Source: Hallerella succinigenes (GTDB lineage: Bacteria; Fibrobacterota; Fibrobacteria; Fibrobacterales; Fibrobacteraceae). From it: a stretch of DNA of 64,000 nt. Numbering within the stretch: position 1 is the stretch's first letter; every line of letters starts with the position of its first letter. The stretch lies in contig NZ_PGEX01000001.1 of the NCBI RefSeq assembly GCF_002797675.1, forward strand, positions 868,001 to 932,000, read 5' to 3'. A model generated the notes under the pieces. The model ran no database searches, was not told the DNA's origin, and saw only the letters and a program-made list of their open reading frames with translations. Positions 1 to 64,000 of this stretch are shown in pieces. The position numbers and the translations under genes are program-made.

Positions 1-1
1 C

Positions 2-130
2 GTCAAGCATTGGCACGGGGCGGCTCCGGATTCCTGGTTCCAGCATTTGGCAATTGAAGTTCCCGGCGAAGGAACAAGCAACGAATGGCTTGAACCCGTG
101 AGCGACGAAGAATATGCTAGACTAAAGTAA
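2..130 (+). CDS. Cupin-domain protein, C-terminal fragment (gene starts outside window)
   Basis: The reading frame runs from the first bases to a TAA at 128-130 and encodes the last 42 residues, beginning VKHWHGAAPDSWFQHLAIEV and ending in a conserved-looking WLEPVSDEEY stretch. This tail is typical of small cupins, often fused to or grouped with carboxymuconolactone decarboxylase proteins, in which the His residues of HWHG bind a metal. The exported flavodoxin begins 25 bp downstream on the same strand, so the two may share a transcript. The substrate cannot be inferred from this fragment. Confidence 0.7.
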   Translation, partial: VKHWHGAAPDSWFQHLAIEVPGEGTSNEWLEPVSDEEYARLK

Positions 131-155
131 CACTCTTCACAACGGGATCACCATC

Positions 156-716
156 ATGAAAAAAGCAATTCTATTCTTGTTAACATTCCTCTTAGGAGTC
201 TCGATGGCTGCCGAAAAGAAAGTTCTCATCGTCTATTATTCCCGTGCCGACGAAAACTACTCCGTCGGAAACATTTCCAAGGGCAATACCGAAATCATCG
301 CCGAGATGATTGCAAAAAAGACGGGTGGCACGCTCTTGCACGTGGAACCCGCAAAGGAATACCCGAAGGGCTACGACGACTGCATCAACTTGGCCAAGAA
401 GGAACTTGCGCAGGACGCGCGCCCGGCCATCAAGCCGGTGAACGTGAATCCCGAAGACTTTGACGAAATTTACGTCGGCTATCCGGTGTGGTGGGGCGAA
501 ATGCCCATGCCTATGTTCACCTTCCTCGAAAAGTACAATCTGAAGGGCAAGACGATTCACCCGTTCATGACGCACGAAGGCAGCGGCCTCTCGGGTGTTG
601 CCCGCCTCAAGAAGGTAACCGGCGCGAACGTGACCTCCGGCCTCGCCATCTACGGACACGTGGCCCAGAATGAACGCGAAAAGGCCCAGAAAGAAGTGGA
701 CAAGTGGGTGAAATAG
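156..716 (+). CDS. Exported flavodoxin-family protein
   Basis: This 186-residue protein starts with a clear signal peptide (about residues 1-19, MKKAILFLLTFLLGVSMAA). A flavodoxin fold follows: the first strand and phosphate-binding loop is VLIVYYSRADENY, and later come GYPVWWGEMPMPM and FMTHEGSGLSG, the usual FMN-contacting segments of the flavodoxin_4 type. The predicted role is FMN-dependent electron transfer or quinone/metal reduction outside the cytoplasm. Export is unusual because most flavodoxins are cytoplasmic. It follows a cupin gene, a pairing seen in gut bacteria. The substrate is unknown. Confidence 0.8.
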   Translation: MKKAILFLLTFLLGVSMAAEKKVLIVYYSRADENYSVGNISKGNTEIIAEMIAKKTGGTLLHVEPAKEYPKGYDDCINLAKKELAQDARPAIKPVNVNPEDFDEIYVGYPVWWGEMPMPMFTFLEKYNLKGKTIHPFMTHEGSGLSGVARLKKVTGANVTSGLAIYGHVAQNEREKAQKEVDKWVK

Positions 717-876
717 CCCTGAAATTAAGGGTTATTCAACCTAGCGGAAGCCCTGGCGTTTCATTTTACATTTTTAATACGATTAACCAGCATCAGTTCG
801 AGATTTTTGTGATGAAACACATCAAAATGGCAGGAAAAATGTGATTTTTTGATAAAAATAGCCTATATTTTTGTGT

Positions 877-2217
877 ATGGAATACACTCTCAGACGAAAG
901 TTGGACTCTTTTTTGGTCGATTGGAAGGCAAATCCCGACCATTTGCCACTCATTATAAAGGGTGCGAGGCAGGTCGGAAAAACTTCTTCCATTACGCATT
1001 TTGCGAAGAACTACAAGAGTTTCATCTCGATAAACTTTATCGAGGAACCCCAGTACAAGAGAATTTTCGAGAAGGGCTTCAAACCGGACACGGTTATCCG
1101 AGAAATTTCGTTCTTGAATTCGGATTGGGAGTTCATTCCGCACGATACGCTCATCTTGTTCGACGAAATGCAGGAGTGTCCCGATTGCACCACGTCGCTC
1201 AAGTTTTTTAAGTTGGATGGCCGCTTCGACGTCATCTGTTCGGGTTCGCTGCTTGGAGTGCACTACAAGGAAATTTCGTCAGTCAGTGTCGGCTTCAAGG
1301 AAGACTATGAAATGCATTCCCTGGATTTCGAGGAGTTCCTTTGGGCAAAAGGCTACAAGCAGGAGCAAATCGATTCCATCTACGAACATATGGTATCTCA
1401 GACGCCATTCTCTAACATCGAATACGATGTATGGATTGAAAATTTCAGGGAATACATGACCATCGGGGGAATGCCCGCCATTGTAGACAAATTTGTATCA
1501 CAGAAAAATTTTTCAGGGGTGTTGGCGGCGCAGAAAAAGATTCTCCAGGACTACGAGGACGACATCACAAAATACGCCGAAGGACTAGACAAAGAAAAGA
1601 TAAAGAATGTCTATAACCACATTCCCGTTTTCCTTGGCAAAGAGAACAAGAAATTCCAGATAACGAAGGTCGCCACCGGGGCGCGTTCCAGAGAATATGT
1701 GGGGACAGTCGAATGGCTGAACGATGCGGGCATCATCAACCGTTGCTACTGTCTGGATCAGCCGGAACTTCCGCTAAAAGGCAACTACAAGCCTAATGAC
1801 TTCAAAATTTATTACCGCGATACGGGACTGCTGATTGCTTCGCTCGACGACGAAGCCCAAGAGGACTTGCGCGCAAACAAGAATTTCAATGCGTACAAAG
1901 GCGCTATCTACGAAAATGTCGTTGCCGACATGCTCGTAAAAGAAGGTTACGGGCTCTACTATTACAAGAACGAGAAATCCACCCTTGAAATGGATTTTTT
2001 CGTGCGGACGGCTAGTTCACTGGTACCCGTAGAAGTCAAGGCCACCGACGGGGCGACCGTTTCGCTAAACAACTTGATTACAAAGGAAAATTACGGCGAC
2101 GTAAAGTTCGGCATTAAACTGGCGAACAAGAACATCGGCTTCAACGGAAAATTTTACACCATTCCGTACTTTTGCACATTCATGCTCAAACGGTGGCTGA
2201 AAACGATTAAGGAATAG
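877..2217 (+). CDS. AAA-type ATPase with DUF4143-like C-terminal domain
   Basis: The ATG at 877 (MEYTLRRKL) is preferred; an in-frame TTG at 871 gives two more residues, and neither has a clear ribosome binding site. Near residue 30 is a Walker A loop, GARQVGKTS, and near residue 95 a Walker B, LILFDEMQ. The C-terminal part contains an EVKA motif (VPVEVKA) as in the nuclease-like fold of DUF4143. Proteins of this family are common, often multicopy and horizontally spread in gut anaerobes; their role is unknown. It stands alone, with AT-rich flanks and a decayed gene downstream, which fits an accessory gene. Confidence 0.85.
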   Translation: MEYTLRRKLDSFLVDWKANPDHLPLIIKGARQVGKTSSITHFAKNYKSFISINFIEEPQYKRIFEKGFKPDTVIREISFLNSDWEFIPHDTLILFDEMQECPDCTTSLKFFKLDGRFDVICSGSLLGVHYKEISSVSVGFKEDYEMHSLDFEEFLWAKGYKQEQIDSIYEHMVSQTPFSNIEYDVWIENFREYMTIGGMPAIVDKFVSQKNFSGVLAAQKKILQDYEDDITKYAEGLDKEKIKNVYNHIPVFLGKENKKFQITKVATGARSREYVGTVEWLNDAGIINRCYCLDQPELPLKGNYKPNDFKIYYRDTGLLIASLDDEAQEDLRANKNFNAYKGAIYENVVADMLVKEGYGLYYYKNEKSTLEMDFFVRTASSLVPVEVKATDGATVSLNNLITKENYGDVKFGIKLANKNIGFNGKFYTIPYFCTFMLKRWLKTIKE

Positions 2218-2276
2218 AAAGTCAGCCCGAAGAATCGGGCTGGCGAATATTGGGACGGAGAAAGCCCCTGCCGTGA
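2218..2276. other. Small hairpin between the ATPase gene and the FISUMP remnant
   Basis: A 7-bp stem, AGCCCGA/TCGGGCT with loop AGAA, lies at about 2224-2241. No good T-run follows on either strand, so it is at best a weak terminator for the converging reading frames. Confidence 0.3.
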
Positions 2277-2480
2277 TTAATCCTTGACGCAACGGACAGA
2301 CGCGGCGATGCTCTTATCGGCATTGTCGCCCACGACTACCCCATCTTCGTCTTTTGCGAAAGTAAAACCGTACTCATCTGTACCACCACCTCTAACGAGC
2401 CGGCCCCCCCCTTCACTACCAAATCCTAACCATTGGTGGATTTCAGCATCTTGGCTGCGGTAGATATTCCTCCTACTGTG
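2277..2480 (-). pseudogene. C-terminal remnant of a FISUMP-type protein
   Basis: Reading the minus strand from a stop at 2481-2483 gives an open stretch of 67 codons ending at TAA 2277-2279. It contains NIYRSQDAEIHQWLGFGSE and ends ASVRCVKD. The ending matches the C-terminus of the intact FISUMP lipoprotein in this window (YSVRCVQDVQ), and the F. succinogenes major paralogous domain characteristically closes with S/A-V-R-C-V. There is no start codon, signal peptide or N-terminal half, and a G8 run interrupts the middle. It is therefore probably the leftover end of a deleted paralogue. Confidence 0.55.
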
Positions 2481-2605
2481 TCAAACAAAACCTCAAATTC
2501 TTGTCTATTCCGGCGATAATATTGAGAGCTTCAAGGGATGCCGTTGCGTAAATTACTAGAATGTTGGAAACATCGTTGGAAACCTTTAACAGTTGAGGAC
2601 ACCAA

Positions 2606-3322
2606 GTGGATAAGATCGCCCGCCGTTTAATAGATATTGCGATGACGGTCGCGACGCTCGTGCTGATGGGAGGCAATTACTTCTTTGAATCGACTGCGGT
2701 TCACGAGGTTTTAGGCGTTATTTTATTTGTTCTGTGGGCGGTGCATGTTGTTTTGAATCGCGCCTGGGTCAAGGCATTGCCCAAGGGCAAATACAATGCC
2801 TTACGGGTTTTCCGGACCGTCATCAACGGCGGTGTAATCTTGTGCGTATTGTTCCTGATGGTCAGCGGGATCATGCTTTCGAACCATGTATTTAGCTGGC
2901 TCGGCATTGAAAGGGGGGCAAACTTTGCCCGTACCGCTCACCTGCTGGCCAGCCACTGGTACCTGGTTTTCGTTTCTCTTCACATCGGGCTTCACTTGTC
3001 CATGTTTATTCGGAGCAAGGCGGCGACGGGTATCGTGACTGTTCTTGCGGCTTATGGAATCTACGCCTTTATTCAACGGGGCCTCTGGAAATACCTTACG
3101 TTACAGCAACCTTTTTTCTTTTTGGATATGGAGCGGGGGTACCTGCTGTTTGTTTGGGATTATCTTGCCGTGATGGCCCTGTTTGCCTTAGCGATTCATT
3201 TAGCATCATCCAAGGTGAAACTGACGGCCCCCTTTGTGACCGTTCGACCGTTCCATGGGACCGTTTCCACGGGAGAAGTTGCAAATACAGAAGCAGACAT
3301 CATCGCAAATAAAAAATCCTAG
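2606..3322 (+). CDS. Integral membrane protein, DUF4405/cytochrome b561-like
   Basis: The 238-residue protein starts at GTG 2606, with GAGG at 2595-2598 in good position. There are about six hydrophobic segments. Paired histidines lie on several of them (AVHEV and WAVHVV in the first part, TAHLLASHWYL and SLHIGLHL in the middle, LAIHLASS near the end), a pattern expected of a membrane four-helix b-heme protein such as the DUF4405 family. It probably passes electrons across the inner membrane. DUF4405 genes often lie near flavodoxins, and one is encoded 2 kb upstream here. Heme binding is inferred from His placement only. Confidence 0.7.
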   Translation: MDKIARRLIDIAMTVATLVLMGGNYFFESTAVHEVLGVILFVLWAVHVVLNRAWVKALPKGKYNALRVFRTVINGGVILCVLFLMVSGIMLSNHVFSWLGIERGANFARTAHLLASHWYLVFVSLHIGLHLSMFIRSKAATGIVTVLAAYGIYAFIQRGLWKYLTLQQPFFFLDMERGYLLFVWDYLAVMALFALAIHLASSKVKLTAPFVTVRPFHGTVSTGEVANTEADIIANKKS

Positions 3323-3560
3323 ATTTTTGACGGCAGCCAAAAACTTCTTCCAGAAATTCGAAGTTTCCCCTGCAATCTGGATGCGCTTGCCATGCACCAA
3401 AGCGTCCGCGACTTTGCGGTGCGCTTCGTTGATGGCATTTTGCATGGTGGATCTTGCACCCCCATTTTTTCTGCGCATGGACCCTGGTCAAGACATTCGA
3501 TATGCCATTAACTAATATGAGATTTTTGGGAAGGGACTGCTAGTCTTTTGTTTTTTACAA
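3323..3560. other. Intergenic region with a possible decayed small ORF
   Basis: The minus strand around 3300-3478 has protein-like stretches split between two frames: one with NEAHRKVADALVHGKRIQIAG, another with RGNFEFLEEVFGC. This pattern suggests a frameshifted small gene, but I do not recognise a family and its end would run into the antisense of the membrane-protein gene. No RNA gene or repeat was seen here. Confidence 0.3.
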
Positions 3561-4142
3561 TTATCGAATGAAATTCGTATAAATCTTGGCTTCTGCGGTA
3601 GGCTGTGGGACACCCGCTTGCTTACCCGCTTCAATACTTTTGAGCATCCAGGCCATATTACGGCCAAGCATCTTCATAATCTGCAAGCCTTCTTCATCCT
3701 GCATCACGTCTTCCGGTTTAGAACCGTGAACCATGTTCCAGTAACGCGAAGTCACTATCGGCTGCTGAGCAAACGCCGGATACTTATTCAAAGCGTCGAG
3801 GCAAGCCGTAGTTCCTGCACGGCGTGCAGAGGCAATCGTCGCGGCAGGCTTAAACTGCAATTCCGCAGCACCCTGACCGTAAAGACGATCGAGGAACATC
3901 AACATTTCACCGCTCGGCGAAGCGTAATAGACCGGAGAACCGTAGACCACGCCATCAGCGGTTTTCAAAAGTTCCACGGATTCTTTTACAACTTTTTCAA
4001 CTTCTCCCTTCATCACGCGGCCACCCACAAAGACGATTTCAGAATCAATTCCCGCCGTTTTTAATTCTTCGACAATCACATTCAAAGCGGTATAGGTACA
4101 GCCCTTTTCGCGACGGCTACCGTTAAACAAAACCACCTTCAT
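3561..4142 (-). CDS. NADPH-dependent FMN reductase/flavodoxin-like protein
   Basis: The start is set at ATG 4142 by an AGGAGA ribosome binding site just upstream; this gives 193 residues. The N-terminus MKVVLFNGSRREKGCTYTAL is the classic first strand and phosphate loop of the NADPH-dependent FMN reductase family (iron-sulfur flavoprotein type). It is followed by VVYGSPVYYASPSGEM, which contacts the flavin ring. It is expected to be a soluble FMN-binding reductase of quinones, metals or nitro compounds. The gene is divergent from the barnase-type lipoprotein gene. The substrate is unknown. Confidence 0.85.
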   Translation of the reverse strand: MKVVLFNGSRREKGCTYTALNVIVEELKTAGIDSEIVFVGGRVMKGEVEKVVKESVELLKTADGVVYGSPVYYASPSGEMLMFLDRLYGQGAAELQFKPAATIASARRAGTTACLDALNKYPAFAQQPIVTSRYWNMVHGSKPEDVMQDEEGLQIMKMLGRNMAWMLKSIEAGKQAGVPQPTAEAKIYTNFIR

Positions 4143-4253
4143 AAGGTCTCCTTTTTTTAGAAAATTATAAAATTTTCCGACGCTAGAAAATGTCGCCCAA
4201 CAGGCGGTCAAAACGAAACGCCTGTACCCCTGCTATTTATTATATTGAACGAT

Positions 4254-4763
4254 ATGAAATTTTTCCTGAATTTGTTCGCAACCTTCTTCGCACTTACTCT
4301 TGCCGCATGTTCTACTTCTACCGTTTCGAGCGACAATGAGAATTTTCAATCCAGCAGTTCTGCGAAATTCTCGTCCAGCGCTGAACCACAAAGCATTTAT
4401 GAAGCAATCGAAGAATCCGGAAAGTACACAACCCGCGATTCCGTGGCGGCATACCTCTGCAAATTCGACAAGTTGCCGTCTAACTATGTGAGCAAAAGCG
4501 AAGGCAAAGCTCTATACGAATCTAAAACAGGCAACACCTTTTCCAAATGGAATTTCAATCCGTGGACAACGATTGGCGTGATGATTGGAGGCGACGTCTT
4601 TGATAATCGCGAAGGTTTATTGCCGAGCGGAAGTTACCATGAAGCGGACGTGGATTACTTCGACGCAAACCGCGGAACAAAGCGGCTTGTCTATCAGTCG
4701 GACTGTGTCATCTACTATACCGCAGACCATTACGAAACGTTCACGCGATTAGAAAGACAATAG
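4254..4763 (+). CDS. Barnase-type guanyl-specific ribonuclease, lipoprotein
   Basis: The ATG at 4254 gives 169 residues; a TTG three codons upstream is a less likely start. Residues 1-19 form a lipoprotein signal with lipobox LAAC (Cys19), followed by a Ser-rich linker to about residue 45. Residues 73-169 match the barnase fold: LPSNYVSKSEGKAL, GGDVFDNREGLLP, HEADVDY and TADHYETFTRL. Glu130, Arg140, Arg144 and His159 have the same relative spacing as barnase Glu73, Arg83, Arg87 and His102, so the catalytic set looks intact. Cys69 and Cys151 are extra. It would cut RNA outside the cytoplasm, for nutrient scavenging or competition. No barstar-like gene is adjacent. Confidence 0.85.
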   Translation: MKFFLNLFATFFALTLAACSTSTVSSDNENFQSSSSAKFSSSAEPQSIYEAIEESGKYTTRDSVAAYLCKFDKLPSNYVSKSEGKALYESKTGNTFSKWNFNPWTTIGVMIGGDVFDNREGLLPSGSYHEADVDYFDANRGTKRLVYQSDCVIYYTADHYETFTRLERQ

Positions 4764-4770
4764 CAACAAA

Positions 4771-4800
4771 AAAACGGTGTCGCGTTCGCGACACCGTTTT
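4771..4800. terminator. Bidirectional intrinsic terminator (RNase gene / cysK)
   Basis: A 14-bp perfect inverted repeat (AAAACGGTGTCGCG with its complement, 2-nt spacer) lies between two converging genes. It has T-runs at both outer ends, so it can stop transcription on both strands. Confidence 0.85.
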
Positions 4801-4818
4801 GATTTGGATTCCTGAAAC

Positions 4819-5751
4819 TTACTCGGCAAAGAGGGCCGTAGACAGATAACGGTCGCCGGTATCCGGAAGAAGGGCCACAATGGTCTTTCCCTTGTTCTCG
4901 GGGCGCTTGGCCAGTTGCTCGGCAGCCCAGAGGGCCGCCCCAGAAGAAATTCCCACCAGCACCCCTTCTTTGCGGCCGATTTCACGACCCGCCTCGAAGG
5001 CAGCCTCGTTCTCAACGGTAATGATTTCGTCGTAGACATTGGTGTTCAGAATATCGGGCACAAAACCCGCACCGATTCCCTGGATCTTGTGGACGCCCGC
5101 CACCCCCTTCGAAAGCACCGGGGAAGAGGCTGGTTCCACTGCCACGATTTTCACAGCCGGGTTCCTAGACTTAAGATACTCGCCTACACCGGTAACGGTT
5201 CCGCCCGTGCCTACACCAGCAATAAAGATGTCCACCTTACCGTCGGTATCTTCCCTGATTTCGGGGCCGGTGGTGCTGCGGTGAGCTGCCGGGTTGGCGG
5301 GGTTCACAAACTGTCCCGGGATAAAGCTATCGGGAATTTCCCGAGCCAGTTCCTCGGCCTTCGCGATAGCCCCCTTCATGCCCTTCGCCCCTTCGGTAAG
5401 CACCAGTTCTGCACCGTAGGCCTTTACCAGCTGACGGCGTTCTACGCTCATGGTCTCGGGCATTACGATGATAATGCGGTATCCACGGGCAGCCGCCACA
5501 GCAGCAAGGCCGATACCGGTATTGCCGGAAGTAGGTTCGATAATCACAGAACCCTTCTTGAGCTTGCCCGAAGATTCGGCGTCGTCAATCAAGGCCTTGG
5601 CCACGCGGTCCTTCACGGATCCTGCCGGGTTGAAGTATTCGAGCTTCGCCAAAATCTTTGCCTGCAACTGATGAGCAGACTCGATTCGAGTGAGTTCGAG
5701 AAGTGGAGTGCGACCAACCAGTTGGTCAATCGAAGTATAAACTTTTGGCAT
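4819..5751 (-). CDS. cysK: Cysteine synthase A (O-acetylserine sulfhydrylase)
   Basis: This 310-residue PLP enzyme makes cysteine from O-acetylserine and sulfide. The PLP lysine is Lys47 in NPAGSVKDR; the phosphate/substrate loop is PTSGNTGIG at about 73-81, and [10 protein letters not shown] follows. Length is normal for the family. AAAGGAG precedes the ATG. It lies 20 bp behind an iron-dependent alcohol dehydrogenase on the same strand, so it is probably the second gene of a two-gene operon. A palindrome shared with the LysR-gene and metY promoters lies upstream of that operon. A second cysteine-synthase-like gene (mccA-like) lies near 16 kb. Confidence 0.93.
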
Positions 5752-5771
5752 GAGTATTCTCCTTTCGTTAG

Positions 5772-6932
5772 TTACAATGCAAGCTTTAGAATGTCCTTGA
5801 TAGCGGTTGCATCCAGTGGTACATAGTGTCCGACGTTTCCATTTTTTACAGCCCGTGCGGCCATCACTTCAAAATCCTTGTTGTCAAGTTTCAAATCCGA
5901 AAGGGTGGTCGCTAGTTTCAATTTTTTGAAAAAGGCTGCCAATTTTTCCGACAGGGCATACGCCCTTTCCTTTTCGCTATAATTGTACGGGTCGATTCCA
6001 AACAAGCGGCTCGCCAAAAGCGCCAGACGCCAAGGCTTCTTTTGAGCCATATACTTTGTCCAAGCAACGGTGACGACAGCCATCCCTTCGCCATGGGTAA
6101 TGTTGTACTGCGCCGAAAGTTCATGCTCAATGCGGTGAGATCCCCAGTCGGCACGACGCCCTACATCCAGAAAACCTCCATGGGCAACGCTTGCAAGCCA
6201 CTGAATTTCGCCACGGGCGTTAATGTCCCTAGGATTCTCGATCAGCTTATCGGCATTCACAAGCAAAGCCCGAATGGCACCTTCAATCAGGTAGTCCGTG
6301 GTGTCGGAATATTTCTCGTCGGAGAAATACCTTTCCAGAAGGTGGGAGAGCACATCTGCAACACCTACAAAAGTTTGGTATTCCGGAAGGTTTACGGTGT
6401 ACTTCGGGTTCATGATGGCAAACTTCGGAATGATGCGGTCATCTTCAAAACCCAGCTTCCATTCACCATTCGAAAGGATTGCCGCATTGGAAGTTTCGGA
6501 GCCGCTGGATGCCGTCGTCGTAATCACGCCGATAGGCAACACGCGTTCCGCCGAAACGCCCTTGCTAAAAAAGTCCCAAACATCGCCTTCGTACGGAATG
6601 CCAAGAGCCACCGCCTTGGCAGTATCAATTGAGCTTCCGCCTCCAACCGCCAAGACAAAATCCACGCCACTGGTCTTGCCCTGCCAAACCAGTTCACGGA
6701 CTAGATCGATAGACGGGTTCGGCACCACGTTGCCGTTTTCCGAAAAACGGATGCCCAGTTCCGACACGGCTTCCTGAACAGCCGAATAGATTCCAAGGGT
6801 CTTGATAAAATCGCCACTGTAAACGAGCAGCAGGGACTTGACCTTATAATCCGCCAAAAGCGACTTTAGTCTTTTCTCGCTGTCTTCGCCAAAGACAATT
6901 CTTGCGGGATTGTGATATTCAAAACCTATCAT
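5772..6932 (-). CDS. Iron-containing alcohol dehydrogenase (YqhD/BdhA-like)
   Basis: The protein has 386 residues, normal for group III dehydrogenases that reduce aldehydes with NAD(P)H. The nucleotide loop [10 protein letters not shown] is at about 97-106. Predicted metal ligands Asp193, His197, His266 and His280 sit at spacings matching those known in E. coli YqhD. The start is supported by AAGGG 5 nt upstream. It is upstream of cysK with a 20-bp gap, a pairing without an obvious metabolic link; it might remove reactive aldehydes or serve redox balance. The upstream region carries TTCCTA-N9-TAGGAA, possibly placing this operon under the LysR regulator encoded near 20 kb. Confidence 0.9.
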
Positions 6933-6981
6933 CGTACCCTTCTGCGAAAGAGTTCTTTATCGCGATAATCTCTACTCTCGT

Positions 6982-7002
6982 TTCCTACTATTTTTATAGG
7001 AA
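6982..7002. promoter_or_regulatory. Candidate LysR-regulator operator upstream of adh-cysK
   Basis: The palindrome TTCCTA-N9-TAGGAA shares the core CCTA-N9-TAGG with the palindrome at the LysR gene's own promoter and with the one upstream of metY. It lies about 50 bp before the dehydrogenase start. Function is inferred from recurrence and position only. Confidence 0.5.
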
Positions 7003-7098
7003 TTAATATAAAAAAAAGCCATTCACGCGTCAATATTTTTCCTTATTCTCAGCTATACTTTTTTCCTATTTGGATATAGTTACAGGCTATAACAGATC

Positions 7099-7638
7099 TT
7101 ATAATCCACCTTCAAATTCCGCAAGGAACTTGCGTCCCTGTTCCCATTCACCGAGGTTAGATTCCGAATTGATATGGCCCAGAGCACCCGCGTTGAATAG
7201 TCTCGTTCCCCAAACTTTAGCAAAAAATTCAACGCGTTCCAAAGTCATATACGGATCGTTTTCACTGCCTACGACACATGCAGGCACCGGTAATTTTTCG
7301 GAAGGAATCGGCGCAAAATTTTGGATATGGGCGACCCTCTCCACATCGGCGGGCGTTACCAGGAACGCTCCTTTAATATTTGAAGGAATGCTCCCCTGCC
7401 GTCCGGCCCTCAAGAGCCAAAGGACAGTCGTTACAACGCCCAAGCTATGCGCTACTAGAATCGTATCGTCTTTTTGCTGGCGAATGAATTTGTCAAGGGT
7501 TTCCACCCATTCTTCTTTTTGCGGCTTATCCCAGCAACGCTGATAAACACGACTCGCACTTGGCAAACTCTTTGTCCAAAAAGTTTGCCAATGACTGGGG
7601 CCCGAATTATTCAAACCAGGAATTATCAAATAGTGCAT
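7099..7638 (-). CDS. RBBP9/YdeN-family alpha/beta hydrolase
   Basis: The gene encodes 179 residues, the normal size for this family of small serine hydrolases. MHYLIIPGLNNSGPSHWQ is the family N-terminus. The nucleophile is in VAHSLGV near residue 65, the acid in GSENDPYM near 127, and the His in LGHINSES near 158. A strong GGAGG site precedes ATG 7638. The physiological substrate of the family is not established. It lies upstream of the dehydrogenase-cysK pair but is separated from it by 166 bp containing the candidate operator, so it is probably a separate unit. Confidence 0.85.
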   Translation of the reverse strand: MHYLIIPGLNNSGPSHWQTFWTKSLPSASRVYQRCWDKPQKEEWVETLDKFIRQQKDDTILVAHSLGVVTTVLWLLRAGRQGSIPSNIKGAFLVTPADVERVAHIQNFAPIPSEKLPVPACVVGSENDPYMTLERVEFFAKVWGTRLFNAGALGHINSESNLGEWEQGRKFLAEFEGGL

Positions 7639-7846
7639 TCGTGAAAACCTCCATTCTCAAATACCGTCGCTTCTAGAATCCGTAATTCAAAGAAAGCTGC
7701 CTGAGAAAGAAGCAAGAAGGTCAAAAGATATTGAGTTGTATTTTTTTCATTGACAAACTCCTTTTGAATAACGGAATTAAGTTTGGTCAAAAATTAGATC
7801 TACCCCAAGCATCAGTCCAATACATTCTTTTAATGCCTAGTTATAG
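7639..7846. other. Intergenic stretch without a supported gene
   Basis: The region is AT-rich. It holds the upstream region of the hydrolase gene and, on the plus strand, sequence leading into the rhodanese remnant. I see no convincing ORF, RNA gene or terminator. Confidence 0.5.
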
Positions 7847-8095
7847 GCGTTCAACCAAAACAAACCCATTTATGTTTTCTGCTCAACGGGAGAAAGGTCC
7901 GAACTGGTCGCAGAAATACTCGTCGTCCAGAATGATGATGTTTATAATCTCGAAGGCGGTTTTGACTCAATTCCCAAATGCTCTCGGCCAATCGCGCAAG
8001 CAGTCGAATCTATACGAAAAGCCATGATCGGTAATGACGCTCATCATGGCCAACGACGCCGCGGGGTTCCAAAAAACTTGGGCTTTCTCGTATGA
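7847..8095 (+). pseudogene. Decayed rhodanese-like domain, C-terminal half
   Basis: The plus strand encodes, after an in-frame TAG, the stretch KPIYVFCSTGERSELVAEIL and soon after VYNLEGGF, ending at TGA 8093-8095. This is the second half of a rhodanese domain: the active-site loop C-x-x-G-x-R-S carrying the persulfide Cys, then the family's VYNLEGG strand. The first half (the DVR.EF/GHIPGA region) is missing, no start is present, and the sequence after GGF does not look like rhodanese. It is a remnant of a sulfurtransferase gene, notable because sulfur genes lie on both sides. Confidence 0.55.
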
Positions 8096-8193
8096 ACTTC
8101 GGCGGCATGGGTGCCAAGGTGGAGTCGCGACTATGCACGGTTCTGCAGAATGCAGAGATCTGACCTATTTTATTTAAAAGTTTTGGTCAAAGA
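8096..8193. other. Short intergenic stretch before the bioB stop
   Basis: This is the region between the rhodanese remnant and the converging bioB gene. Short open stretches occur in several frames, but none is recognisable. Confidence 0.4.
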
Positions 8194-9159
8194 TTATGGA
8201 TCTGCACTTTCTACAAACCAAGTGAAACCTGCATTTTCAATCGTCTTAAAAGTTTCGGATAAGGATTGACCGCCCTCGGTCAGATAACCCGACGCAAAAA
8301 CGGAATCGACCACTTTGAAAAGTTCCTTTTCGTGCCCCTTAAAATAGACTTCACGACCGGCAGCACAACGAATATCCGATTTCGGGAGCAATAAGCGTGC
8401 AAGGCAAAGAATCTTCATGCAATATTCGAATGTAAGATTCGAAACATCACGTTCGGCAAGACGAGTTCCCTTGACTGGCAACAAAAAGTTTATCGGCACC
8501 GATTCAGGATTGATAGCCACCAAATCCAAAAGCATATCAACAACGTCTTCTTTGGATTCACCCATTCCGATAATTCCGCCACAACAAATTTCAAAGCCGA
8601 CACGTTGCAGCATTTGAATGTTTTGAATGCGACGCTCGTATGTGTGCGTACTGCAAATTTCAGGATAAAAACGGCGGCTCGTATTCAAATTATGATTGAT
8701 ACGGTCAAGGCCTGCAGCCTTTAAAACGCGCGCCTGGTGTTCTGTCAAAAATCCGATAGAACAGCAAATATGTGTCCCCGACTTTTTCATGCGGGCAATG
8801 CGTTCCGCCAGATTCTCAATTTCCTTATCGGTAAATCCCATGCCCGAAAGCCCAATGCAGTGTCTGGACAAATGGAATTCATTTACAAGATTGTTATTGC
8901 TATCCAGTTTTTCATCGGAGACGCTTCTGTATTTTTCAATCGGTGCTTTTGAATCACGCGACTGAGCACAATAGGCACAATTCTGTGTGCAATTTCCACT
9001 TCGCACGTTCGTCAAAATCTGAATACTGACGCGGTTGCCCTTGTATTTGGTACGAAGCGAATAAGCTGTTTCCATTAAATTTTCAAGTGCGTCGTCCGGT
9101 AAATTCAAAATTTGCAGACATTCCGCTCTGGAAAATTTCTTTTCGTCACCAGCCTTCAT
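8194..9159 (-). CDS. bioB: Biotin synthase
   Basis: This radical SAM enzyme of 321 residues inserts sulfur into dethiobiotin. The 4Fe-4S cluster that binds SAM is held by Cys57, Cys61 and Cys64 in GNCTQNCAYCAQS. Other family blocks are HNLNTSRRFYPEIC, GGIIGMGES, and PINFLLPVKGT, while the usual YNHNLDT-type block reads INHNLNT. A GAGAGG site precedes the start. No other biotin gene is in the window. It lies downstream of the DMSP-lyase-like cupin on the same strand with a 168-bp gap, so it may have its own promoter. Confidence 0.93.
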   Translation of the reverse strand: MKAGDEKKFSRAECLQILNLPDDALENLMETAYSLRTKYKGNRVSIQILTNVRSGNCTQNCAYCAQSRDSKAPIEKYRSVSDEKLDSNNNLVNEFHLSRHCIGLSGMGFTDKEIENLAERIARMKKSGTHICCSIGFLTEHQARVLKAAGLDRINHNLNTSRRFYPEICSTHTYERRIQNIQMLQRVGFEICCGGIIGMGESKEDVVDMLLDLVAINPESVPINFLLPVKGTRLAERDVSNLTFEYCMKILCLARLLLPKSDIRCAAGREVYFKGHEKELFKVVDSVFASGYLTEGGQSLSETFKTIENAGFTWFVESADP

Positions 9160-9327
9160 TATTCACCTCTCTTTCGTCAAGGCTAAATATTTTGACAAAG
9201 TATGTCATTAATTACCCTTGAAATTCAATAATTCCCGTATGCGAAAACGGCTTCTTTGCCATCGCGCAAACGTCATTGGTCAAGATGTTTTTACTCTTGA
9301 CATCCGTATTCATCGTTTCGCATTCTA

Positions 9328-9930
9328 TCACACATATTTCGAAAGCGTCACCACATCTTCGCCGCTCCATGTGTAAAGAGCCAGCAGAGGTTCTTCAGTT
9401 GTCCGCATAGAATGAATACGATTCGACGGGTGCAGAACAAATTCACCCGGATGGCGAACCGTTGTCACACCGTCCAAAGTCCACTCAGCATGTCCCGAAA
9501 GCACGATATAAAGTTCCGTTGCAGGATGATAATGAGCCGGATAAAACGTATTCTTTCCCAAGAGCGTAAATCCATAGCAAAAATGCTCATCGCGAAAAGG
9601 CGCTTCGGGACCAAGAATTTCGCCCCAGCCCATTCGACTGCCCAAATCAGGCATGTCGGGACGCGGCTTGTAATTATACTTCCATGGTAAAAAAGGAAGT
9701 ACCGGTTTTAAAGCCTTTAACAAGCCCTCTGTTTCGGAACTTCCAAATTGAATCGCTTCCTCAAGCCAACGAATCAACGGCGAATTACTTTTTTCGAAAG
9801 TCCCTATCGAGGGTGGAATTTCTCGCATCACGAATTTAGCTGCTTCTTGACCGATGTCGTCGTTTATTTGCGCACGTCCATTCAGAAAACGCTTGGATTC
9901 TTCGATTAGGTGGTCTATGAAATTTGGCAT
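9328..9930 (-). CDS. Cupin related to dimethylsulfoniopropionate lyases (DddL/DddQ type)
   Basis: The protein has 200 residues: a helical N-terminal part to about 80, then a single cupin barrel. The metal-site motif is FYPAHYHPATELY with His133, His135, Glu139 and Tyr141. The second motif supplies His173 (HPSNRIHSM), followed by LLALYTWSG near the end. These are the residue types that bind the metal and act in DMSP lyases, which release dimethylsulfide and acrylate. Many gut homologues have no proven substrate, so lyase activity on DMSP itself is uncertain. A GAGGAG site lies 5 nt before the ATG, and the gene starts 16 bp after the methyltransferase stop. Confidence 0.75.
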   Translation of the reverse strand: MPNFIDHLIEESKRFLNGRAQINDDIGQEAAKFVMREIPPSIGTFEKSNSPLIRWLEEAIQFGSSETEGLLKALKPVLPFLPWKYNYKPRPDMPDLGSRMGWGEILGPEAPFRDEHFCYGFTLLGKNTFYPAHYHPATELYIVLSGHAEWTLDGVTTVRHPGEFVLHPSNRIHSMRTTEEPLLALYTWSGEDVVTLSKYV

Positions 9931-10576
9931 CCAACTCCTCGCATTTTTACTTCTTGCTCGACTTTAACACAGCCACCGTATGGCCAATGACTTCACCCTG
10001 CAAAAACGCTTTATAAGCTTCTGCAGCCGTGAGTTTTAAGGATTCCAGCGATTTTTCGATTTCGAAGGCGTTCTTCCCAGATTCCTTTACCGAAATGCTA
10101 GCGAATGCTTTCTGCAGATCGCTGGCTCGGTAGAAGCGGAACGGGCCAAGTCCAGCCTTTTCTTGCGCGGCATAGCCCGAAATCACATCTTCAGGTTCCG
10201 CCTGAACTTTCCAGGAATAGGTGAAAATTTCAGACGAAAACTCAGCCAATTCACCGAGTCGAATCAACGCACTAAGCGGTACGCGACCACCGAGAGTTGA
10301 ATAAACGGCTCCCTTTTCCGACAGGTAATCACGAGCCTGCCTAAGCGCCAGGTAATGCAAATCCAGCATCTGCTCATGCACAAATTCCGGTATCACTTCC
10401 TCACGTTTTTCCAAATAATGTCCACTATTACGTTCGTCTTCGATCTTGATATTATCGGTCAACGGGACATTAGGCAAATTTTCGTAAATCACGTCATAAC
10501 GGCGGTCACTGTTTTCAAGAGGACGCAAAAGATCCCCCGCTCCAAATTCCAATTTTACCGAATCTGCATTTTTCAA

Positions 10577-10584
10577 ATTCTTTT
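10577..10584. repeat. Target-site duplication, left copy (ATTCTTTT)
   Basis: The 8-bp sequence ATTCTTTT is directly repeated at 12054-12061 on the other side of the insertion sequence. Eight base pairs is the usual duplication length for ISL3 elements. Confidence 0.9.
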
Positions 10585-12053
10585 GAGGCATCATCAATAT
10601 GTGTGGTAGCATTTAGGCAGCCTTGCTAGATGATTCTCTCGATTCCGATTCCCATTCGTAGGCTATCTTTACATCGACATAGGAACAGCTCAACATTATC
10701 AGCGACAGCATGTTGTTCATGTTCCTGAAGCCATAGGCAGTCCGTATCAGTAGCTTTATCTTGTTGTTCGTCGCCTCGATCCTTGCGTTTGACACGCCCA
10801 GCCTGATTGTGTTGAGGATTCCGTCGTAGTTACGCTTGATCTTTGCGTACAGATCCTTGACTGAGCCGATGCGTGAGTGGCTTGCACGCCACAGCCACCT
10901 GTCCAGATTTTCCCTGGCATCGTCATAGCCCATCTTCAGGATGATGCGCAGTTCCTCCTTGAGCTGGTATGCCCTGTAGAGACGCGGATAGCGGCTTGCT
11001 ATGAGTTCTATTTTTCTCTGCTGGCTTTCGTTAAGGTTCTCTGGAGCCTTGCCCAGAGCGTACCTGGAGTTCTTTATCCCCTCCGCGGTGCGGTCCTTCG
11101 GGACGCTATCCTTCGTGGGCCTGCCTCGGCCCCGTTTCTGATTGCGGTTTTCCTTGCGGGCCTCCTTCCAGGTTTCCACACGGACCTTGTCCAGGGCTTC
11201 TGTCGCCCACTGTACGACATGGAAGCTGTCCACGCACCGTTCGGCATTGGGCAGGAACTCCTCGATGCTTGACCTTATCCACTTGGCTCCGTCACAAGTC
11301 ACAAGCTCCACGCCCTTGCGCTGCTCTTCGCTGAGTTCCCTCATGAAGAGGTCCAGCACCTCCTTCCCGTAGCCCTCGTGGACCCAGATCACGCAGCGCC
11401 TGTCGTGATCCACTACCACCGTTATGTACTTGTGCCCTTTCTTGTAGCTGGTCTCGTCGATGCCTATGCGCCTGAAGATGCAGCCTGCCTTGATCGGCCT
11501 TGTGTCCAGGCAATCCCATACGCGGTCGGCAATTTCCCCCACGGTATTCCAGGCGATGCGTAGCTGCTTTGCGACAGCCTTTTTCGACATGCTGCATACG
11601 GCCCATGCGACCTGCTGCTCGAAGGCGTCGGTGAAGCCTGACCTGTGGCTTGCCCACGGCACCTTCACCGTTTTTACGCCGCATTTCTTGCACTTCACCC
11701 TGTAGGTGTCCATCCTGATGAAGCCCATCTTCGTGCCGAGATCGAGCGTCCGCCATACCCTCTGTTCCCGGCCGTTGTCGTAGAGCTTCCCTTTTCGCCC
11801 ACAACAGCCGCACCTGCTGGCGTTGCCCTTGGTGAGTCTTACCGTGATGGTGACCGTGGTGTCGGTTTGCTCCTGCTTGACGACTGAACAGCCGTTGACA
11901 TTGAAGATGGATTTGTATAATTTTGACATGGGCTTTTTCTTCTGTTTTTTTTGGCGATTAAATTTTAGAAAATAGCCCATTTTTTTGTTTGATTTAGGCG
12001 AAAGTCAACAAAAAAAGGGTGGCGAAGCCACCCACACATGTTGATGAAGAGCC
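10585..12053 (-). mobile_element. ISL3-family insertion sequence, complete, 1469 bp
   Basis: The element has imperfect 22-bp terminal inverted repeats, 10585-10606 and 12032-12053, that match at 17 of 22 positions and share TCATCAA and ATGTGTGG. It carries one transposase gene and is flanked by exact 8-bp direct repeats. A hairpin of the type GGGTGGC/GCCACCC lies just inside the right end. The undamaged ends, exact duplication and intact host frames on both sides indicate a recent insertion. Confidence 0.92.
10613..11980 (-). CDS. ISL3-family transposase
   Basis: Up to 455 residues; an internal ATG at 11929 (MSKLYKSIF) is the more likely start, giving 438. The N-terminus has a zinc ribbon (CGCCGRKG and CKKCG), followed by a helix-turn-helix-like region typical of ISL3. 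The DDE catalytic residues are seen as IGIDETSYKKG, LVTCDGAKWI and RIEATNNKIKLLIRTAYGF. The length is normal and no frameshift or stop is visible, so the protein should be active. It lies inside the methyltransferase gene in the same orientation. Confidence 0.95.
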   Translation of the reverse strand: MGYFLKFNRQKKQKKKPMSKLYKSIFNVNGCSVVKQEQTDTTVTITVRLTKGNASRCGCCGRKGKLYDNGREQRVWRTLDLGTKMGFIRMDTYRVKCKKCGVKTVKVPWASHRSGFTDAFEQQVAWAVCSMSKKAVAKQLRIAWNTVGEIADRVWDCLDTRPIKAGCIFRRIGIDETSYKKGHKYITVVVDHDRRCVIWVHEGYGKEVLDLFMRELSEEQRKGVELVTCDGAKWIRSSIEEFLPNAERCVDSFHVVQWATEALDKVRVETWKEARKENRNQKRGRGRPTKDSVPKDRTAEGIKNSRYALGKAPENLNESQQRKIELIASRYPRLYRAYQLKEELRIILKMGYDDARENLDRWLWRASHSRIGSVKDLYAKIKRNYDGILNTIRLGVSNARIEATNNKIKLLIRTAYGFRNMNNMLSLIMLSCSYVDVKIAYEWESESRESSSKAA

Positions 12054-12061
12054 ATTCTTTT
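12054..12061. repeat. Target-site duplication, right copy (ATTCTTTT)
   Basis: Identical to 10577-10584. Deleting the element and one copy restores the methyltransferase reading frame exactly. Confidence 0.9.
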
Positions 12062-12410
12062 TAATGTTTTCGGCAGCGGTATCCACCACACTCTTCAGCA
12101 AATCCGTAAAGCCTACGCGTTTTACGCCCAGAAGTTCAACGCCTGTCAAGACATCTATTCCGGAACCTGTGCCAATCGATGCAAACGCGTCCAAATCATG
12201 CCCCGCTTTTTCGCGAATCAGCTTGAACGCAGGAGCCGCAATATACGCCACCCAATCACTCGTAATATCTTCGGTCTTAGGCAAATAGGCATGATCCGTG
12301 ATTGTCACGGAAAGATAATCTTGAATGTTTTTGGGAAACTCTTCCAAAGACAGATATTTTTTTACATCCACTAAAATGCCCATTTATATGTAACCTCACT
12401 TTTTTTACAA

Positions 12411-12440
12411 AGTATAGATGCCACATATTGTTGCGTCCAA
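12411..12440 (-). promoter_or_regulatory. Sigma70-like promoter of the methyltransferase-cupin operon
   Basis: On the minus strand a -35 TTGGAC and a -10 TATACT are separated by 18 nt. The -10 lies about 28 nt before ATG 12383, and a GAGG site follows. It runs divergently from the metK promoter. Confidence 0.55.
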
Positions 12441-12498
12441 TACAAATTTCCTAACACTTGCTATCAATTTTTTGTATAAGTGAAACGTCATTTTTCGG

Positions 12499-12527
12499 TT
12501 GACAATATTTATGCATCTATGTAGATT
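12499..12527 (+). promoter_or_regulatory. Sigma70-like promoter of metK
   Basis: A consensus -35 TTGACA at 12499-12504 and a -10 TAGATT at 12522-12527 are separated by 17 nt. The predicted transcript has a leader of about 90 nt before metK. I could not match this leader to a known SAM riboswitch. Confidence 0.55.
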
Positions 12528-12624
12528 TAAGCATAGTTGTTTCGATCGTGTATTTTTCAGCACTTGGGAATGATCAAAAACGCGACGTTCTTTTCGGTGC
12601 TGTTAGCAAAAGGAGCCGAACACA

Positions 12625-13815
12625 ATGGCACATTATCTCTTCACTTCCGAATCCGTGTCCAAGGGACACCCAGACAAAGTTTGCGACCAAATTTCTGACG
12701 CAATTCTCGACGCCTGCCTTGCGCAGGATCCGGACAGTCGCGTCGCTTGCGAAACTCTAGCTAACACCGGTCTCGTCGTGATTTCCGGTGAAATTTCTAC
12801 AAAAGCAGTTATCGATTGCCAGCAAATCGCACGCAAGACAATCAAGAGCATTGGCTATGTGAATCCGGAACTCGCTTTTGATTACAAAGGTTGCTCCGTC
12901 CTCGTAGCAGTAGACAAGCAGTCCCCAGACATTGCCCAGGGCGTAGATGCTAAAGCCGCCGAAGGCAAGGAAGACGATAAGCAGGGCGCAGGAGATCAAG
13001 GCATGATGTTCGGTTTCGCAGTCAACGAAACCAAGGAACTGATGCCGCTTCCGATTAGCCTTGCGCACAAACTCGTGGAAGAAATTCAGAACCTCCGCGA
13101 AAATGGAAAAATCAAATGGCTCCGTCCTGATGCAAAATCTCAGGTGACTGTCGAGTATGACGAAAACGACAAGCCGGTGCGCGTCGATACCGTGGTGCTC
13201 AGCACCCAACATGATGAATTCGTGAACGGCAAGGAACTCAAGCATTCCACTATTGAGAAGGAAATCATCAAAAAGCTCATCAAGAAGGTGATTCCCTCAA
13301 AACTTTTGGATAAGAATACTCGTTTTCTCATCAATCCGACCGGAAAGTTTGTCATTGGCGGTCCGCATGGTGACTGCGGTCTCACAGGCCGTAAGATCAT
13401 TGTGGACACCTACGGTGGCATGGGCCGTCACGGCGGTGGCGCCTTCAGTGGCAAGGATCCGTCCAAGGTTGACCGAAGCGGAGCCTACGCGGCACGCTAC
13501 GTTGCAAAGAACATCGTTGCCGCAGGCCTTGCAGACCGTTGCGAGGTGCAAATCGCTTATGCAATCGGATATTCCAAGCCGGTTTCCGTTCTCGTGAACA
13601 CCTTCAAAACAGGCAAGATTGACGACCGCAAAATCGAAGAAATCGTCAAGAAAACCTTTGACCTTTCTCCGGCCGGCATCGTGAAAATGCTTGACTTGAA
13701 GAAGCCCGGTTACCTGGCAACCGCTGCACTCGGCCACTTCGGTCGCACAGGCACGCGCTTCACCTGGGAAAAAACAGACAAGGCTGCCATATTGAAGAAA
13801 CTTGCGAAAGTGTAA
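12625..13815 (+). CDS. metK: S-adenosylmethionine synthetase
   Basis: The protein has 396 residues, the normal length. It makes SAM from methionine and ATP. Family motifs include the N-terminal [17 protein letters not shown] with the catalytic His, [11 protein letters not shown] near 126-136, and [16 protein letters not shown] near 272-287. AAAGGAG lies just before the start. It opens the plus-strand side of the sulfur amino acid block. It is divergent from the methyltransferase gene, whose enzyme would use its product, and convergent with the broken ABC binding protein gene. Confidence 0.97.
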
Positions 13816-13841
13816 ATCGGCAAAATCGAATAATTATGATG

Positions 13842-13869
13842 AAAGGCTCGTCAAGTGACGAGCCTTTTT
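13842..13869. terminator. Bidirectional intrinsic terminator after metK
   Basis: A 12-bp stem (AAAGGCTCGTCA with its complement, AG loop) is followed by a T-run. It lies between metK and the converging substrate-binding protein gene. Confidence 0.85.
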
Positions 13870-13888
13870 GATTATAACCAGCGAATGA

Positions 13889-14865
13889 TTACTTATTCCA
13901 ATCCACTTCACGGTAGATTTTTTCGGTGAATTCATCGGCATTCAGCTGCAGGTATCCGACTTTATGCAGCAGATCCGCAAAATAATGCAAATCGGCTTTC
14001 AAGTTTCGACCACTCTTGATTTTCTGTTCGGGAGACTGGTATTCGTACGACTTGATGAGTGCTGTCGCAAATTCTTTGTCTTCGATAGCGGAATGCTTAC
14101 CGGCCTGCATGAGTTCCACGGTTTCTTCCGGATGTTCACTGATCCAAGCATGGGCCTGTTCAAGAGCGCGGAGAAGAGCCTTGATTTTTCCCGGTTCTTT
14201 TTCCAGAAGGATACCCGAAACATAATAGAAGCAGCAATAACGACCTGCGAAAACAGGATCGGTTGCCACATCCATAATGACGTCTGCCTTGCCCGATTTT
14301 TCGTAAGCAGAAGCGAGGGGATCCCAAATAGCCGCCGCATCAATCTGCCCCTGTTCTAAAGCCGCAAGTGCCAAGTTGCCATCGGCATACGGCAAGAAAT
14401 GCACCTGATTGTCTTCAGGCTTTGTCGAAACGCCTCCTAAAGACAGCCAAAGACTAGCCGCCTGATGCGGAGTACCGCCAATTTCATCGACAGCAATCTT
14501 TTTTCCCCTCAGGTCAGAAGCTTTCTTGTAAGGCGACCCCTTTTTCACCAGAACCTTGATACATCCGATGTGAATACCGTCAACAATCTTGATATCTACA
14601 CCGTTTTCAATCGCCTGGAAAAACTGAAAGTCCGAATTCGTAAGCGCATAGGTCCCCTTGCTAAGCCCCAGCTTACGCGTTTCACTGTCAGCCGCAATCA
14701 GTTTCGCGTCAATTCCTTCTTCGGCAAAGAATCCTTTTTCTTTCGCCACATAAAAAGGAGCTGCGCATTCTTTTCGACCTGGTTATCCCCGTTACAAGCT
14801 TCGATCAGCAAAGCAAATCCCAAGGCGAGCAGAGCGATCAAGTAAATTTTATAGTTATTCTTCAT
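13889..14865 (-). pseudogene. ABC-type substrate-binding protein (SsuA/NMT1-like), frameshifted
   Basis: A lipoprotein start lies at ATG 14865 with AAGGAA upstream and encodes a signal with Cys (LLIEACNGD). Its frame is lost near 14760-14785, and the mature domain continues in another frame as APFYVAKEKGFFAEEGIDAK down to the stop at 13889. The mature part has blocks typical of nitrate/sulfonate/thiamine-precursor binding proteins (DLRGKKIAVDEIGGTPHQ, ALEQGQIDAAAIWDPLAS). About 20 residues expected between the lipobox and APFYVAKE are missing, so a small deletion rather than a single base change is likely. No permease or ATPase gene is adjacent. A sequencing error cannot be excluded. Confidence 0.75.
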
Positions 14866-14945
14866 CGCAAATTATTCCTTAAAAAATTCCCGAAAAACAA
14901 GTTTTCAGTTTTCCGGGAACGTTGTCTTGTATCATTAACTCAAGT

Positions 14946-15503
14946 CTACTTGATGTTTTCGCGCCATGTAGCAGGCTTGAATTCATCTACGATGGGCAAC
15001 AGACGCTGATCCACATCGATTTTCAGAACCGAGTTGAAGTTGTTCGTCGCGATCATCTGAGCAGCAAATCCTACGACCGTCACCAATTCGCTATCGCTAA
15101 AGAACTTCTTCAAGCTAGCGATCAGCTCGTCGGAAACCTTAGTCGGATCCTTCACGATCTGGTGAGCAAGTTCAATCAACAACCCTTCCTTTTCGTCGAA
15201 CTCAAAATCCTTCGGATCGATTCCCAGAGCCTTCAAGTCGCTAATAAAGAACAGCGAGCAGAGCTGGCAACTGTTGGTGGTAGAAATCGCATGTGCATAA
15301 ATGGTCGAAGCTCGGAGTCCCACCACTTCTACAAGGCGGTTCCAGCTCGTGTACCAACCCATAAAGGCATCATAGGTAGCGTAATCCTGGAGCAGCGCCC
15401 GCTTCATGTTGGTAATCTTGCCTGCAGCAACCAACTTTTCATAGGCTTCCTTGGCCTTGCCCTGGGCTTCTTCGGCAGATTCGATAAATTTTACTCTTGC
15501 CAT
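14946..15503 (-). CDS. Carboxymuconolactone decarboxylase/AhpD-like protein
   Basis: The 185-residue all-helical protein carries Cys79-x-x-Cys82 in STTNSCQLCSLFF with a nearby His71, the arrangement of the AhpD peroxidase-reductase active site. It may act as a thiol peroxidase or disulfide partner; many members lack a defined substrate. A GGAGAG site precedes the start. It lies 23 bp downstream of the mccA-like gene on the same strand and is probably the last intact gene of the metY-mccB-mccA run, which suggests a thiol-related role. Confidence 0.8.
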   Translation of the reverse strand: MARVKFIESAEEAQGKAKEAYEKLVAAGKITNMKRALLQDYATYDAFMGWYTSWNRLVEVVGLRASTIYAHAISTTNSCQLCSLFFISDLKALGIDPKDFEFDEKEGLLIELAHQIVKDPTKVSDELIASLKKFFSDSELVTVVGFAAQMIATNNFNSVLKIDVDQRLLPIVDEFKPATWRENIK

Positions 15504-15526
15504 TTTTTCTCTCCTTGTTTTAAGGC

Positions 15527-16438
15527 CTAGACATACAGGCCCTTGCTAAAGTAACGATCTCCGCGGTCGGGTGCCACAAAGACAATGTTTCCCCGGGCGC
15601 CCGCTGCAATCAACTTCTTTGCAGCAGCAAAGGCCGCACCGGAAGAAGAACCGGCGATAATCCCTTCTTTCTGGGCAAGTTCACGGGCCCCGCCAAAGGC
15701 ATCCTCGTCATTAATTTTGATAACCCGGTCCACCAGCGAAATATCCATGGTATCGGCTATGAAATCGTTTCCGATTCCTTCGATATTGTAATCGCCATGT
15801 TCGCCGCCACCTATGGTAGAGCCCACGGGATCGGCAAGCACACCCTGGATTTTCGGATTCTTTTCCTTGAGGTAGTGGAGGATTCCAGAATAAGTTCCGC
15901 CGCTCCCTGCACCCGCCACCACATAGTTGACATGGCCATCCAAATCCTTATAGATTTCAGGTCCCGTGGTTTCGTAATGGGCGCGGGGATTCGCCGGATT
16001 GCGGAACTGGCGCAGCGAAACCGCACCGGGAATCGTCTTCAAAAGCTCTTCCGCTTTCTTTTCAGCTCCCAGCATGCCCTCTTCACGAGGTGTGTTGATG
16101 AGTTCTGCACCCAGAGCCCGCAAAAGAATCTGCTTTTCCTGGGAGAACTTATTCGGTACCACGAAAATCACCCGCAGGCCACGATTCAGGGCGGCAAAGG
16201 CAATTCCAAGTCCCGTATTTCCCGCCGTCGCTTCGATAATGGTTCCGCCCGGTTTCAGCGATCCCTCTTCCAAGGCAGCATTGACCATGTAAAGGCCCGT
16301 GCGATCCTTGACGCTTCCCGACGGATTCCACAGTTCCAGTTTCGCGAAAAGTTTTACACCTTCAGGGACACCGACATGAGAAAGCCTTACCAGCGGAGTA
16401 TGGCCAATCAAGGCCTGCATGGATTCATAGTAGTGCAT
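15527..16438 (-). CDS. PLP-dependent cysteine synthase/cystathionine beta-synthase-like (MccA/CysK type)
   Basis: The start is placed at ATG 16438 because GGAGGG lies 9 nt upstream; the TTG two codons earlier is too close to it. The result is 303 residues. The PLP lysine is Lys44 (NPSGSVKDRTGLY), with EATAGNTGLG and GAGSGGTYSG loops. Next to an mccB-like gene, it is most likely an O-acetylserine-dependent cystathionine beta-synthase for reverse transsulfuration. A second O-acetylserine sulfhydrylase or another beta-replacement enzyme is possible. The gap to the mccB-like gene is 14 bp. Confidence 0.82.
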   Translation of the reverse strand: MHYYESMQALIGHTPLVRLSHVGVPEGVKLFAKLELWNPSGSVKDRTGLYMVNAALEEGSLKPGGTIIEATAGNTGLGIAFAALNRGLRVIFVVPNKFSQEKQILLRALGAELINTPREEGMLGAEKKAEELLKTIPGAVSLRQFRNPANPRAHYETTGPEIYKDLDGHVNYVVAGAGSGGTYSGILHYLKEKNPKIQGVLADPVGSTIGGGEHGDYNIEGIGNDFIADTMDISLVDRVIKINDEDAFGGARELAQKEGIIAGSSSGAAFAAAKKLIAAGARGNIVFVAPDRGDRYFSKGLYV

Positions 16439-16452
16439 ATCCAAATACCCTC

Positions 16453-17610
16453 CTACGTGAGTGAGGCTTGGATGCCCGAGTTCAAGTCTAGAATGAGGTC
16501 GTCCACCTTTTCAATGCCCACCGAGAGGCGAATCAGACCGTCGGTAATGCCCACCTTCTCGCGAATTTCCTTGGGTATCGACGCATGCGTCATGGTAGCC
16601 GGATGGCACACGAGACTTTCAACGCCTCCCAAACTTTCTGCCAGCGAAATCAGTTTCAGGCCCTTGAAAAATTTCCGGACATCGTAATTTCCATTCAGTT
16701 CAAAGGAAATCATGGCACCGCCATTTTTCGCCTGCCGCTTGTTGATTTCGTAGCCCTGAGCCGTCGGGAGCCCCGGATAATAGACCTTCTTGACTGCCTC
16801 CGCAGTTTCCAGATAGCGCGCGATGCGAAGCGCATTTTCTGTATGACGATCCAGGCGAACGCCCAAGGTCTTGATTCCCTGAATCAACAGGAAGGAATCA
16901 AAGGGACCCAGGACCGCACCGACCGCATTCTGCGCAAAAGCCAAGCGGTCGGCAAGTTCCTTGTTGCTTGTCACCGCAAGGCCCGCCACAAGATTGCTGT
17001 GACCGCCCAGATACTTGGTAGCGCTATGCACCACGATATCGGCACCCAATTCCAGCGGTCGCTGCAAGTAGGGAGTCATGAATGTGTTGTCCACAATCGT
17101 CAAAAGGCCATGGTTTTTCGCAATCTGTGCAACCGCCGAAAGGTCCGTTACTGTCAAAAGCGGGTTCGCAGGGCTTTCCACAAAAAAGGCCTTCACATCC
17201 GGCGTAATCTTTGTTTCCAAGGTCTCCAGGTTCGTCGTATCTTCAATGGAATAGTGAATACCCAGATTCTTGAAGACCTTATCCAAGACGCGGAATGTTC
17301 CGCCATACACATTGCTCGAAATAATAAGGCGGTCACCCGCCTTAAAAAGAGAAAGCACTGTAGATGTGGCAGCCATGCCGCTTGCAAAGGCAAAACCCGC
17401 AACGCCCCCTTCAAGCTCTGCAATCAAGGCTTCCAAAGCGGCACGCGTCGGATTCCCGGTACGGGAATATTCCCAGCCCGTATTTTCGCCAAGCCCCGCC
17501 TGCCTGTAAGTAGACGTCTGGTAAATAGGAACGTTCACGGCTCCTGTCGCCTGATCGCCGTCAACGCCCCCGAGGATAAGCTTCGTCTCGATAAATTTTG
17601 AAATGAACAT
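16453..17610 (-). CDS. Cystathionine gamma-lyase/gamma-synthase family PLP enzyme (MccB/MetB-like)
   Basis: The protein has 385 residues. The PLP lysine is Lys199 in HSATKYLGGHSNLVAG; YSRTGNPTR and the SLGGVESLVCHPA block are present. It forms or breaks the C-gamma-S bond of cystathionine or homocysteine. Its place between metY and the mccA-like gene favours cystathionine gamma-lyase, but gamma-synthase activity cannot be excluded from sequence alone. AGAGAGG precedes the ATG, and the gap to metY is 26 bp. Confidence 0.88.
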   Translation of the reverse strand: MFISKFIETKLILGGVDGDQATGAVNVPIYQTSTYRQAGLGENTGWEYSRTGNPTRAALEALIAELEGGVAGFAFASGMAATSTVLSLFKAGDRLIISSNVYGGTFRVLDKVFKNLGIHYSIEDTTNLETLETKITPDVKAFFVESPANPLLTVTDLSAVAQIAKNHGLLTIVDNTFMTPYLQRPLELGADIVVHSATKYLGGHSNLVAGLAVTSNKELADRLAFAQNAVGAVLGPFDSFLLIQGIKTLGVRLDRHTENALRIARYLETAEAVKKVYYPGLPTAQGYEINKRQAKNGGAMISFELNGNYDVRKFFKGLKLISLAESLGGVESLVCHPATMTHASIPKEIREKVGITDGLIRLSVGIEKVDDLILDLNSGIQASLT

Positions 17611-17636
17611 ATCGAAAAGCCTCTCTTCTTTTCAAC

Positions 17637-18923
17637 CTAGATAGCGGCAAAACCGTTTTCCAGGTCGGCGATAATATCTTCATAGTGCTCCGTACCGATA
17701 GAGACACGGATTGTCGCCGGAGTGATATTGGCAGCGGCCAATTCTTCTGGAGTCAGTTCCGCATGGGTCGTCGTGTACGGGTGAACCACCAGGCTCTTCA
17801 CGTCGGCCACGTTGGCAAGCAAGCTAAAGATCTTCAGGTTGTCAATGAACTTAAAGGCTTCTTCCTGACCACCCTTGATGTCGAAGGTAAAGATGGAACC
17901 ACCGCCATTGGGGAAATACTTCTGGTACAGTTCGTGGTCCGGATGGTTCGGCAGGCTCGGGTGATTCACGCGGGAAACCTTCGGGTGCTTGGTGAGATAA
18001 TCCAGAACTTTTTTGGTATTTTCCACATGACGATCCAGGCGCAGCGAGAGGGTTTCAGTCCCCTGCAACAGGAGGAAGGCATTGAAAGGAGAAATGGCAG
18101 CCCCTTCGTCACGGAGGAGAATGGTGCGGATATAAACCACATAGGCAGCAGCGCCCGCGGCCTTGGTAAAAGAGAGACCGTAGCTCTTGTTCACTTCGGT
18201 CAGATGGGGGAACTTACCCGAAGCTTCCCAGTCGAACTTGCCACTGTCCACAATCACGCCGCCGAGAGTCGTACCGTGACCGCCGATAAACTTCGTCGCG
18301 GAATGCACCACGATATCGGCACCATGTTCGATGGGACGAATCAAATACGGCGTTCCAAAGGTATTGTCTATGACCAGCGGAATCTTGTTCTTGTGGGCGA
18401 TTGCAGCAATCGCGTCGATATCCGGAATATCGGAATTCGGGTTACCGAGCGTTTCGATAAAGATGAGCTTTGTGTTTTCCTTGATAGCGCTTTCCACGTC
18501 CTTGAGGCTGTGGGTGTCCACGAAGGTCGTTTCAATACCGAAGTCGCGGAGCGTGTGCTGCAACAAGTTGAAGGTGCCACCGTAAACCGTACGCTGGGCC
18601 ACCACGTGATCGCCCTTATGGGCAAGAGCGGTAATCGCATAGGTAATTGCGGCTGCACCACTTGCAAGCGCAAGGCCCGCCACACCGCCTTCCAGCGCGG
18701 CAATACGCTGTTCCAAAACTCCCTGGGTCGTATTGGTAATGCGCCCGTAGACGTTACCCGCATCCTTCAAAGCAAAACGGTCTGCAGCATGCTGAGCATT
18801 GTGGAAAACGTAGGAAGTGGTCTGATAAATAGGAACGGCACGGGAATCGGTCGTGGGATCTGCGGTTTCCTGGCCAACGTGAATCTGGAGGGTTTCAAAA
18901 TGAAGTTTGTTCTGGGTCGTCAT
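17637..18923 (-). CDS. metY: O-acetylhomoserine sulfhydrylase
   Basis: The 428-residue PLP enzyme converts O-acetylhomoserine and sulfide to homocysteine. The PLP lysine is in [16 protein letters not shown], and the family insert [17 protein letters not shown], which separates MetY from the shorter MetB group, is present. YGRITNTTQ is the usual phosphate-contact region. AAAGGA lies 9 nt before the ATG. It is the first gene of the metY-mccB-mccA-ahpD-like run. A near-consensus promoter lies directly upstream, and a longer leader with a short ORF and hairpins extends toward the LysR gene. Confidence 0.92.
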
Positions 18924-18941
18924 GATAAGAATTCCTTTTAG

Positions 18942-18970
18942 ATTATAGCGGGCAACCGGTTTTTACTCAA
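18942..18970 (-). promoter_or_regulatory. Proximal promoter of metY
   Basis: On the minus strand -35 TTGAGT and -10 TATAAT are 17 nt apart. Transcription would begin about 12 nt before the metY ribosome binding site. The -35 overlaps a 7-bp hairpin (GGTTTTT/AAAAACC). Confidence 0.5.
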
Positions 18971-18999
18971 AAACCTAGGTCACTCCATTTTTTTTGAAA

Positions 19000-19059
19000 T
19001 GTCCTTTTAGCTCTTTTTTTTCTAGCGGGTGAGCCTTCAGGACAAAAGGCTCTGGCTAG
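19000..19059 (-). promoter_or_regulatory. Structured leader candidate: hairpin with possible pseudoknot upstream of metY
   Basis: On the minus strand, 19059-19022 folds as outer stem CTAGC/GCTAG and inner stem GAGCCTT/AAGGCTC with loop TTGTCCTG. Six loop bases (TGTCCT) are complementary to AGGACA at 19005-19000, with an A-rich linker between them. This is the layout of an H-type pseudoknot. It is not followed by a U-run, so it is not a plain terminator. I matched it to no known riboswitch class. Confidence 0.4.
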
Positions 19060-19109
19060 TTGAATTTCAAAATGCCTTTCGGCATTCGACAATCACTATC
19101 ACACATCAT
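19056..19109 (-). CDS. Possible Met/Cys-rich leader peptide upstream of metY
   Basis: This is a 17-codon ORF, MMCDSDCRMPKGILKFN, ending in TAG. It has a strong ribosome binding site (AAGGAG, 5 nt before ATG). Five of 17 residues are Met or Cys. A hairpin with a GAAA tetraloop (AATGCC/GGCATT, 19071-19086) lies inside it, and a second hairpin begins at its stop codon. The ORF lies between a candidate LysR operator and metY, so it could sense Met- or Cys-tRNA charging by ribosome stalling. Expression is unproven, and the proximal metY promoter would bypass it. Confidence 0.5.
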   Translation of the reverse strand: MMCDSDCRMPKGILKFN

Positions 19110-19149
19110 AGGCGCTCCTTCGAATGCTTAGGAAATCAAAAACATTTTC

Positions 19150-19176
19150 AATTACCTATCAATCTTGTAGGCTTTA
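19150..19176. promoter_or_regulatory. Candidate LysR-regulator operator upstream of the metY leader
   Basis: AATTACCTA-N9-TAGG at 19150-19171 has the same left arm, same 9-nt spacer and same core as the perfect palindrome at the LysR gene's own start; the outer right arm is degenerate. The site lies about 40 nt upstream of the leader ORF, a usual place for a LysR activator. Confidence 0.6.
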
Positions 19177-19258
19177 AGATAGAATAAGATCGGGCAGAAT
19201 GCAATAGATAGTTCTATACTATATTCTTTTAGCCAGCAATAGATTTTAACTATAATAC

Positions 19259-20185
19259 TCAGGATTTGACGTTATCCAAATAATCCTTCAAGCATTCTAC
19301 ATAACGTTCGCCGACCATTCCCAAAAGCATATTCCGTTTGCAAACGTATCCGATTTCCATCACACAACGCGCTTCATCGCTTTTATCCTTGAAAGGAACC
19401 GCCCGAAAGTCGTCCCCATTCAATTCTTCGCAAATGATACCCGAGCAAAGCGTATAGCCGTTCAATCCAATCATCAAGTTCAACATCGTCGCTCGGTCGT
19501 TGGCTTTGATCGTCCGCTTATATTCATTGGTACTTAAAATTTCTTCCGCAAAGTAAAAAGATCCATCATCCCCCTGTTCAAAAGAAAGGCACGGAAAATC
19601 GTCCAACTGCTTTAGCGTAATAAACTTGTTATTTGCCAAGGGATGCTCCTTCCGCAAATAAACATAAGCCTTGCAATCTATCAACTTATGAAATTCGAGG
19701 TCTCGAGCCTCTAGTAAATTCGCAATGACTTTCCGATTGAAATCGCTCAGGTAAAGAATTCCAATATCGCTTTTGAACGAAGCGACGTCTTCAATGACTT
19801 CCTTTGTACGCGTTTCTCGAATAGCAAAATCATACTTTTCCGTATCGAACTGCTTTACCGTTTCCACAAAGCTTTTCACCGCAAAAGAATAGTGCTGCGT
19901 CGAAACGCCAAACTTCTTTTTGCGCTTGCCGATTTTGCCATACTTTTCAAGAACCGATTCATAATGTTCCATCAGTTCGCGGGAATATGCAATGAACTCC
20001 TCTCCTTCACTCGTCAGCGTAACACCGCGACTTGTTCGGTTAAAAATCAGAATATTCAGTTCATCTTCCAGATCCCGGATTGCCGCCGTCAAAGATGGCT
20101 GGGAAACATAGAGTTTTTCTGTCGCCTTGTTAAAAGATCCGGTTTCCGCAATTCCGACCGCATAACGTAACTGTTGAAGAGTCAT
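19259..20185 (-). CDS. LysR-family transcriptional regulator
   Basis: The protein has 308 residues. The N-terminal winged helix-turn-helix (MTLQQLRYAVGIAETGSFNKA, then YVSQPSLTAAIRDLEDELN) is followed by the two-lobe effector domain. It lies just upstream of the metY leader and divergent from an Rrf2 gene, so a role in sulfur amino acid control similar to CysB, CmbR or YtlI is likely. A perfect 11-bp-arm palindrome overlaps its start codon and -10 element, which points to autoregulation. Palindromes with the same core lie upstream of metY and adh-cysK. The effector might be O-acetylserine or a related metabolite; this is inference. Confidence 0.92.
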   Translation of the reverse strand: MTLQQLRYAVGIAETGSFNKATEKLYVSQPSLTAAIRDLEDELNILIFNRTSRGVTLTSEGEEFIAYSRELMEHYESVLEKYGKIGKRKKKFGVSTQHYSFAVKSFVETVKQFDTEKYDFAIRETRTKEVIEDVASFKSDIGILYLSDFNRKVIANLLEARDLEFHKLIDCKAYVYLRKEHPLANNKFITLKQLDDFPCLSFEQGDDGSFYFAEEILSTNEYKRTIKANDRATMLNLMIGLNGYTLCSGIICEELNGDDFRAVPFKDKSDEARCVMEIGYVCKRNMLLGMVGERYVECLKDYLDNVKS

Positions 20186-20214
20186 AATTACCTACCATTT
20201 GCATAGGTAATTAT
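20184..20214. promoter_or_regulatory. Perfect palindrome at the LysR gene start, probable autoregulatory operator
   Basis: ATAATTACCTA and TAGGTAATTAT form 11-bp perfect arms with a 9-nt spacer. The site covers the start codon and ribosome binding region of the LysR gene. Its right arm overlaps a -10 hexamer, so binding should block transcription. Confidence 0.7.
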
Positions 20215-20237
20215 AGAAAAAGGAATCCCAATCACAA
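20210..20237 (-). promoter_or_regulatory. Promoter of the LysR gene
   Basis: On the minus strand -35 TTGTGA (20237-20232) and -10 TATAAT (20215-20210) are separated by 16 nt. The -10 overlaps the palindrome described at 20184-20214. Confidence 0.5.
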
Positions 20238-20274
20238 GACTTGACCCCATCTAGACGCCAATTTTTTCCAAAAG

Positions 20275-20290
20275 TATTACATTTGTAATA
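20275..20290. promoter_or_regulatory. Inverted repeat abutting the Rrf2 gene start
   Basis: TATTAC-ATTT-GTAATA ends on the first base of the Rrf2 start codon. No ribosome binding site is visible. It could be the regulator's own operator. Confidence 0.35.
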
Positions 20291-20724
20291 TGATTGTATC
20301 CACCAAAGGTCGCTACGCGTTGCGGGTCATGACAGATCTTGCCCAACAGCACAACGACGAATTCATTCCTCTCAAAGACATCGTCACGCGTCAAGGCATT
20401 TCCCAAAAATACGCAGAAGCCATTATGGCGCTGCTTTCCAAAGCAGGGCTGATCGAAGCGACCCGAGGAAAGACAGGTGGATATAGGCTGAACAGAGCTC
20501 CTAAAGATTACATGGTCGGTGAAATTTTACGTGCAACAGAAGGAACGCTCGCCCCTGTCGCCTGCCTTGAAGACGACGCCGTTCCTTGCGCGCACTCCAA
20601 AGTTTGCACGACGCTCCCCCTTTGGACCGAGCTGAATCAAATCGTCACCTCCTTTCTCGACAGCATTTCGTTAGAAGATCTAACGCATAAGCGTATCAAG
20701 TCGAAAGCCGCAACTTCGAAATAA
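20290..20724 (+). CDS. Rrf2-family transcriptional regulator (IscR/CymR-like)
   Basis: The protein has 144 residues. The N-terminal winged helix is MIVSTKGRYALRVMTDLAQQ, with the wing motif GGYRLNRAP. Cys92, Cys100 and Cys106 sit in the region where IscR binds its 2Fe-2S cluster, with slightly wider spacing, so a cluster-sensing role is plausible. Other Rrf2 proteins such as CymR control cysteine synthesis, and the divergent LysR and metY genes make that role equally possible. It has its own terminator and is probably monocistronic. Confidence 0.88.
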   Translation: MIVSTKGRYALRVMTDLAQQHNDEFIPLKDIVTRQGISQKYAEAIMALLSKAGLIEATRGKTGGYRLNRAPKDYMVGEILRATEGTLAPVACLEDDAVPCAHSKVCTTLPLWTELNQIVTSFLDSISLEDLTHKRIKSKAATSK

Positions 20725-20746
20725 AAAAGTGACCTTTTCCTGTCAG

Positions 20747-20779
20747 AAAAAGCCCCGCAATTGCTGCGAGGCTTTTTCT
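20747..20779. terminator. Bidirectional intrinsic terminator (Rrf2 / LytTR genes)
   Basis: The stem AAAAAGCC-C-CGCA / TGCG-A-GGCTTTTT with loop ATTG and one mismatch lies between two converging genes, with T-runs on both strands. Confidence 0.85.
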
Positions 20780-20813
20780 TATCTAGGAGGAAAACAAGCT
20801 CTTGATTTCAAGC

Positions 20814-21578
20814 TTAGAGAGAATGGAGATTGCTCACAAAATTGCGGCTGACCGGTATCACGGAATTATCCTTGTCATGCAGCTTGATTGTGAAATGTCC
20901 ATTCGGCAAACGCTGATATTCCGCGATCGCATCGATTGCAATCAAATGAGCACGGTGAACACGGACAAACTGTCCCGGATCCAAACGCTTTTCCAAATCC
21001 ACCAGAGGAGTTCCAATGATGAACTTTCCATTCGAAGCGTAAACCGTCGTGTACTTGTCTTCACTCTGGAAGCGGAAAACATTTTCAATCGGAATGACCA
21101 CGGTACGGTCGCCGATCTTTGCCTGAATACGACGCAAGTACGGTTGCTTCATGTCCGGAGTGCGGTCGAGAAGACGCTGCACAGCCGATTCTGGGTCCAT
21201 TTCACCCGAAAGGACCTTTCCCAAACGGCGAACCTTGTCCATGCAAATTTTTAAACGGTCTTCTTCGATCGGTTTCAGCAGGTAATCCACCGTATCTTCG
21301 GCAAAAGCTTTAATCGCATATTCATCGTAGGCCGTGGTGAAGACCACCAAGGGATCTTCTTCATCCACTTCTTTAAGCACATCAAAGCCGTTCATATCCG
21401 GCATCTGAATGTCGAGAAAAACCAAATCCGGGCTGCCCGCACGGATTTGCGCTATCGCTTCTTCGCCAGTACTCGCTTCCCCGACAATCGTCACGAGATC
21501 CGAGTAAGATTCCAGCAGTTTACGCATTCTCATGCGTGCCAAAGGCTCATCATCTACGATCAATGTTTTGAATTGCAT
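20814..21578 (-). CDS. LytTR-type response regulator
   Basis: The start is taken as ATG 21578 (MQFKTLIVDDEP); a TTG three codons upstream also exists. This gives 254 residues. The receiver domain has the acidic pair in IVDDEP, the phospho-acceptor Asp in LVFLDIQMPD near residue 56 and the Lys in LLKPI near 107. The C-terminal LytTR DNA-binding domain includes FVRVHRAHLIAID and VIPVSRNF. No histidine kinase gene is in the window, so it is an orphan whose partner must be elsewhere. Targets are unknown. Confidence 0.9.
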   Translation of the reverse strand: MQFKTLIVDDEPLARMRMRKLLESYSDLVTIVGEASTGEEAIAQIRAGSPDLVFLDIQMPDMNGFDVLKEVDEEDPLVVFTTAYDEYAIKAFAEDTVDYLLKPIEEDRLKICMDKVRRLGKVLSGEMDPESAVQRLLDRTPDMKQPYLRRIQAKIGDRTVVIPIENVFRFQSEDKYTTVYASNGKFIIGTPLVDLEKRLDPGQFVRVHRAHLIAIDAIAEYQRLPNGHFTIKLHDKDNSVIPVSRNFVSNLHSL

Positions 21579-21600
21579 AATCTGCAATATACAATCCGAA

Positions 21601-21655
21601 TAAAAAAAAGATCCCGATTTTACTCGCCTTTAGACAAAAGCGGTAAAAATCGGGA
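21601..21655 (-). terminator. Long intrinsic terminator after the Na+ transporter gene
   Basis: The minus strand has a long stem (ATCCCGATTTTTAC paired with GTAAAATCGGGAT) and a smaller inner CGC/GCG step, followed by a run of eight T. Confidence 0.8.
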
Positions 21656-21670
21656 TAAATTGCAATCCGG

Positions 21671-23023
21671 TTAGACCAAACCGCCGATAAAGATGATCAA
21701 AATCAGAATCGGAAGGACAAAGCGGAAGTAATTCTTGAGCCAATACGGAATCTTAAAGCCTTGACCCTTATTCGCTTCCGCAATGTAATTATCAAAGCCC
21801 CAGCCCCACTTGGTTACGCAGAAGAGCAAATACACCAAGGAACCCAACGGAAGCAAGAAATTCGAAACGATAAAATCTTCCGACTCCAGAACGTCACGGT
21901 CACCGATCAGATGCACATCGCTCCAAACATTATAGCCCAAAGCGCACGGGAGCGAAGTAATCAACACAATGACGAAGCAAACCACAGTCGCCTTGCGACG
22001 CGTCCACTTGAAGTCATCGAGGAATCCAGACATCAAATTTTCGAACACCGCAAGCACGGTCGACATACTCGCAAAAATCATGAAGAGGAAGAACGCGGCA
22101 CCCCAGAAACGTCCGCCCGTCATGTTCATAAACACGCGCGGAAGCGTGAGGAAGATAAGGCTCGGACCCGCATCCGGTTGCACACCGAAAGCAAAGCACG
22201 CCGGGAAAATGATCAAGCCCGAAGCAAGAGCGACCATCGTATCCAAAATGCAAATGCGAATCGCTTCACCGCCGAGCGTGTACTTATCCGAAGTATAGGA
22301 ACCAAAGATTTCCATTGCCGCAACGCCCAAAGAAAGAGTGAAGAACGCTTGATTCATCGCAGCGGTAATCACCTTTACAACGCCCTGGCTCTGCACGTTT
22401 TCAAGGCTCGGCACGAGGTAGAAAGAAAGTCCTTCTCCTGCCCCTGGAAGCAGCACACTGTGAACGCCGAGCGCAACGATCAAAATCAAGAGGCCGAGCA
22501 TCATCCACTTGGTCGTGACTTCAAGGCCCTTTTGCACGCCGAAGCTGTTCACCAAAAAGCCGAGAACGGACGTAAGCACCATACAGCCCACAACCTGCAG
22601 CGGATCCGCAAGCATAGAAGAGAAAACATTTGAAACTTCCGAAGCCGGAATGTTCGAAAATGTTCCGCTCGCGAATTTCCAGAAGTAGTTCAGCATCCAT
22701 CCAGCGACTGTTGTATAATACATCATCAACAACAAGCAGCCGAGGAAACAGACATAGCCGTGCAAATGCCACTTGGAGCCTTTCGGTTCCAAAGCGCGGT
22801 AGCCCGAAACCGCCGAACGCTTGGAAGCACGACCGACGGCTAGTTCCATCGTGAGCACCGGAGCGCCCATCAAAATCAAAAAGAGAATGTAGAACAGAAC
22901 AAAGAGGCCGCCACCATTTTGACCTGCGAGGAAGGGGAACTTCCATACGTTACCAATGCCGATTGCACAGCCCGCGGAAACGAGCAAAAATCCTGCTCGG
23001 GATTTAAAACCTTCTCTTGCCAT
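21671..23023 (-). CDS. Sodium-dependent transporter, neurotransmitter:sodium symporter (SNF) family
   Basis: The protein has 450 residues and about 11 membrane helices, as is usual for bacterial members. Helix 1 contains the Na+ and substrate-binding signature AGCAIGIGNVWKFPFLAGQNGGG, given here only in its conserved order GIGNVWKFP. The substrate is probably an amino acid, as in LeuT, Tyt1 and MhsT, but specificity cannot be read from the sequence. GAGGA precedes the start. It lies 6 bp downstream of an inositol-phosphatase-family gene, which suggests co-transcription. Confidence 0.92.
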   Translation of the reverse strand: MAREGFKSRAGFLLVSAGCAIGIGNVWKFPFLAGQNGGGLFVLFYILFLILMGAPVLTMELAVGRASKRSAVSGYRALEPKGSKWHLHGYVCFLGCLLLMMYYTTVAGWMLNYFWKFASGTFSNIPASEVSNVFSSMLADPLQVVGCMVLTSVLGFLVNSFGVQKGLEVTTKWMMLGLLILIVALGVHSVLLPGAGEGLSFYLVPSLENVQSQGVVKVITAAMNQAFFTLSLGVAAMEIFGSYTSDKYTLGGEAIRICILDTMVALASGLIIFPACFAFGVQPDAGPSLIFLTLPRVFMNMTGGRFWGAAFFLFMIFASMSTVLAVFENLMSGFLDDFKWTRRKATVVCFVIVLITSLPCALGYNVWSDVHLIGDRDVLESEDFIVSNFLLPLGSLVYLLFCVTKWGWGFDNYIAEANKGQGFKIPYWLKNYFRFVLPILILIIFIGGLV

Positions 23024-23029
23024 GAATCC

Positions 23030-23824
23030 TCACTTTAAGATTTGTAAAAATTGATCGTGCAAAATTCCATTGCTGAAGAGAGCCTGTTCGCCGTCTTCAA
23101 AGCGAAGCGGTTTTCCGTCGAAGCGCGTCGCTTTGCCGCCCGCTTCTTCCACCAGAAGTGCGATAGCTGCAATATCCCACGGATAACTCATCGTCATCAC
23201 AAAACCATCAAGCGATCCTTGCGCCGTGAACGCTCCTTCGATGACAGCACTGCCGTAGCATTTGACGCGCGTGCAATGTTCTGCTTCGCTTTTGAAATTT
23301 TTCAAATTCTGCGCATTGATTTTTTCCCAATCGCCAACGTTAAAGTCTCCGTTCGAAACGATTGCCTTGGTGAGGTCATCGACCATGCTCACATGGACAT
23401 GTTCCCCGTTTGCAAACGTGCCGCTTCCTTTACACGCAGTGAACATTTTTCCGAGGCCCGGAAGATTCACCACAGCGATAATCGGCTTTGCGCCTGCTTC
23501 TGTATTCTCGACAAGAGCAATCGAAATCCCCCACAAAGGGATTCCACGGCTAAAGTTCACCGTACCGTCCACAGGATCGATAATCCATTCATAGCGGGAG
23601 CCTTCTTTCACATGTCCCGCTTCTTCTGTTCGAATGGAATGCTCCGGAAATTCATTTTGAATATGACCGATGATAATCCGTTCGCTTTCAAAGTCGGCAG
23701 CGGTCACAACATCCTTCGGATTTTTGAATTTGATACTGCCAAGATGTTTTTGCATGGCGAGTGCCGAAGCGCCTGCTTCGTTTGCCCAGGATTGGGCTCT
23801 TTGTAAAATGTCATCTACTTGCAT
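23030..23824 (-). CDS. Inositol monophosphatase-family phosphatase
   Basis: The protein has 264 residues. Metal-binding motifs are RTEEAGH near residue 60, WIIDPVDGTVNFSRG near 79-93 and YPWDIAAIALLVEEAGG near 208-224. This is a Mg2+-dependent, Li+-sensitive sugar phosphatase fold. Substrates could be inositol phosphate, histidinol phosphate or 3'-phosphoadenosine 5'-phosphate (CysQ type). The last option would fit a sulfur-using organism, but the sequence does not decide. It is the first gene of a pair with the transporter. Confidence 0.9.
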   Translation of the reverse strand: MQVDDILQRAQSWANEAGASALAMQKHLGSIKFKNPKDVVTAADFESERIIIGHIQNEFPEHSIRTEEAGHVKEGSRYEWIIDPVDGTVNFSRGIPLWGISIALVENTEAGAKPIIAVVNLPGLGKMFTACKGSGTFANGEHVHVSMVDDLTKAIVSNGDFNVGDWEKINAQNLKNFKSEAEHCTRVKCYGSAVIEGAFTAQGSLDGFVMTMSYPWDIAAIALLVEEAGGKATRFDGKPLRFEDGEQALFSNGILHDQFLQILK

Positions 23825-23862
23825 AATTTAAATTTAGGTATAAAATTTCTAAATTATGCTTT

Positions 23863-24849
23863 ATGAAAAAGTTTATCTCCCTTTTGAGTTTATTTGCCGT
23901 TTCGACCCTTTTTGCCGCGCCGGAATGGGGCAGTGATTTCGCTTCGATGAGTGCCTTCCAGAAAATCTACGGGCGCACCTCTTATGTCAAACCGATCGCC
24001 ACTTACATGGGAACCGTTTTAAATGGAAGCTGGGTCACCGGAGCTTCTATCGACAAAAGCCTTGTTTTTGAAGCGGGCATGCCGTTCAACATTGCGTTTG
24101 TAAGCGATGATGACCGTTCTTATAAATTCAACGGGGTTGAAATTCCGACGATTTTCGGCGACAAGTTTGAAGGGGAAATCGGCGGTAGCAAGGAACTTCA
24201 CAATCTTTCCGTTTTCACATTGCCCTATTTGCAAATGGGGCTGAGCGCGTTTTACACACGAATCGCTTTACGCGCTATGTATTTCCCAAGCATTAGCCAG
24301 CTCAAAGGGTATCATCTTTTTGGATTTGGTTTGCAGCATAGCTTTGGGCACTTCTTCGTCGACAAGCTTCCGGCCCCGCTCAAGGGTTTGGACGTGAGCC
24401 TTTTCTTCGGATATAACTCCGCCTATGTTGGTTATACGCCCGAAGACTGGGAAGGACAATTGGACCTGAATTTTGGTTCGACCCACACGGCATTCATTAT
24501 CGGTTACAAGCCGATTCCATTTGTTGAAGTCATGCTCTCGCTCGGCTACCAGACCGTTTCGATGAAAGCCAGCGGCAATATGATCGAATATGACGGCAAT
24601 CACGCTACAGGCAACACCGTAAAACCCGACGTCAATATGGACGGCAACGGCGGATTCCGTTTAGACTTCGAAGTCGCCTTCTCGTTTGGCGCCTTCCACC
24701 CGACAATCGGCATCAACGCCGGTGCAAATACTTCTTTGAACGCGAATGTTCTTTACTTCAAACAGACCTTGTTTGAACTGGAAAGCACTCCGTCTAAGGA
24801 TGACCCGGTCGATCACGTTGTCCACGAATCCGAAGAAAGCTCGAAGTAA
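23863..24849 (+). CDS. Outer-membrane beta-barrel protein (DUF6588-like)
   Basis: The protein has 328 residues with a signal peptide (MKKFISLLSLFAVSTLFA). The mature part alternates hydrophobic and polar residues with repeated Gly/aromatic strand ends, for example FGFGLQHSFGHFF and GYQTVSMKASG, as expected for a 10- to 14-strand barrel. The tail is acidic. I assign the family only tentatively and no function is known. Its stop is 16 bp before the uvrC start, so both probably share a transcript. Confidence 0.7.
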   Translation: MKKFISLLSLFAVSTLFAAPEWGSDFASMSAFQKIYGRTSYVKPIATYMGTVLNGSWVTGASIDKSLVFEAGMPFNIAFVSDDDRSYKFNGVEIPTIFGDKFEGEIGGSKELHNLSVFTLPYLQMGLSAFYTRIALRAMYFPSISQLKGYHLFGFGLQHSFGHFFVDKLPAPLKGLDVSLFFGYNSAYVGYTPEDWEGQLDLNFGSTHTAFIIGYKPIPFVEVMLSLGYQTVSMKASGNMIEYDGNHATGNTVKPDVNMDGNGGFRLDFEVAFSFGAFHPTIGINAGANTSLNANVLYFKQTLFELESTPSKDDPVDHVVHESEESSK

Positions 24850-24865
24850 TTTCGAGGGGCAAGCC

Positions 24866-26704
24866 TTGCTCGATTCCATTCAAAAGAGGCTTGAAGAGCT
24901 CCCATCGCGGCCCGGCGTTTACTTGATGAAGGACGCCGCGGGAAAAATCATTTATGTGGGAAAGGCAAAAGTCCTCGCTCACCGCGTCCGTAGTTATTTT
25001 GACGGAAGGCCAAAGGCCGGACATCGGGCGGCGATGCTCATGCTCCCTTACATTCGTGACATCGAATGGATTGTAACCGATACCGAACAGGAAGCTTTTA
25101 TTCTAGAAGCGAACCTGATTCGAAAGCACAAGCCCCACTATAATGTCCGCTTAAAAGACGACAAGCATTATCCGTACATCGCGATTGATTTCAAGGATCC
25201 GTTCCCCCGGCTTTTTCTTTCGCGGCATGCGAGCCATCGCTATCGTTGCTACGGCCCATTTCCTAGTTCCAAAGCGTTTCGCTCCCTGGTGGATATTTCC
25301 GCAAGGCTTTTCCAGATGCGGGAATGCAAGCTTGTTTTTCCACTCCCCAAGCCTCAGCGTCCTTGCTTGAATTTTCACATTGGACGTTGCATGGCGCCGT
25401 GTGCAAACCTTTGCACGCAAGAAGAATATGCAAAAAGCGTTACTGAAATGGTGCAGATCTTGGAAGGGAAGCGCGACGATCTGCTAACTCAATGGACGCG
25501 CGAAATGCAAGAAGCGAGCGCCAATTTGGACTTTGAAAGTGCCGCGAAAAAGCGCGATGCCATCGAAGCATTGCAGGCGACGAGCACGAATCAAAAGGCT
25601 GACACGACGGATACGACTTTAAAGCTCGATGTGGTCGCTGTGCGCCGCAACGGAAACCTCGCCACCGCCGTCATCTTCGAATACCGCAAAGGCGTTATTT
25701 CGGGCCGTAGACATTATCAGCTCGAATGTGACCAGGAACAGGACGAATCCGAAATTCTTTGTGAAACGCTTCTCAAATGGTACGAAGGCGAAGAACTGAT
25801 TCCGAACGAAATCGCCATCAGCAACCCGATTCCCGAAGAAGATCGTTTGCAAATCGAAGAAGATCTCGCCGAACTGACAACGCACAAGGTAAGCCTGAGC
25901 GTACCGCAGCGTGGCGAACGCGTGCAATTCATGAAACTCGCCTTGGCAAATGCGGAAATGCTCCTTGTAGAAGCGCAGTCCGAAGTCAAGCACTTTGACG
26001 AAGTCGATCAGAGCGTTTACGATTTACAACGGGAATTGGGGCTTGCCAAGACGCCATTCCGCATTGAATGCGTGGATATTTCGCACTTGGCAGGAACGCA
26101 TACCGTGGCGAGCCTTGTCGCCTTTAAGAATGGCCGCCCCGATAAAAAGAACTATCGCAAGTTCATCATCAAAAGCGTTTCCGGCATCGATGACTTTGCG
26201 AGCATGCGCGAAGTCATGACGCGTCGCCTGCGACGCCTAGAAGCCGAAGGCGTTCCGATGCCGGATCTCTGGGTCTGTGACGGTGGTAAGGGACAGGTCG
26301 ATGCGACGATGCAGATTCTGAGGGAGCTCGGCCACGATAGAGATTTACCGCTCATCGGCCTTGCGAAACGTTTGGAAGAAATCGTCTTCCCCGACGACAG
26401 AAAGTCCATTGTGCTGCACCGTACGAGCGCCGCGTTGAAACTTTTGCAAAACGCCCGTGATGAAGCCCACCGCTTTGCGATTACGTATCAGCGGAGCAAG
26501 CGCAAAGAAGATTTGCGCGTCGCCTGGCTTGACCTTCCTGGAATCGGCGACGAAACCCGCATCAAGATCCTTTCCAAATACCGCAGCCGTGAAGATTTTT
26601 TAAAGGCCCCGGTCGGAGACATTCAAGATCTCTTCGGAAAAAAGCGCGGTCTGACGATCCGTGAAAAAGTGGAAAAGTACGATTCCAAAGCGGAGATGTT
26701 TTGA
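24866..26704 (+). CDS. uvrC: UvrABC nuclease subunit C
   Basis: The TTG at 24866 is chosen because GAGGGG sits 7 nt before it and upstream codons overlap the barrel gene in another frame. This gives 612 residues, normal for UvrC. Order: GIY-YIG nuclease (PSRPGVYLMKDAAGKIIYVGKAK in two parts, residues about 13-35), Cys-rich zinc region, UVR motif, then an RNase H-like nuclease with VDISHLAGTHTV and VCDGGKGQVDA, and helix-hairpin-helix motifs at the end (LPGIGDETRIKILSKY). It makes both cuts around DNA lesions with UvrB, which is encoded at 49.6-51.8 kb. Confidence 0.95.
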   Translation: MLDSIQKRLEELPSRPGVYLMKDAAGKIIYVGKAKVLAHRVRSYFDGRPKAGHRAAMLMLPYIRDIEWIVTDTEQEAFILEANLIRKHKPHYNVRLKDDKHYPYIAIDFKDPFPRLFLSRHASHRYRCYGPFPSSKAFRSLVDISARLFQMRECKLVFPLPKPQRPCLNFHIGRCMAPCANLCTQEEYAKSVTEMVQILEGKRDDLLTQWTREMQEASANLDFESAAKKRDAIEALQATSTNQKADTTDTTLKLDVVAVRRNGNLATAVIFEYRKGVISGRRHYQLECDQEQDESEILCETLLKWYEGEELIPNEIAISNPIPEEDRLQIEEDLAELTTHKVSLSVPQRGERVQFMKLALANAEMLLVEAQSEVKHFDEVDQSVYDLQRELGLAKTPFRIECVDISHLAGTHTVASLVAFKNGRPDKKNYRKFIIKSVSGIDDFASMREVMTRRLRRLEAEGVPMPDLWVCDGGKGQVDATMQILRELGHDRDLPLIGLAKRLEEIVFPDDRKSIVLHRTSAALKLLQNARDEAHRFAITYQRSKRKEDLRVAWLDLPGIGDETRIKILSKYRSREDFLKAPVGDIQDLFGKKRGLTIREKVEKYDSKAEMF

Positions 26705-27771
26705 TTCGTAAAATCATCCACATCGACATGGACTGCTTTTTTGCAGCGGTCGAAATGCGAAGCGATCCCTCGCTCCGTGACGTTCCGATGGCGGTCGGCG
26801 GCACGGTCGAAGAACGCGGTGTACTTTCCACGTGCAACTATCCCGCGCGTAAGTTCGGATTGCATTCGGCGATGTCCACCTTCAAAGCGTTCAAGCTTTG
26901 TCCGGAACTCAAACTGGTGCATCCGCATTTTGAAATATACAAGGCGGAGTCCGACGAGATCTTCAAAATCTTTCACCGCTACACGAACCGCATCGAAGGA
27001 CTCAGCCTCGATGAAGCTTTTTTAGACGTCACCGGCAGCGACACGCAAAACGGTTCCGCATCGCTCATCGCACAAGAAATCCGAGAGACCATCTTCAAGG
27101 AACGTGACGGCATCACGGCAAGCGCAGGCATTGCACCGAACAAGTTCCTTGCCAAAGTCGCAAGCGATTGGAACAAGCCCAACGGTCAGTTCACCATTAC
27201 GCCGAACGAAGTCGAAGCCTTCACACGGGAACTTCCTCTGAATAAAATTCCGGGCGTCGGGAAAGCGAGCAGCCAAAAACTCGCCTCGCTTGGACTTCAC
27301 CTTTGCAAAGACGTTCTTCCGCTCCCCAAAGAAGCTCTCTTTAGACACTTCGGAAGCTTCGGCGAAACGCTCTATGAACTCGTCCGCGGCATCGACAATC
27401 GTCCCGTCGTCACGAACCGCGTCCGCAAATCCATTTCAACGGAAAACACTTTTCCCAAAGACATTCAAGGCGTGGAAGATTGCGAACAGGAACTCCGCAC
27501 GATTTACTTTGAGTTTTTAAGGCGCGCCCACCGCTATGTGGAAAAGCAAAATCAAAAAAACTTCCCTGCGTTCCACTGCTTTGTCAAAATCAAATACGCG
27601 AATTTCAAGTCCACGACAATCGAACGTTGCTTTAAGGACGTCTCCTGGAAAAGATTTTCCGAGCTTTTCCGCGAACGTTACGATTCGAGCCAAAAGGTGC
27701 GCCTCCTCGGAGCGGGCATTCGCCTAGATGAGCCGGAGACGGGAGAATCTCAAGTCGATTTATTCGGGTGA
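26701..27771 (+). CDS. dinB: DNA polymerase IV (Y-family)
   Basis: The TTG start at 26701 overlaps the uvrC TGA by 4 nt, indicating translational coupling. The protein has 356 residues. Palm-domain carboxylates are in HIDMDCFFAAVEM (Asp9, Asp11) and SLDEAFLDVTG (near 101-111); CNYPARKFGL is the family nucleotide-contact block. The C-terminal little-finger domain ends in a clamp-binding-like motif, QVDLFG. It performs error-prone bypass synthesis past damage. Pairing with uvrC suggests a damage-repair unit, but I see no clear LexA box upstream. Confidence 0.94.
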   Translation: MIRKIIHIDMDCFFAAVEMRSDPSLRDVPMAVGGTVEERGVLSTCNYPARKFGLHSAMSTFKAFKLCPELKLVHPHFEIYKAESDEIFKIFHRYTNRIEGLSLDEAFLDVTGSDTQNGSASLIAQEIRETIFKERDGITASAGIAPNKFLAKVASDWNKPNGQFTITPNEVEAFTRELPLNKIPGVGKASSQKLASLGLHLCKDVLPLPKEALFRHFGSFGETLYELVRGIDNRPVVTNRVRKSISTENTFPKDIQGVEDCEQELRTIYFEFLRRAHRYVEKQNQKNFPAFHCFVKIKYANFKSTTIERCFKDVSWKRFSELFRERYDSSQKVRLLGAGIRLDEPETGESQVDLFG

Positions 27772-27901
27772 ACTTTGTGCAGGTATCCATGATGCGTGAT
27801 TCATTTACTCCGAGGAACAGGTCCATTCTGAATCCATTGTCCATGGCTAATGGTTGATTGTACATTGTATATTGTTAATTATCTTATAGAAAGGGGTAAA
27901 A

Positions 27902-28816
27902 ATGTTCCGTCTAGTTGTTTTTCTTTTTTGTTTGAGCTTTTGGGTTTCCTGCGCTTCACAGCCTCAGGTTCAGCCTCAAAAATTGGATGTAGAAGCGGAG
28001 CTGCGAAAGGATTCGCAAGAGTTTTCTGCACGGAATCCAGAATCGATCCAGCCGGTCATTAAATCCAAGTCGATATCCAAGCCTTCTGTCATGGTCCTTC
28101 CTGCGGGAACCAAGAACCTGACCGAAAGCATGAACCTTTTGAATAACGATTCCTATGCGAATGCGGCATCGAACGCCATCAACGGTTATCTGACCGAAAA
28201 ACAGTTCAACGTAAAAGCCTTGGAAGGTTCTACGCAGATCAACGACGTGGTGACTTTGCAAAATGAAATCGCCGGGCAGGAAGAAGATCTTTCCTACATT
28301 GCGAGTCTTTCCTTTGGCGCAGACGTTTACATCAAATTTTCCGTTGATATCCGCCATAGTCAAATTCTTGCAAACTTGAGCGCCTACGAATCGACTTCGG
28401 GACGTATGCTCGGCACACAGACTTCGACCGTCAATGACAACGGCACACGCAAAGAAGAACTGATCGCAAGTGCCATGCACAAAGCCTTGCCGGGCCTTCT
28501 GCGCAAAGTCCAAGCCTATTGGGATGCAGATTCCCAATTCGGAACTCCGTACAAGCTAATTCTCTATTTCAACGGGGACTTCAGCAATTTGGACGTTGCC
28601 CATTCCCGCGTTTCGACTCTTCTCAAACAGCAGTTTGTGAAAATTCAAACCAATGCGATGACCGACAAAACTTCGGAATATACGATTTACGTGAATTCGC
28701 AGGACTGCGGCGATTCCTATGAAGTATACAACGCTCTGCGTGCGGCTCTCGGTTCAAGCTTTGAAGTAAAAAAGCGGAGCCTTGTCCAAAGACTTTTAAT
28801 TGTGGAATTGTACTGA
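27902..28816 (+). CDS. Lipoprotein of unknown function (DUF6175-like)
   Basis: The protein has 304 residues; the lipobox is WVSCAS (Cys17). The body has KPSVMVLPAGTKN, an NDD/AINGYLTEKQF region, and repeated alpha/beta segments resembling the fold of penicillin-binding-protein activator LpoB or curli CsgG-type proteins that assay as DUF6175. The family call is tentative. A GAAAGGGG site precedes the ATG. The stop overlaps the next gene's start by one base, and four genes follow on the same strand. Confidence 0.7.
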   Translation: MFRLVVFLFCLSFWVSCASQPQVQPQKLDVEAELRKDSQEFSARNPESIQPVIKSKSISKPSVMVLPAGTKNLTESMNLLNNDSYANAASNAINGYLTEKQFNVKALEGSTQINDVVTLQNEIAGQEEDLSYIASLSFGADVYIKFSVDIRHSQILANLSAYESTSGRMLGTQTSTVNDNGTRKEELIASAMHKALPGLLRKVQAYWDADSQFGTPYKLILYFNGDFSNLDVAHSRVSTLLKQQFVKIQTNAMTDKTSEYTIYVNSQDCGDSYEVYNALRAALGSSFEVKKRSLVQRLLIVELY

Positions 28817-30024
28817 TGATTCGCGCTCTCGGCATTTTTCTGCTTTGCGCCTTCGCCTTTGGCGAAGCGCGTATGGTGACGTACACGGCTACATCGACCG
28901 TTTCGCAAAAAGATGCCGATGAACAGGCGATGGCAGGGCTTGCTACGCAGATTCGCGCCCATGTTTCAGCAGCGCATTCGACGCAAAAATCCGAAGTCAA
29001 AAATTCGAAATCATCCAAGCTCAACGGCCAATATTCCGAATCGATCCACGTTCAAACCGAGCTTTCCTTGGACGGAATCGAACTGGAGCATCAACAGCTC
29101 GCCAAAGAAAAATGGCAAACGACCGCCTCGTTCAATACCGACAAAGCGGCATCCCTACTTCGCAAAAAAATGCGCGAAGCGAATGCCAAGGCACACACAC
29201 TCGATTCTCTCATCCATGCGGCGCTGGCCCGTCACCAGTATGACATCGCTATCGACGCCTTTGGCGAAATGGCTCCGTTACAGCTTTTGCATCAAAGAGC
29301 GGTCGCAGACCTCGCCATCTTTGAGCCGTTAACCAAAGCAGACGATTTCAGCATGGATCTTTTTGCATTACAGGCTCAAATTTCTGAAGCCCTGGCGCAC
29401 CTGAAAATTTCTCCCGTCGATTCTGTTCCAAGCCACGTTCAAAACAATACGCTCGGGCCTTTCACCTTCCGCGTTCAAGGCGAAGGCGGAACTCTTAACA
29501 GCATGACCGTTTTAGCGGAACAAGGGAAAAAGATCATAGCCGAAGCCAAAACGGATTCCAACGGTCTCGCCCATTTTATCCTGCGAAACATCAACACATT
29601 CCAAGGTTCTCACGAAGTCATTTTTCGCATTCGACTGCCCCACTTTGGCAAACGCAAGTCTCAAACGGAATACAAAGTCACCTACACATCTGACGAGCCA
29701 AGCTGTTCTTACTCTTTAGACTGCATGGGTGATGGCGCAGCCTGCATCGCCATAGAAAACTTCCTTTCTCGTGTCGGCTTTGAAGAAAGCAAGAAGGGCA
29801 AAAAGCTCCTCGTCAAAATCAAGACACTGGACACACAGGTTTTTGACGGTGGACCCAAGAAAATTTACACGGTACAGCTTTCGGTATCTATCCGCGGCGA
29901 AGGAATCCATTTCGATCAGCAGCTAAAAGGCTCCGGATCTTCCGAACACTCTGCCAAATCGAACGCGATTTATAAAATTTCATCTCAAAAGATTCCACAA
30001 GCCCTAAAACCGCTTTGCAAATGA
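28816..30024 (+). CDS. Exported protein of unknown function (LPP20-like N-terminal part)
   Basis: The 402-residue protein has a signal peptide (MIRALGIFLLCAFAFGEA). The region about 20-110 has VSQKDADEQAMAGLATQI and SIHVQTELSLDGIEL, the pattern of a small domain seen in LPP20-type envelope proteins. A helical stretch and an Ig-like region around 215-300 follow, then an alpha/beta C-terminal part with Cys residues. It is coupled to both neighbours by overlapping stop and start codons (28816 and 30021-30024). The function is unknown; envelope location is inferred. Confidence 0.65.
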   Translation: MIRALGIFLLCAFAFGEARMVTYTATSTVSQKDADEQAMAGLATQIRAHVSAAHSTQKSEVKNSKSSKLNGQYSESIHVQTELSLDGIELEHQQLAKEKWQTTASFNTDKAASLLRKKMREANAKAHTLDSLIHAALARHQYDIAIDAFGEMAPLQLLHQRAVADLAIFEPLTKADDFSMDLFALQAQISEALAHLKISPVDSVPSHVQNNTLGPFTFRVQGEGGTLNSMTVLAEQGKKIIAEAKTDSNGLAHFILRNINTFQGSHEVIFRIRLPHFGKRKSQTEYKVTYTSDEPSCSYSLDCMGDGAACIAIENFLSRVGFEESKKGKKLLVKIKTLDTQVFDGGPKKIYTVQLSVSIRGEGIHFDQQLKGSGSSEHSAKSNAIYKISSQKIPQALKPLCK

Positions 30025-30686
30025 TGAAATTCAAAATCGTTCTATTCTGCTTCTTGGCATTCGCCCTTCCGCTATTCGCCTTTTCCCAAGCAGAATCCTC
30101 CATCGATGACCGCGCCAAATTCCTTTCGGAGCAGGAACGTTCTTCGTTTACCGCCTACGTCGATGAGCTTTACGAAAAAACGCATTTTTCCCTGTACCTG
30201 TACACGGCAAGTTCCGAAGTTCGCGATCCAAAGCCGATAGCGGATTCCCTTTTGAATGCAGGTCTTGAAAACGATTCCCTGCGCGCCGTGATCTTTGTCG
30301 ACGGGACTTCGCATTACCGCTATCTTTCGATTTCTCCTGCAGCGCAGAAGTTTATTTCGAATGCTGTGGCGGAACGTCTCGCGCAAAAATATCTGCTGCC
30401 GGAATTTCGCAAGGACCGTTACGGTCAAGGTATTATCGTTTTTGGAGCAGAACTTGCAAAAAACGTCGCCCGTTTGCACGACGTCCGTTTGCAATCCAGC
30501 TTACCGCGCCCGACAAAAGATGGACTCCCAGGCATCGCCTGGTTCTTGATTCTTGCGGTCGTCGTGACGGTCATCATCGCCTTTACGTATTTTGCCCGTC
30601 AAAGTCGTCGTGCAGCACGTCGGGAACAGATTCGGGAATTCGGCGGATTCCCTCACCCAAAATTTGACTCTGGATTCGGAGGTTAA
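30021..30686 (+). CDS. TPM-domain membrane protein
   Basis: The start is placed at ATG 30021, overlapping the previous stop (ATGATG); a TTG two codons upstream is possible. The protein has 221 residues. A signal sequence is followed by a TPM (TLP18.3/Psb32/MOLO-1) domain, with LYLYTASSEVRD and a later YGQGIIVFGAELAKNVA segment. One transmembrane helix near residue 175 (WFLILAVVVTVIIAF) and a Gly-rich end (FDSGFGG) complete the usual topology. TPM proteins have been linked to membrane stress and photosystem repair; here only envelope maintenance can be proposed. Confidence 0.8.
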   Translation: MMKFKIVLFCFLAFALPLFAFSQAESSIDDRAKFLSEQERSSFTAYVDELYEKTHFSLYLYTASSEVRDPKPIADSLLNAGLENDSLRAVIFVDGTSHYRYLSISPAAQKFISNAVAERLAQKYLLPEFRKDRYGQGIIVFGAELAKNVARLHDVRLQSSLPRPTKDGLPGIAWFLILAVVVTVIIAFTYFARQSRRAARREQIREFGGFPHPKFDSGFGG

Positions 30687-30687
30687 C

Positions 30688-31359
30688 ATGAAAAAGATTT
30701 TGACCCTGCAAGACCTGACCCAATCCTCTTGGGGAGAACGTTTTCACGACACCTTCGGAGCCAATCTCCAAGCTGCATTTTTGCACGGCAACTGCCTATA
30801 CGAAGGATTTGACGCCATTCACGAATCTTGGCAGGTAAGCCTCATTTTGAAGAGCGACAAGCCGAGCGAACTACAGAATTCGCACAAGCTCGCCCGCGAA
30901 ATGGCAAAAGACAACCTCAAGTTCGGCTACTTCTTTACCGAAGAATTTTTGCAGACGAAACAAAACGATTACCCGCTTGAATTTTTGCACATTTCCCAAA
31001 AGAACGCTCCGCTTTTCGGAAACGCTCCGCTCGCTGGATTCACCCCGAACGCAGACGCTCTTCGCGCCGAATGCAAGCATGAACTGGTCAATCGCAAGCT
31101 GCACCTGCTCCGCGAATTTTCTCGCATCCAGGCGGGAATTACCCCGATGGACTTCTTCATTGAATTCCACGAAGAGCTGCTTCCGATTTTGCACGGCATC
31201 GCTTATTTACAAAGTTCAGTCTATCCGCAGAATCGCGTCGAAATCTACCAAAAGTTCCCCGCTTTTGAAGTGCAGGAACCGCCGCTCGATTACAAGCAGA
31301 ACGTGGAACGCGCCGACCAGTTCTTCGCCGCGCTCGATCAGCTGATTCAAAGCCTTTAA
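30688..31359 (+). CDS. Conserved hypothetical protein, nucleotidyltransferase-like
   Basis: The ATG at 30688 with GGAGG upstream defines a 223-residue protein, one base after the TPM gene stop. Blocks such as FLHGNCLYEGFDAIHESWQV, PLEFLHISQKNAPLFGNAPL and ELVNRKLHLLREF are arranged like minimal nucleotidyltransferases (MNT type), but the catalytic GS-x-DxD signature is absent. It could be an inactive relative with a structural or sensing role. Its stop overlaps the converging nnrD stop by 3 bp. Confidence 0.55.
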   Translation: MKKILTLQDLTQSSWGERFHDTFGANLQAAFLHGNCLYEGFDAIHESWQVSLILKSDKPSELQNSHKLAREMAKDNLKFGYFFTEEFLQTKQNDYPLEFLHISQKNAPLFGNAPLAGFTPNADALRAECKHELVNRKLHLLREFSRIQAGITPMDFFIEFHEELLPILHGIAYLQSSVYPQNRVEIYQKFPAFEVQEPPLDYKQNVERADQFFAALDQLIQSL

Positions 31360-32210
31360 TGTTGCAGTTGAAGCATCGCTTTTGCGATGTAACGCGGCAA
31401 GTCCGAAGCGAGAACCCCATAGTCGGAAAGTTTCTTTGCGGCGAGTTCCCCGGCGATGCCATGGATTTTTGCACCGAAGACAGCGGCGTCAAACGGCTCT
31501 ACCTTTTGCGCCAAAAGCCCTGCGATAATGCCCGTGAGGCAGTCGCCCGAGCCAGCCTTCGCCAGTGCCGAGCAACCCGTGTCATTGATGCGGAATTCAT
31601 TCCCATTTGCGACGACCGTGCGATGTCCCTTTAAGAGCACAACCGTGCCGAACCTTTTCGAAGCATCCCGTGCCGCGTCAATGCGGTTCTTTTGAATTTC
31701 TTCGACACTGACATTCAGCAGTCTAGAAAGTTCTTTGGGATGAGGCGTCATCACGCAGCGTTCCGAAAGTTTCGGTTTGTCATCAAACGTGGCAAATATA
31801 TTCAAGCCGTCCGCATCCAAAACCAGCGAAGCCTTTTGTTTCATCAAGCCGTCTAACAACGCATGGACAACAAACGGCAAATCATGCGGGTCATCTTCGA
31901 TTGCCGAAATTCCACAGCCCAAGGAACAAACCGTTCCCGGCTTAAACCGATTTAGAATCACTTGGACCGCATCTTTAGCCATCGTAGAGCCGCACTGCGG
32001 AAGCGGCAAATAGACCGCATCCGGGAGTTGGGATGCCACCGATTCGATCACCGGTGGAATTGCCGCTAACGTCACATAGCCTGCACCCACACGAAGCGCA
32101 GAAACCGAGGAAAGATAGGCCGCTCCCCGGTAATTCAAAGAACCAGCCATGTTCAATACATTGCCAAATGTGAACTTATTCGAATCACTCGGGCGAAAAG
32201 GCAGTTGCAT
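31356..32210 (-). CDS. nnrD: ADP-dependent (S)-NAD(P)H-hydrate dehydratase
   Basis: The protein has 284 residues and repairs hydrated NADH and NADPH. Family blocks are GSLNYRGAAYLSSVSALRVGAGYV, given here by its ends NYRGAA and RVGAGY, plus VLDADGLNIF, VMTPHPKELSRL and the phosphate-binding AKAGSGDCLTGIIAGLL near residue 240. The epimerase domain (NnrE) is not fused, unlike many bacterial homologues, and is not adjacent. It lies next to ispD on the same strand, one base apart, so the two are co-transcribed. Confidence 0.92.
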   Translation of the reverse strand: MQLPFRPSDSNKFTFGNVLNMAGSLNYRGAAYLSSVSALRVGAGYVTLAAIPPVIESVASQLPDAVYLPLPQCGSTMAKDAVQVILNRFKPGTVCSLGCGISAIEDDPHDLPFVVHALLDGLMKQKASLVLDADGLNIFATFDDKPKLSERCVMTPHPKELSRLLNVSVEEIQKNRIDAARDASKRFGTVVLLKGHRTVVANGNEFRINDTGCSALAKAGSGDCLTGIIAGLLAQKVEPFDAAVFGAKIHGIAGELAAKKLSDYGVLASDLPRYIAKAMLQLQH

Positions 32211-32211
32211 G

Positions 32212-32904
32212 TTACTTTTCCAGCATTGCGCGGAATCTTTCGAGATCCGCAGGCGTTGTGATTTTATCGTTCAAGGTGTCGCCCGGAACGATGTAAACCG
32301 GAACTCCGAAATGTTCCAGAATCGAAGCTTCATCGGTCGGCAAAAAGGCCAGCGGTTCCGCTTCGATTTTCGCATACAGTTCACGGAAGAGCTCGACAGA
32401 CGCTGCCTGCGGCGTCTGGGCAAGGTAAATCTTTTCTCGCGGAATCGTGCATTCCACTTTACCGTCTTTGACGACTTTGACCGTATCGACAGAAGGACGT
32501 GCAACAAGGCAAGCGCCTTTCTTTTCGAGCGTTTCCATTACCTGCAAAATCAATTCCTGCGAAAGCAATGGACGCGCCACATCATGCACGAGAGCAAATT
32601 TCACATTCGAAGACAGCGCCGCAATGCCGTTCTGCACCGACTGCCAACGTTCCTTTCCGCCGACCACAATTTGAATCTTATCGGCGAACGGAGAAACTTT
32701 TAAGTCTTCTTCAAAATGCGATTTCCAATCTGCCGGAACAGCCAGGACCACTTCTGCAATCTGGGGCATTTGGGCAAAAGTTTCAAGCGAATAACGGTAA
32801 ACAGGCTTGCCTCCCAAATCGATCAATTGCTTGGGAAGGCTTGAACCCATGCGTTTTCCGAGCCCTCCCGCCGGAAGAACCGCGGCAAATTTTGCTGAAG
32901 TCAT
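32212..32904 (-). CDS. ispD: 2-C-methyl-D-erythritol 4-phosphate cytidylyltransferase
   Basis: The start at ATG 32904 gives 230 residues; longer frames run antisense into the upstream gene and are not used. The CTP-binding loop is AAVLPAGGLGKRMGSSLPKQ near residues 6-25, with HDVARPLLS near 107 and AQTPQAA near 150. It performs the third step of the MEP isoprenoid pathway. The gene lies 7 bp after the FISUMP lipoprotein gene and one base before nnrD, forming a three-gene run. The lipoprotein is an odd partner. Confidence 0.93.
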   Translation of the reverse strand: MTSAKFAAVLPAGGLGKRMGSSLPKQLIDLGGKPVYRYSLETFAQMPQIAEVVLAVPADWKSHFEEDLKVSPFADKIQIVVGGKERWQSVQNGIAALSSNVKFALVHDVARPLLSQELILQVMETLEKKGACLVARPSVDTVKVVKDGKVECTIPREKIYLAQTPQAASVELFRELYAKIEAEPLAFLPTDEASILEHFGVPVYIVPGDTLNDKITTPADLERFRAMLEK

Positions 32905-32911
32905 ATTCACC

Positions 32912-33841
32912 CTATTGCACATCCTGGACGCAACGGACGGAATAGCCCGCCGTCTTAAAGTTGTAATAGCGATAGCTTTCGGGAGAATCGTAGCTGATGC
33001 TGCGGTAGAAAGCCGTTGTTTCATCCCGTTCCGAAGCCGTCCAATAATAAGCGTGGAAACCGCGGTACATGTAAGAGCCTTCGTAAACGATGCCCGCTGG
33101 AATCGCGTGGAAGTTTTTTGCATCCGTTCCGTTGCCGGAAGTTTCTTCATCGTTTTCCCAGCCTTCACGGGACTTGAGCTGCGCACCGTCGTTTTCACCG
33201 AGAGCCGCCTTCATCGAATCCCAATCGGCATCGGTCGGGAGTCTCCAACCTTTGGGGCAAATCTTTTTCGCGGTTTCAAAGTCGTAAAGGCGACCATACT
33301 TGCGGCAGTTCGAGCTCTTCTTTTCGTAGCAAGAAGATCCCGTAAGAGTCCAGATGTTCAAATTCTGATTCGTCCAACGGAGCTTGCCGATAACGAGCGT
33401 TCCAATGCCGTCAAGGCAAGACTTAAAGTTTGCAGAAATAAAGACCGAGTCTGCGGGCATGGTAAAGCTTGCCGAATCCGCAGAAAGCATTTTCAAAGCC
33501 TTAGCGTATTTAGAAGGAGAAACGCTCATGCCGTTAAAGCAAAGGTTTTCATCAGCCGCTTTCCAGCCGAGCAAAACTTTTTGACCTGCCTTGTATTCCC
33601 CAGCGCCCGAAGCATCCTGAGTCTTCAACGGAAACACGGATCGTTTCGAAGAAGAACTTTCGAAAGAGGAACTGCTGGATTCCGGAAGGCTCAACCGCAA
33701 AGAAGAGCTGGACGCTTCCGAACTTGAACTTTCTACCGATGAACTCGACACGGGTATTTTCTTTGGAGAAATTTCCTTGGATTCCCGAGAAGAACAGGCG
33801 AATAAAAACAAAACAATCAAAATCAGCCATATATTTCGCAT
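32912..33841 (-). CDS. FISUMP-domain lipoprotein
   Basis: The protein has 309 residues. The lipobox is LFLFACSS (Cys16). A Ser-rich linker with several SSSS blocks extends to about residue 65, followed by a short beta-rich domain. From about 150 comes the FISUMP domain: IGKLRWTNQNLNI, YGRLYDFETAKKICPKGWRLPTD (shown partly as CPKGWRLPTD), YYWTASERD and the ending YSVRCVQD. This domain is abundant in Fibrobacter and its function is unknown. The last motif matches the remnant at 2.3 kb. Confidence 0.9.
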   Translation of the reverse strand: MRNIWLILIVLFLFACSSRESKEISPKKIPVSSSSVESSSSEASSSSLRLSLPESSSSSFESSSSKRSVFPLKTQDASGAGEYKAGQKVLLGWKAADENLCFNGMSVSPSKYAKALKMLSADSASFTMPADSVFISANFKSCLDGIGTLVIGKLRWTNQNLNIWTLTGSSCYEKKSSNCRKYGRLYDFETAKKICPKGWRLPTDADWDSMKAALGENDGAQLKSREGWENDEETSGNGTDAKNFHAIPAGIVYEGSYMYRGFHAYYWTASERDETTAFYRSISYDSPESYRYYNFKTAGYSVRCVQDVQ

Positions 33842-33883
33842 TCCTCTAACTCCTTTATATCAGAAAAATAATAATTTCAAACT

Positions 33884-34762
33884 ATGGCTACGCAGCGTGT
33901 CGGTTTCATCCTAGGTTCAGGTCGCATGGGACGGCTTCATCAGAAGCGGCTAGAAGCCTTCGGAGTCAAAACCAACATGTTTGACGGTGCTGAAGCCTGC
34001 CGCGCTTTTTTGCGAAATCATCAAAAATACACCACTGAACCGGATACTTCTTACTTTGTTGTGATTGCGACGCCTGCGTCTAGTCATTATGAATATGTGA
34101 AATCAGCGCTCCTGTTCGGATTTTCGGTTTTTGCGGAAAAGCCCCTGGCGACTTCCCTTGCCGATGCCGAAGAGCTCATTCAGCTCGCCAAAGAACAGCA
34201 AAAGCTTTTATTCGTCGGGCACAGCGAATGTTACAGCAACGCCTTTCAAAAGACATTGCCCTTCCTTGCCGATATGGCTAAGCACGACGAGCTCGAATCC
34301 TTAAGCTTTGTGCGGTACAATCTGACGTCGGATCGGGGACGTGACGTTTCCATGGTCTGGGATATAGGCATCCACGATTATGCGCTTTTTTACGAGTTAA
34401 AGAAGAGCATTCCGCAAACGAACTGGAGAAAGGTCCGCGTGACTTTTGACGAAAATCGCGATGCGGGATATTCCATGCGGATGATCTACGCGAACTTCCG
34501 CGGTCCAGAAGGCAAAAAGCCTTTTTGGCGCCTGGACTTGAATCCGACGCACTACGCGACGCTCAAAACGCACAAGAATTCCATTCATATTCCGACAGAC
34601 AAGTCTACCGATGCGATTTCAAACGAGCAGCGCGAATTTTTGCACCTGCTCAATCTGCCCTTAGCGGACCGCCAAAGGAAAATGTTGCAAAATTTGGAAA
34701 TGGCGAGATTCGCCGTCCAGACCGCCGAACTTTATTCGACAAGCCCGAACAGTCCAAAGTAA
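33884..34762 (+). CDS. Gfo/Idh/MocA-family oxidoreductase
   Basis: The protein has 292 residues, somewhat short for the family. The N-terminal Rossmann fold shows GFILGSGRMGRLHQKRL near residues 4-20, then VVIATPASSHYEYVKSAL and the family motif FAEKPLATS near 84-92. Asp/His of the catalytic area is suggested by DIGIHDYALF near 159-168. It should act on a sugar or sugar-like substrate with NAD(P). The gene is monocistronic, divergent from the FISUMP gene, and overlaps the converging peptidase gene by 31 bp. The substrate is unknown. Confidence 0.85.
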   Translation: MATQRVGFILGSGRMGRLHQKRLEAFGVKTNMFDGAEACRAFLRNHQKYTTEPDTSYFVVIATPASSHYEYVKSALLFGFSVFAEKPLATSLADAEELIQLAKEQQKLLFVGHSECYSNAFQKTLPFLADMAKHDELESLSFVRYNLTSDRGRDVSMVWDIGIHDYALFYELKKSIPQTNWRKVRVTFDENRDAGYSMRMIYANFRGPEGKKPFWRLDLNPTHYATLKTHKNSIHIPTDKSTDAISNEQREFLHLLNLPLADRQRKMLQNLEMARFAVQTAELYSTSPNSPK

Positions 34763-35550
34763 AACGACAAGAACTTGTCACCGAAACGGTAAACAATCGG
34801 GGCAGCCACGGCGAGGAACGGCCCAAATGGGATTTCCTTGCTCTCTTCCTTTTTAATCATGCGGTAAGGCACCATAATCAAAATGCCGAGGAAAGACGCA
34901 AGCACAAGGGAGGCAAACGCATGACCGACGCCCATTAAAGCGCCAAAGCCCGCGACAAGCTTGACATCGCCAAGGCCCATTGCGTCCCGTTTCAGGATCT
35001 TACTTGCCAAATAGCCAATCAAATAAAGTCCACCACCCGCAAAAAGAGCTCCGAGCAGACTTTCTAACGGCGTAATTCCTCCTGGGAAGAACGAAAGCGC
35101 AAGGCCTACCCCAATTCCGCCAATGCTGATTGAATCCGGGATCAGTTTGAATTCAAAATCAACCGCTGCAACCGGATAAATGCCGAGCAACAGCCAAAAA
35201 AGGGCAAAGGAATCCGCCCAATGCGTCACGGGTCCCGTCCAAGAGGACGGAAAGTTCGCCAAAAACAACGCAAACACGCCTAAAAGTCCGCAAAGCGCTT
35301 CGCCTATCGGGTAACGGATACTGATCGGTTTGTGGCAGCAAGCGCTCTTTCCGCGCAAAAGAAGCCAGCCGACGACCGGGAGGTTATACCAAATCGGAAT
35401 ACGCTTTTTGCAATGCGGGCAAAAAGACGGAGGATTCACGAGGGAAATCCCGCGAGGCATGCGGTAGACAATGACATTGTAGAAGCTTCCCACACATGCG
35501 CCGAGCATGGCGAAAAGAATAGCGACATACCAAAGAGGAATTTCTTGCAT
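34732..35550 (-). CDS. Prepilin peptidase (A24 family)
   Basis: The protein has 272 residues and seven or eight membrane helices. The N-terminal block PRGISLVNPPSFCPHCKKRI is followed by the WLLLRGKS region. The first Cys pair (CPHC) is intact; the second reads SACCHKPIS, so one Cys of the usual C-x-x-C is replaced by Ser with an extra adjacent Cys. Catalytic Asp residues are in AAVDFEFKLIPD and MGLGDVKL. It cleaves and methylates prepilin-like leader peptides. No pilin or secretion gene is near. The gene ends inside the 3' end of the converging oxidoreductase gene. Confidence 0.88.
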   Translation of the reverse strand: MQEIPLWYVAILFAMLGACVGSFYNVIVYRMPRGISLVNPPSFCPHCKKRIPIWYNLPVVGWLLLRGKSACCHKPISIRYPIGEALCGLLGVFALFLANFPSSWTGPVTHWADSFALFWLLLGIYPVAAVDFEFKLIPDSISIGGIGVGLALSFFPGGITPLESLLGALFAGGGLYLIGYLASKILKRDAMGLGDVKLVAGFGALMGVGHAFASLVLASFLGILIMVPYRMIKKEESKEIPFGPFLAVAAPIVYRFGDKFLSFYFGLFGLVE

Positions 35551-35622
35551 ACATTAAAGATAGTTTTGAAATTATAGATTTTGAATCTACTTTTAGAATA
35601 TAAATAGACCCTACGGTATTGT

Positions 35623-38600
35623 ATGAAAAAATATTTCTTATGCGTCGCCCTATTGTTTATGCTTTTGGCAAACTGTTCCCGCGAAGACGACATTCGAGTC
35701 AACGGGACTTTGCGCAACAACCATTCGGTGCTTTTCGCATTCACCGAGCGTCCTGATAGCTTGGACGCCTTTGTGGATTCCATTGCGGCTCTGGATTCCG
35801 TGCTCACCTATGACACCTTGACGGTTACCGTACACGATTCGATCTACTTGGTGGGATTCCTCAAGTACAATGCGAAGAAGGTCGTTCGCTACGCTTGGAA
35901 GATGGGCGATGTAGATTCCCTGTTTAACGGAAAGAACGAAGAGCTTTTCGTTTACAGCTACGATTCCGCTGCGGTCTATTCGCCACTCTTTATTGCAGTG
36001 GACGGTGCAAACGCACGCGATACGGCGGGGCGCGGTCAGTACATTCGCGTGATCGATACGCCACCGAAAATTTCTGTGGAAGCGGATACGCTTTGGACCC
36101 GTGGAGAACAAGATGCCCAGGTTTCGTTCTTCGCTTCGGATTCCTTTGGAAGAATCGACAGCGCCTTCATGATTTCGCTTTCCTCCAAGAAAAAGCCTAT
36201 CGACACTCTCACGGCAAAATCCGGTGAAATCGATAGCCTTTACACCGCTACCGTCAAATACAAAGCGGTCAAGGAACATTTGAATTCCAACAATGAAATC
36301 CTTTATGTTTACGGGGCAGTCGATGAAGACGGCAACGTTTCGAAAGATACAGCGGTCTTGCACTTTAACAAGATTCCGACGATCGCCCTTTTGCAGCCGG
36401 ATTCCGCCAGCCGTCAGAACATTTACGTTTCCCGTTTTGCCTTCTACTATTCCGGAACCGACGAAGATAACCCGGTGGATTTGCGTTACATGATCCGCGT
36501 CGGCAAAAGCCCGGACAATGCAGGAACCGCTCCGGTTCTCACCGATGCAAACCTCGTGGCGACGAACATCCTTGAAAAGAGCTGGGAAGCAATTACCGAT
36601 TCCGTTTGGAACATGGACGAATCCCTGCGCGGTCGTCTTTACTGGCAGGTTTCTGTTACCGATGGATACGATACGGTTACTTCCCCGACGTGGAACTTCT
36701 TCTTTGGCGACTTGAGCGCCACCACGGGAACGATTCACGGCTATGCCAAGTTTGAAGGTCGCAAGGCGCACAACGGCATTCAGGTCGTGATGGAAAACAT
36801 GGAGAACAAGAACTACACCTTTACCCATACAAGTGAAAAGGGTTACTTCAGCGCTGCCGTCAATCCGGGCATATACCGAGTTTACGCACGTGATACGACG
36901 GGCTTTGGATACAAGTACATGATTCTCGACAGCCAGTATGTGGAAATGGGAGACGAAAGACTGGTAGCCACGATGCTTCTCGAAGACTCGATTGCTCCAA
37001 AGATCCGCATCGACAAATACGATTCGGTTGTGACGAGCCGCAGCGTGACCTTTGCCGGTTCGCTTTCGGATTCCGGCTCGCAGATCGCAAGCGCAAAGGC
37101 TTGGCTCGACGGTTCTGAAATCAGCCTTTCCGTTCTCAAAGTCAACGAATGGGATATGGTCTTTAAGGACTTGACCGATGGCCGTCACCAGTTCAAGTTT
37201 GTCATCCTCGATAGTGCAAAGAACGTTTCCGATACAGCCAAGTTCGACTTCCGCGTCAAAGCGTCTTCGCTGAACCTGACCGTCAACGGCAAGGCTACTT
37301 CGATGGTCGCGACAGACGGTTCTTTGGAATTCATTGCAAAAGCAGGCAATGTTCGCCCGATTCCGGATTCCATCCATTGGAGTACCTCTATCGGCGACAA
37401 GAGCTTCTCGATCAAGCCTTCGAAAGTGGGCAGCGATAGCTCCGCAAAAATGACTCTGACCGCAAGCGAACTCTCCGCAAACGGTGCCGAACCAGGTGTT
37501 CTTTACACGATGACCGCCTCTGCCGCAGACGGAGCCGTTACCGACAAAGTCCGTTTTGGCATTCTGAGCGATGATGCGGTCATTTACTTCTTGACTCCAG
37601 GCGCCGATACATCGGTTACGATGAACGATCCGCTAAGCTTTAGCGTGGAACACTTCCTCAGCGCTACGGCTACATCGGAAACCATTACCTGGACCTGTCC
37701 AACGACTCTCTCCGACAGTTACGAATGCCCAGCCACCAATGCGGAAACCGGCACCCTCGCTTGGAAAACGACCGGAACCAAGACGATTTACGTTACCTTG
37801 GAAGATTCCGACGGCAAGATCGCCAAGGACTCCATTTCGATTAACATCATTTCCGACGCTCCGACTGTATCGATTAAAACAATCGTCGACACGGTCCGTC
37901 AAAAGATCAACGCGTCGCTTTCTTACAACGTAACTGCTTCCGATAAATATGGAACCGTGAACGCTGTGGAATGGGGATGCGGTACAGACGCTTCAAAGAT
38001 TACCTTCGATTCTGCGGCAAGTATTTCCGCCGCCAAGAGCGTCCATACAAGCTTTGACGTGACGCTTCCGAGTTCGGAGACAAACGCTTACAAATGCATC
38101 GTCCGTGCTACGGATGACGACGGCGAATACGGCTACGATACGCTGTACTTTAGAGCGGTCAAGGATGCGCCTGCCATTACGCTGTTCACGACTTCGGCAG
38201 AAGTGAAGATCAACGCAAAGGTACGTTTGGCAGGTTCTGCAGTCGATACCCTCGGTACGATCCAAGCTTACGACATGTACTGCGGTCAGAGCCTAAAGAG
38301 CCCGAATTGGACATCCATTTCGAAGGCGGACACGACGATTACCATGCCGAGTAGTGCATGCACGTGGTACTGTATGATGCGCGTGACCGACGATGACAAC
38401 TTGACTGCAACGGATACTGCGGTTTATACAGTTCTTCTTGACCTTCCGACAGTTACCGCGAGTGAAGACACAATGACGGTCAGCATCAAGGATACTCTCG
38501 GTCTTGACGCGATTGCAAACGACAAGCTCGGTCAAATTGTACTGTACCAGTGGAGCTGCGGCAACAAGGGCGTGGCAGGCAACAGCTGGGTCACTTCGAC

Positions 38601-40899
38601 TTCGACACCGCGTTACTCCGCTATTATGCCGACAGTCGCGACGAACGATTACCTCTGCATCATCCGCGTGACCGATGACGACGGCAATACAGTCCAAGAC
38701 ACGACGAAGATTACAGTTCTTTTGGACGCCCCAACAATTAAAGTTGCCACCGAATCGATTACGACCCGTGTCAGTTACCCGATCGAAATCAACGCAACCG
38801 CAATCGACAAAATGGGCTACATCGCAAAGCGCGAATGGAGCTGCGGCGGGCCTTCGGAAATCAGCAGCAATTGGAAAACCGTTTCCTCTTACGACACCAC
38901 ATGGACAGGACCTTCGACTCCTTATGCAACCTATTACTGCGTCGCCCGCGCCACAGACGATGACGGCAATCAGGTTCAGGATACAACAACAATTACCTTC
39001 ACCACGGATATCCCGGTGATCACCGTGGATCAGGACCTCGTTTATATTCTCGCCGGAACAAATACCGATTTGACCGCCCGCGTGAACAGTGCATGGCAAG
39101 GCATCAAACGTTACACCTGGACCTGCGGCACCAAGGGTTCTTCTGCCCTTTCCGACACGGTTTCCAAGAATCACGTTTGGTGGGGCAAATCGGATGACTT
39201 CTACTTCTGGGACGACAACGATGACAACGGGGTCAAGGACAGCGTCATCGCCAAGCTTTCCAAGGCAAACACCGAATTCCTCTGCATCGTCTGGGCGCAG
39301 GAATCCGGTTCGAACTTTGTCGCGACCGACACGACGACCATCCGCACCATGACAACCCTCCCTAAGGGCGTCATCAGCATGCCGGATACGGTTTACCTCT
39401 GGAGCACCGATTCTTCCGTTCTTTCGAACAAATCCATTTACTGGTACACGCCAGAAGCTAACGGCAGCTCTTCAACGCTCGGCACCTTGGGCGATGAAGA
39501 CGCACAGCAATTCTGGTGGAACTTCTCGAACGTGAGCGATAAATACTGGTACCAGGGAAATCAGGACGGAACCTTGGATACGAACATCGCCGAATTCAAC
39601 GCGGCGTTCATCCGCCAGTCCGCTGAAGGCTCCCTCACCGTCAAGCTGAGCTACTTCGATTCTTCCAAGACGGACATGGACCAGAACTTTGTCGACCGCC
39701 ATGAAGCGGAAATCGTTTCCAAGAACGTGTACTTTAAAAAGGCCTGGCACAATATTTCTGGCGGTACAAGCGATACGATCCTTGAAACCTCGACGGACGC
39801 AAACGGTCCTGCAATCGCTTACTGCAACGACCGTCTGAACATCGCCTATGTACAGCAAAACGGTAAACTCGCCACCAAGTACCGCAACGGTTCCAAGTGG
39901 ACGTCTTTCGGAAGTCCGAGCATTTCCGGCATTTCGAACCAGACGCTTTACATGGAATGCGACGGCAACGATAACCTGTACCTCTCTTACATCAGCACAA
40001 CAGATGGCAAAGGCCATGTTTACAAATCGACCGGTTCTTCGGGCACTTGGACAGAACTCGGCAGCGGACTCGGTACCGATTTGACAGTCCTGAAGCTCAA
40101 AATCAATCCGAAGACGAACAATCCTTCCGTTGTCTGGATTGGAACGGTTAACTCTACAACACAACTCGCCCGCGTGCAGGATTACTCCGGTTCCGCTTGG
40201 GGCAATGCCTTTAGCCCAATTTACAACACCTACCAGCAGAACCGCGAAATCGATATGGCGTTCGACAACAGCGGAAACCGCCTCGTGATTGCAAGTGAAT
40301 ACAGTTCCTCGAACTACAAGATCCATTACTACTACATCCCGAGCGGCGCTACAGCGACGACGAACAATAACAACAACCTCATCAACATCAATGGCGAATC
40401 CATCCAGGTGTTCTATGCGAACGGTTACTTCTACGTCGGATTCCGGAGCCGCGACGACGACGGCCTGCCTCGCCTCGCCCGCGCCAAGGCAAGCAGTTCC
40501 CTCGCCACGACCTACGAAGGATTCACCACGACCGGTGCGGAATTCGAAGCGTTCGGTCACCGCAGCTACAACGTATTCTTTACCGTTGACGGCAACAACA
40601 ATCCAATTCTCGCAATCGACGACGCCTACTACGCCAGGAACTCTCATGTACACGTGTACCGTTTCGCAGACGGAGCCTGGAGCGAACTCGGCGAAAACGA
40701 ATTGCCGTACTTCAAGAACGTTTACGCAGCACAGCATGGTTACTATGTCCGCGGATTCCGTCCGCAGCTCGCCGTATCGCCAAGCGGTCAAATCTATATT
40801 TCAATGCGTTCGCAGGAAGCCGCTTCGAGCGCAGGTTCGACTCTTCCGGCAACAAAGAACGGTCCGATCGTGATGGAATACCTGGGAGACAACTGGTAA
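35623..40899 (+). CDS. Giant lipoprotein with PKD-like repeats and a propeller-like C-terminus
   Basis: The protein has 1758 residues; the lipobox LLANCS places Cys18 at the mature end. A carboxypeptidase-regulatory-like region near 370-430 (TIHGYAKFEGRKAHNGIQVV) is followed by an Ig-like domain. From about 660 to 1250 there are roughly six PKD-like repeats of 90-100 residues, most with a W-x-C-G pair partner and a C-x-x-R-x-T-D-D-D-G end. The last 400 residues have repeated aromatic/Gly strands, e.g. LNIAYVQQNGKLATKYRNGS, suggesting a beta-propeller. It is probably a surface adhesin or scaffold. It overlaps the next gene by one base. Confidence 0.85.
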   Translation: MKKYFLCVALLFMLLANCSREDDIRVNGTLRNNHSVLFAFTERPDSLDAFVDSIAALDSVLTYDTLTVTVHDSIYLVGFLKYNAKKVVRYAWKMGDVDSLFNGKNEELFVYSYDSAAVYSPLFIAVDGANARDTAGRGQYIRVIDTPPKISVEADTLWTRGEQDAQVSFFASDSFGRIDSAFMISLSSKKKPIDTLTAKSGEIDSLYTATVKYKAVKEHLNSNNEILYVYGAVDEDGNVSKDTAVLHFNKIPTIALLQPDSASRQNIYVSRFAFYYSGTDEDNPVDLRYMIRVGKSPDNAGTAPVLTDANLVATNILEKSWEAITDSVWNMDESLRGRLYWQVSVTDGYDTVTSPTWNFFFGDLSATTGTIHGYAKFEGRKAHNGIQVVMENMENKNYTFTHTSEKGYFSAAVNPGIYRVYARDTTGFGYKYMILDSQYVEMGDERLVATMLLEDSIAPKIRIDKYDSVVTSRSVTFAGSLSDSGSQIASAKAWLDGSEISLSVLKVNEWDMVFKDLTDGRHQFKFVILDSAKNVSDTAKFDFRVKASSLNLTVNGKATSMVATDGSLEFIAKAGNVRPIPDSIHWSTSIGDKSFSIKPSKVGSDSSAKMTLTASELSANGAEPGVLYTMTASAADGAVTDKVRFGILSDDAVIYFLTPGADTSVTMNDPLSFSVEHFLSATATSETITWTCPTTLSDSYECPATNAETGTLAWKTTGTKTIYVTLEDSDGKIAKDSISINIISDAPTVSIKTIVDTVRQKINASLSYNVTASDKYGTVNAVEWGCGTDASKITFDSAASISAAKSVHTSFDVTLPSSETNAYKCIVRATDDDGEYGYDTLYFRAVKDAPAITLFTTSAEVKINAKVRLAGSAVDTLGTIQAYDMYCGQSLKSPNWTSISKADTTITMPSSACTWYCMMRVTDDDNLTATDTAVYTVLLDLPTVTASEDTMTVSIKDTLGLDAIANDKLGQIVLYQWSCGNKGVAGNSWVTSTSTPRYSAIMPTVATNDYLCIIRVTDDDGNTVQDTTKITVLLDAPTIKVATESITTRVSYPIEINATAIDKMGYIAKREWSCGGPSEISSNWKTVSSYDTTWTGPSTPYATYYCVARATDDDGNQVQDTTTITFTTDIPVITVDQDLVYILAGTNTDLTARVNSAWQGIKRYTWTCGTKGSSALSDTVSKNHVWWGKSDDFYFWDDNDDNGVKDSVIAKLSKANTEFLCIVWAQESGSNFVATDTTTIRTMTTLPKGVISMPDTVYLWSTDSSVLSNKSIYWYTPEANGSSSTLGTLGDEDAQQFWWNFSNVSDKYWYQGNQDGTLDTNIAEFNAAFIRQSAEGSLTVKLSYFDSSKTDMDQNFVDRHEAEIVSKNVYFKKAWHNISGGTSDTILETSTDANGPAIAYCNDRLNIAYVQQNGKLATKYRNGSKWTSFGSPSISGISNQTLYMECDGNDNLYLSYISTTDGKGHVYKSTGSSGTWTELGSGLGTDLTVLKLKINPKTNNPSVVWIGTVNSTTQLARVQDYSGSAWGNAFSPIYNTYQQNREIDMAFDNSGNRLVIASEYSSSNYKIHYYYIPSGATATTNNNNNLININGESIQVFYANGYFYVGFRSRDDDGLPRLARAKASSSLATTYEGFTTTGAEFEAFGHRSYNVFFTVDGNNNPILAIDDAYYARNSHVHVYRFADGAWSELGENELPYFKNVYAAQHGYYVRGFRPQLAVSPSGQIYISMRSQEAASSAGSTLPATKNGPIVMEYLGDNW

Positions 40900-41324
40900 T
40901 GAAAATCGAGATTGCAGCTATCTGTGATGCGGCCACCGACCAAAGCGGAAAGCTCAACATGCTCGGCGTGTTTGACTATATCGAAGCGGAACTTCCGATT
41001 GTGATTCCGCACTGCTCCATCGTTTTCCGCATCCGCTACACGCGTTCCGAAGCGACTTCGCACGATTTGAAAGTAACGATTCAAAACCAGTTCGATGATT
41101 CGAAACTCATTCCGCCGATCCTCACCTCGGTGAACTTTTTACCCGTTCCCAAAAACATGGATTCTTCGGCAGTCAACTTGATTTTGAACATCAACCGAAT
41201 GCATGTGACGAAAGACGGAAAGTACCTGATGCGCCTTCGCATTGACGAGGTACTGCTCGAAACGGCCCTTCCGATTTACATCACCGATTTGACGCCCAAA
41301 GAACCGAACCCTCTCGCGAGCTAA
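40899..41324 (+). CDS. Small conserved protein, DUF6941-like
   Basis: The protein has 141 residues and no signal peptide. It starts MKIEIAAICDAATDQSGKLN and has the strand block NMLGVFDYIEAELPI, both characteristic of a family of small beta-sandwich proteins known as DUF6941. The ATG overlaps the TAA of the giant lipoprotein gene, so translation is coupled. A terminator follows. The role is unknown; a cytoplasmic partner of the surface protein is one possibility. Confidence 0.75.
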   Translation: MKIEIAAICDAATDQSGKLNMLGVFDYIEAELPIVIPHCSIVFRIRYTRSEATSHDLKVTIQNQFDDSKLIPPILTSVNFLPVPKNMDSSAVNLILNINRMHVTKDGKYLMRLRIDEVLLETALPIYITDLTPKEPNPLAS

Positions 41325-41348
41325 ATCTTTTCAAATTTCGATTTCAAC

Positions 41349-41382
41349 AAAAAAGACCTGCTGAAAACAGCAGGTCTTTTTT
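41349..41382. terminator. Bidirectional intrinsic terminator
   Basis: The stem AAAAAAGACCTGCTG with its complement and an AAAA loop is perfect over 15 bp. It lies between the converging DUF6941-like and phosphopantetheinyl transferase genes. Confidence 0.9.
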
Positions 41383-41394
41383 GAACCTTTTGAG

Positions 41395-41940
41395 TTAAAC
41401 GAGCGGCGCCACGGCGATCGTCGCAGCAAACGGATTCTCAAGCGGCAGCTGGATATCCGCCAGAATCGCCCCATTGACCTCATCGGTCAAAACGTTCGTC
41501 GAAAGAACGCCTCCCAGGAACGATCCGCCAACACATTTGAACACAGCTTCCTTACGACACCAGATGCGGTAAAACTGTCTTAAAGACTCATCCGGAGCAA
41601 GGTTACTGCGAAACAAAAGGTCCGTTTCCTCCTTGGCAAAGAACCGCTCTGCAATCCGCAGGGCACGCGGGCGAAGCTTTTCGATATCTACGCCCACCTT
41701 TGCCGTGAATGAATACGCCAAGACGCAGATATCCTTACTGTGCGTCCAGTTTGCATCGAAACCGCAAGCCGGGAATTCAGGGCGACCATCCGGAGTACGT
41801 CTCATATCGACTCGCGAAAGTTCCATCCCGGAAGCTGTCGATAGAATGGAGAGAATCGTATCTAAATGGTTCTTTACCGGTAACACACACCAATGTACCG
41901 TTCCGTATGCGGTATTCAATTCATATTGCGTAATCATCAC
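41395..41940 (-). CDS. 4'-phosphopantetheinyl transferase (Sfp-like)
   Basis: The protein has 181 residues. Mg2+- and CoA-binding motifs are VGVDIEKLRP near residue 78 and FYRIWCRKEAVFKCVGG near 125-141. It moves the phosphopantetheine arm from CoA onto a carrier protein, activating fatty acid, polyketide or peptide synthases. The protein is shorter than Sfp (about 224) but has all core motifs. No carrier protein or synthase gene lies in the window, so the target is unknown. Confidence 0.85.
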   Translation of the reverse strand: MMITQYELNTAYGTVHWCVLPVKNHLDTILSILSTASGMELSRVDMRRTPDGRPEFPACGFDANWTHSKDICVLAYSFTAKVGVDIEKLRPRALRIAERFFAKEETDLLFRSNLAPDESLRQFYRIWCRKEAVFKCVGGSFLGGVLSTNVLTDEVNGAILADIQLPLENPFAATIAVAPLV

Positions 41941-41989
41941 TTTCTAATATAATTTCACCTTTCAAAAATGGATTTGCTATTTTGGAAAT

Positions 41990-42481
41990 ATGCAGTTCCG
42001 CTTCCCTACATTATTTTTTGGAATATTCCTACTTGTCACAGCCTGTAGCGACATCAACAGCGGCTGGACAGTCGATGGCGGCGGCTACATGAAGCTAACG
42101 ATCAACGGCGACGAAGATCTTGACCTAGCAATTGACCCGGACGATGGCGATGTCATACTGCGTTCGAACAAGCACTACGTCACCTTCCTTGGCAAGAACC
42201 GCGCCGGAGATGCCCTGCAAATCATGGTCAATAAGCCCGAACTCGGAGATAACGCTCCTGTTACGTCATCCGGGTACACATATCTTGTCCTCGGCAACAG
42301 TTACCCCGCCCACATCATCGACATCGATTCTAGCTACATCAAATTCGACCAGAAGGATTCCATCCTTTGGAGTGCCGATGTGCACCTGATCTTTAACCAC
42401 TGCTACGGCGACGAATGCGACAACGACCGCGTCATCATCACCGGCAGAATGCGCTACTGGGTCGATCCCGACGACCGCTAA
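41990..42481 (+). CDS. Small lipoprotein of unknown function
   Basis: The protein has 163 residues. The lipobox is LLVTACSD (Cys19). The mature part is acidic and beta-rich (DLDLAIDPDDGDVIL, then IDIDSSYIKFDQKDSILW), with two Cys near the end in NHCYGDECDNDR that may form a disulfide. I do not recognise a family. It is divergent from the phosphopantetheinyl transferase gene. Confidence 0.7.
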   Translation: MQFRFPTLFFGIFLLVTACSDINSGWTVDGGGYMKLTINGDEDLDLAIDPDDGDVILRSNKHYVTFLGKNRAGDALQIMVNKPELGDNAPVTSSGYTYLVLGNSYPAHIIDIDSSYIKFDQKDSILWSADVHLIFNHCYGDECDNDRVIITGRMRYWVDPDDR

Positions 42482-42499
42482 ACCAGCGTTTTTCTAATT

Positions 42500-42557
42500 C
42501 CTTGCATTACTGGCTTGGAATGCAGAGCCTAGCGTGGCCACGGGAGTGGATGCAAGG
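42500..42557. ncRNA. Possible structured RNA upstream of tRNA-Val
   Basis: A closing stem CCTTGCAT (42500-42507) / ATGCAAGG (42550-42557) encloses a GGCT/AGCC hairpin and a CCAC-GGGA-GTGG hairpin with a GNRA-type tetraloop. This could be a three-way junction. The segment is more GC-rich than the flanks. No known RNA family was matched. It could also be part of the lipoprotein mRNA 3' end. Confidence 0.25.
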
Positions 42558-42619
42558 TAGGCGAACCGTCCGTGCCACGGAAAAACCTCCACTTCAATGG
42601 AAAAAACACTCATTACCCC

Positions 42620-42648
42620 TTGACACGCCCCAAAAATCTTTTTACTAT
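42620..42648 (+). promoter_or_regulatory. Promoter of tRNA-Val
   Basis: A consensus -35 TTGACA at 42620-42625 and a -10 TACTAT at 42643-42648 are 17 nt apart and end 13 nt before the tRNA. Confidence 0.7.
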
Positions 42649-42661
42649 TGGGCTACCCTAC

Positions 42662-42735
<74 letters not shown>

Positions 42736-42738
42736 CGC

Positions 42739-42770
42739 AAACTCCGCTTCAAAGCGGAGTTTTTCTTTTT
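42739..42770 (+). terminator. Intrinsic terminator after tRNA-Val
   Basis: The stem ACTCCGCT/AGCGGAGT with a TCAA loop is followed by TTTTTCTTTTT. Confidence 0.85.
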
Positions 42771-42880
42771 AAGCCAAATTTTCAAATCCATCATTCCAAG
42801 CAAAGCTCCTTTTTACCTAATCCTTTAAAACAAAAAGATCCCGGCCTTTTGACCGGAATCTTTTGAATTCCAAACCTGGA

Positions 42881-44470
42881 TTACTTTGCAGCAGCGGAGT
42901 CTGCAAGTACAGCAGCGGTATCGTCGCTGAGCACCACCGTCGTATCAGCCGGAGCAGCCTGAGCTGCGACAGCCGCAGCAGGAGCAGGAGCGACCGCAGC
43001 GGTCTTTTCCGTCGTCGGCACGACCTTCAACTTCGGTTCGCCGAAGAATTGAAGCTTGGCGAGCATGAACATCATCACATAGACGAGGATCAAGCCGGCA
43101 ATACCGAGAATGATACCGGACTTAGCCATGCCGTTCGTATCCACAAAACCCGTCGCGTGAGCAAGAGCGTTAGGCGGTGTAGAAATCGGCATACTCATAC
43201 CAAGAGAGCTTGCAAAAGCCACGGCCACGAGCAAGGCGGTCACGCCACCGAGCGGAGCAAGGTTGTCTGCGCAGTTCACACCCACCACGATCAGAATCGG
43301 GACAAGGAGAGCTGCCGTAGCAGAATGGCTCATGAAGTTTGCCATGAAAAGGCAGATGATGCCGCAGCCCACGAGGAGCGGGAATGCAGGCCAGGTGTCG
43401 AACGGGATAGCGCCGATCAAGTGAGCGGCAAGACCCGTCTTCTGCAGGCCAACGCCAAGAGCGAAGCCACCGGCCACAAGCCAGAGAACGTCCCAGCTCA
43501 TCGAGTTCAAATCCTTCTTCGTAATCACACCCGTGAGGGCAAAGACGGCGATAGGAATCATTGCAATCGCATAGTCGTTCACACCGTGAACGCCCTTACC
43601 GACGAGCCACAAAACAACGCACAAAGCAAAGGTCAAGTACACAACAATCGCGCGCGGGCTCTTATCAAATCCATCTGCGCCATCGATCTTCAAATCCATG
43701 GTCTTCGCAGAAATCGGGTAGATCTTCATGATCAAGAACCAAGCGATGAGCATCATCACGATCACATACGGAACACCAAAAGCCATCCACTGGCCAAAGG
43801 AAACGCTATAGCCAGCTTCGTTCAAAGCGCCGAGAGCGATGGTGTTCGGAGGCGTACCAATCGGGGTACCCATACCACCGATGTTTGCACCGACCGGAAT
43901 CGCAAGTGCAAACGCAGCCCTACCCTTGTCCTTTTCGTCAAAAAGCTTGAGCACTGGAGCGAGAATGGCAAGCATCATCGCAGCGGTAGCGGTATTGCTC
44001 ATGAACATGGAGAACACAGCGGTAATCATCATGAGACCAAGAAGCACGAACTTCGGATTCCTACCGAACGGTCTCAAAAGCACACGGGCCAGGTTCAAGT
44101 CCAACTTATACTTCGTAGCCGCAGCAGCGAGGAAGAATCCGCCGAGGAAGAGCATAATGGTCTGATCCGACCAAGTGTTCATCAAAACCTTGTAGCTGAT
44201 CGGTTCCACGCCTTCAACGCGGAACGGCAAGAACGAGGAGTTCGACAAGGTGAGAATCATCAACACAATCACAAGCGTAGACGTAGTCCAGATCGGAAAC
44301 GGTTGAAGGATCCAGTAAAGTGCCGCCATCACGAAGATAGCGATCACGCGGATTTCAATGGGATTGAGGGTGTTCGGACCATCAATTCCGAGGGCTTCGT
44401 ATGGGACGAAGAGCGCTGCAATTGCGAGAACTGTAGCGATAATGAGTTTGATGAGTTTTGCCTTAGTCAT
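42881..44470 (-). CDS. DASS (SLC13)-family anion transporter
   Basis: The protein has 529 residues and about 12 membrane segments. The two sodium/carboxylate signature loops are MSNTATAAMML near residue 152 and MSHSATAALLVP near 385, matching the SNT motifs of divalent anion:Na+ symporters. Substrates in the family are succinate, malate, citrate or sulfate; a succinate-producing organism could use it for dicarboxylate exchange. The last 50 residues are an unusual Ala-rich tail outside the membrane domain. It has no same-strand partner. Confidence 0.9.
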   Translation of the reverse strand: MTKAKLIKLIIATVLAIAALFVPYEALGIDGPNTLNPIEIRVIAIFVMAALYWILQPFPIWTTSTLVIVLMILTLSNSSFLPFRVEGVEPISYKVLMNTWSDQTIMLFLGGFFLAAAATKYKLDLNLARVLLRPFGRNPKFVLLGLMMITAVFSMFMSNTATAAMMLAILAPVLKLFDEKDKGRAAFALAIPVGANIGGMGTPIGTPPNTIALGALNEAGYSVSFGQWMAFGVPYVIVMMLIAWFLIMKIYPISAKTMDLKIDGADGFDKSPRAIVVYLTFALCVVLWLVGKGVHGVNDYAIAMIPIAVFALTGVITKKDLNSMSWDVLWLVAGGFALGVGLQKTGLAAHLIGAIPFDTWPAFPLLVGCGIICLFMANFMSHSATAALLVPILIVVGVNCADNLAPLGGVTALLVAVAFASSLGMSMPISTPPNALAHATGFVDTNGMAKSGIILGIAGLILVYVMMFMLAKLQFFGEPKLKVVPTTEKTAAVAPAPAAAVAAQAAPADTTVVLSDDTAAVLADSAAAK

Positions 44471-44552
44471 AATCCATCCAGGTTGGAAATAGAGCGACCA
44501 GCTCTATCGAACGACGGGCGCAAATCTAGTTTTTTTAGAAAGTTGTGTAAAG

Positions 44553-47123
44553 CTACAGAATGGTACCGATTCGATCCAAGCGGATCAGCGGCATACCCGC
44601 CTCACGGGCATCCGACAGCGGAATCGAGAAATCCACTTCCCAATCGTTCAGTTCTTCGTCATCCTGCAAAACCTGCTGAATTTTCAAATTTTCAGCGGTC
44701 CACGCAGCTACCGTATGCTTCATCGAACGGCCTTCCACGTCCAAACGGAAGTTTCCATGTTCCGCATGGTATTCGAGCGAAAGGTCTTCCAAGCGCTTTT
44801 CCGTCCAAGGAACCCCTTCGGCATCGGCCAGAAGCACTCCTTCGGGCAAATCTTCCGCAAGAAGATCTAAAGCTTCGCCAAATTGGCGTTTTTGAAGGAA
44901 AGAGAGGAACGAGAAGATGCGGGAACGCGTACTCGCCACAAATTTTTTTCTGTCAAGGGTAACGTCGTTTGCAGCCTCGTCCGCATGGAAAGCCTTTTCC
45001 GGAGCCAGATCTTCCGCGACGAATTCCGGATTTTTGAGTTTTTCCCATTCTTCGAGCAAACTCGAGTCCGTTCTGCGGATCATTTCATCTAGATAGTCCT
45101 GGATTTCCAAAAGTTCGTCGTTTTTGAGCGTATCCGGTACGGTCTGCGTCAAAACCTTATATACATAGTTGATATGACGCAAAAGCAGGGCTTCGGTACG
45201 CGTCAAGCCGTATTTTTTCACATAGCCGCTGAAAGTATCGAAATTTTCGATCATTTCGCGCACGATCGATTTCGGTTCCACATTCAGATCGCCGACCCAA
45301 GGGTGTTCATCCGCAAATTCGTTGAAAGTCGTATAGATGAATTCGCGGAGCGGCTTCGGGTATTCCACCTTGTCGAGCTCTTCCTGGAGCTTGTTGTATT
45401 CCGCATGTTCCGCCTTGAGCTCCGCGTACCGGGCATCCCGAGCCTTGCGAAGTTGTACCCGTAGAATCGGATCCGGATTTTCGACGATCGATTCCACAAG
45501 GGAAATCACGTCCAAAGCGTATTCCGGACTTTCCACATCGAGCTTCGGCAGCGTATCGAGCAGATACAGCGAAAGCGGTTCGTTCATCGCAAAATCGTTC
45601 TGCAGGTCGAGATTCACCCGTACATGCGCCATTCCCGGCTGCGGATTCTTCACAAATTCCACCACGTCCTTTTCGACGAGGGAACGGAACAGCTGGAAAG
45701 CGCGCCCCTTCAATTCTTTTTTGCGACGCGCGCTTTCGTGAGAATCGTCGATAAGCTTTCGCATGGCGCTGCAACCGTCCGTTTTGCGGGAAAGCACATT
45801 GATGAGCATCCCATGCGAAACTTCAAAACGCGACAGCAAAGGTTCGGGCGGTGACGCGATCAAACGCTGATACGTACTTTCGTCCCAGGGAACGTAACCG
45901 TGTTCCGGCGGTTTCCGTTTCACGAACTTTTTCCCGCTCTGCGCAGACTTCGCCGCAAGCTTCGCATTTTCAATCACATGTTCCGGAGCCTGTGCCACGA
46001 CAAAACCGATGTCGTCAAAGCCTTTACGGCCTGCACGTCCTGCTACCTGGTGAAAATCTCTCGCCGCAAGAATCGCGGTCTTATCGCCGCTGTACTTGCA
46101 GAGCTGTGTAAAGAGTACCGTGCGAATCGGAACGTTCACGCCGACGCCGAGCGTATCCGTGCCGCAGATGACTTTCAAAAGTCCCTTCTGCGAAAGCTTT
46201 TCCACAAGGATGCGGTACTTGGGCAAAAGTCCTGCGTGATGCAGGCCGATGCCGACTTTCAAAAAGCGTTTGAATTCCGGACCGTACGGGCTCGAAAAAC
46301 GGAAATGCGCAATTTCCTTGGCAATCGCCGCTTTTTCTTCCTTGGAGCAAAGATTTAAACTGGTAAAGTTCTGCGCGTTTTCTGCGGCAGAAGCCTGTGT
46401 AAAATGCACCACGTAAACAGGCGCCTTGCCTTCGTTTACAAGTCCCTGCACCGTCGAAGAAAGTTCCGTCATCGAATATTTAAAATCGAGAGGCACCGGG
46501 CGCGTCTTGCTCGAAACGGTCACGCATTCCTTGCCGTTCAAATTCGAAAGGACCTGTTCAAAAAAGTCCGTGCGTCCCATCGTCGCCGACATCAGCAAAA
46601 AGCGCGTCTGCGGAAGGGTCAGCAGAGGAACCTGCCAAGCAACGCCGCGTTCCCTGTCGGAATAATAATGGAACTCGTCCATCACGACGTCTTGAATATT
46701 CAATTCAGCCCCTTCGCCGAGCGCACGGTTTTCCAAAATTTCCGCAGTGCAGCAAAGGATCGGAGCCTCCATATTCACTGTCGCATCGCCCGTCGAAAGG
46801 CCCACATTTTCCGGGCCGAATTCTTTACAAAGCGCCATCCATTTTTCATTCACAAGCGCCTTGATGGGACACGTGTACACGGAACGGCGTCCGAGCGAAA
46901 GACTCATAAAATGCATCGCCAAAGCGACCATCGACTTTCCACTTCCCGTCGGCGTATTCAAAATCACATTCTTATCGTCGAAGAGTTCGAGAATCGCATT
47001 CTCTTGCGCCTCGTATAAATCGACGCCGCGTTCTTCGGTCCAAGTGAGAAAACGTCCGAGCAAATCTTCGGAAGAAAGATTTTCGCCCTTTTGCGGAAGA
47101 TAATATTGGAGAGTCTTTGCCAT
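44553..47123 (-). CDS. Ski2-like superfamily 2 helicase (DUF3516-type)
   Basis: The start is taken as ATG 47123 ([10 protein letters not shown]); a TTG 11 codons upstream is less likely. This gives 856 residues. Walker A is [15 protein letters not shown] near 59-73, the Walker B box is DEFH ([11 protein letters not shown]), motif III is [10 protein letters not shown], and the second RecA domain has [10 protein letters not shown] and [15 protein letters not shown]. The long helical C-terminus resembles DUF3516 of actinobacterial and cyanobacterial proteins. It probably unwinds structured RNA. An RRM protein gene lies 98 bp upstream on the same strand. Confidence 0.88.
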
Positions 47124-47221
47124 CGATTTGCAAATTAAAAAAAAGAAAGGTCGCAACTGATGCGGCCTTCCAAACGTTACAGTAAATCAAGCTTTTCGGC
47201 GAATCGAAAAAAAATCCTTTC

Positions 47222-47488
47222 TTAGAAGCGGCGGGGACGCCCTTCGCGCGGACGAGCTTCATTGACGCGGAGCGGACGACCGTTCACTTCCTTGCCATTC
47301 AGCTGTTCGACTGCGTTCAGAGCCACACCGTCGTCTTCGATTTCAACGAAACCGAAGCCCTTGCTGCGACCCGTATCGCGGTCCATGATGATCTTTGCGC
47401 TCTTGATTTCGCCGAACTCTTCGAACAGCTTGCCGAGGTCAGCGTCACGGAATGCAAAGGGGAGATTACCAACATAAATGCTTTTCAT
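47222..47488 (-). CDS. RRM-domain RNA-binding protein
   Basis: The protein has 88 residues and is a single RNA recognition motif. RNP2 is IYVGNL (residues 4-9) and RNP1 is KGFGFVEI (about 44-51), followed by a short Arg-rich tail (RPREGRPRRF). Proteins of this type are common in cyanobacteria and Bacteroidota and often respond to cold. Location next to a Ski2-like helicase suggests a shared role in RNA folding or decay. Confidence 0.93.
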   Translation of the reverse strand: MKSIYVGNLPFAFRDADLGKLFEEFGEIKSAKIIMDRDTGRSKGFGFVEIEDDGVALNAVEQLNGKEVNGRPLRVNEARPREGRPRRF

Positions 47489-47529
47489 AATGAATCCAGG
47501 CTGTTAAATAAGCCTAACAGAATAATAGC

Positions 47530-48420
47530 TCAATTTGAGTCTGGAGAAAAGAATCTTTTTGGAAACAAATGACAAATTTCACAGCGATTCTTGCCCTGTG
47601 AAAGCCCTTCGAAACGGTTTCCCGGGTCCGGACAGGGTTCCGTGGAGCCGTCTGGCAGTATCCAAAGTTCCCTGCCGAAAAAAGGGCAGCATTCTAGCCG
47701 AGGAGCCTCTGTCGCCGGGTAGAGGAACGTTCCTTCAAGCTTGACTGGCAAGCTTTCCACGGCGGAGCGGTCGAAGTAATCCTCCGGCAGAAGTTCTTCG
47801 CGTTCCTTCAAAGCCTGTGAGTGTGAAAGGAAAACGGCCCGGTTGAGCTTCACCCGGTCAAACCCGAGTTCCGCGGCGAGCTCCACAGCCCGTTCGACGT
47901 CCTCCCGGTTTGTTTTACAGACCGCCATCTGCAGGGAAAGTCGCGAGAGATTTTCTGCGGAACCCGGCAAAAGTTTTTGGCGTTCCTCCGCCAAGGTTTT
48001 CAGGTTCTGCAGGTACGTGCTAAAGCACACGTCCGGGCAAAGTATGTCAAAGCTTTTTTGCGAAGTTCCCCAACAGCTCACTTTGATATCGGCGGAAACG
48101 GGGAGCAGTTCCCGCGCCCACGCCAAGGCTCCCTTCCCAGGAAAAGAGCCGTTCGTCGTCACGTTCAGCTTGAGTCCCAGCTCCTGTACCAGACTTTCCA
48201 ATTTTCCAAAATGCGAATAAAGTAACGGCTCGCCCATCGTACTCGGAATGACTTCGCAAATACCGCGAGCGGCGTAAGTGCGCACCGCTTTTTCTGCCAC
48301 TTCCCAAGGCATTTCTCCCTTGCCGTACGAACGACCCCGCTGATGTAAAAAGCACAGGGCGCAGTGCAAATTGCACACGTCCGGATTCGTCAGCAGGGTG
48401 ATGCGCCAAAAGCCGTCCAA
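47530..48420 (-). CDS. Radical SAM protein
   Basis: The protein has 296 residues. The SAM cluster motif is CNLHCALC (Cys16, Cys20, Cys23), followed by a GEPLLYSHF strand and NVTTNGSF. The C-terminal third has extra Cys (ECCPFFGRELWILPDGSTEPCPDP in order ECCPFFG, then TEPCPDP, then CEICHLF), consistent with a second, SPASM-like cluster. Such proteins often modify peptides or act in cofactor assembly, but no precursor peptide gene is evident beside it. The start is tentative because the upstream region has no clear ribosome binding site. Confidence 0.85.
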   Translation of the reverse strand: MDGFWRITLLTNPDVCNLHCALCFLHQRGRSYGKGEMPWEVAEKAVRTYAARGICEVIPSTMGEPLLYSHFGKLESLVQELGLKLNVTTNGSFPGKGALAWARELLPVSADIKVSCWGTSQKSFDILCPDVCFSTYLQNLKTLAEERQKLLPGSAENLSRLSLQMAVCKTNREDVERAVELAAELGFDRVKLNRAVFLSHSQALKEREELLPEDYFDRSAVESLPVKLEGTFLYPATEAPRLECCPFFGRELWILPDGSTEPCPDPGNRFEGLSQGKNRCEICHLFPKRFFSPDSN

Positions 48421-48456
48421 GTCTAAATCCTTTTTCCGTCTCCGTGAATTCTACAA

Positions 48457-48484
48457 AAAAGGCTCCCGCCGTGGGGAGCCTTTT
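48457..48484 (-). terminator. Intrinsic terminator after the Ser-rich lipoprotein gene
   Basis: The stem GGCTCCC/GGGAGCC with a 6-nt loop is flanked by A and T runs. On the minus strand it follows the lipoprotein stop at 48509 and ends in six T. Confidence 0.8.
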
Positions 48485-48508
48485 GCAAGAGAGTTGTAAA
48501 TTCGACGA

Positions 48509-49513
48509 TTAATAAGCACCCAGAATGGTCAACTCAATCGAAACATCCGTTCCCGCTGTCATCGGAGAATGCGGAAGGACCACAAAAAAGCCTTCGCCCG
48601 TTGCCGCGTTGAACTTGGAAGTAATCACCACATAAGACGTCACGAGTTCAAAGTCGCTTGCCGAAATCGTGAGAGCATTCGAGTCATAGCGGAAGTCGCT
48701 CACGTGGCACGGATCATTGAAGGAGACGTAGTCAAAGCCGCTGCGGGTTTCTTCTGCGATCATCGAAGCGTCCACCACGTTGCCATCTTCAATTGCGGCA
48801 TTCGTGTAAAGGACAGCGGCACGAGATTCACGTGCAAGGTAAAGATCGATATCAGCCGCATTTGCCACGAGGTCCGTGCTCAAATACGTCGTCTTAGAAT
48901 CCAGATCTACCGCATTCGCTTCGGTCACAACCGTCGAAAGGGTCACTTCCCAAGAGGTGAGTTCCGGATCTTCAGAAGCTGCCACAGAGCTGCTGGATTC
49001 TTCCGTCGCACATTGACTTGCAGAACGGGTAAAGACTGTCGAATCCTTCGCCACCAACTTCAAATCGTTGTTGTGCCCGTAAACGATCAGGTACACGGTA
49101 AAGGAGCCGCATTCCGCCATCGAGGAAATGTCGAGAGTCGGATTCAACACGGAGCCGATCGAAAGCATCGGAACCGATTCCGTGAGCTGCGTAAAGCTAA
49201 AGTCCGAAGAAGAAGCATAGCCGCTTTCGTTGCCGAGTTTGAACTGCACCGAGTCAATCACGGTCGTCGTGTCAATGCTCAAAACCGCGGCGATCGAGCC
49301 GGTAAACTTCAAAGACGTTGCCGTCGCATAAGCAGCCTTAAAGCTCGAAACCGTAATCAGCGAGTCGCCGTTGGATTCCGGGAGAACGATATGTTCTGCA
49401 CTGCTGCTCGAGCGATCCGACTCCGGACCCGAAGAAGAAGAATCGCTACCGCAAGCGACTAAACCGAAGGACGCAAGCGTACCTAAAGCCAACATCATTT
49501 TTTTGAAATTCAT
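48509..49513 (-). CDS. Ser-rich lipoprotein of unknown function
   Basis: The protein has 334 residues. The lipobox is GLVACGSD (Cys21), followed by SSSSGPESDRSSSS linkers and a second Ser block near 173. Two beta-rich halves each carry Cys residues (MAECGSFTVYL and NDPCHVSDFRY). No enzyme motif was found. It resembles the many Fibrobacter surface lipoproteins built as linker plus beta domains. It has its own terminator. Confidence 0.75.
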   Translation of the reverse strand: MNFKKMMLALGTLASFGLVACGSDSSSSGPESDRSSSSAEHIVLPESNGDSLITVSSFKAAYATATSLKFTGSIAAVLSIDTTTVIDSVQFKLGNESGYASSSDFSFTQLTESVPMLSIGSVLNPTLDISSMAECGSFTVYLIVYGHNNDLKLVAKDSTVFTRSASQCATEESSSSVAASEDPELTSWEVTLSTVVTEANAVDLDSKTTYLSTDLVANAADIDLYLARESRAAVLYTNAAIEDGNVVDASMIAEETRSGFDYVSFNDPCHVSDFRYDSNALTISASDFELVTSYVVITSKFNAATGEGFFVVLPHSPMTAGTDVSIELTILGAY

Positions 49514-49584
49514 AAGACTCCTCGTTGTAATTTCTTAGTGAAAATACACAAATTTTTACACAAAAGAACGAACGTAAAGAGGAA

Positions 49585-51756
49585 TTAATCCTTTCGGTCA
49601 CGGATAATATCGCGCAAACGGGCCGCTTCTTCGAAGTCGAGACGGGCGGCAGCCGCCTTCATCTTCGCTTCGAGTTCTTCAAGTGTCGCACATTCATCCA
49701 AATCGTCTGCCTCCGGCGGACCGGAAAATTCTGATTTTTTGCCTTTTTTGGGCTTTTTGCCCTTGCCCATGATTTCGCCGAGCGGATCGACCATTTCGAG
49801 GTCATCTTCCAGTTTGCGGCTCACGGATTTCGGCACAATTCCATGTTCGGCGTTGAACGTTTCCTGAACTTCTCGACGACGGCGGGTTTCTGCCAGAGCC
49901 TTGTCGAGGCTTTCCGTCATCACGTCCGCAAAAAGGATCACCGTTCCATTCACGTTACGGCTCGCGCGTCCCATCGTCTGAATGAGACTGCGGTAGTTGC
50001 GCAAAAAGCCTTCCTTGTCCGCATCGAGGATGGCGACGAGAGAAACTTCCGGCAGGTCCAAGCCTTCGCGCAAAAGGTTAATGCCGACGAGCACGTCAAA
50101 GTCTCCCTTGCGCAGTCCGCGCAACAGCTTGTGACGTTCCAAGGTTTTGATTTCGCTGTGCAAATAGCGCGCCTTCACGTTCACCGAAATGAGGAAGTCG
50201 GTCAGGTCCTGCGCCATTTTCTTTGTCAGCGTCGTCACCAAGACGCGTTCACCCCGAGCCGTCACTTCCGAAATGCGCTTGAGCAGCACATCCATCTGAC
50301 CCTGCACCGGGTACATTTCGATTTTCGGATCGAGAAGGCCTGTCGGACGGTTGATCTGTTCCACAACCGCGCCGCCCGTTTTTTCAAGTTCATATTCACC
50401 CGGCGTCGCACTCACAAACAGCACCTGCTGCGGATAAATCGCTTCGAATTCATCAAAGTTCATCGGGCGGTTATCCAAAGCACACGGCAAACGGAAGCCG
50501 TACTGCACCAGATTCGTTTTACGGGACTTGTCGCCTTCCGACATGCCACCGATCTGCGGAACGCTCACATGGCTTTCATCGATCATCAAAAGCCAATCTT
50601 CGCCAAAGTAATCGAGCAGCGTAAACGGACGCGTTCCCGGCATGCGCTGTTCCACAATGCGGGAATAATTTTCAATGCCCGAGCAGATGCCCGTGGCACG
50701 GATCATTTCCATATCGTACTTGGTACGGCTTTCCAGGCGAGCTCTCGCGAGCACACGCGCATCCGCTTCCGAAGTGTTGCCCGATTTGCGGAACGAGGCT
50801 TCTTCTTTCGTCAGCTGTTCCAAGCGTTCATTCAGTTCCAACTGAATATCCTGAGCGATGCGTTCGCGCGTATCTTCCCGCGTCACAAAGTGACGGGCAG
50901 GTGCAATGCGAATGTCCGGCAAGGATTCCTTCGCTTCCCCCGTAATCAAGTCAAATCGGCAAATGCGATCGACTTCATCGCCAAAAAGTTCAATCCGGAT
51001 TCCCACGTCATCGTAACTCGGATAAACCTCAATCACGTCACCGCGCACGCGGAACGATCCGCGTTCCAAAGCAAAGTCATTTCGCTGATACTGGATATGT
51101 ACAAGCTGCATCAAAATCGTATCGCGTTCAATCCCCTGCCCCACTTTGAGGCGCACCATCAAATCAAAATATTCCCGCGGAGAGCCCAGGCCGTAAATGC
51201 AACTCACGCTCGCCACGATAATCGTATCACGCCGAGTCAAAAGGTTGCTCGTCGCACGCAAACGGAGCTTGTCGATTTCGTCATTGATCGCCGCGTCTTT
51301 TTCAATATAGGTGTCCGTGTGGACGATGTAAGCTTCCGGCTGGTAGTAGTCGTAGTAGCTCACGAAATATTCCACGGCGTTATTCGGGAAAAACGTTTTA
51401 AATTCCTGATACAGCTGAGCGGCAAGCGTCTTATTATGCGTCAAAACGAGCGTCGGCTTCCCCACGTTCTTAATCACGTTCGCCATGGTAAACGTTTTGC
51501 CGGAACCCGTCACACCGAGCAGGCACTGAAAACGTTCCCCGCGTTCAAAGCCTTCGGTCAAATTCTGAATAGCCGAAGGCTGGTCGCCTGCAGCCCCGTA
51601 TGCACTGTGCAAATCGTAATTCGCACGGGTCGCTTCCAAAAATTGCGGAAGTTCTCCCGGTTTACTCTGTTCTGGGGAAAGCTTTTCAAGGAAAGGTCTT
51701 TGATACGGATCCGGACGGATCGATTTACGTGCACGTGCCATGGCTAAAATGTACAT
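49585..51756 (-). CDS. uvrB: UvrABC helicase subunit B
   Basis: Up to 723 residues; a second in-frame ATG at 51741 (MARARKS) is equally acceptable because no ribosome binding site is clear. Motifs: Walker A GVTGSGKTFTMANV near residue 80, the beta-hairpin YYDYYQPEAYI, Walker B DESHVSVPQIGGM near 340, and helicase motif VI MGRASRN. A C-terminal UVR motif (LEAKMKAAAARLDFEEAARL) binds UvrC. The N-terminus is about 40 residues longer than usual. It loads on damaged DNA with UvrA and recruits UvrC. Confidence 0.96.
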   Translation of the reverse strand: MYILAMARARKSIRPDPYQRPFLEKLSPEQSKPGELPQFLEATRANYDLHSAYGAAGDQPSAIQNLTEGFERGERFQCLLGVTGSGKTFTMANVIKNVGKPTLVLTHNKTLAAQLYQEFKTFFPNNAVEYFVSYYDYYQPEAYIVHTDTYIEKDAAINDEIDKLRLRATSNLLTRRDTIIVASVSCIYGLGSPREYFDLMVRLKVGQGIERDTILMQLVHIQYQRNDFALERGSFRVRGDVIEVYPSYDDVGIRIELFGDEVDRICRFDLITGEAKESLPDIRIAPARHFVTREDTRERIAQDIQLELNERLEQLTKEEASFRKSGNTSEADARVLARARLESRTKYDMEMIRATGICSGIENYSRIVEQRMPGTRPFTLLDYFGEDWLLMIDESHVSVPQIGGMSEGDKSRKTNLVQYGFRLPCALDNRPMNFDEFEAIYPQQVLFVSATPGEYELEKTGGAVVEQINRPTGLLDPKIEMYPVQGQMDVLLKRISEVTARGERVLVTTLTKKMAQDLTDFLISVNVKARYLHSEIKTLERHKLLRGLRKGDFDVLVGINLLREGLDLPEVSLVAILDADKEGFLRNYRSLIQTMGRASRNVNGTVILFADVMTESLDKALAETRRRREVQETFNAEHGIVPKSVSRKLEDDLEMVDPLGEIMGKGKKPKKGKKSEFSGPPEADDLDECATLEELEAKMKAAAARLDFEEAARLRDIIRDRKD

Positions 51757-51851
51757 AAGAAACCAAAAATTTTCACTTTTTGCGTAGACGTTTGGCCTAC
51801 AAAAACGTCTTTAAAGAAGGAGAATTTTCCTTTTTCAACACGGAGGTATGC

Positions 51852-52310
51852 ATGGAAAATCTCGGAAACAAAAAATTATGGCACGAGCCGAAAATCGCCG
51901 TTTTTCTTTCGCGCAAAGCAAAAAGAGAATTTGTTCAAAAAGTTCTCGAATGGGTCAAAGAATCCCCGTCCGAAGTTTGCTTCACGGGGCCATTCCATTC
52001 CCAGGCGGAAAAATGCTTTTTACACTACGTTCTGCAAAACGGCGGCAAGGCGATTTGGCTCCTCGGAAAATCCCTGCCCGAATATTTAAGCCGCGAAGAA
52101 GACCGCGCAATCGACGAAGGCAGACTTTTGATCGCAAGCTTTTTCCATCGGGATCATTTTAACGCGGCGACGAACCGCTTTGTAAACGATATTGCCGCGA
52201 TGCACTCCAAGGCAATCCTTTTTGGACAAATTTCTTACGACAGTTTTCTTTACCCTTTTTATCAAAGGCTTTTGGAAAAACGCAAGGACGATGTCAAATT
52301 GATTTCGTGA
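51852..52310 (+). CDS. Small Rossmann-fold protein, DprA/SLOG-like
   Basis: The ATG at 51852 has GGAGG 5 nt upstream and gives 152 residues; the longer frame upstream has no such site. The order KIAVFLSRKAKREFV, then VCFTGPFHSQAEKCFLHYVL, then GGKAIWLLGKSLPEYL follows the DprA/Smf strand order (SRKAT, G-x-x-x-GID, GGKTIAVLGCG). The nucleotide-binding Gly residues are partly replaced, and the SAM and winged-helix domains of full DprA are absent. It lies between uvrB and recF, both on the other strand. The function is unknown; DNA or nucleotide binding is inferred. Confidence 0.5.
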   Translation: MENLGNKKLWHEPKIAVFLSRKAKREFVQKVLEWVKESPSEVCFTGPFHSQAEKCFLHYVLQNGGKAIWLLGKSLPEYLSREEDRAIDEGRLLIASFFHRDHFNAATNRFVNDIAAMHSKAILFGQISYDSFLYPFYQRLLEKRKDDVKLIS

Positions 52311-52338
52311 ATTCGCTGCGGTAGTCACAATATCCCCT

Positions 52339-53442
52339 TCAGCATTGCGAATCCATCACGATTTTCGCATTCGCTTTAAACGGAAGATCTTCGGCACGGG
52401 GCGTCGCCACAAAAACCTGGCACTGCTTTTCTCGTATCACGTCAGCAACTGCTCCACGGCGGCTTTTGTCGAGTTCGGCAAAGATATCGTCCAAGAGCAG
52501 TACCGGTTTGACGAGATGTGCGCTTGCAATATCCGAAGCGGCGAATCTTAAAGCGATTGTCGCGCTGCGGCACTGCCCCTGTGAACCGGAAGAGCGCATT
52601 TCATGATCGTGCAACGACAAAAGAAGATCGTCCTTGTGAGGCCCTGCGAGGGAAATTCCCTGCAAACGTTCGGCAATGTCGAGCGTGTCCATTTTTTCGA
52701 CAAAAGCTTCACGCAGCGCTTCTTCCGAAAAACCTTCCTGTGCCACGGAACTTTTGTAAGCGACCGAAACTTCATCGCCTTTGCCGGCGAGCATTTCGTA
52801 ATAGCGGCAAATGGCGGGAGCGATTTCTTGCACCAGTTCCAAGCGTTCCTTCCAAACAGAAACCGCAAGGTCTATCAGCTGTTGCGTGAGAACGGAAAAA
52901 AGTTCTTCCCCGCCGACCGCTTCGCCGAGCTTATTCTGTTTCAGCCATTGATTGCGTTCTGCAAGAATGCGACGGTAACGGCGAAGCAAGTCCGCATTCC
53001 GCACATGGCGAAAGCAGAGAAGTTCATCGAGGTAACGCCTGCGGATTTCGGGTGCCCCTCGTGCCATTTCCATATCGGCGGGCTGCATGATCACCGCAGG
53101 AATCGTTCCAAAAAAGGAACCGACACTTTTACAAAGGACGCCGTCCTTTTTGACCGTCGTCCCCTTGGTCCTGTGAACCGAAAGGGCGCGTTCATAAAGG
53201 CGATCCGCGCTTGACGATTCCGCAAGCTGCCCGCGTAAAATCAATTCCGGTTCATTCCAGCCGATTAAATCCGAAAGCGTATGCGTGCGAAAAGAATATC
53301 CTTCACAAAGCAAATGAATCGCTTCGAGCAAGGTCGTCTTTCCGATGCCATTTTTTCCGCAGATAACAGTAATCCCGTCGCCGAATTCCCAATGGCCTTC
53401 GTGCAAATTACGCAAGGAGAGCAGGGAGAGCGAACGGATCAT
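52339..53442 (-). CDS. recF: DNA replication and repair protein RecF
   Basis: The protein has 367 residues. Walker A is GKNGIGKTTLLEAI near 30-43; the ABC signature region is RSSGSQGQCRS near 285, and Walker B is PVLLLDDIFAELD near 318-330. It loads RecA at single-strand gaps with RecO and RecR. The gene lies 7 bp after a TetR gene in a run of envelope genes, not beside dnaA or dnaN as in many bacteria. Confidence 0.94.
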   Translation of the reverse strand: MIRSLSLLSLRNLHEGHWEFGDGITVICGKNGIGKTTLLEAIHLLCEGYSFRTHTLSDLIGWNEPELILRGQLAESSSADRLYERALSVHRTKGTTVKKDGVLCKSVGSFFGTIPAVIMQPADMEMARGAPEIRRRYLDELLCFRHVRNADLLRRYRRILAERNQWLKQNKLGEAVGGEELFSVLTQQLIDLAVSVWKERLELVQEIAPAICRYYEMLAGKGDEVSVAYKSSVAQEGFSEEALREAFVEKMDTLDIAERLQGISLAGPHKDDLLLSLHDHEMRSSGSQGQCRSATIALRFAASDIASAHLVKPVLLLDDIFAELDKSRRGAVADVIREKQCQVFVATPRAEDLPFKANAKIVMDSQC

Positions 53443-53449
53443 TTGGAAA

Positions 53450-54109
53450 TTACTTTGTCTTTAAAATGCCGTGAAGCACCAGGTCGTGGAACATGCCCTT
53501 GAAGAGTCCCACCTGAACACCATTCGAAGCAGCGATTTTAAACGAATAAGCATCCAAAACAGCCCCGTGGAAAGCGCACAAAATCGTATAGGCGACTGCG
53601 TTCACATTTTCTATCTGGAATTCGCCTGTCTTAATGCCATATTCTAATACTAGGCGAATGTAATTGTAAGCCGGAGTCAAAATGTTTTTTTTGTAGAAAT
53701 CAGAAAGTTCCGGGAAATTCGAAGCTTCTGCACTGATGAGTTTTGGAATGCCCGAAATCTTGCTTTCGCCGCCGACTGCGTTCCACCACTTTTCAATCAA
53801 AATGGAGACCAGGTCCTTGGCCGTTCCTGCATAATTGTTCAAAATCGAATCCGCATCGTAGAAGATAGGGCTCAGAGCCTTCATCACGACTTCTTGCAGA
53901 ATCGCTTCCTTGTTCTTGTAATACACATACAAGGTTCCCGGCGTCACACCGGCCTTGCGAGCGATTTGGCTCACCTTCGTAGCCGCAAAGCCCTGCTGTA
54001 CAAAAAGTTCCACCGCCGCATCCAAGATTTCTTGGGGGCGATCTTCTTTTTTACGCTGCCAGCGCGGACCGAACTTCGATGCGTTTTTTTCGATTTCTTC
54101 TGCCATCAT
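53450..54109 (-). CDS. TetR-family transcriptional regulator
   Basis: The protein has 219 residues. The helix-turn-helix is in ATKVSQIARKAGVTPGTLYVYYKNKEAIL (key part GVTPGTLYVYYKNKEA), near residues 47-69. The C-terminal ligand-binding part is helical with a hydrophobic core. It lies between a PorV-like barrel gene and recF on the same strand. It may respond to membrane-active compounds; ligand and targets are unknown. Confidence 0.9.
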   Translation of the reverse strand: MMAEEIEKNASKFGPRWQRKKEDRPQEILDAAVELFVQQGFAATKVSQIARKAGVTPGTLYVYYKNKEAILQEVVMKALSPIFYDADSILNNYAGTAKDLVSILIEKWWNAVGGESKISGIPKLISAEASNFPELSDFYKKNILTPAYNYIRLVLEYGIKTGEFQIENVNAVAYTILCAFHGAVLDAYSFKIAASNGVQVGLFKGMFHDLVLHGILKTK

Positions 54110-54141
54110 ATTTCAAAGTTAGTTTAATGAAGTCCCGTTCA

Positions 54142-55164
54142 TCATAGCCAACCGCGGAAACCGAAGCTCAACGGGTTCCAAAGTTCCGCCTGAGATTCAT
54201 AAACCAGAGCATAATCAATCTGGAAGAAGTACTTTCTCTTGCCCAAACGCAGACTGAATTTGTAACCCAAACCAAACGTGTAGTTGAATTCGTCAAAACC
54301 GCCACGCACAATCAAATTTTCAAGAGCTTCCCATTCCATACCAAAACGACCCGTCCAAATATGCCAATCCGGGTCAAAAACGAGGAGTGTATCCGCAACC
54401 TGGTAATCGAGCGCTTCCATCCAAACGGAAATCGGACGTTCTAAAAGTTTCGTATGGTAACCGAGACCGATCTGCAGAACCTTGGGGCGCACACCTTCGC
54501 TCTGCTCCACGGAATTGTCATTCGAAGCATTGCGAGTCCACTTTGCCGAAAGGTTCTTGCTAAAGCTCAAGTTGCGAATCACGACTGCAGTCGACCAATG
54601 TTCGTTCCATTCTCGATGCCAGCCAAGGTTCAAAACGACAGGGCTCTGGTAAGAATCCACGAGATCCGCATCTTCATAGTCGCCCGAAATATCCAGGTTG
54701 TCGTAGCTCATCGCCAAAGAAAAGCCGATACCGTCTTTACGGGTCAAACGATAACCGACGCCGATGTAAGTCGTCGTAAAGTAGGGCTGCGCACTGCCGA
54801 CCGTTTCATCATCGCTGTTGATGACTTCAAAGTCCAAATCGGTTCGGTACAAAACCGCAGCGCCAATGCCCATCCGTTTTCCCACCGAAGATTCAATGCC
54901 AAGCGATCCGCCCGCGCGATCGAGATCGCGCTTTTCCGCCGCAAGGGCGTATCCCACATTACTGCGGAACGCGAGAAGGGCCGGGTTAAAATACACCGAA
55001 GGCATTGCCGACGTATCTGCCGCACCGATGTTTCCACGTCCGAGTTCACGCCCACCGGTCGCCATACGTTCCACAAAACCGTCCATGCCGCCAAGAGCCG
55101 CCTTCTTATCGGCAAAAACACTCGCACAAGCCATCAAAAAAAAGAGTACAAATAAACGCTTCAT
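54142..55164 (-). CDS. PorV/UPF0164-type outer-membrane barrel protein
   Basis: The protein has 340 residues with a signal peptide (MKRLFVLFFLMACASVFA). The mature N-terminus has the PorV/PorQ-like pattern ATGGRELGRGNIGAAD, then SVYFNPALLAF, in which the Asn-Pro-Ala step is characteristic. Repeated barrel strands follow, and the end is LSFGFRGWL. PorV shuttles cargo in the type IX secretion system. The upstream gene encodes a protein with a FlgD-like C-terminal tail, so a secretion link is possible. One base separates the two genes. Confidence 0.75.
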   Translation of the reverse strand: MKRLFVLFFLMACASVFADKKAALGGMDGFVERMATGGRELGRGNIGAADTSAMPSVYFNPALLAFRSNVGYALAAEKRDLDRAGGSLGIESSVGKRMGIGAAVLYRTDLDFEVINSDDETVGSAQPYFTTTYIGVGYRLTRKDGIGFSLAMSYDNLDISGDYEDADLVDSYQSPVVLNLGWHREWNEHWSTAVVIRNLSFSKNLSAKWTRNASNDNSVEQSEGVRPKVLQIGLGYHTKLLERPISVWMEALDYQVADTLLVFDPDWHIWTGRFGMEWEALENLIVRGGFDEFNYTFGLGYKFSLRLGKRKYFFQIDYALVYESQAELWNPLSFGFRGWL

Positions 55165-55165
55165 C

Positions 55166-56758
55166 TTATTTGCCTCCTACGGTCATCACTTTGCCCCAAC
55201 CGACATGCCCGTGATTATCCTTCACGCGCACATAATAAATGCCCATCGCCACCGCATTGCCGGCGTTATCACGGCCATCCCAATAATCTTCCGTAGCAAG
55301 TGTGCTACGCGTTGCACTGGCCGCGCGTTCTGCATCCTTGACGATTGTGCGAACGCGACGCATATCGTAGCTAAAGACTTCAATCGTAATCTTTGAATTC
55401 TTGCTCACCTTGTAAGAAACCAAGGACTGGTTATCCGCACCGATGACCGAAGGAATCATGCGGATCGAACCCAAGTTATCCTTGAGGGCCGTCTGCTTCA
55501 TGATGTGCGTCCAGGTTTTTCCCGTGTCCGCCGAAACCGAAATGCCCGCACCATTCGTACAAGCGACAAGGCCCGTTATCTTGGCCGTCATCGGGAAGGC
55601 TGCGATGGACGTCACTTCTACGTTGCGATCGACCACGCCTGCGTTCAAGCCGTAAAGCCACTGGTTATCTTCATCGTCATACGGAATTGCACCGATACTG
55701 TCGAGTTTCAAAAGACCGCTTGCGCTTCCTTCCACCGCCTGAACCGAAAGGAATGCCCTGTCACCGATAAAGGCGACATCACTTGTCGTAAAGTCATTCT
55801 TGTCGTAAATATTCTTTTGAGCCTTGCCCGTGGTATCGCGAAACACGACTTCGGCAAAAGCCTTTCCATTATAAGAACGCCACAGTTTATCTTCCGTGCT
55901 GGACTTGCCACGCTTGCTCGTTTCCACAATGATCTGTTCCGGATTTCCACCGATCCAGACGCCTGTTACACGAGAAGTATCCAGGCCCTTCACGCCTGAA
56001 GCCTTGAGCTTAAAATTCGAAATGTCGAGCGTAAAAAGCCCACCCGCCGTCGCCAGATAAAAAGTTCCATCCAAAGAACGGGCCATGCCAAACACCGCCG
56101 GATTGTTCACCGTATCCACGACCGAAGAGGACTTCAAAGAATCGAGAGTCAAGCTCTTTTTGTTCACCACGAAATTCGAACGTTTCGGAGAGTTGATACC
56201 ACCGCTTACGTCTTCCTTCGCCACCCCGTAAATGCCGCGAGCCATCCACAAGACGCTCGATGTCGAATCGTACACAAAGGCGGAAATCGCATGAGACATT
56301 TCCGAAAGTTCCGGAAATTCCCCCTTCGGAGCCGGAAGAGGTTTTGCAGTCACAGCATTTGCCGTGCGAGCGCTAAAATAACCATAAGGAGCCAAATAGC
56401 CCGAATCGGTTTCCGCAATCAGCGGTACGACAAATCCGAGCTTGCCCGCATTTGCAAAAGGCGTGCGACGGTGTTCCGCCGTCACATCCGAAAAGACCCC
56501 ATCCTGTACCGGTGTCAGCGAATCCGGCAAAAGTTCCGTCGCCGTAATGGAATACGAAACCGTTCCCGAAGTCGGCGAAAGCGAAACGAGCGAAAGTCCG
56601 CTGCCCGCATTGCCACGGCTCACGACCCAGATCGAACCCGTCGTAGATGTAGGTCCTGCCGCATACGTGAAATTACTGACAAAGCTTTCCCCTTTAGCCG
56701 CAAACGCAGAGACGGCAAAAAGTCCAAGCTCAAGAATCGCTTTTTTCAAACGCTTCAT
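55166..56758 (-). CDS. Exported propeller-like protein with FlgD-like C-terminal domain
   Basis: The protein has 530 residues with a signal peptide ending near AFAAKG. The middle has repeats resembling a WD/sortilin-type beta-propeller (GMARSLDGTFYLATAGGLF, ISVSADTGKTWTHI). The last 90 residues have VEVFSYDMRRVRTIV-like strands, then DYWDGRDNAGNAVAMGIYYV and VGWGKVMTVGGK, typical of FlgD Ig-like tails found on secreted proteins. It probably crosses the outer membrane or stays on the surface. It lies between lolA and the porV-like gene. Confidence 0.75.
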   Translation of the reverse strand: MKRLKKAILELGLFAVSAFAAKGESFVSNFTYAAGPTSTTGSIWVVSRGNAGSGLSLVSLSPTSGTVSYSITATELLPDSLTPVQDGVFSDVTAEHRRTPFANAGKLGFVVPLIAETDSGYLAPYGYFSARTANAVTAKPLPAPKGEFPELSEMSHAISAFVYDSTSSVLWMARGIYGVAKEDVSGGINSPKRSNFVVNKKSLTLDSLKSSSVVDTVNNPAVFGMARSLDGTFYLATAGGLFTLDISNFKLKASGVKGLDTSRVTGVWIGGNPEQIIVETSKRGKSSTEDKLWRSYNGKAFAEVVFRDTTGKAQKNIYDKNDFTTSDVAFIGDRAFLSVQAVEGSASGLLKLDSIGAIPYDDEDNQWLYGLNAGVVDRNVEVTSIAAFPMTAKITGLVACTNGAGISVSADTGKTWTHIMKQTALKDNLGSIRMIPSVIGADNQSLVSYKVSKNSKITIEVFSYDMRRVRTIVKDAERAASATRSTLATEDYWDGRDNAGNAVAMGIYYVRVKDNHGHVGWGKVMTVGGK

Positions 56759-56766
56759 TTCCCCTC

Positions 56767-57399
56767 CTAGCGCATATCGATGACGTCGACGCCTTTTTCC
56801 GGTTTCAGAATAAAGTCTTCCTTGTTCACTTTATCTAAACGCTTCAAGTTCGAAACTTCATAAGTAGAGACATTTCCCAGGCGATCGACCGATACAAGGC
56901 GCAGCGGAGAAGCGTCTTTTGTCGAAAGCCAAACTTCCATTTCGGCAAAATCCTTGCCATATTTGGAAGCGTCCAAGGTAATCACGTTCGCCGACTTTTT
57001 TCCGATCTTGTCTTGCTTCATCGAAAGAGGCTTGCACTGGAGATACTTAAACAGGATCTCCGACGGGTGCATATTGCTTTCCATGTCTTCTAAAAGCTTG
57101 AGCAGGACCTGGCGCTGTTCCTGGTTCCACTGCCAAAAGTTCGTACCGTCGCAATAGATAGCCATTCCCTGGAGCTGCAAACGGAACATGTCTTTGCCGG
57201 TCACAAGCAAGTTCCCGCTCTGGTAACCGGTCTGCGGAGAGCCTGCATAATCCACGCGGATTTTAAAGTCAAAATTCCAGGCTTTGCCCGAATCGAACCA
57301 TTTTTTGGAAAGCGTCATGACGGAATCCGCCGGAGCAGCCAAAGCGTTTACGGCCAAAGCCGTGATCGCAGTCGTCAAAATTTTTTGGAAAAGTCCCAT
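56767..57399 (-). CDS. lolA: Outer-membrane lipoprotein carrier-like protein (LolA family)
   Basis: The protein has 210 residues with a signal peptide. The mature chain has the half-barrel pattern of LolA: MTLSKKWFDSGKAWNFDFKI, LLVTGKDMFRLQLQG, IYCDGTNFWQWN and a late VWLSTKDASPLRLVSVD. LolA ferries lipoproteins across the periplasm, which fits the many lipoproteins here. It heads a run of five same-strand genes with gaps of 1-32 bp. Confidence 0.85.
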   Translation of the reverse strand: MGLFQKILTTAITALAVNALAAPADSVMTLSKKWFDSGKAWNFDFKIRVDYAGSPQTGYQSGNLLVTGKDMFRLQLQGMAIYCDGTNFWQWNQEQRQVLLKLLEDMESNMHPSEILFKYLQCKPLSMKQDKIGKKSANVITLDASKYGKDFAEMEVWLSTKDASPLRLVSVDRLGNVSTYEVSNLKRLDKVNKEDFILKPEKGVDVIDMR

Positions 57400-57498
57400 A
57401 ATAGGCCTAATTTACAAAAAAGGGACCCCTACTTGATGGATTCTTTTCGTGCATATTTCTATTTTGAAGCCCAAATGAGTTTTTACGCAAAGGAAACT

Positions 57499-58599
57499 AT
57501 GATCAAGCACCTTAGCCTTTTTGTTCTTGCCGCAGCCACTGCATCTTTCGCAGTCGATGTTGAATTGCACGGCGAAATCGATGCCGATTACGCTTCTTAC
57601 TGGGATAAGGACTTTAGCCCGACCAACGCCGCGAACCAAGACATTAAGCTCGAATCCAAAGTGTTTCTCGACGAAAACGTCTCCGTGAGCATCCAGGGTC
57701 GCACCCACAGTAACTACGTCTCGGAAAACGGTACAGAAGCTTCCCAGGTGCGCCACGAAAACCGCGCAACCGCCATGGGTGACAAAGAAAACCGTTGGAC
57801 AGGATTTAACTTTGACGGAGTGTCTCTCGCATGGCAGTTCACCCCGCTCGCCCGCATCGTGTTCGGTGACCTCACCTACAATGCAGGTTCCTTCTCTTAT
57901 TACTACTGGCGCGACACCGAAGACTATGCGGTTATCCTCCGCGATCAGAGCATCCGCGGTATCGGCTTCGAAGTGGAAAACGGCAAGGCTTACATCGGCG
58001 CTACCGAAAACAACTCCCACTCGCTCGCCGCGTTCATCACCTATGGCTTCGACCTGATTTCCAAGACGGAAGAACGCTTCACGATTACCCCGAGCCTTGA
58101 CTGGGTCTTCGGCAAGGAAATCGGCCGTTCCTACACCTATGCTCTCGGTACCGAAATCCAGTACGCCAAGAGCAGCGACCTCTTCAGTTACGGTATCAAC
58201 GCGACCTGGGGTACACACCCGTACAAGGGTCACGGCGTCCACACCTTCCTCGTGGAACCGTCCTTCAACTACAAGTTCTTCAACATCGCAGCGTCTTACT
58301 ACCAGGCTCTCCTCGCCGAAAAGGATTCTTCCGTCGTCGACCAAACCTTCACCGAAGACGAACGCATGTTCTACATCGAACCGTCCTTGGATCTGCACAA
58401 GAAGTTCTCCATGGGCTTTACCTATGAATTCCACGATCCGAGTACGGAACAGCACAACGACAGTCGCCACTTCGTCGGCCCGTCCTTCTATCTCTACCCG
58501 ACCGTCGAAGCGGAAATCATCTTCTGGGCAGGTTACAATATCTGCAGTAAAGGTGCAAACCACTTCTCCATGGGGATGAGCGGACACGTCGAATTCTAA
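57499..58599 (+). CDS. Outer-membrane porin-like beta-barrel protein
   Basis: The start is placed at ATG 57499 because AAAGGA lies just upstream; longer frames have no site. The 366-residue protein has a signal peptide (MIKHLSLFVLAAATASFA). The mature part is rich in aromatic strand ends and Gly turns, e.g. VELHGEIDADYASYW and FSYYYWRDTEDYAVI, and ends with a terminal Phe (GHVEF), the usual signal for barrel insertion by BamA. It may be a porin. An OpgC-like gene follows after 7 bp. Confidence 0.75.
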   Translation: MIKHLSLFVLAAATASFAVDVELHGEIDADYASYWDKDFSPTNAANQDIKLESKVFLDENVSVSIQGRTHSNYVSENGTEASQVRHENRATAMGDKENRWTGFNFDGVSLAWQFTPLARIVFGDLTYNAGSFSYYYWRDTEDYAVILRDQSIRGIGFEVENGKAYIGATENNSHSLAAFITYGFDLISKTEERFTITPSLDWVFGKEIGRSYTYALGTEIQYAKSSDLFSYGINATWGTHPYKGHGVHTFLVEPSFNYKFFNIAASYYQALLAEKDSSVVDQTFTEDERMFYIEPSLDLHKKFSMGFTYEFHDPSTEQHNDSRHFVGPSFYLYPTVEAEIIFWAGYNICSKGANHFSMGMSGHVEF

Positions 58600-58606
58600 A
58601 CGACCC

Positions 58607-59656
58607 GTGGCACATTCAAAACGTATTCAAGCCCTTGATTCCATTCGAGGGCTTCTTTTATTACAGATGACGCTGGACCATTTCAGCGGACCGATCAGCC
58701 ATGCGCTGTACCAGAGTTTCGGCTTCTTCTCTGCTGCGGAAGGATTCTTCTTTCTTTCGGGATTTGTCGGCATGCTCGCCGTCATCAGCAAAACGGCGCG
58801 CGGCGAAGACACGAGCTGGATGCGAAAGCGCGCCTTTCGCATTTGGAAGTTCCACATCAGCTCGGTGATTTTCCTTGCCCTCACCGCGTTCTTGCTTCTT
58901 TCCAAGATTGCTCCTTTTTTCAAAGGTCTGTACGCACATCCGTTCAGCGGATCTGTTTTAATCGCAGCCCTCGCCTACCTGCCCGAATGGCTCGACGTAC
59001 TTCCGCTGTACTGTTTTCTTCTTCTTTTTGGATCGTTCGTCGTCCCCTGGATGACCCGAGGTCATTTGAAGCTCGCCTGGGGAATTTCTTTTGGCATTTG
59101 GACGCTGTCGCAAGGTCCACTCCGCGAATCGATTCTGCACGTTTTCCCCAGCTGGATGAATCCCGGATTTTTTGATCTTTTCTCGTGGCAATTCGTATAC
59201 TTTAGCGGAGCCGCCCTCAGTGCCATGTGGAAGCGTCCGAATTCCCCGCTGGCTTCGCCTTCGAAACTCCTCGACCATCTTTTCCCGATTGCCCTCGTCT
59301 TTTGCGTTTTCTGCTTTTTCTGGTCCCATGGCTTTTGGGGAATTCCCCAACCGAGCGAAATCCTGATTTCCAAGGCCCACGTCGGCATTCTGCGGTTTGC
59401 AAACTTTATCGCCTTCGTCTGCATCATTTCGTTTATCGTGCGTCATAGGCCCACCTGGCTCGACTTTAAGCCTTGCGCAATCTTAGGCCGTCACAGCCTT
59501 GAAGTCTATACAGCCCACACGATTTTCGTCTACCTGTGGATGGCAACGCCGAACGCGGTGCAGTACCACTTGCCGTACAACGTGACCGCACCTCTCTTGT
59601 GCTGCGTTCTCCTTCTTTTCATCGCAAAAGCTCTCGACAAAAAGCCGAGAGCTTAA
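58607..59656 (+). CDS. OpgC-like membrane acyltransferase
   Basis: The protein has 349 residues and about ten membrane helices; the start is GTG 58607. The N-terminus RIQALDSIRGLLLLQMTLDHF with His and GFFFLSGFVGMLAV matches the OpgC/acyltransferase-3 group, in which Arg and His near the membrane face are catalytic. LGRHSLEVYTAHTIF near the end is a second family block. It should add acyl or succinyl groups to periplasmic glucans or another glycan. It is coupled to the upstream porin-like gene. Confidence 0.82.
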   Translation: MAHSKRIQALDSIRGLLLLQMTLDHFSGPISHALYQSFGFFSAAEGFFFLSGFVGMLAVISKTARGEDTSWMRKRAFRIWKFHISSVIFLALTAFLLLSKIAPFFKGLYAHPFSGSVLIAALAYLPEWLDVLPLYCFLLLFGSFVVPWMTRGHLKLAWGISFGIWTLSQGPLRESILHVFPSWMNPGFFDLFSWQFVYFSGAALSAMWKRPNSPLASPSKLLDHLFPIALVFCVFCFFWSHGFWGIPQPSEILISKAHVGILRFANFIAFVCIISFIVRHRPTWLDFKPCAILGRHSLEVYTAHTIFVYLWMATPNAVQYHLPYNVTAPLLCCVLLLFIAKALDKKPRA

Positions 59657-59688
59657 AATTCCCCACCCATGTTGAAATTTTTGAAGGC

Positions 59689-61131
59689 TTAGAAGGCGAG
59701 CACAAAGCCCGTCACAAAAAGTCCCACACCGAGCACGCCGAATCCGAGAGCGACAATACCCTTCGTGTCGCCTGAATCGTTCAAGTCCTTATTCTGTTTC
59801 ACAAGCTTCTGCGTATCGGCGCTTTCAAAGGCGCTCTTCTCGTAAGCGGTCTTCTTGTCCGCCGCTTCGCTCCAATCGCTTTCCGCCAAGTACCAGAACA
59901 CGCCACCAGCGATTATCGGCACAATGGAGCTCCACAAAAGGCCACGGCCAATGTAGCGGCGGGAACGTTCGCGTTCATATTCACGCTGCATTTCCACAAC
60001 GCTTGAATTATCGACCGCTTCAAGTTCCACGTAAATCGGGTTCGGCATAAAGGCGCGGACTTCGACCGTGACAGCGGTATCCAGGTAGCCGATCTTGCGC
60101 ATGTAAACCGTTTTCGCGACCGACGGTTCCGTTTCAATCGCCACGTCCGTCAGGTATTTCGGCATCACGCTTTCCGTCGGCTGTTCATCGATATAAACTT
60201 CCACGCCGTCCGGGATCGTTGCCACGGTGAGCTTTGTCGTCGGGCGTTCCACGGCAATGTGAACCTTGTTCAAAGAATCCGCATTGATCTTCACCGTCTT
60301 CGATCCCCACCAGTCCACGTCCTTCAAACGCTTTTTGACCGAGAACGTGTACTTACCCGGCTTGATTTTTTGGACGGTATCCGGGGCAAACATTTCCAGG
60401 GGTTCGCCGTTGATAAAGAGTTCGCAACTGTCCGGGTAAGAGCTCACAAGGATATTCGCACCTCCTTCCGGATAGAGAGGCTCGTATTCCTCTTCATCCT
60501 CGGTATAGACAAAGTCCGAAAGCGAAAGATTCACCGGTTCCTTGTTTTCCAAGTTCGTCATGCGTTTAAAGTCAAGCTTGTAATACTTGATGTACTTCTG
60601 CTCCACAGGGATTGCAGCCTCTTTTGCAATCGAATCCTGCACTTCTTTCGCACGAATGGAATCTTCCTCCGCTTGGATTTTGGCTAAGGAGTCCGCTTCC
60701 GCCTGCTGTTCCTGTGCAAGGAGAGCCGTTTCGAAATCGTTTTCCGCTGCGGCTTGAGCCTTGGCCACCGAATCCGCCACACGCGCAGCTTCCGCAATCG
60801 AGTCGAGCCTTGCAAGAGAATCTTCGACCGCTTCCGCCGAATTGACGACCGCATAATTCGAAGACTCTTCCGCCGCATGTTCTACGGAATCCGAAGCCGT
60901 AGAATCCGGATCTATCTTGTCTAAGAGCGCTTCATCTGCCTTCTGGATTTCCGCCTTCTCTGCGGAATCAAGCGGCAACAGATAAACCGTATCTTTTTCA
61001 AGCTTTACAAACTTTGCATCCTGCTCCACGGAATCGGTGAGCAGAACAAAACGAACGGGCACATCACGCGCAAAGACGGCCACCGAAAGAATCATCAGCG
61101 ACGCAAAAAAGATTTTAAAGGACGACATCAT
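59689..61131 (-). CDS. PEGA-domain envelope protein
   Basis: The protein has 480 residues with a signal peptide (about residues 1-21). A long Ala/Glu/Asp/Ser-rich helical region (80-175) that may form a coiled coil follows. Two PEGA-type repeats come next: GGANILVSSYPDSCELFING near 225-244 and KLTVATIPDGVEVYIDEQP near 300. Two C-terminal helices (IGRGLLWSSIVPIIAGGVFW; GIVALGFGVLGVGLFVTGFV) are predicted to span the membrane. PEGA repeats are found in surface proteins and kinase-linked sensors. The function is unknown. Confidence 0.8.
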   Translation of the reverse strand: MMSSFKIFFASLMILSVAVFARDVPVRFVLLTDSVEQDAKFVKLEKDTVYLLPLDSAEKAEIQKADEALLDKIDPDSTASDSVEHAAEESSNYAVVNSAEAVEDSLARLDSIAEAARVADSVAKAQAAAENDFETALLAQEQQAEADSLAKIQAEEDSIRAKEVQDSIAKEAAIPVEQKYIKYYKLDFKRMTNLENKEPVNLSLSDFVYTEDEEEYEPLYPEGGANILVSSYPDSCELFINGEPLEMFAPDTVQKIKPGKYTFSVKKRLKDVDWWGSKTVKINADSLNKVHIAVERPTTKLTVATIPDGVEVYIDEQPTESVMPKYLTDVAIETEPSVAKTVYMRKIGYLDTAVTVEVRAFMPNPIYVELEAVDNSSVVEMQREYERERSRRYIGRGLLWSSIVPIIAGGVFWYLAESDWSEAADKKTAYEKSAFESADTQKLVKQNKDLNDSGDTKGIVALGFGVLGVGLFVTGFVLAF

Positions 61132-61197
61132 ACATCGTTAAAATAATTTAAATCGTAAAAAGGGGAACATCTATTCACCTTTATCCAGGAGATTCAG

Positions 61198-61362
61198 ATG
61201 AAAAAATATCATTGCACTGAATGCGGTTACATTTACGATCCCGCAGAAGGAGATCCGGAAGGCAACATCGAGCCGGGTATCGCCTTTGGACACTTGCCCG
61301 AGGATTGGGTTTGTCCCGTTTGCGGAACTGAAAAGAAAGACTTCGAAGTGGAAATCGACTAG
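61198..61362 (+). CDS. Rubredoxin
   Basis: This short gene of 54 codons has AGGAG upstream of its ATG. Four Cys bind one iron: Cys6 and Cys9 in CTECG, and Cys39 and Cys42 in [17 protein letters not shown] and the DWVCP strand are standard. It carries electrons, often to peroxide-removing enzymes in anaerobes. No partner oxidoreductase is adjacent. It converges on the rRNA methyltransferase gene. Confidence 0.97.
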
Positions 61363-61380
61363 TCTCAAATTACAGACAAA

Positions 61381-62160
61381 TTAATTTTCGTTTTCCAGTT
61401 TTTCGAGCTTTGCGCAGAAGATAGGCCCTCGTCCCGCACAGCGGTCCGGAAGCATTTGCAAGCCGAATTCGGTTTGATCCGTTCCGGGAATGTCTGGCTT
61501 CATTTCCAAAACGCGGACTTTGCCCTTGCGTTTTTTCAAGATTTTGCGCACCACGTCGTCGTTTTCCATTTTGGAAAGCGCACAGGTGCTGTATATCATT
61601 TGGCCTCCCGGTTTTAGAGCATCGACAGCGCTCGCAAGCAGCGAGCCTTGTGTAATCGCAATGTGCGAAATGCGCTTCTGAGACCATTCGGCTAAGTATT
61701 TTTCGCTTTCCATCACGTGCCGTTCCGAGGAACAGGGCGCATCGAGAAGGATGCGGTCAAAAGTTTCCTTGCGGTACATGCCAAAGCGGACACCGTCGTA
61801 GCCGGAGACCTGAACGATTTTCCGATATTCTTCGGGGAGCGTGTTTTCGAGCACATGCGAAAGGCGCTGTCTGCGGTCGGGCGAACGGTCGTTAGACTGC
61901 AAGGAACCTTTGCCTTGCAAGGCTTGGGCGAGGATGAGCGTTTTACCGCCCGGGGCTGCGCACATGTCGAGAACGTCCATGCCGGGTTCTACGCCAAGAG
62001 CTCGTGCCGCAAACGCAGAGGCTTCATCCAGATAATACGGTTCCTTTTCGGGGTATTGGATCGTTTCGTAAACGGCTTCTCCACGGAGAGCCGGCAGTAA
62101 GGCGTTCCAACGTTCGCCAAAGTATTCCGAGTAGAAAGCAAAGAAATCGGGAGCTGCCAT
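61381..62160 (-). CDS. RsmB/NOP-type RNA cytosine-C5 methyltransferase
   Basis: The protein has 259 residues and consists of the catalytic domain alone. The SAM loop is LDMCAAPGGKTLILAQAL near residues 65-82. Catalytic Cys residues are in LLDAPCSSERHV near 143 and YSTCALSKMEND near 195. The N-terminal RNA-binding region and the C-terminal PUA domain of RsmF/YebU are absent. It should methylate a cytosine in rRNA or tRNA; the position cannot be stated. Confidence 0.9.
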   Translation of the reverse strand: MAAPDFFAFYSEYFGERWNALLPALRGEAVYETIQYPEKEPYYLDEASAFAARALGVEPGMDVLDMCAAPGGKTLILAQALQGKGSLQSNDRSPDRRQRLSHVLENTLPEEYRKIVQVSGYDGVRFGMYRKETFDRILLDAPCSSERHVMESEKYLAEWSQKRISHIAITQGSLLASAVDALKPGGQMIYSTCALSKMENDDVVRKILKKRKGKVRVLEMKPDIPGTDQTEFGLQMLPDRCAGRGPIFCAKLEKLENEN

Positions 62161-62232
62161 GCGGGCTAAATTAGAAACTTTAGAAGGGTTTAAAAAATAA
62201 GAAGGCCGATTCCTAAGAACCGACCTATCTTA

Positions 62233-62303
62233 TTGAGCTACCTGGACTCGAACCAAGACAAACAGATTCAGAATCTGTTGTGCTACCATTACACCATAGC
62301 TCA
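62233..62303 (-). tRNA. tRNA-Gln (anticodon CTG)
   Basis: The minus strand folds as a cloverleaf: acceptor TGAGCTA/TAGCTCA with a U1-A72 pair as usual for Gln, anticodon stem ACAGA/TCTGT with loop TTCTGAA, and a T-loop containing TTCGAGT. The discriminator is A and CCA is not encoded. Length is 71 nt. Confidence 0.93.
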
Positions 62304-62332
62304 GTGATTTGACCCAAAGTTAGAAAAAATGT

Positions 62333-64000
62333 TTAAAACGGCAAGGGGGGTGCGACAAAAAGAGCCCAAACTTGTGTTTTTTCTACCGAGTTCAGCCAAT
62401 CCATGAGCCGAATTTGGTCCGAAAAGCTCCTAGAGATGTAGGAATCATCCGTAAGAATCGACTGGAGGACCACCGGGCGACGCTCCGAAATCCCTGCCAA
62501 GCGTTTGGCTTCGGTTATCGCGAGATCCATTCCGCCAATCCGGTGCACAAGACCGTTTTGAACCCCTTGACTGCCCGTGAAGACGCGCCCACCGGCAAGG
62601 CTTTTGTCCAAGGAATCCTTCGAAAGTTCCGTCGCTTCGCTGACCACACCGAGGAAGCGGTCGTAGAAGGCGTCCATGTAATTCTGCAATGCCTGTTTTT
62701 CTTCGTCGTCAAATTCGCGGCCCTGCCCTTCGGCATCGGCATGCGGATGCGTCTTGATCGGTTCCATACGAAGCTTGAGCTTGTCGAGCAGCCCCTTAAA
62801 GCTGACCTTGCCGCCAAAAATGCCGATGCTTCCGATAATGCTCGCCTTTTCGGCGATGATTTCATTTGCGCCGCATGCAATGTAATAACCACCGCTTGCG
62901 CCCATGTCGCCAATGCTCGCAATCACCGGCATTCGGGTCTTCGCAATCGTGCGCAAGCGATGCCAGATTTCATCCGAAGCCTGTGCCGAGCCTCCCGGGC
63001 TGTTGATGCGCACGATCAGCGCGGAATACTCCGGAGAATGCATCAGGTTTCCCAAGGCGTCCAGAACTTCCGCAGAACCCGTGCTGCGTGTTCCCGTGAT
63101 CGGATCGTATCCGCCAGAACCGTCCACGATCGAGCCTTCGATATTCAACAAGGCAATCCTTGAACGCGGGCGCCAGTCCTCGTCGAAAATGCGCAAGCCC
63201 GCTTTCGGCACAAAGTCCGAGACCATCACAAACGGAGCTTCGATCCCGTAAAGCGTCTTCAGCACATAAGGAGCGACTTCGTCCAAGTACAAAAGCGTAT
63301 CCACAAGCCCGACCCTTTTCGCATCCTGGGCGAGCAAGCTCGGATGAGCCATCATTGAATCCAAAGATTCCGTATTTGATATCCGAACGCGGGAGTCCGC
63401 CGTCATGGACCTCCACCAATCCTTGTAAAGCGTCTCGTAATTCGAACGGGCTTCGACGCTCATCGAGTCCGCGGTGTAAGGCTCAACCGCCGACTTGTAA
63501 GCTCCATGACGCAAAAGTTCCACCTTCACCCCGATCCAGTCAAAAAAGCCTTTGTAATAAAGGACTTCCCCGCCGACACCGCGGTAATTCACCCGAGCCG
63601 AAGGTTCAAGCACAATCTTTGACGCGGAACTTGCCGCAAGCAACGTCGTCGGACGGATCTCGTCGAGGTAAGCAACCGTAACACGCCCCTGTATATTGAG
63701 CTTTGCAATGCCTCTTTCGATTTCCTTCGAAATCGCGGTACCCGCTTTGTAACCGGAGAAATCAAAAATGATTACTTCCGCGCTACCGTCCGCAAGGAGC
63801 AGTTCAAAGTTTTCCCGCAACGATTCTAAGCTGAGCGACTGTTTTCCAAAAAAAGAAAAGCCCTGTTCCGTTTCCTTCAAAGGCATCGAAAGCGGAACGC
63901 GCACCACACGGGAAAGCATGTTCGCATCCGCGATTCTTGCCGAATGATACCCAATCGAAAAATGGCGAGGCTTCCAATCGTTGTCAATCGAAAGCGTTCC
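62333..64000 (-). CDS. sppA: Signal peptide peptidase SppA-type S49 protease, N-terminus outside window
   Basis: The frame stays open to the window edge: upstream of Met 63919 it reads DWKPRHFSIGYHSARIADAN, so the true start is beyond 64000. Two S49 domains are present. The catalytic Lys is expected in HGAYKSAVEPYT in the first half, and the catalytic Ser is in GDMGASGGYYIACG in the second, as in the 67-kDa SppA type. INSPGGSAQASDEIW is another family block. It removes cleaved signal peptides at the inner membrane. Confidence 0.9.
   Translation of the reverse strand, partial: GTLSIDNDWKPRHFSIGYHSARIADANMLSRVVRVPLSMPLKETEQGFSFFGKQSLSLESLRENFELLLADGSAEVIIFDFSGYKAGTAISKEIERGIAKLNIQGRVTVAYLDEIRPTTLLAASSASKIVLEPSARVNYRGVGGEVLYYKGFFDWIGVKVELLRHGAYKSAVEPYTADSMSVEARSNYETLYKDWWRSMTADSRVRISNTESLDSMMAHPSLLAQDAKRVGLVDTLLYLDEVAPYVLKTLYGIEAPFVMVSDFVPKAGLRIFDEDWRPRSRIALLNIEGSIVDGSGGYDPITGTRSTGSAEVLDALGNLMHSPEYSALIVRINSPGGSAQASDEIWHRLRTIAKTRMPVIASIGDMGASGGYYIACGANEIIAEKASIIGSIGIFGGKVSFKGLLDKLKLRMEPIKTHPHADAEGQGREFDDEEKQALQNYMDAFYDRFLGVVSEATELSKDSLDKSLAGGRVFTGSQGVQNGLVHRIGGMDLAITEAKRLAGISERRPVVLQSILTDDSYISRSFSDQIRLMDWLNSVEKTQVWALFVAPPLPF

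Follow-up and report, generated by a model that had tools for sequence, protein, structure and literature searches.

What kind of device lies between the promoter of the metY sulfur-assimilation operon and its first gene, and does it read a metabolite, a nascent peptide or the position of a ribosome? In the window, i.e. the whole stretch of 64,000 nucleotides analysed here, the leader is encoded on the minus strand, with a gene for a LysR-family regulator (19259-20185, minus strand; PF00126 and PF03466) on one side and metY (17637-18923, minus strand) on the other. The metY product, O-acetylhomoserine sulfhydrylase, scored 606 bits against TIGR01326, above the cut-off, which bears out the original prediction that the leader precedes metY, the first gene controlled. 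Downstream in the operon, on the same strand, are genes for a Cys/Met-metabolism PLP enzyme of the cystathionine gamma-synthase/lyase type (16453-17610; PF01053) and for a CysK-like cysteine synthase (15527-16444; TIGR01136 and TIGR01139 just under cut-off). The element spans about 19171 to 18924 and is larger than the 19000-19109 region first proposed. Leader-peptide control usually relies on runs of regulatory codons or on long arrest peptides. We hold, at slightly better than even confidence, that the metY leader works like a leader-peptide attenuator that does without repeated regulatory codons and without an intrinsic terminator, both of them textbook features.

Promoters and a palindrome at the predicted start site

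The leader is preceded by a promoter (19176-19204, minus strand) with the -35 sequence TTGCAT (19204-19199), a 17-nt spacer and the -10 sequence TATCTT (19181-19176), which predicts a transcription start at about 19171-19169. The pattern TTG..-N17-TATYTT was matched upstream of 36 of the 38 homologous leaders. The original prediction had cautioned that a near-consensus promoter closer to metY would give transcripts lacking the leader. Such a sequence (TTGAGT-17-TATAAT) is real in the window, but the caution fails in relatives, as the window itself is the only one of the 38 homologous leaders to contain it.

At the predicted start site lies the palindrome CCTACAAGATTGATAGG (19155-19171), a candidate operator of an Rrf2/CymR-like regulator. 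The palindrome CCTAYNNNNNNNRTAGG occurs three times in the window (6984-7000, 19155-19171 and 20191-20207), with 0.04 occurrences expected. The form CCTAY-N7-RTAGG recurs between the LysR gene and the neighbouring gene for an Rrf2-family (IscR/CymR-like) regulator (20290-20724, plus strand; PF02082), which scored 101 bits for the CymR equivalog against a cut-off of 195, and the relaxed form CCTAY-N7-RTRGG was found in 61 of the 66 metY upstream regions. Judging from these positions, the palindrome is likely an operator of this CymR/IscR-like (Rrf2-family) regulator, in a sulfur regulon, and likely provides a second layer of control independent of the leader.

A conserved short ORF in the class I leader

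Searching with a degenerate CRMPxGI core pattern and then with a covariance model of 123 positions, we found this leader type (class I) in 36 Fibrobacteraceae genomes: three of the six of the window's own genus and 33 of one other genus (contigs labelled Fibrobacter). In the window, as originally predicted, its minus strand carries a 17-codon ORF, MMCDSDCRMPKGILKFN, from the ATG at 19109 to the TAG at 19056, preceded by a well-placed Shine-Dalgarno (SD) sequence AAGGAG (19120-19115) that is separated from the ATG by 5 nt. All 17 distinct homologous ORFs retain the SD, the start and the stop (TAG or TAA), and AAGGAG is unchanged in all class I leaders except for one A>G in G102. The ORFs differ by an in-frame 6-nt length change and by mostly conservative D/E, K/R and I/V/M/S substitutions, around a nearly invariant family core, [DE]-C-R-M-P-[RKE]-G. 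The R/K/E position of this core coincides with a GNRA loop (GAGA, GAAA, GCGA or GGAA), and because the core is also under RNA constraint, class I taken by itself offers moderate evidence at the codon level.

The five Met/Cys codons emphasized in the original prediction are present in the window, start codon included, but such abundance is shared with its closest relative alone and is not a family trait. In most homologues there is a single Cys codon and a single internal Met codon, which argues against Met/Cys richness as the sensor. The codon pair CGA-AUG (Arg-Met; 19083-19088, minus strand), by comparison, was found in 17 of 17 class I ORFs.

Structured RNA of the leader

None of 200 dinucleotide shuffles folds as well as the 206-nt leader itself (z -3.05). 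The alignment and folding indicated a first hairpin on the minus strand, P0 (AGGTAAT...ATTTCCT; 19130-19157), which is dispensable, as one homologous leader (L087) is without it. Segment 1, GCATTCGA (19120-19127, minus strand), is the complement of segment 2, TCGAATGC (19082-19089, minus strand), and encloses with it the SD and start codon of the ORF; it is invariant but for one mismatch in two leaders (L063 and L076). Segment 2 can also pair, as GAATGCC, with segment 3 (GGCATT), so that TCGAATGCC has two possible partners, one upstream and one downstream. The latter pairing gives the hairpin AATGCC-GAAA-GGCATT within the ORF (19086-19071, minus strand), paired in 98.8% of cells of the alignment and closed by a GNRA loop throughout the relatives.

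A two-part hairpin, P1 (19059-19022, minus strand), begins at the stop codon and consists of P1a (CTAGC/GCTAG) and P1b (GAGCCTTT/GAAGGCTC). Its pairing holds in 98.4% of cells and is destroyed when the partners are slid; two-sided changes occur in four pairs and in 14 cells, where shuffles average 1.9. The P1 loop UGUCCU (19044-19039, minus strand) is complementary to the tail AGGACA (19005-19000, minus strand), giving the 5' and 3' strands of a pseudoknot. Loop and tail are paired in 95.8% of cells, and the outer position appears as G-U, G-C and A-U across relatives. This complementarity reaches significance for the window (p 0.019) and for a divergent copy (p 0.001), and is unsupported in G004 (p 0.67). 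The linker between P1 and the tail contains GAGC (19010-19013, minus strand; AAGCC in most relatives), which matches the P1b 5' arm and could take its place opposite the 3' arm of P1b, forming an alternative helix. Because the linker both repeats this arm and tracks it across sequences (GAGC(C/U) with GGCTC, AAGCC with GGCTT), this alternative helix competes with P1. By sequence, therefore, the helices around the ORF are mutually exclusive: segments 1:2 versus 2:3, and P1 versus the linker pairing. A last hairpin, P4 (GGUUUUU-GAGU-AAAAACC; 18958-18975, minus strand), stands ahead of the metY SD and is kept in relatives with a different sequence. The three structural elements originally predicted, namely a GAAA-tetraloop hairpin inside the ORF, a two-part hairpin starting at its stop codon and a loop complementary to AGGACA downstream, were thus all recovered, and the alignment revealed compensatory changes in P1 as well as conservation of ORF and stems in the 36 genomes.

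The near-invariant inverted repeats (GCATTCGA, TCGAATGC and GGCATT), located just downstream of the promoter, could instead constitute a DNA operator, for example for the LysR or Rrf2 regulator. We give this explanation very little credence: the loop variation obeys the GNRA rule, changes in the ORF are coding-like, P1 covaries, and the separate palindrome at the start site, also present at the regulators' own promoter, fits an Rrf2 operator better.

Placed as it is ahead of a Met gene, the combination of P1 and loop-tail pairing also recalls a metabolite-binding H-type pseudoknot riboswitch of the SAM-II or SAM-V kind, for which the ORF would be incidental. The SAM-II riboswitch (RF01726), located at metA and metZ in S. 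meliloti (PMC9373788), likewise precedes Met genes and joins its hairpin loop to an SD-like tail further downstream. The covariance model gave a weak alignment with ..GAGCUAAAAGG, at 13.5 bits against a gathering cut-off of 44 (E 9), and no SAM-II was found over the cut-off in 168 genomes. The SAM-II core GCUAAA is present in the window only, as GAGCUAAAAGG, and is lost in relatives, most of which have AAGCCUAAGG or AAGCCGAAAGG; the P1 sequence varies freely; and other Fibrobacter metY leaders keep an Arg-Met ORF without the class I RNA and its pseudoknot. Unlike SAM-II, the metY leader thus fails the covariance model, lacks the conserved core and is joined to a conserved ORF. A riboswitch is accordingly quite improbable, and the suggestion in the original prediction that the pseudoknot is a riboswitch feature was not supported. 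Its remark that the leader matches no named class stood: Rfam gave no match over the gathering score for class I or the other metY leaders tested, NCBIfam gave none for the leader types tested, and nothing on such leaders was found in the open-access literature.

The CGA-AUG pair in other metY leaders

Fibrobacter genomes that lack the class I RNA have different metY leaders, as do second metY copies. An SD-preceded short ORF with an in-frame CGA-ATG was found in 38 of 66 such non-class-I upstream regions; since the leader sequences are related, these counts show constancy, not independent origins. Examples are MRCRMCNQAEGGRA, MKYRMCTLSEARGA, MSCRMCNRTEPSWKSQA, MSCESDCRMRVQA, MDFKTYLRNDRRCRAGFRMRG, MASIQINEHWRMRLEARSTTNR and MNFAIEYFEKLVRANFRFGRMCL, each ending at a stop codon, as does MKDRMCNPKGSRA from the window's own genus. 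When the other five Arg codons before ATG were put through this test on the 66 regions, CGG and AGG each scored once, and CGT, CGC and AGA never did; MFSVFYFEFLVRHNFRYGRMC is an Arg-Met leader ORF that uses CGG-ATG instead. No out-of-frame CGAATG was seen in the 66 regions, 27 of which lack such an Arg-Met ORF. Within the order, a sister family (G047) has a seven-codon ORF, MTDRMRD, whereas the upstream regions read at metY-like genes outside the order contained no CGA-AUG Arg-Met ORF. In the non-class-I leaders CGAAUG has no significant complement in cis, and its constraint therefore looks like one of decoding, not of pairing.

Compared across leader types, Arg-Met decoded as CGA-AUG is the common denominator and the downstream RNA device is not. 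A stop codon inside a hairpin was rejected as a uniting trait because it was not above dinucleotide shuffles. We propose tentatively, with somewhat less than even confidence, a Fibrobacterales-wide principle in which unrelated leader ORFs and folds sense sulfur amino-acid supply via one CGA-AUG pair, while the RNA device is exchanged freely between lineages.

A constant Arg-Met with varying flanks, and the near-invariant CRMP[RKE]G of class I, might also be explained by nascent-peptide arrest. On this view a metabolite (SAM, Met or Cys) would be bound by the ...CRM peptide within the exit tunnel and the ribosome would halt, as with TnaC or the CGS1 MTO1 region. In Arabidopsis, the MTO1 region of CGS1 causes SAM-dependent translation arrest (PMC8137854). 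In bacteria, the genes of the metY operon correspond to CGS1 metabolism, and both cases would involve translation-level control of a neighbouring metabolic step, cystathionine formation toward methionine, with no sequence relation seen. The CGS1 system, in contrast, is eukaryotic and lies inside the coding region, with SAM acting on the exit-tunnel peptide. At the motif of MTDRMRD, MRCRMC.. and MKVRMC.. the peptide would be only 4-5 residues long, no flanking residue is shared, and a pure peptide sensor would not need an Arg codon that is nearly always CGA. We consider arrest by the peptide unlikely.

Alternatively, the conserved UGU before CGA might sense Cys-tRNA, as in Cys-rich leader ORFs. 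Cys occurs in all class I ORFs and adjoins Arg-Met in many others, and the copies at cysK operons have two Cys codons. However, most leaders have only one Cys codon, MASIQINEHWRMRLEARSTTNR and MTDRMRD have none, and in MSCTSEDRMLVQA the Cys is distant, so that attenuation through cysteine codons seems improbable. The mycobacterial cysteine-responsive polycysteine sORFs (Canestrari et al. 2020, as cited in PMC9094748) resemble the metY leader, as far as that citing account describes them, in being short cysteine-related leader ORFs acting on an operon; according to the same account they are leaderless and poly-Cys, whereas the metY leader ORF is SD-led, has an Arg-Met core and often contains one Cys or none. 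The leader analysed here, with its SD and the one or two Cys codons of its class, does not belong to that group.

A model of ribosome-mediated attenuation

We regard the leader of the metY sulfur-assimilation operon as probably, by a narrow measure, a ribosome-mediated (leader-peptide) attenuator. This reading draws on the conservation of the leader, its in-frame ORF, the constancy of CGA-AUG, P1 covariation, loop-tail complementarity, mutually exclusive pairings, the upstream promoter and the genes controlled. The resemblance to peptide-based attenuation noted in the original prediction is borne out by the combination of ORF and structured RNA, conserved and with compensatory changes. Like trp/his-type transcription attenuators, the leader has a conserved SD-led short ORF, translatable by sequence, ahead of a biosynthetic operon, and mutually exclusive hairpins that ribosome position would choose between. 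It differs from them in having no run of regulatory codons and no intrinsic terminator, and in having a single CGA-AUG pair and a pseudoknot element. Instead of several codons for the regulating amino acid, most homologues carry one Cys and one internal Met, and by classical standards a single Arg with a single internal Met codon makes a weak signal for attenuation. There were no terminator-like (Rho-independent) sites in 18850-19320, and the output step may for this reason be Rho-dependent termination, mRNA stability, metY translation or an effect invisible to nested folding. A switch of metY SD access by ribosome position was rejected, since nested folds with blocked positions gave no consistent change.

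RNA from the promoter at 19204-19176 would carry the translated 17-codon ORF, and the decoding speed of CGA-AUG would set the ribosome position on the leader. Decoding would most likely be limited by methionyl-tRNA or by some other indicator of how well sulfur amino acids are supplied; the codon and the genes suggest that pausing is a response to methionine supply. In class I, 26 nt separate the AUG of the pair from P1, whose first arm contains the stop codon. This geometry and the usual ribosome footprint imply that P1 is free with a ribosome at the pair and melted with one at the stop. A ribosome held at the AUG (19085-19083) would melt the nested CGAAUGCC hairpins and stop about 10 nt short of P1, allowing P1 and the loop-tail pseudoknot to form. 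A ribosome reaching the UAG would cover the P1 5' arm, leaving the loop and the 3' arm free for the linker and tail (AAGCC..AAGGA). Expression of metY would be favoured in one of the two states, presumably that of the stalled ribosome during starvation. Translation of the leader, the signal sensed, the ON/OFF assignment and the output step are what we infer. The pseudoknot and strand-exchange RNA would be the read-out in the class I subclass, probably for methionine or cysteine supply.

The CGA-AUG leader peptide has the look of a ribosome-based switch, so far undescribed, that governs the synthesis of sulfur amino acids. If so, a single conserved codon pair, in an ORF of down to seven codons, would be a minimal sensor, and the Fibrobacterales, rumen fibre degraders, would gain post-initiation control of methionine and cysteine synthesis. 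The natural series of leaders, with the full RNA, with other RNAs and with deletions, provides material for studying the read-out of ribosome position.

Class I leaders at other genes and variant copies

Class I copies precede metY wherever the gene context was read (G143 lies outside this reading), apart from four genomes (G065, G110, G075 and G102) in which the leader precedes a short-chain dehydrogenase/cysteine synthase operon or a cysteine synthase gene. The copies in G075 and G102 have a stop hairpin of unrelated sequence, yet retain the loop GUCC and the tail AAGGAC. Among other cysK genes in 14 genomes, the leader was found only at the dehydrogenase-cysK operons. A contig scan with a pattern gap that excludes the metY type returned three Fibrobacter-type copies, the remaining matches being chance-like. 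In G065 and G110 (L123 and L124), an operon of dehydrogenase, cysteine synthase and a LanC-like (lanthionine-synthetase-like) protein (PF05147) stands under the same leader type, an apparent link of the LanC-like protein to sulfur metabolism.

One second metY leader (L122, G135:C17:115437 region) is a natural deletion variant, in which the ORF body and the P1 5' half are gone and the promoter, P0, SD/ATG and P1 3' half are still present. Genomes with two metY copies (L254 in G078:C141, and L240-L253) have one with the leader, the other often having a short or ORF-less upstream region. A leader nearly identical to the Fibrobacter G075 type (L144) occurs on JAKSMI010000013.1, titled Bacteroidales bacterium, which is probably a mislabelled or contaminating contig. 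In genus g4, the metY orthologues on G058:C85 and G059:C69 each contain one in-frame TAG.
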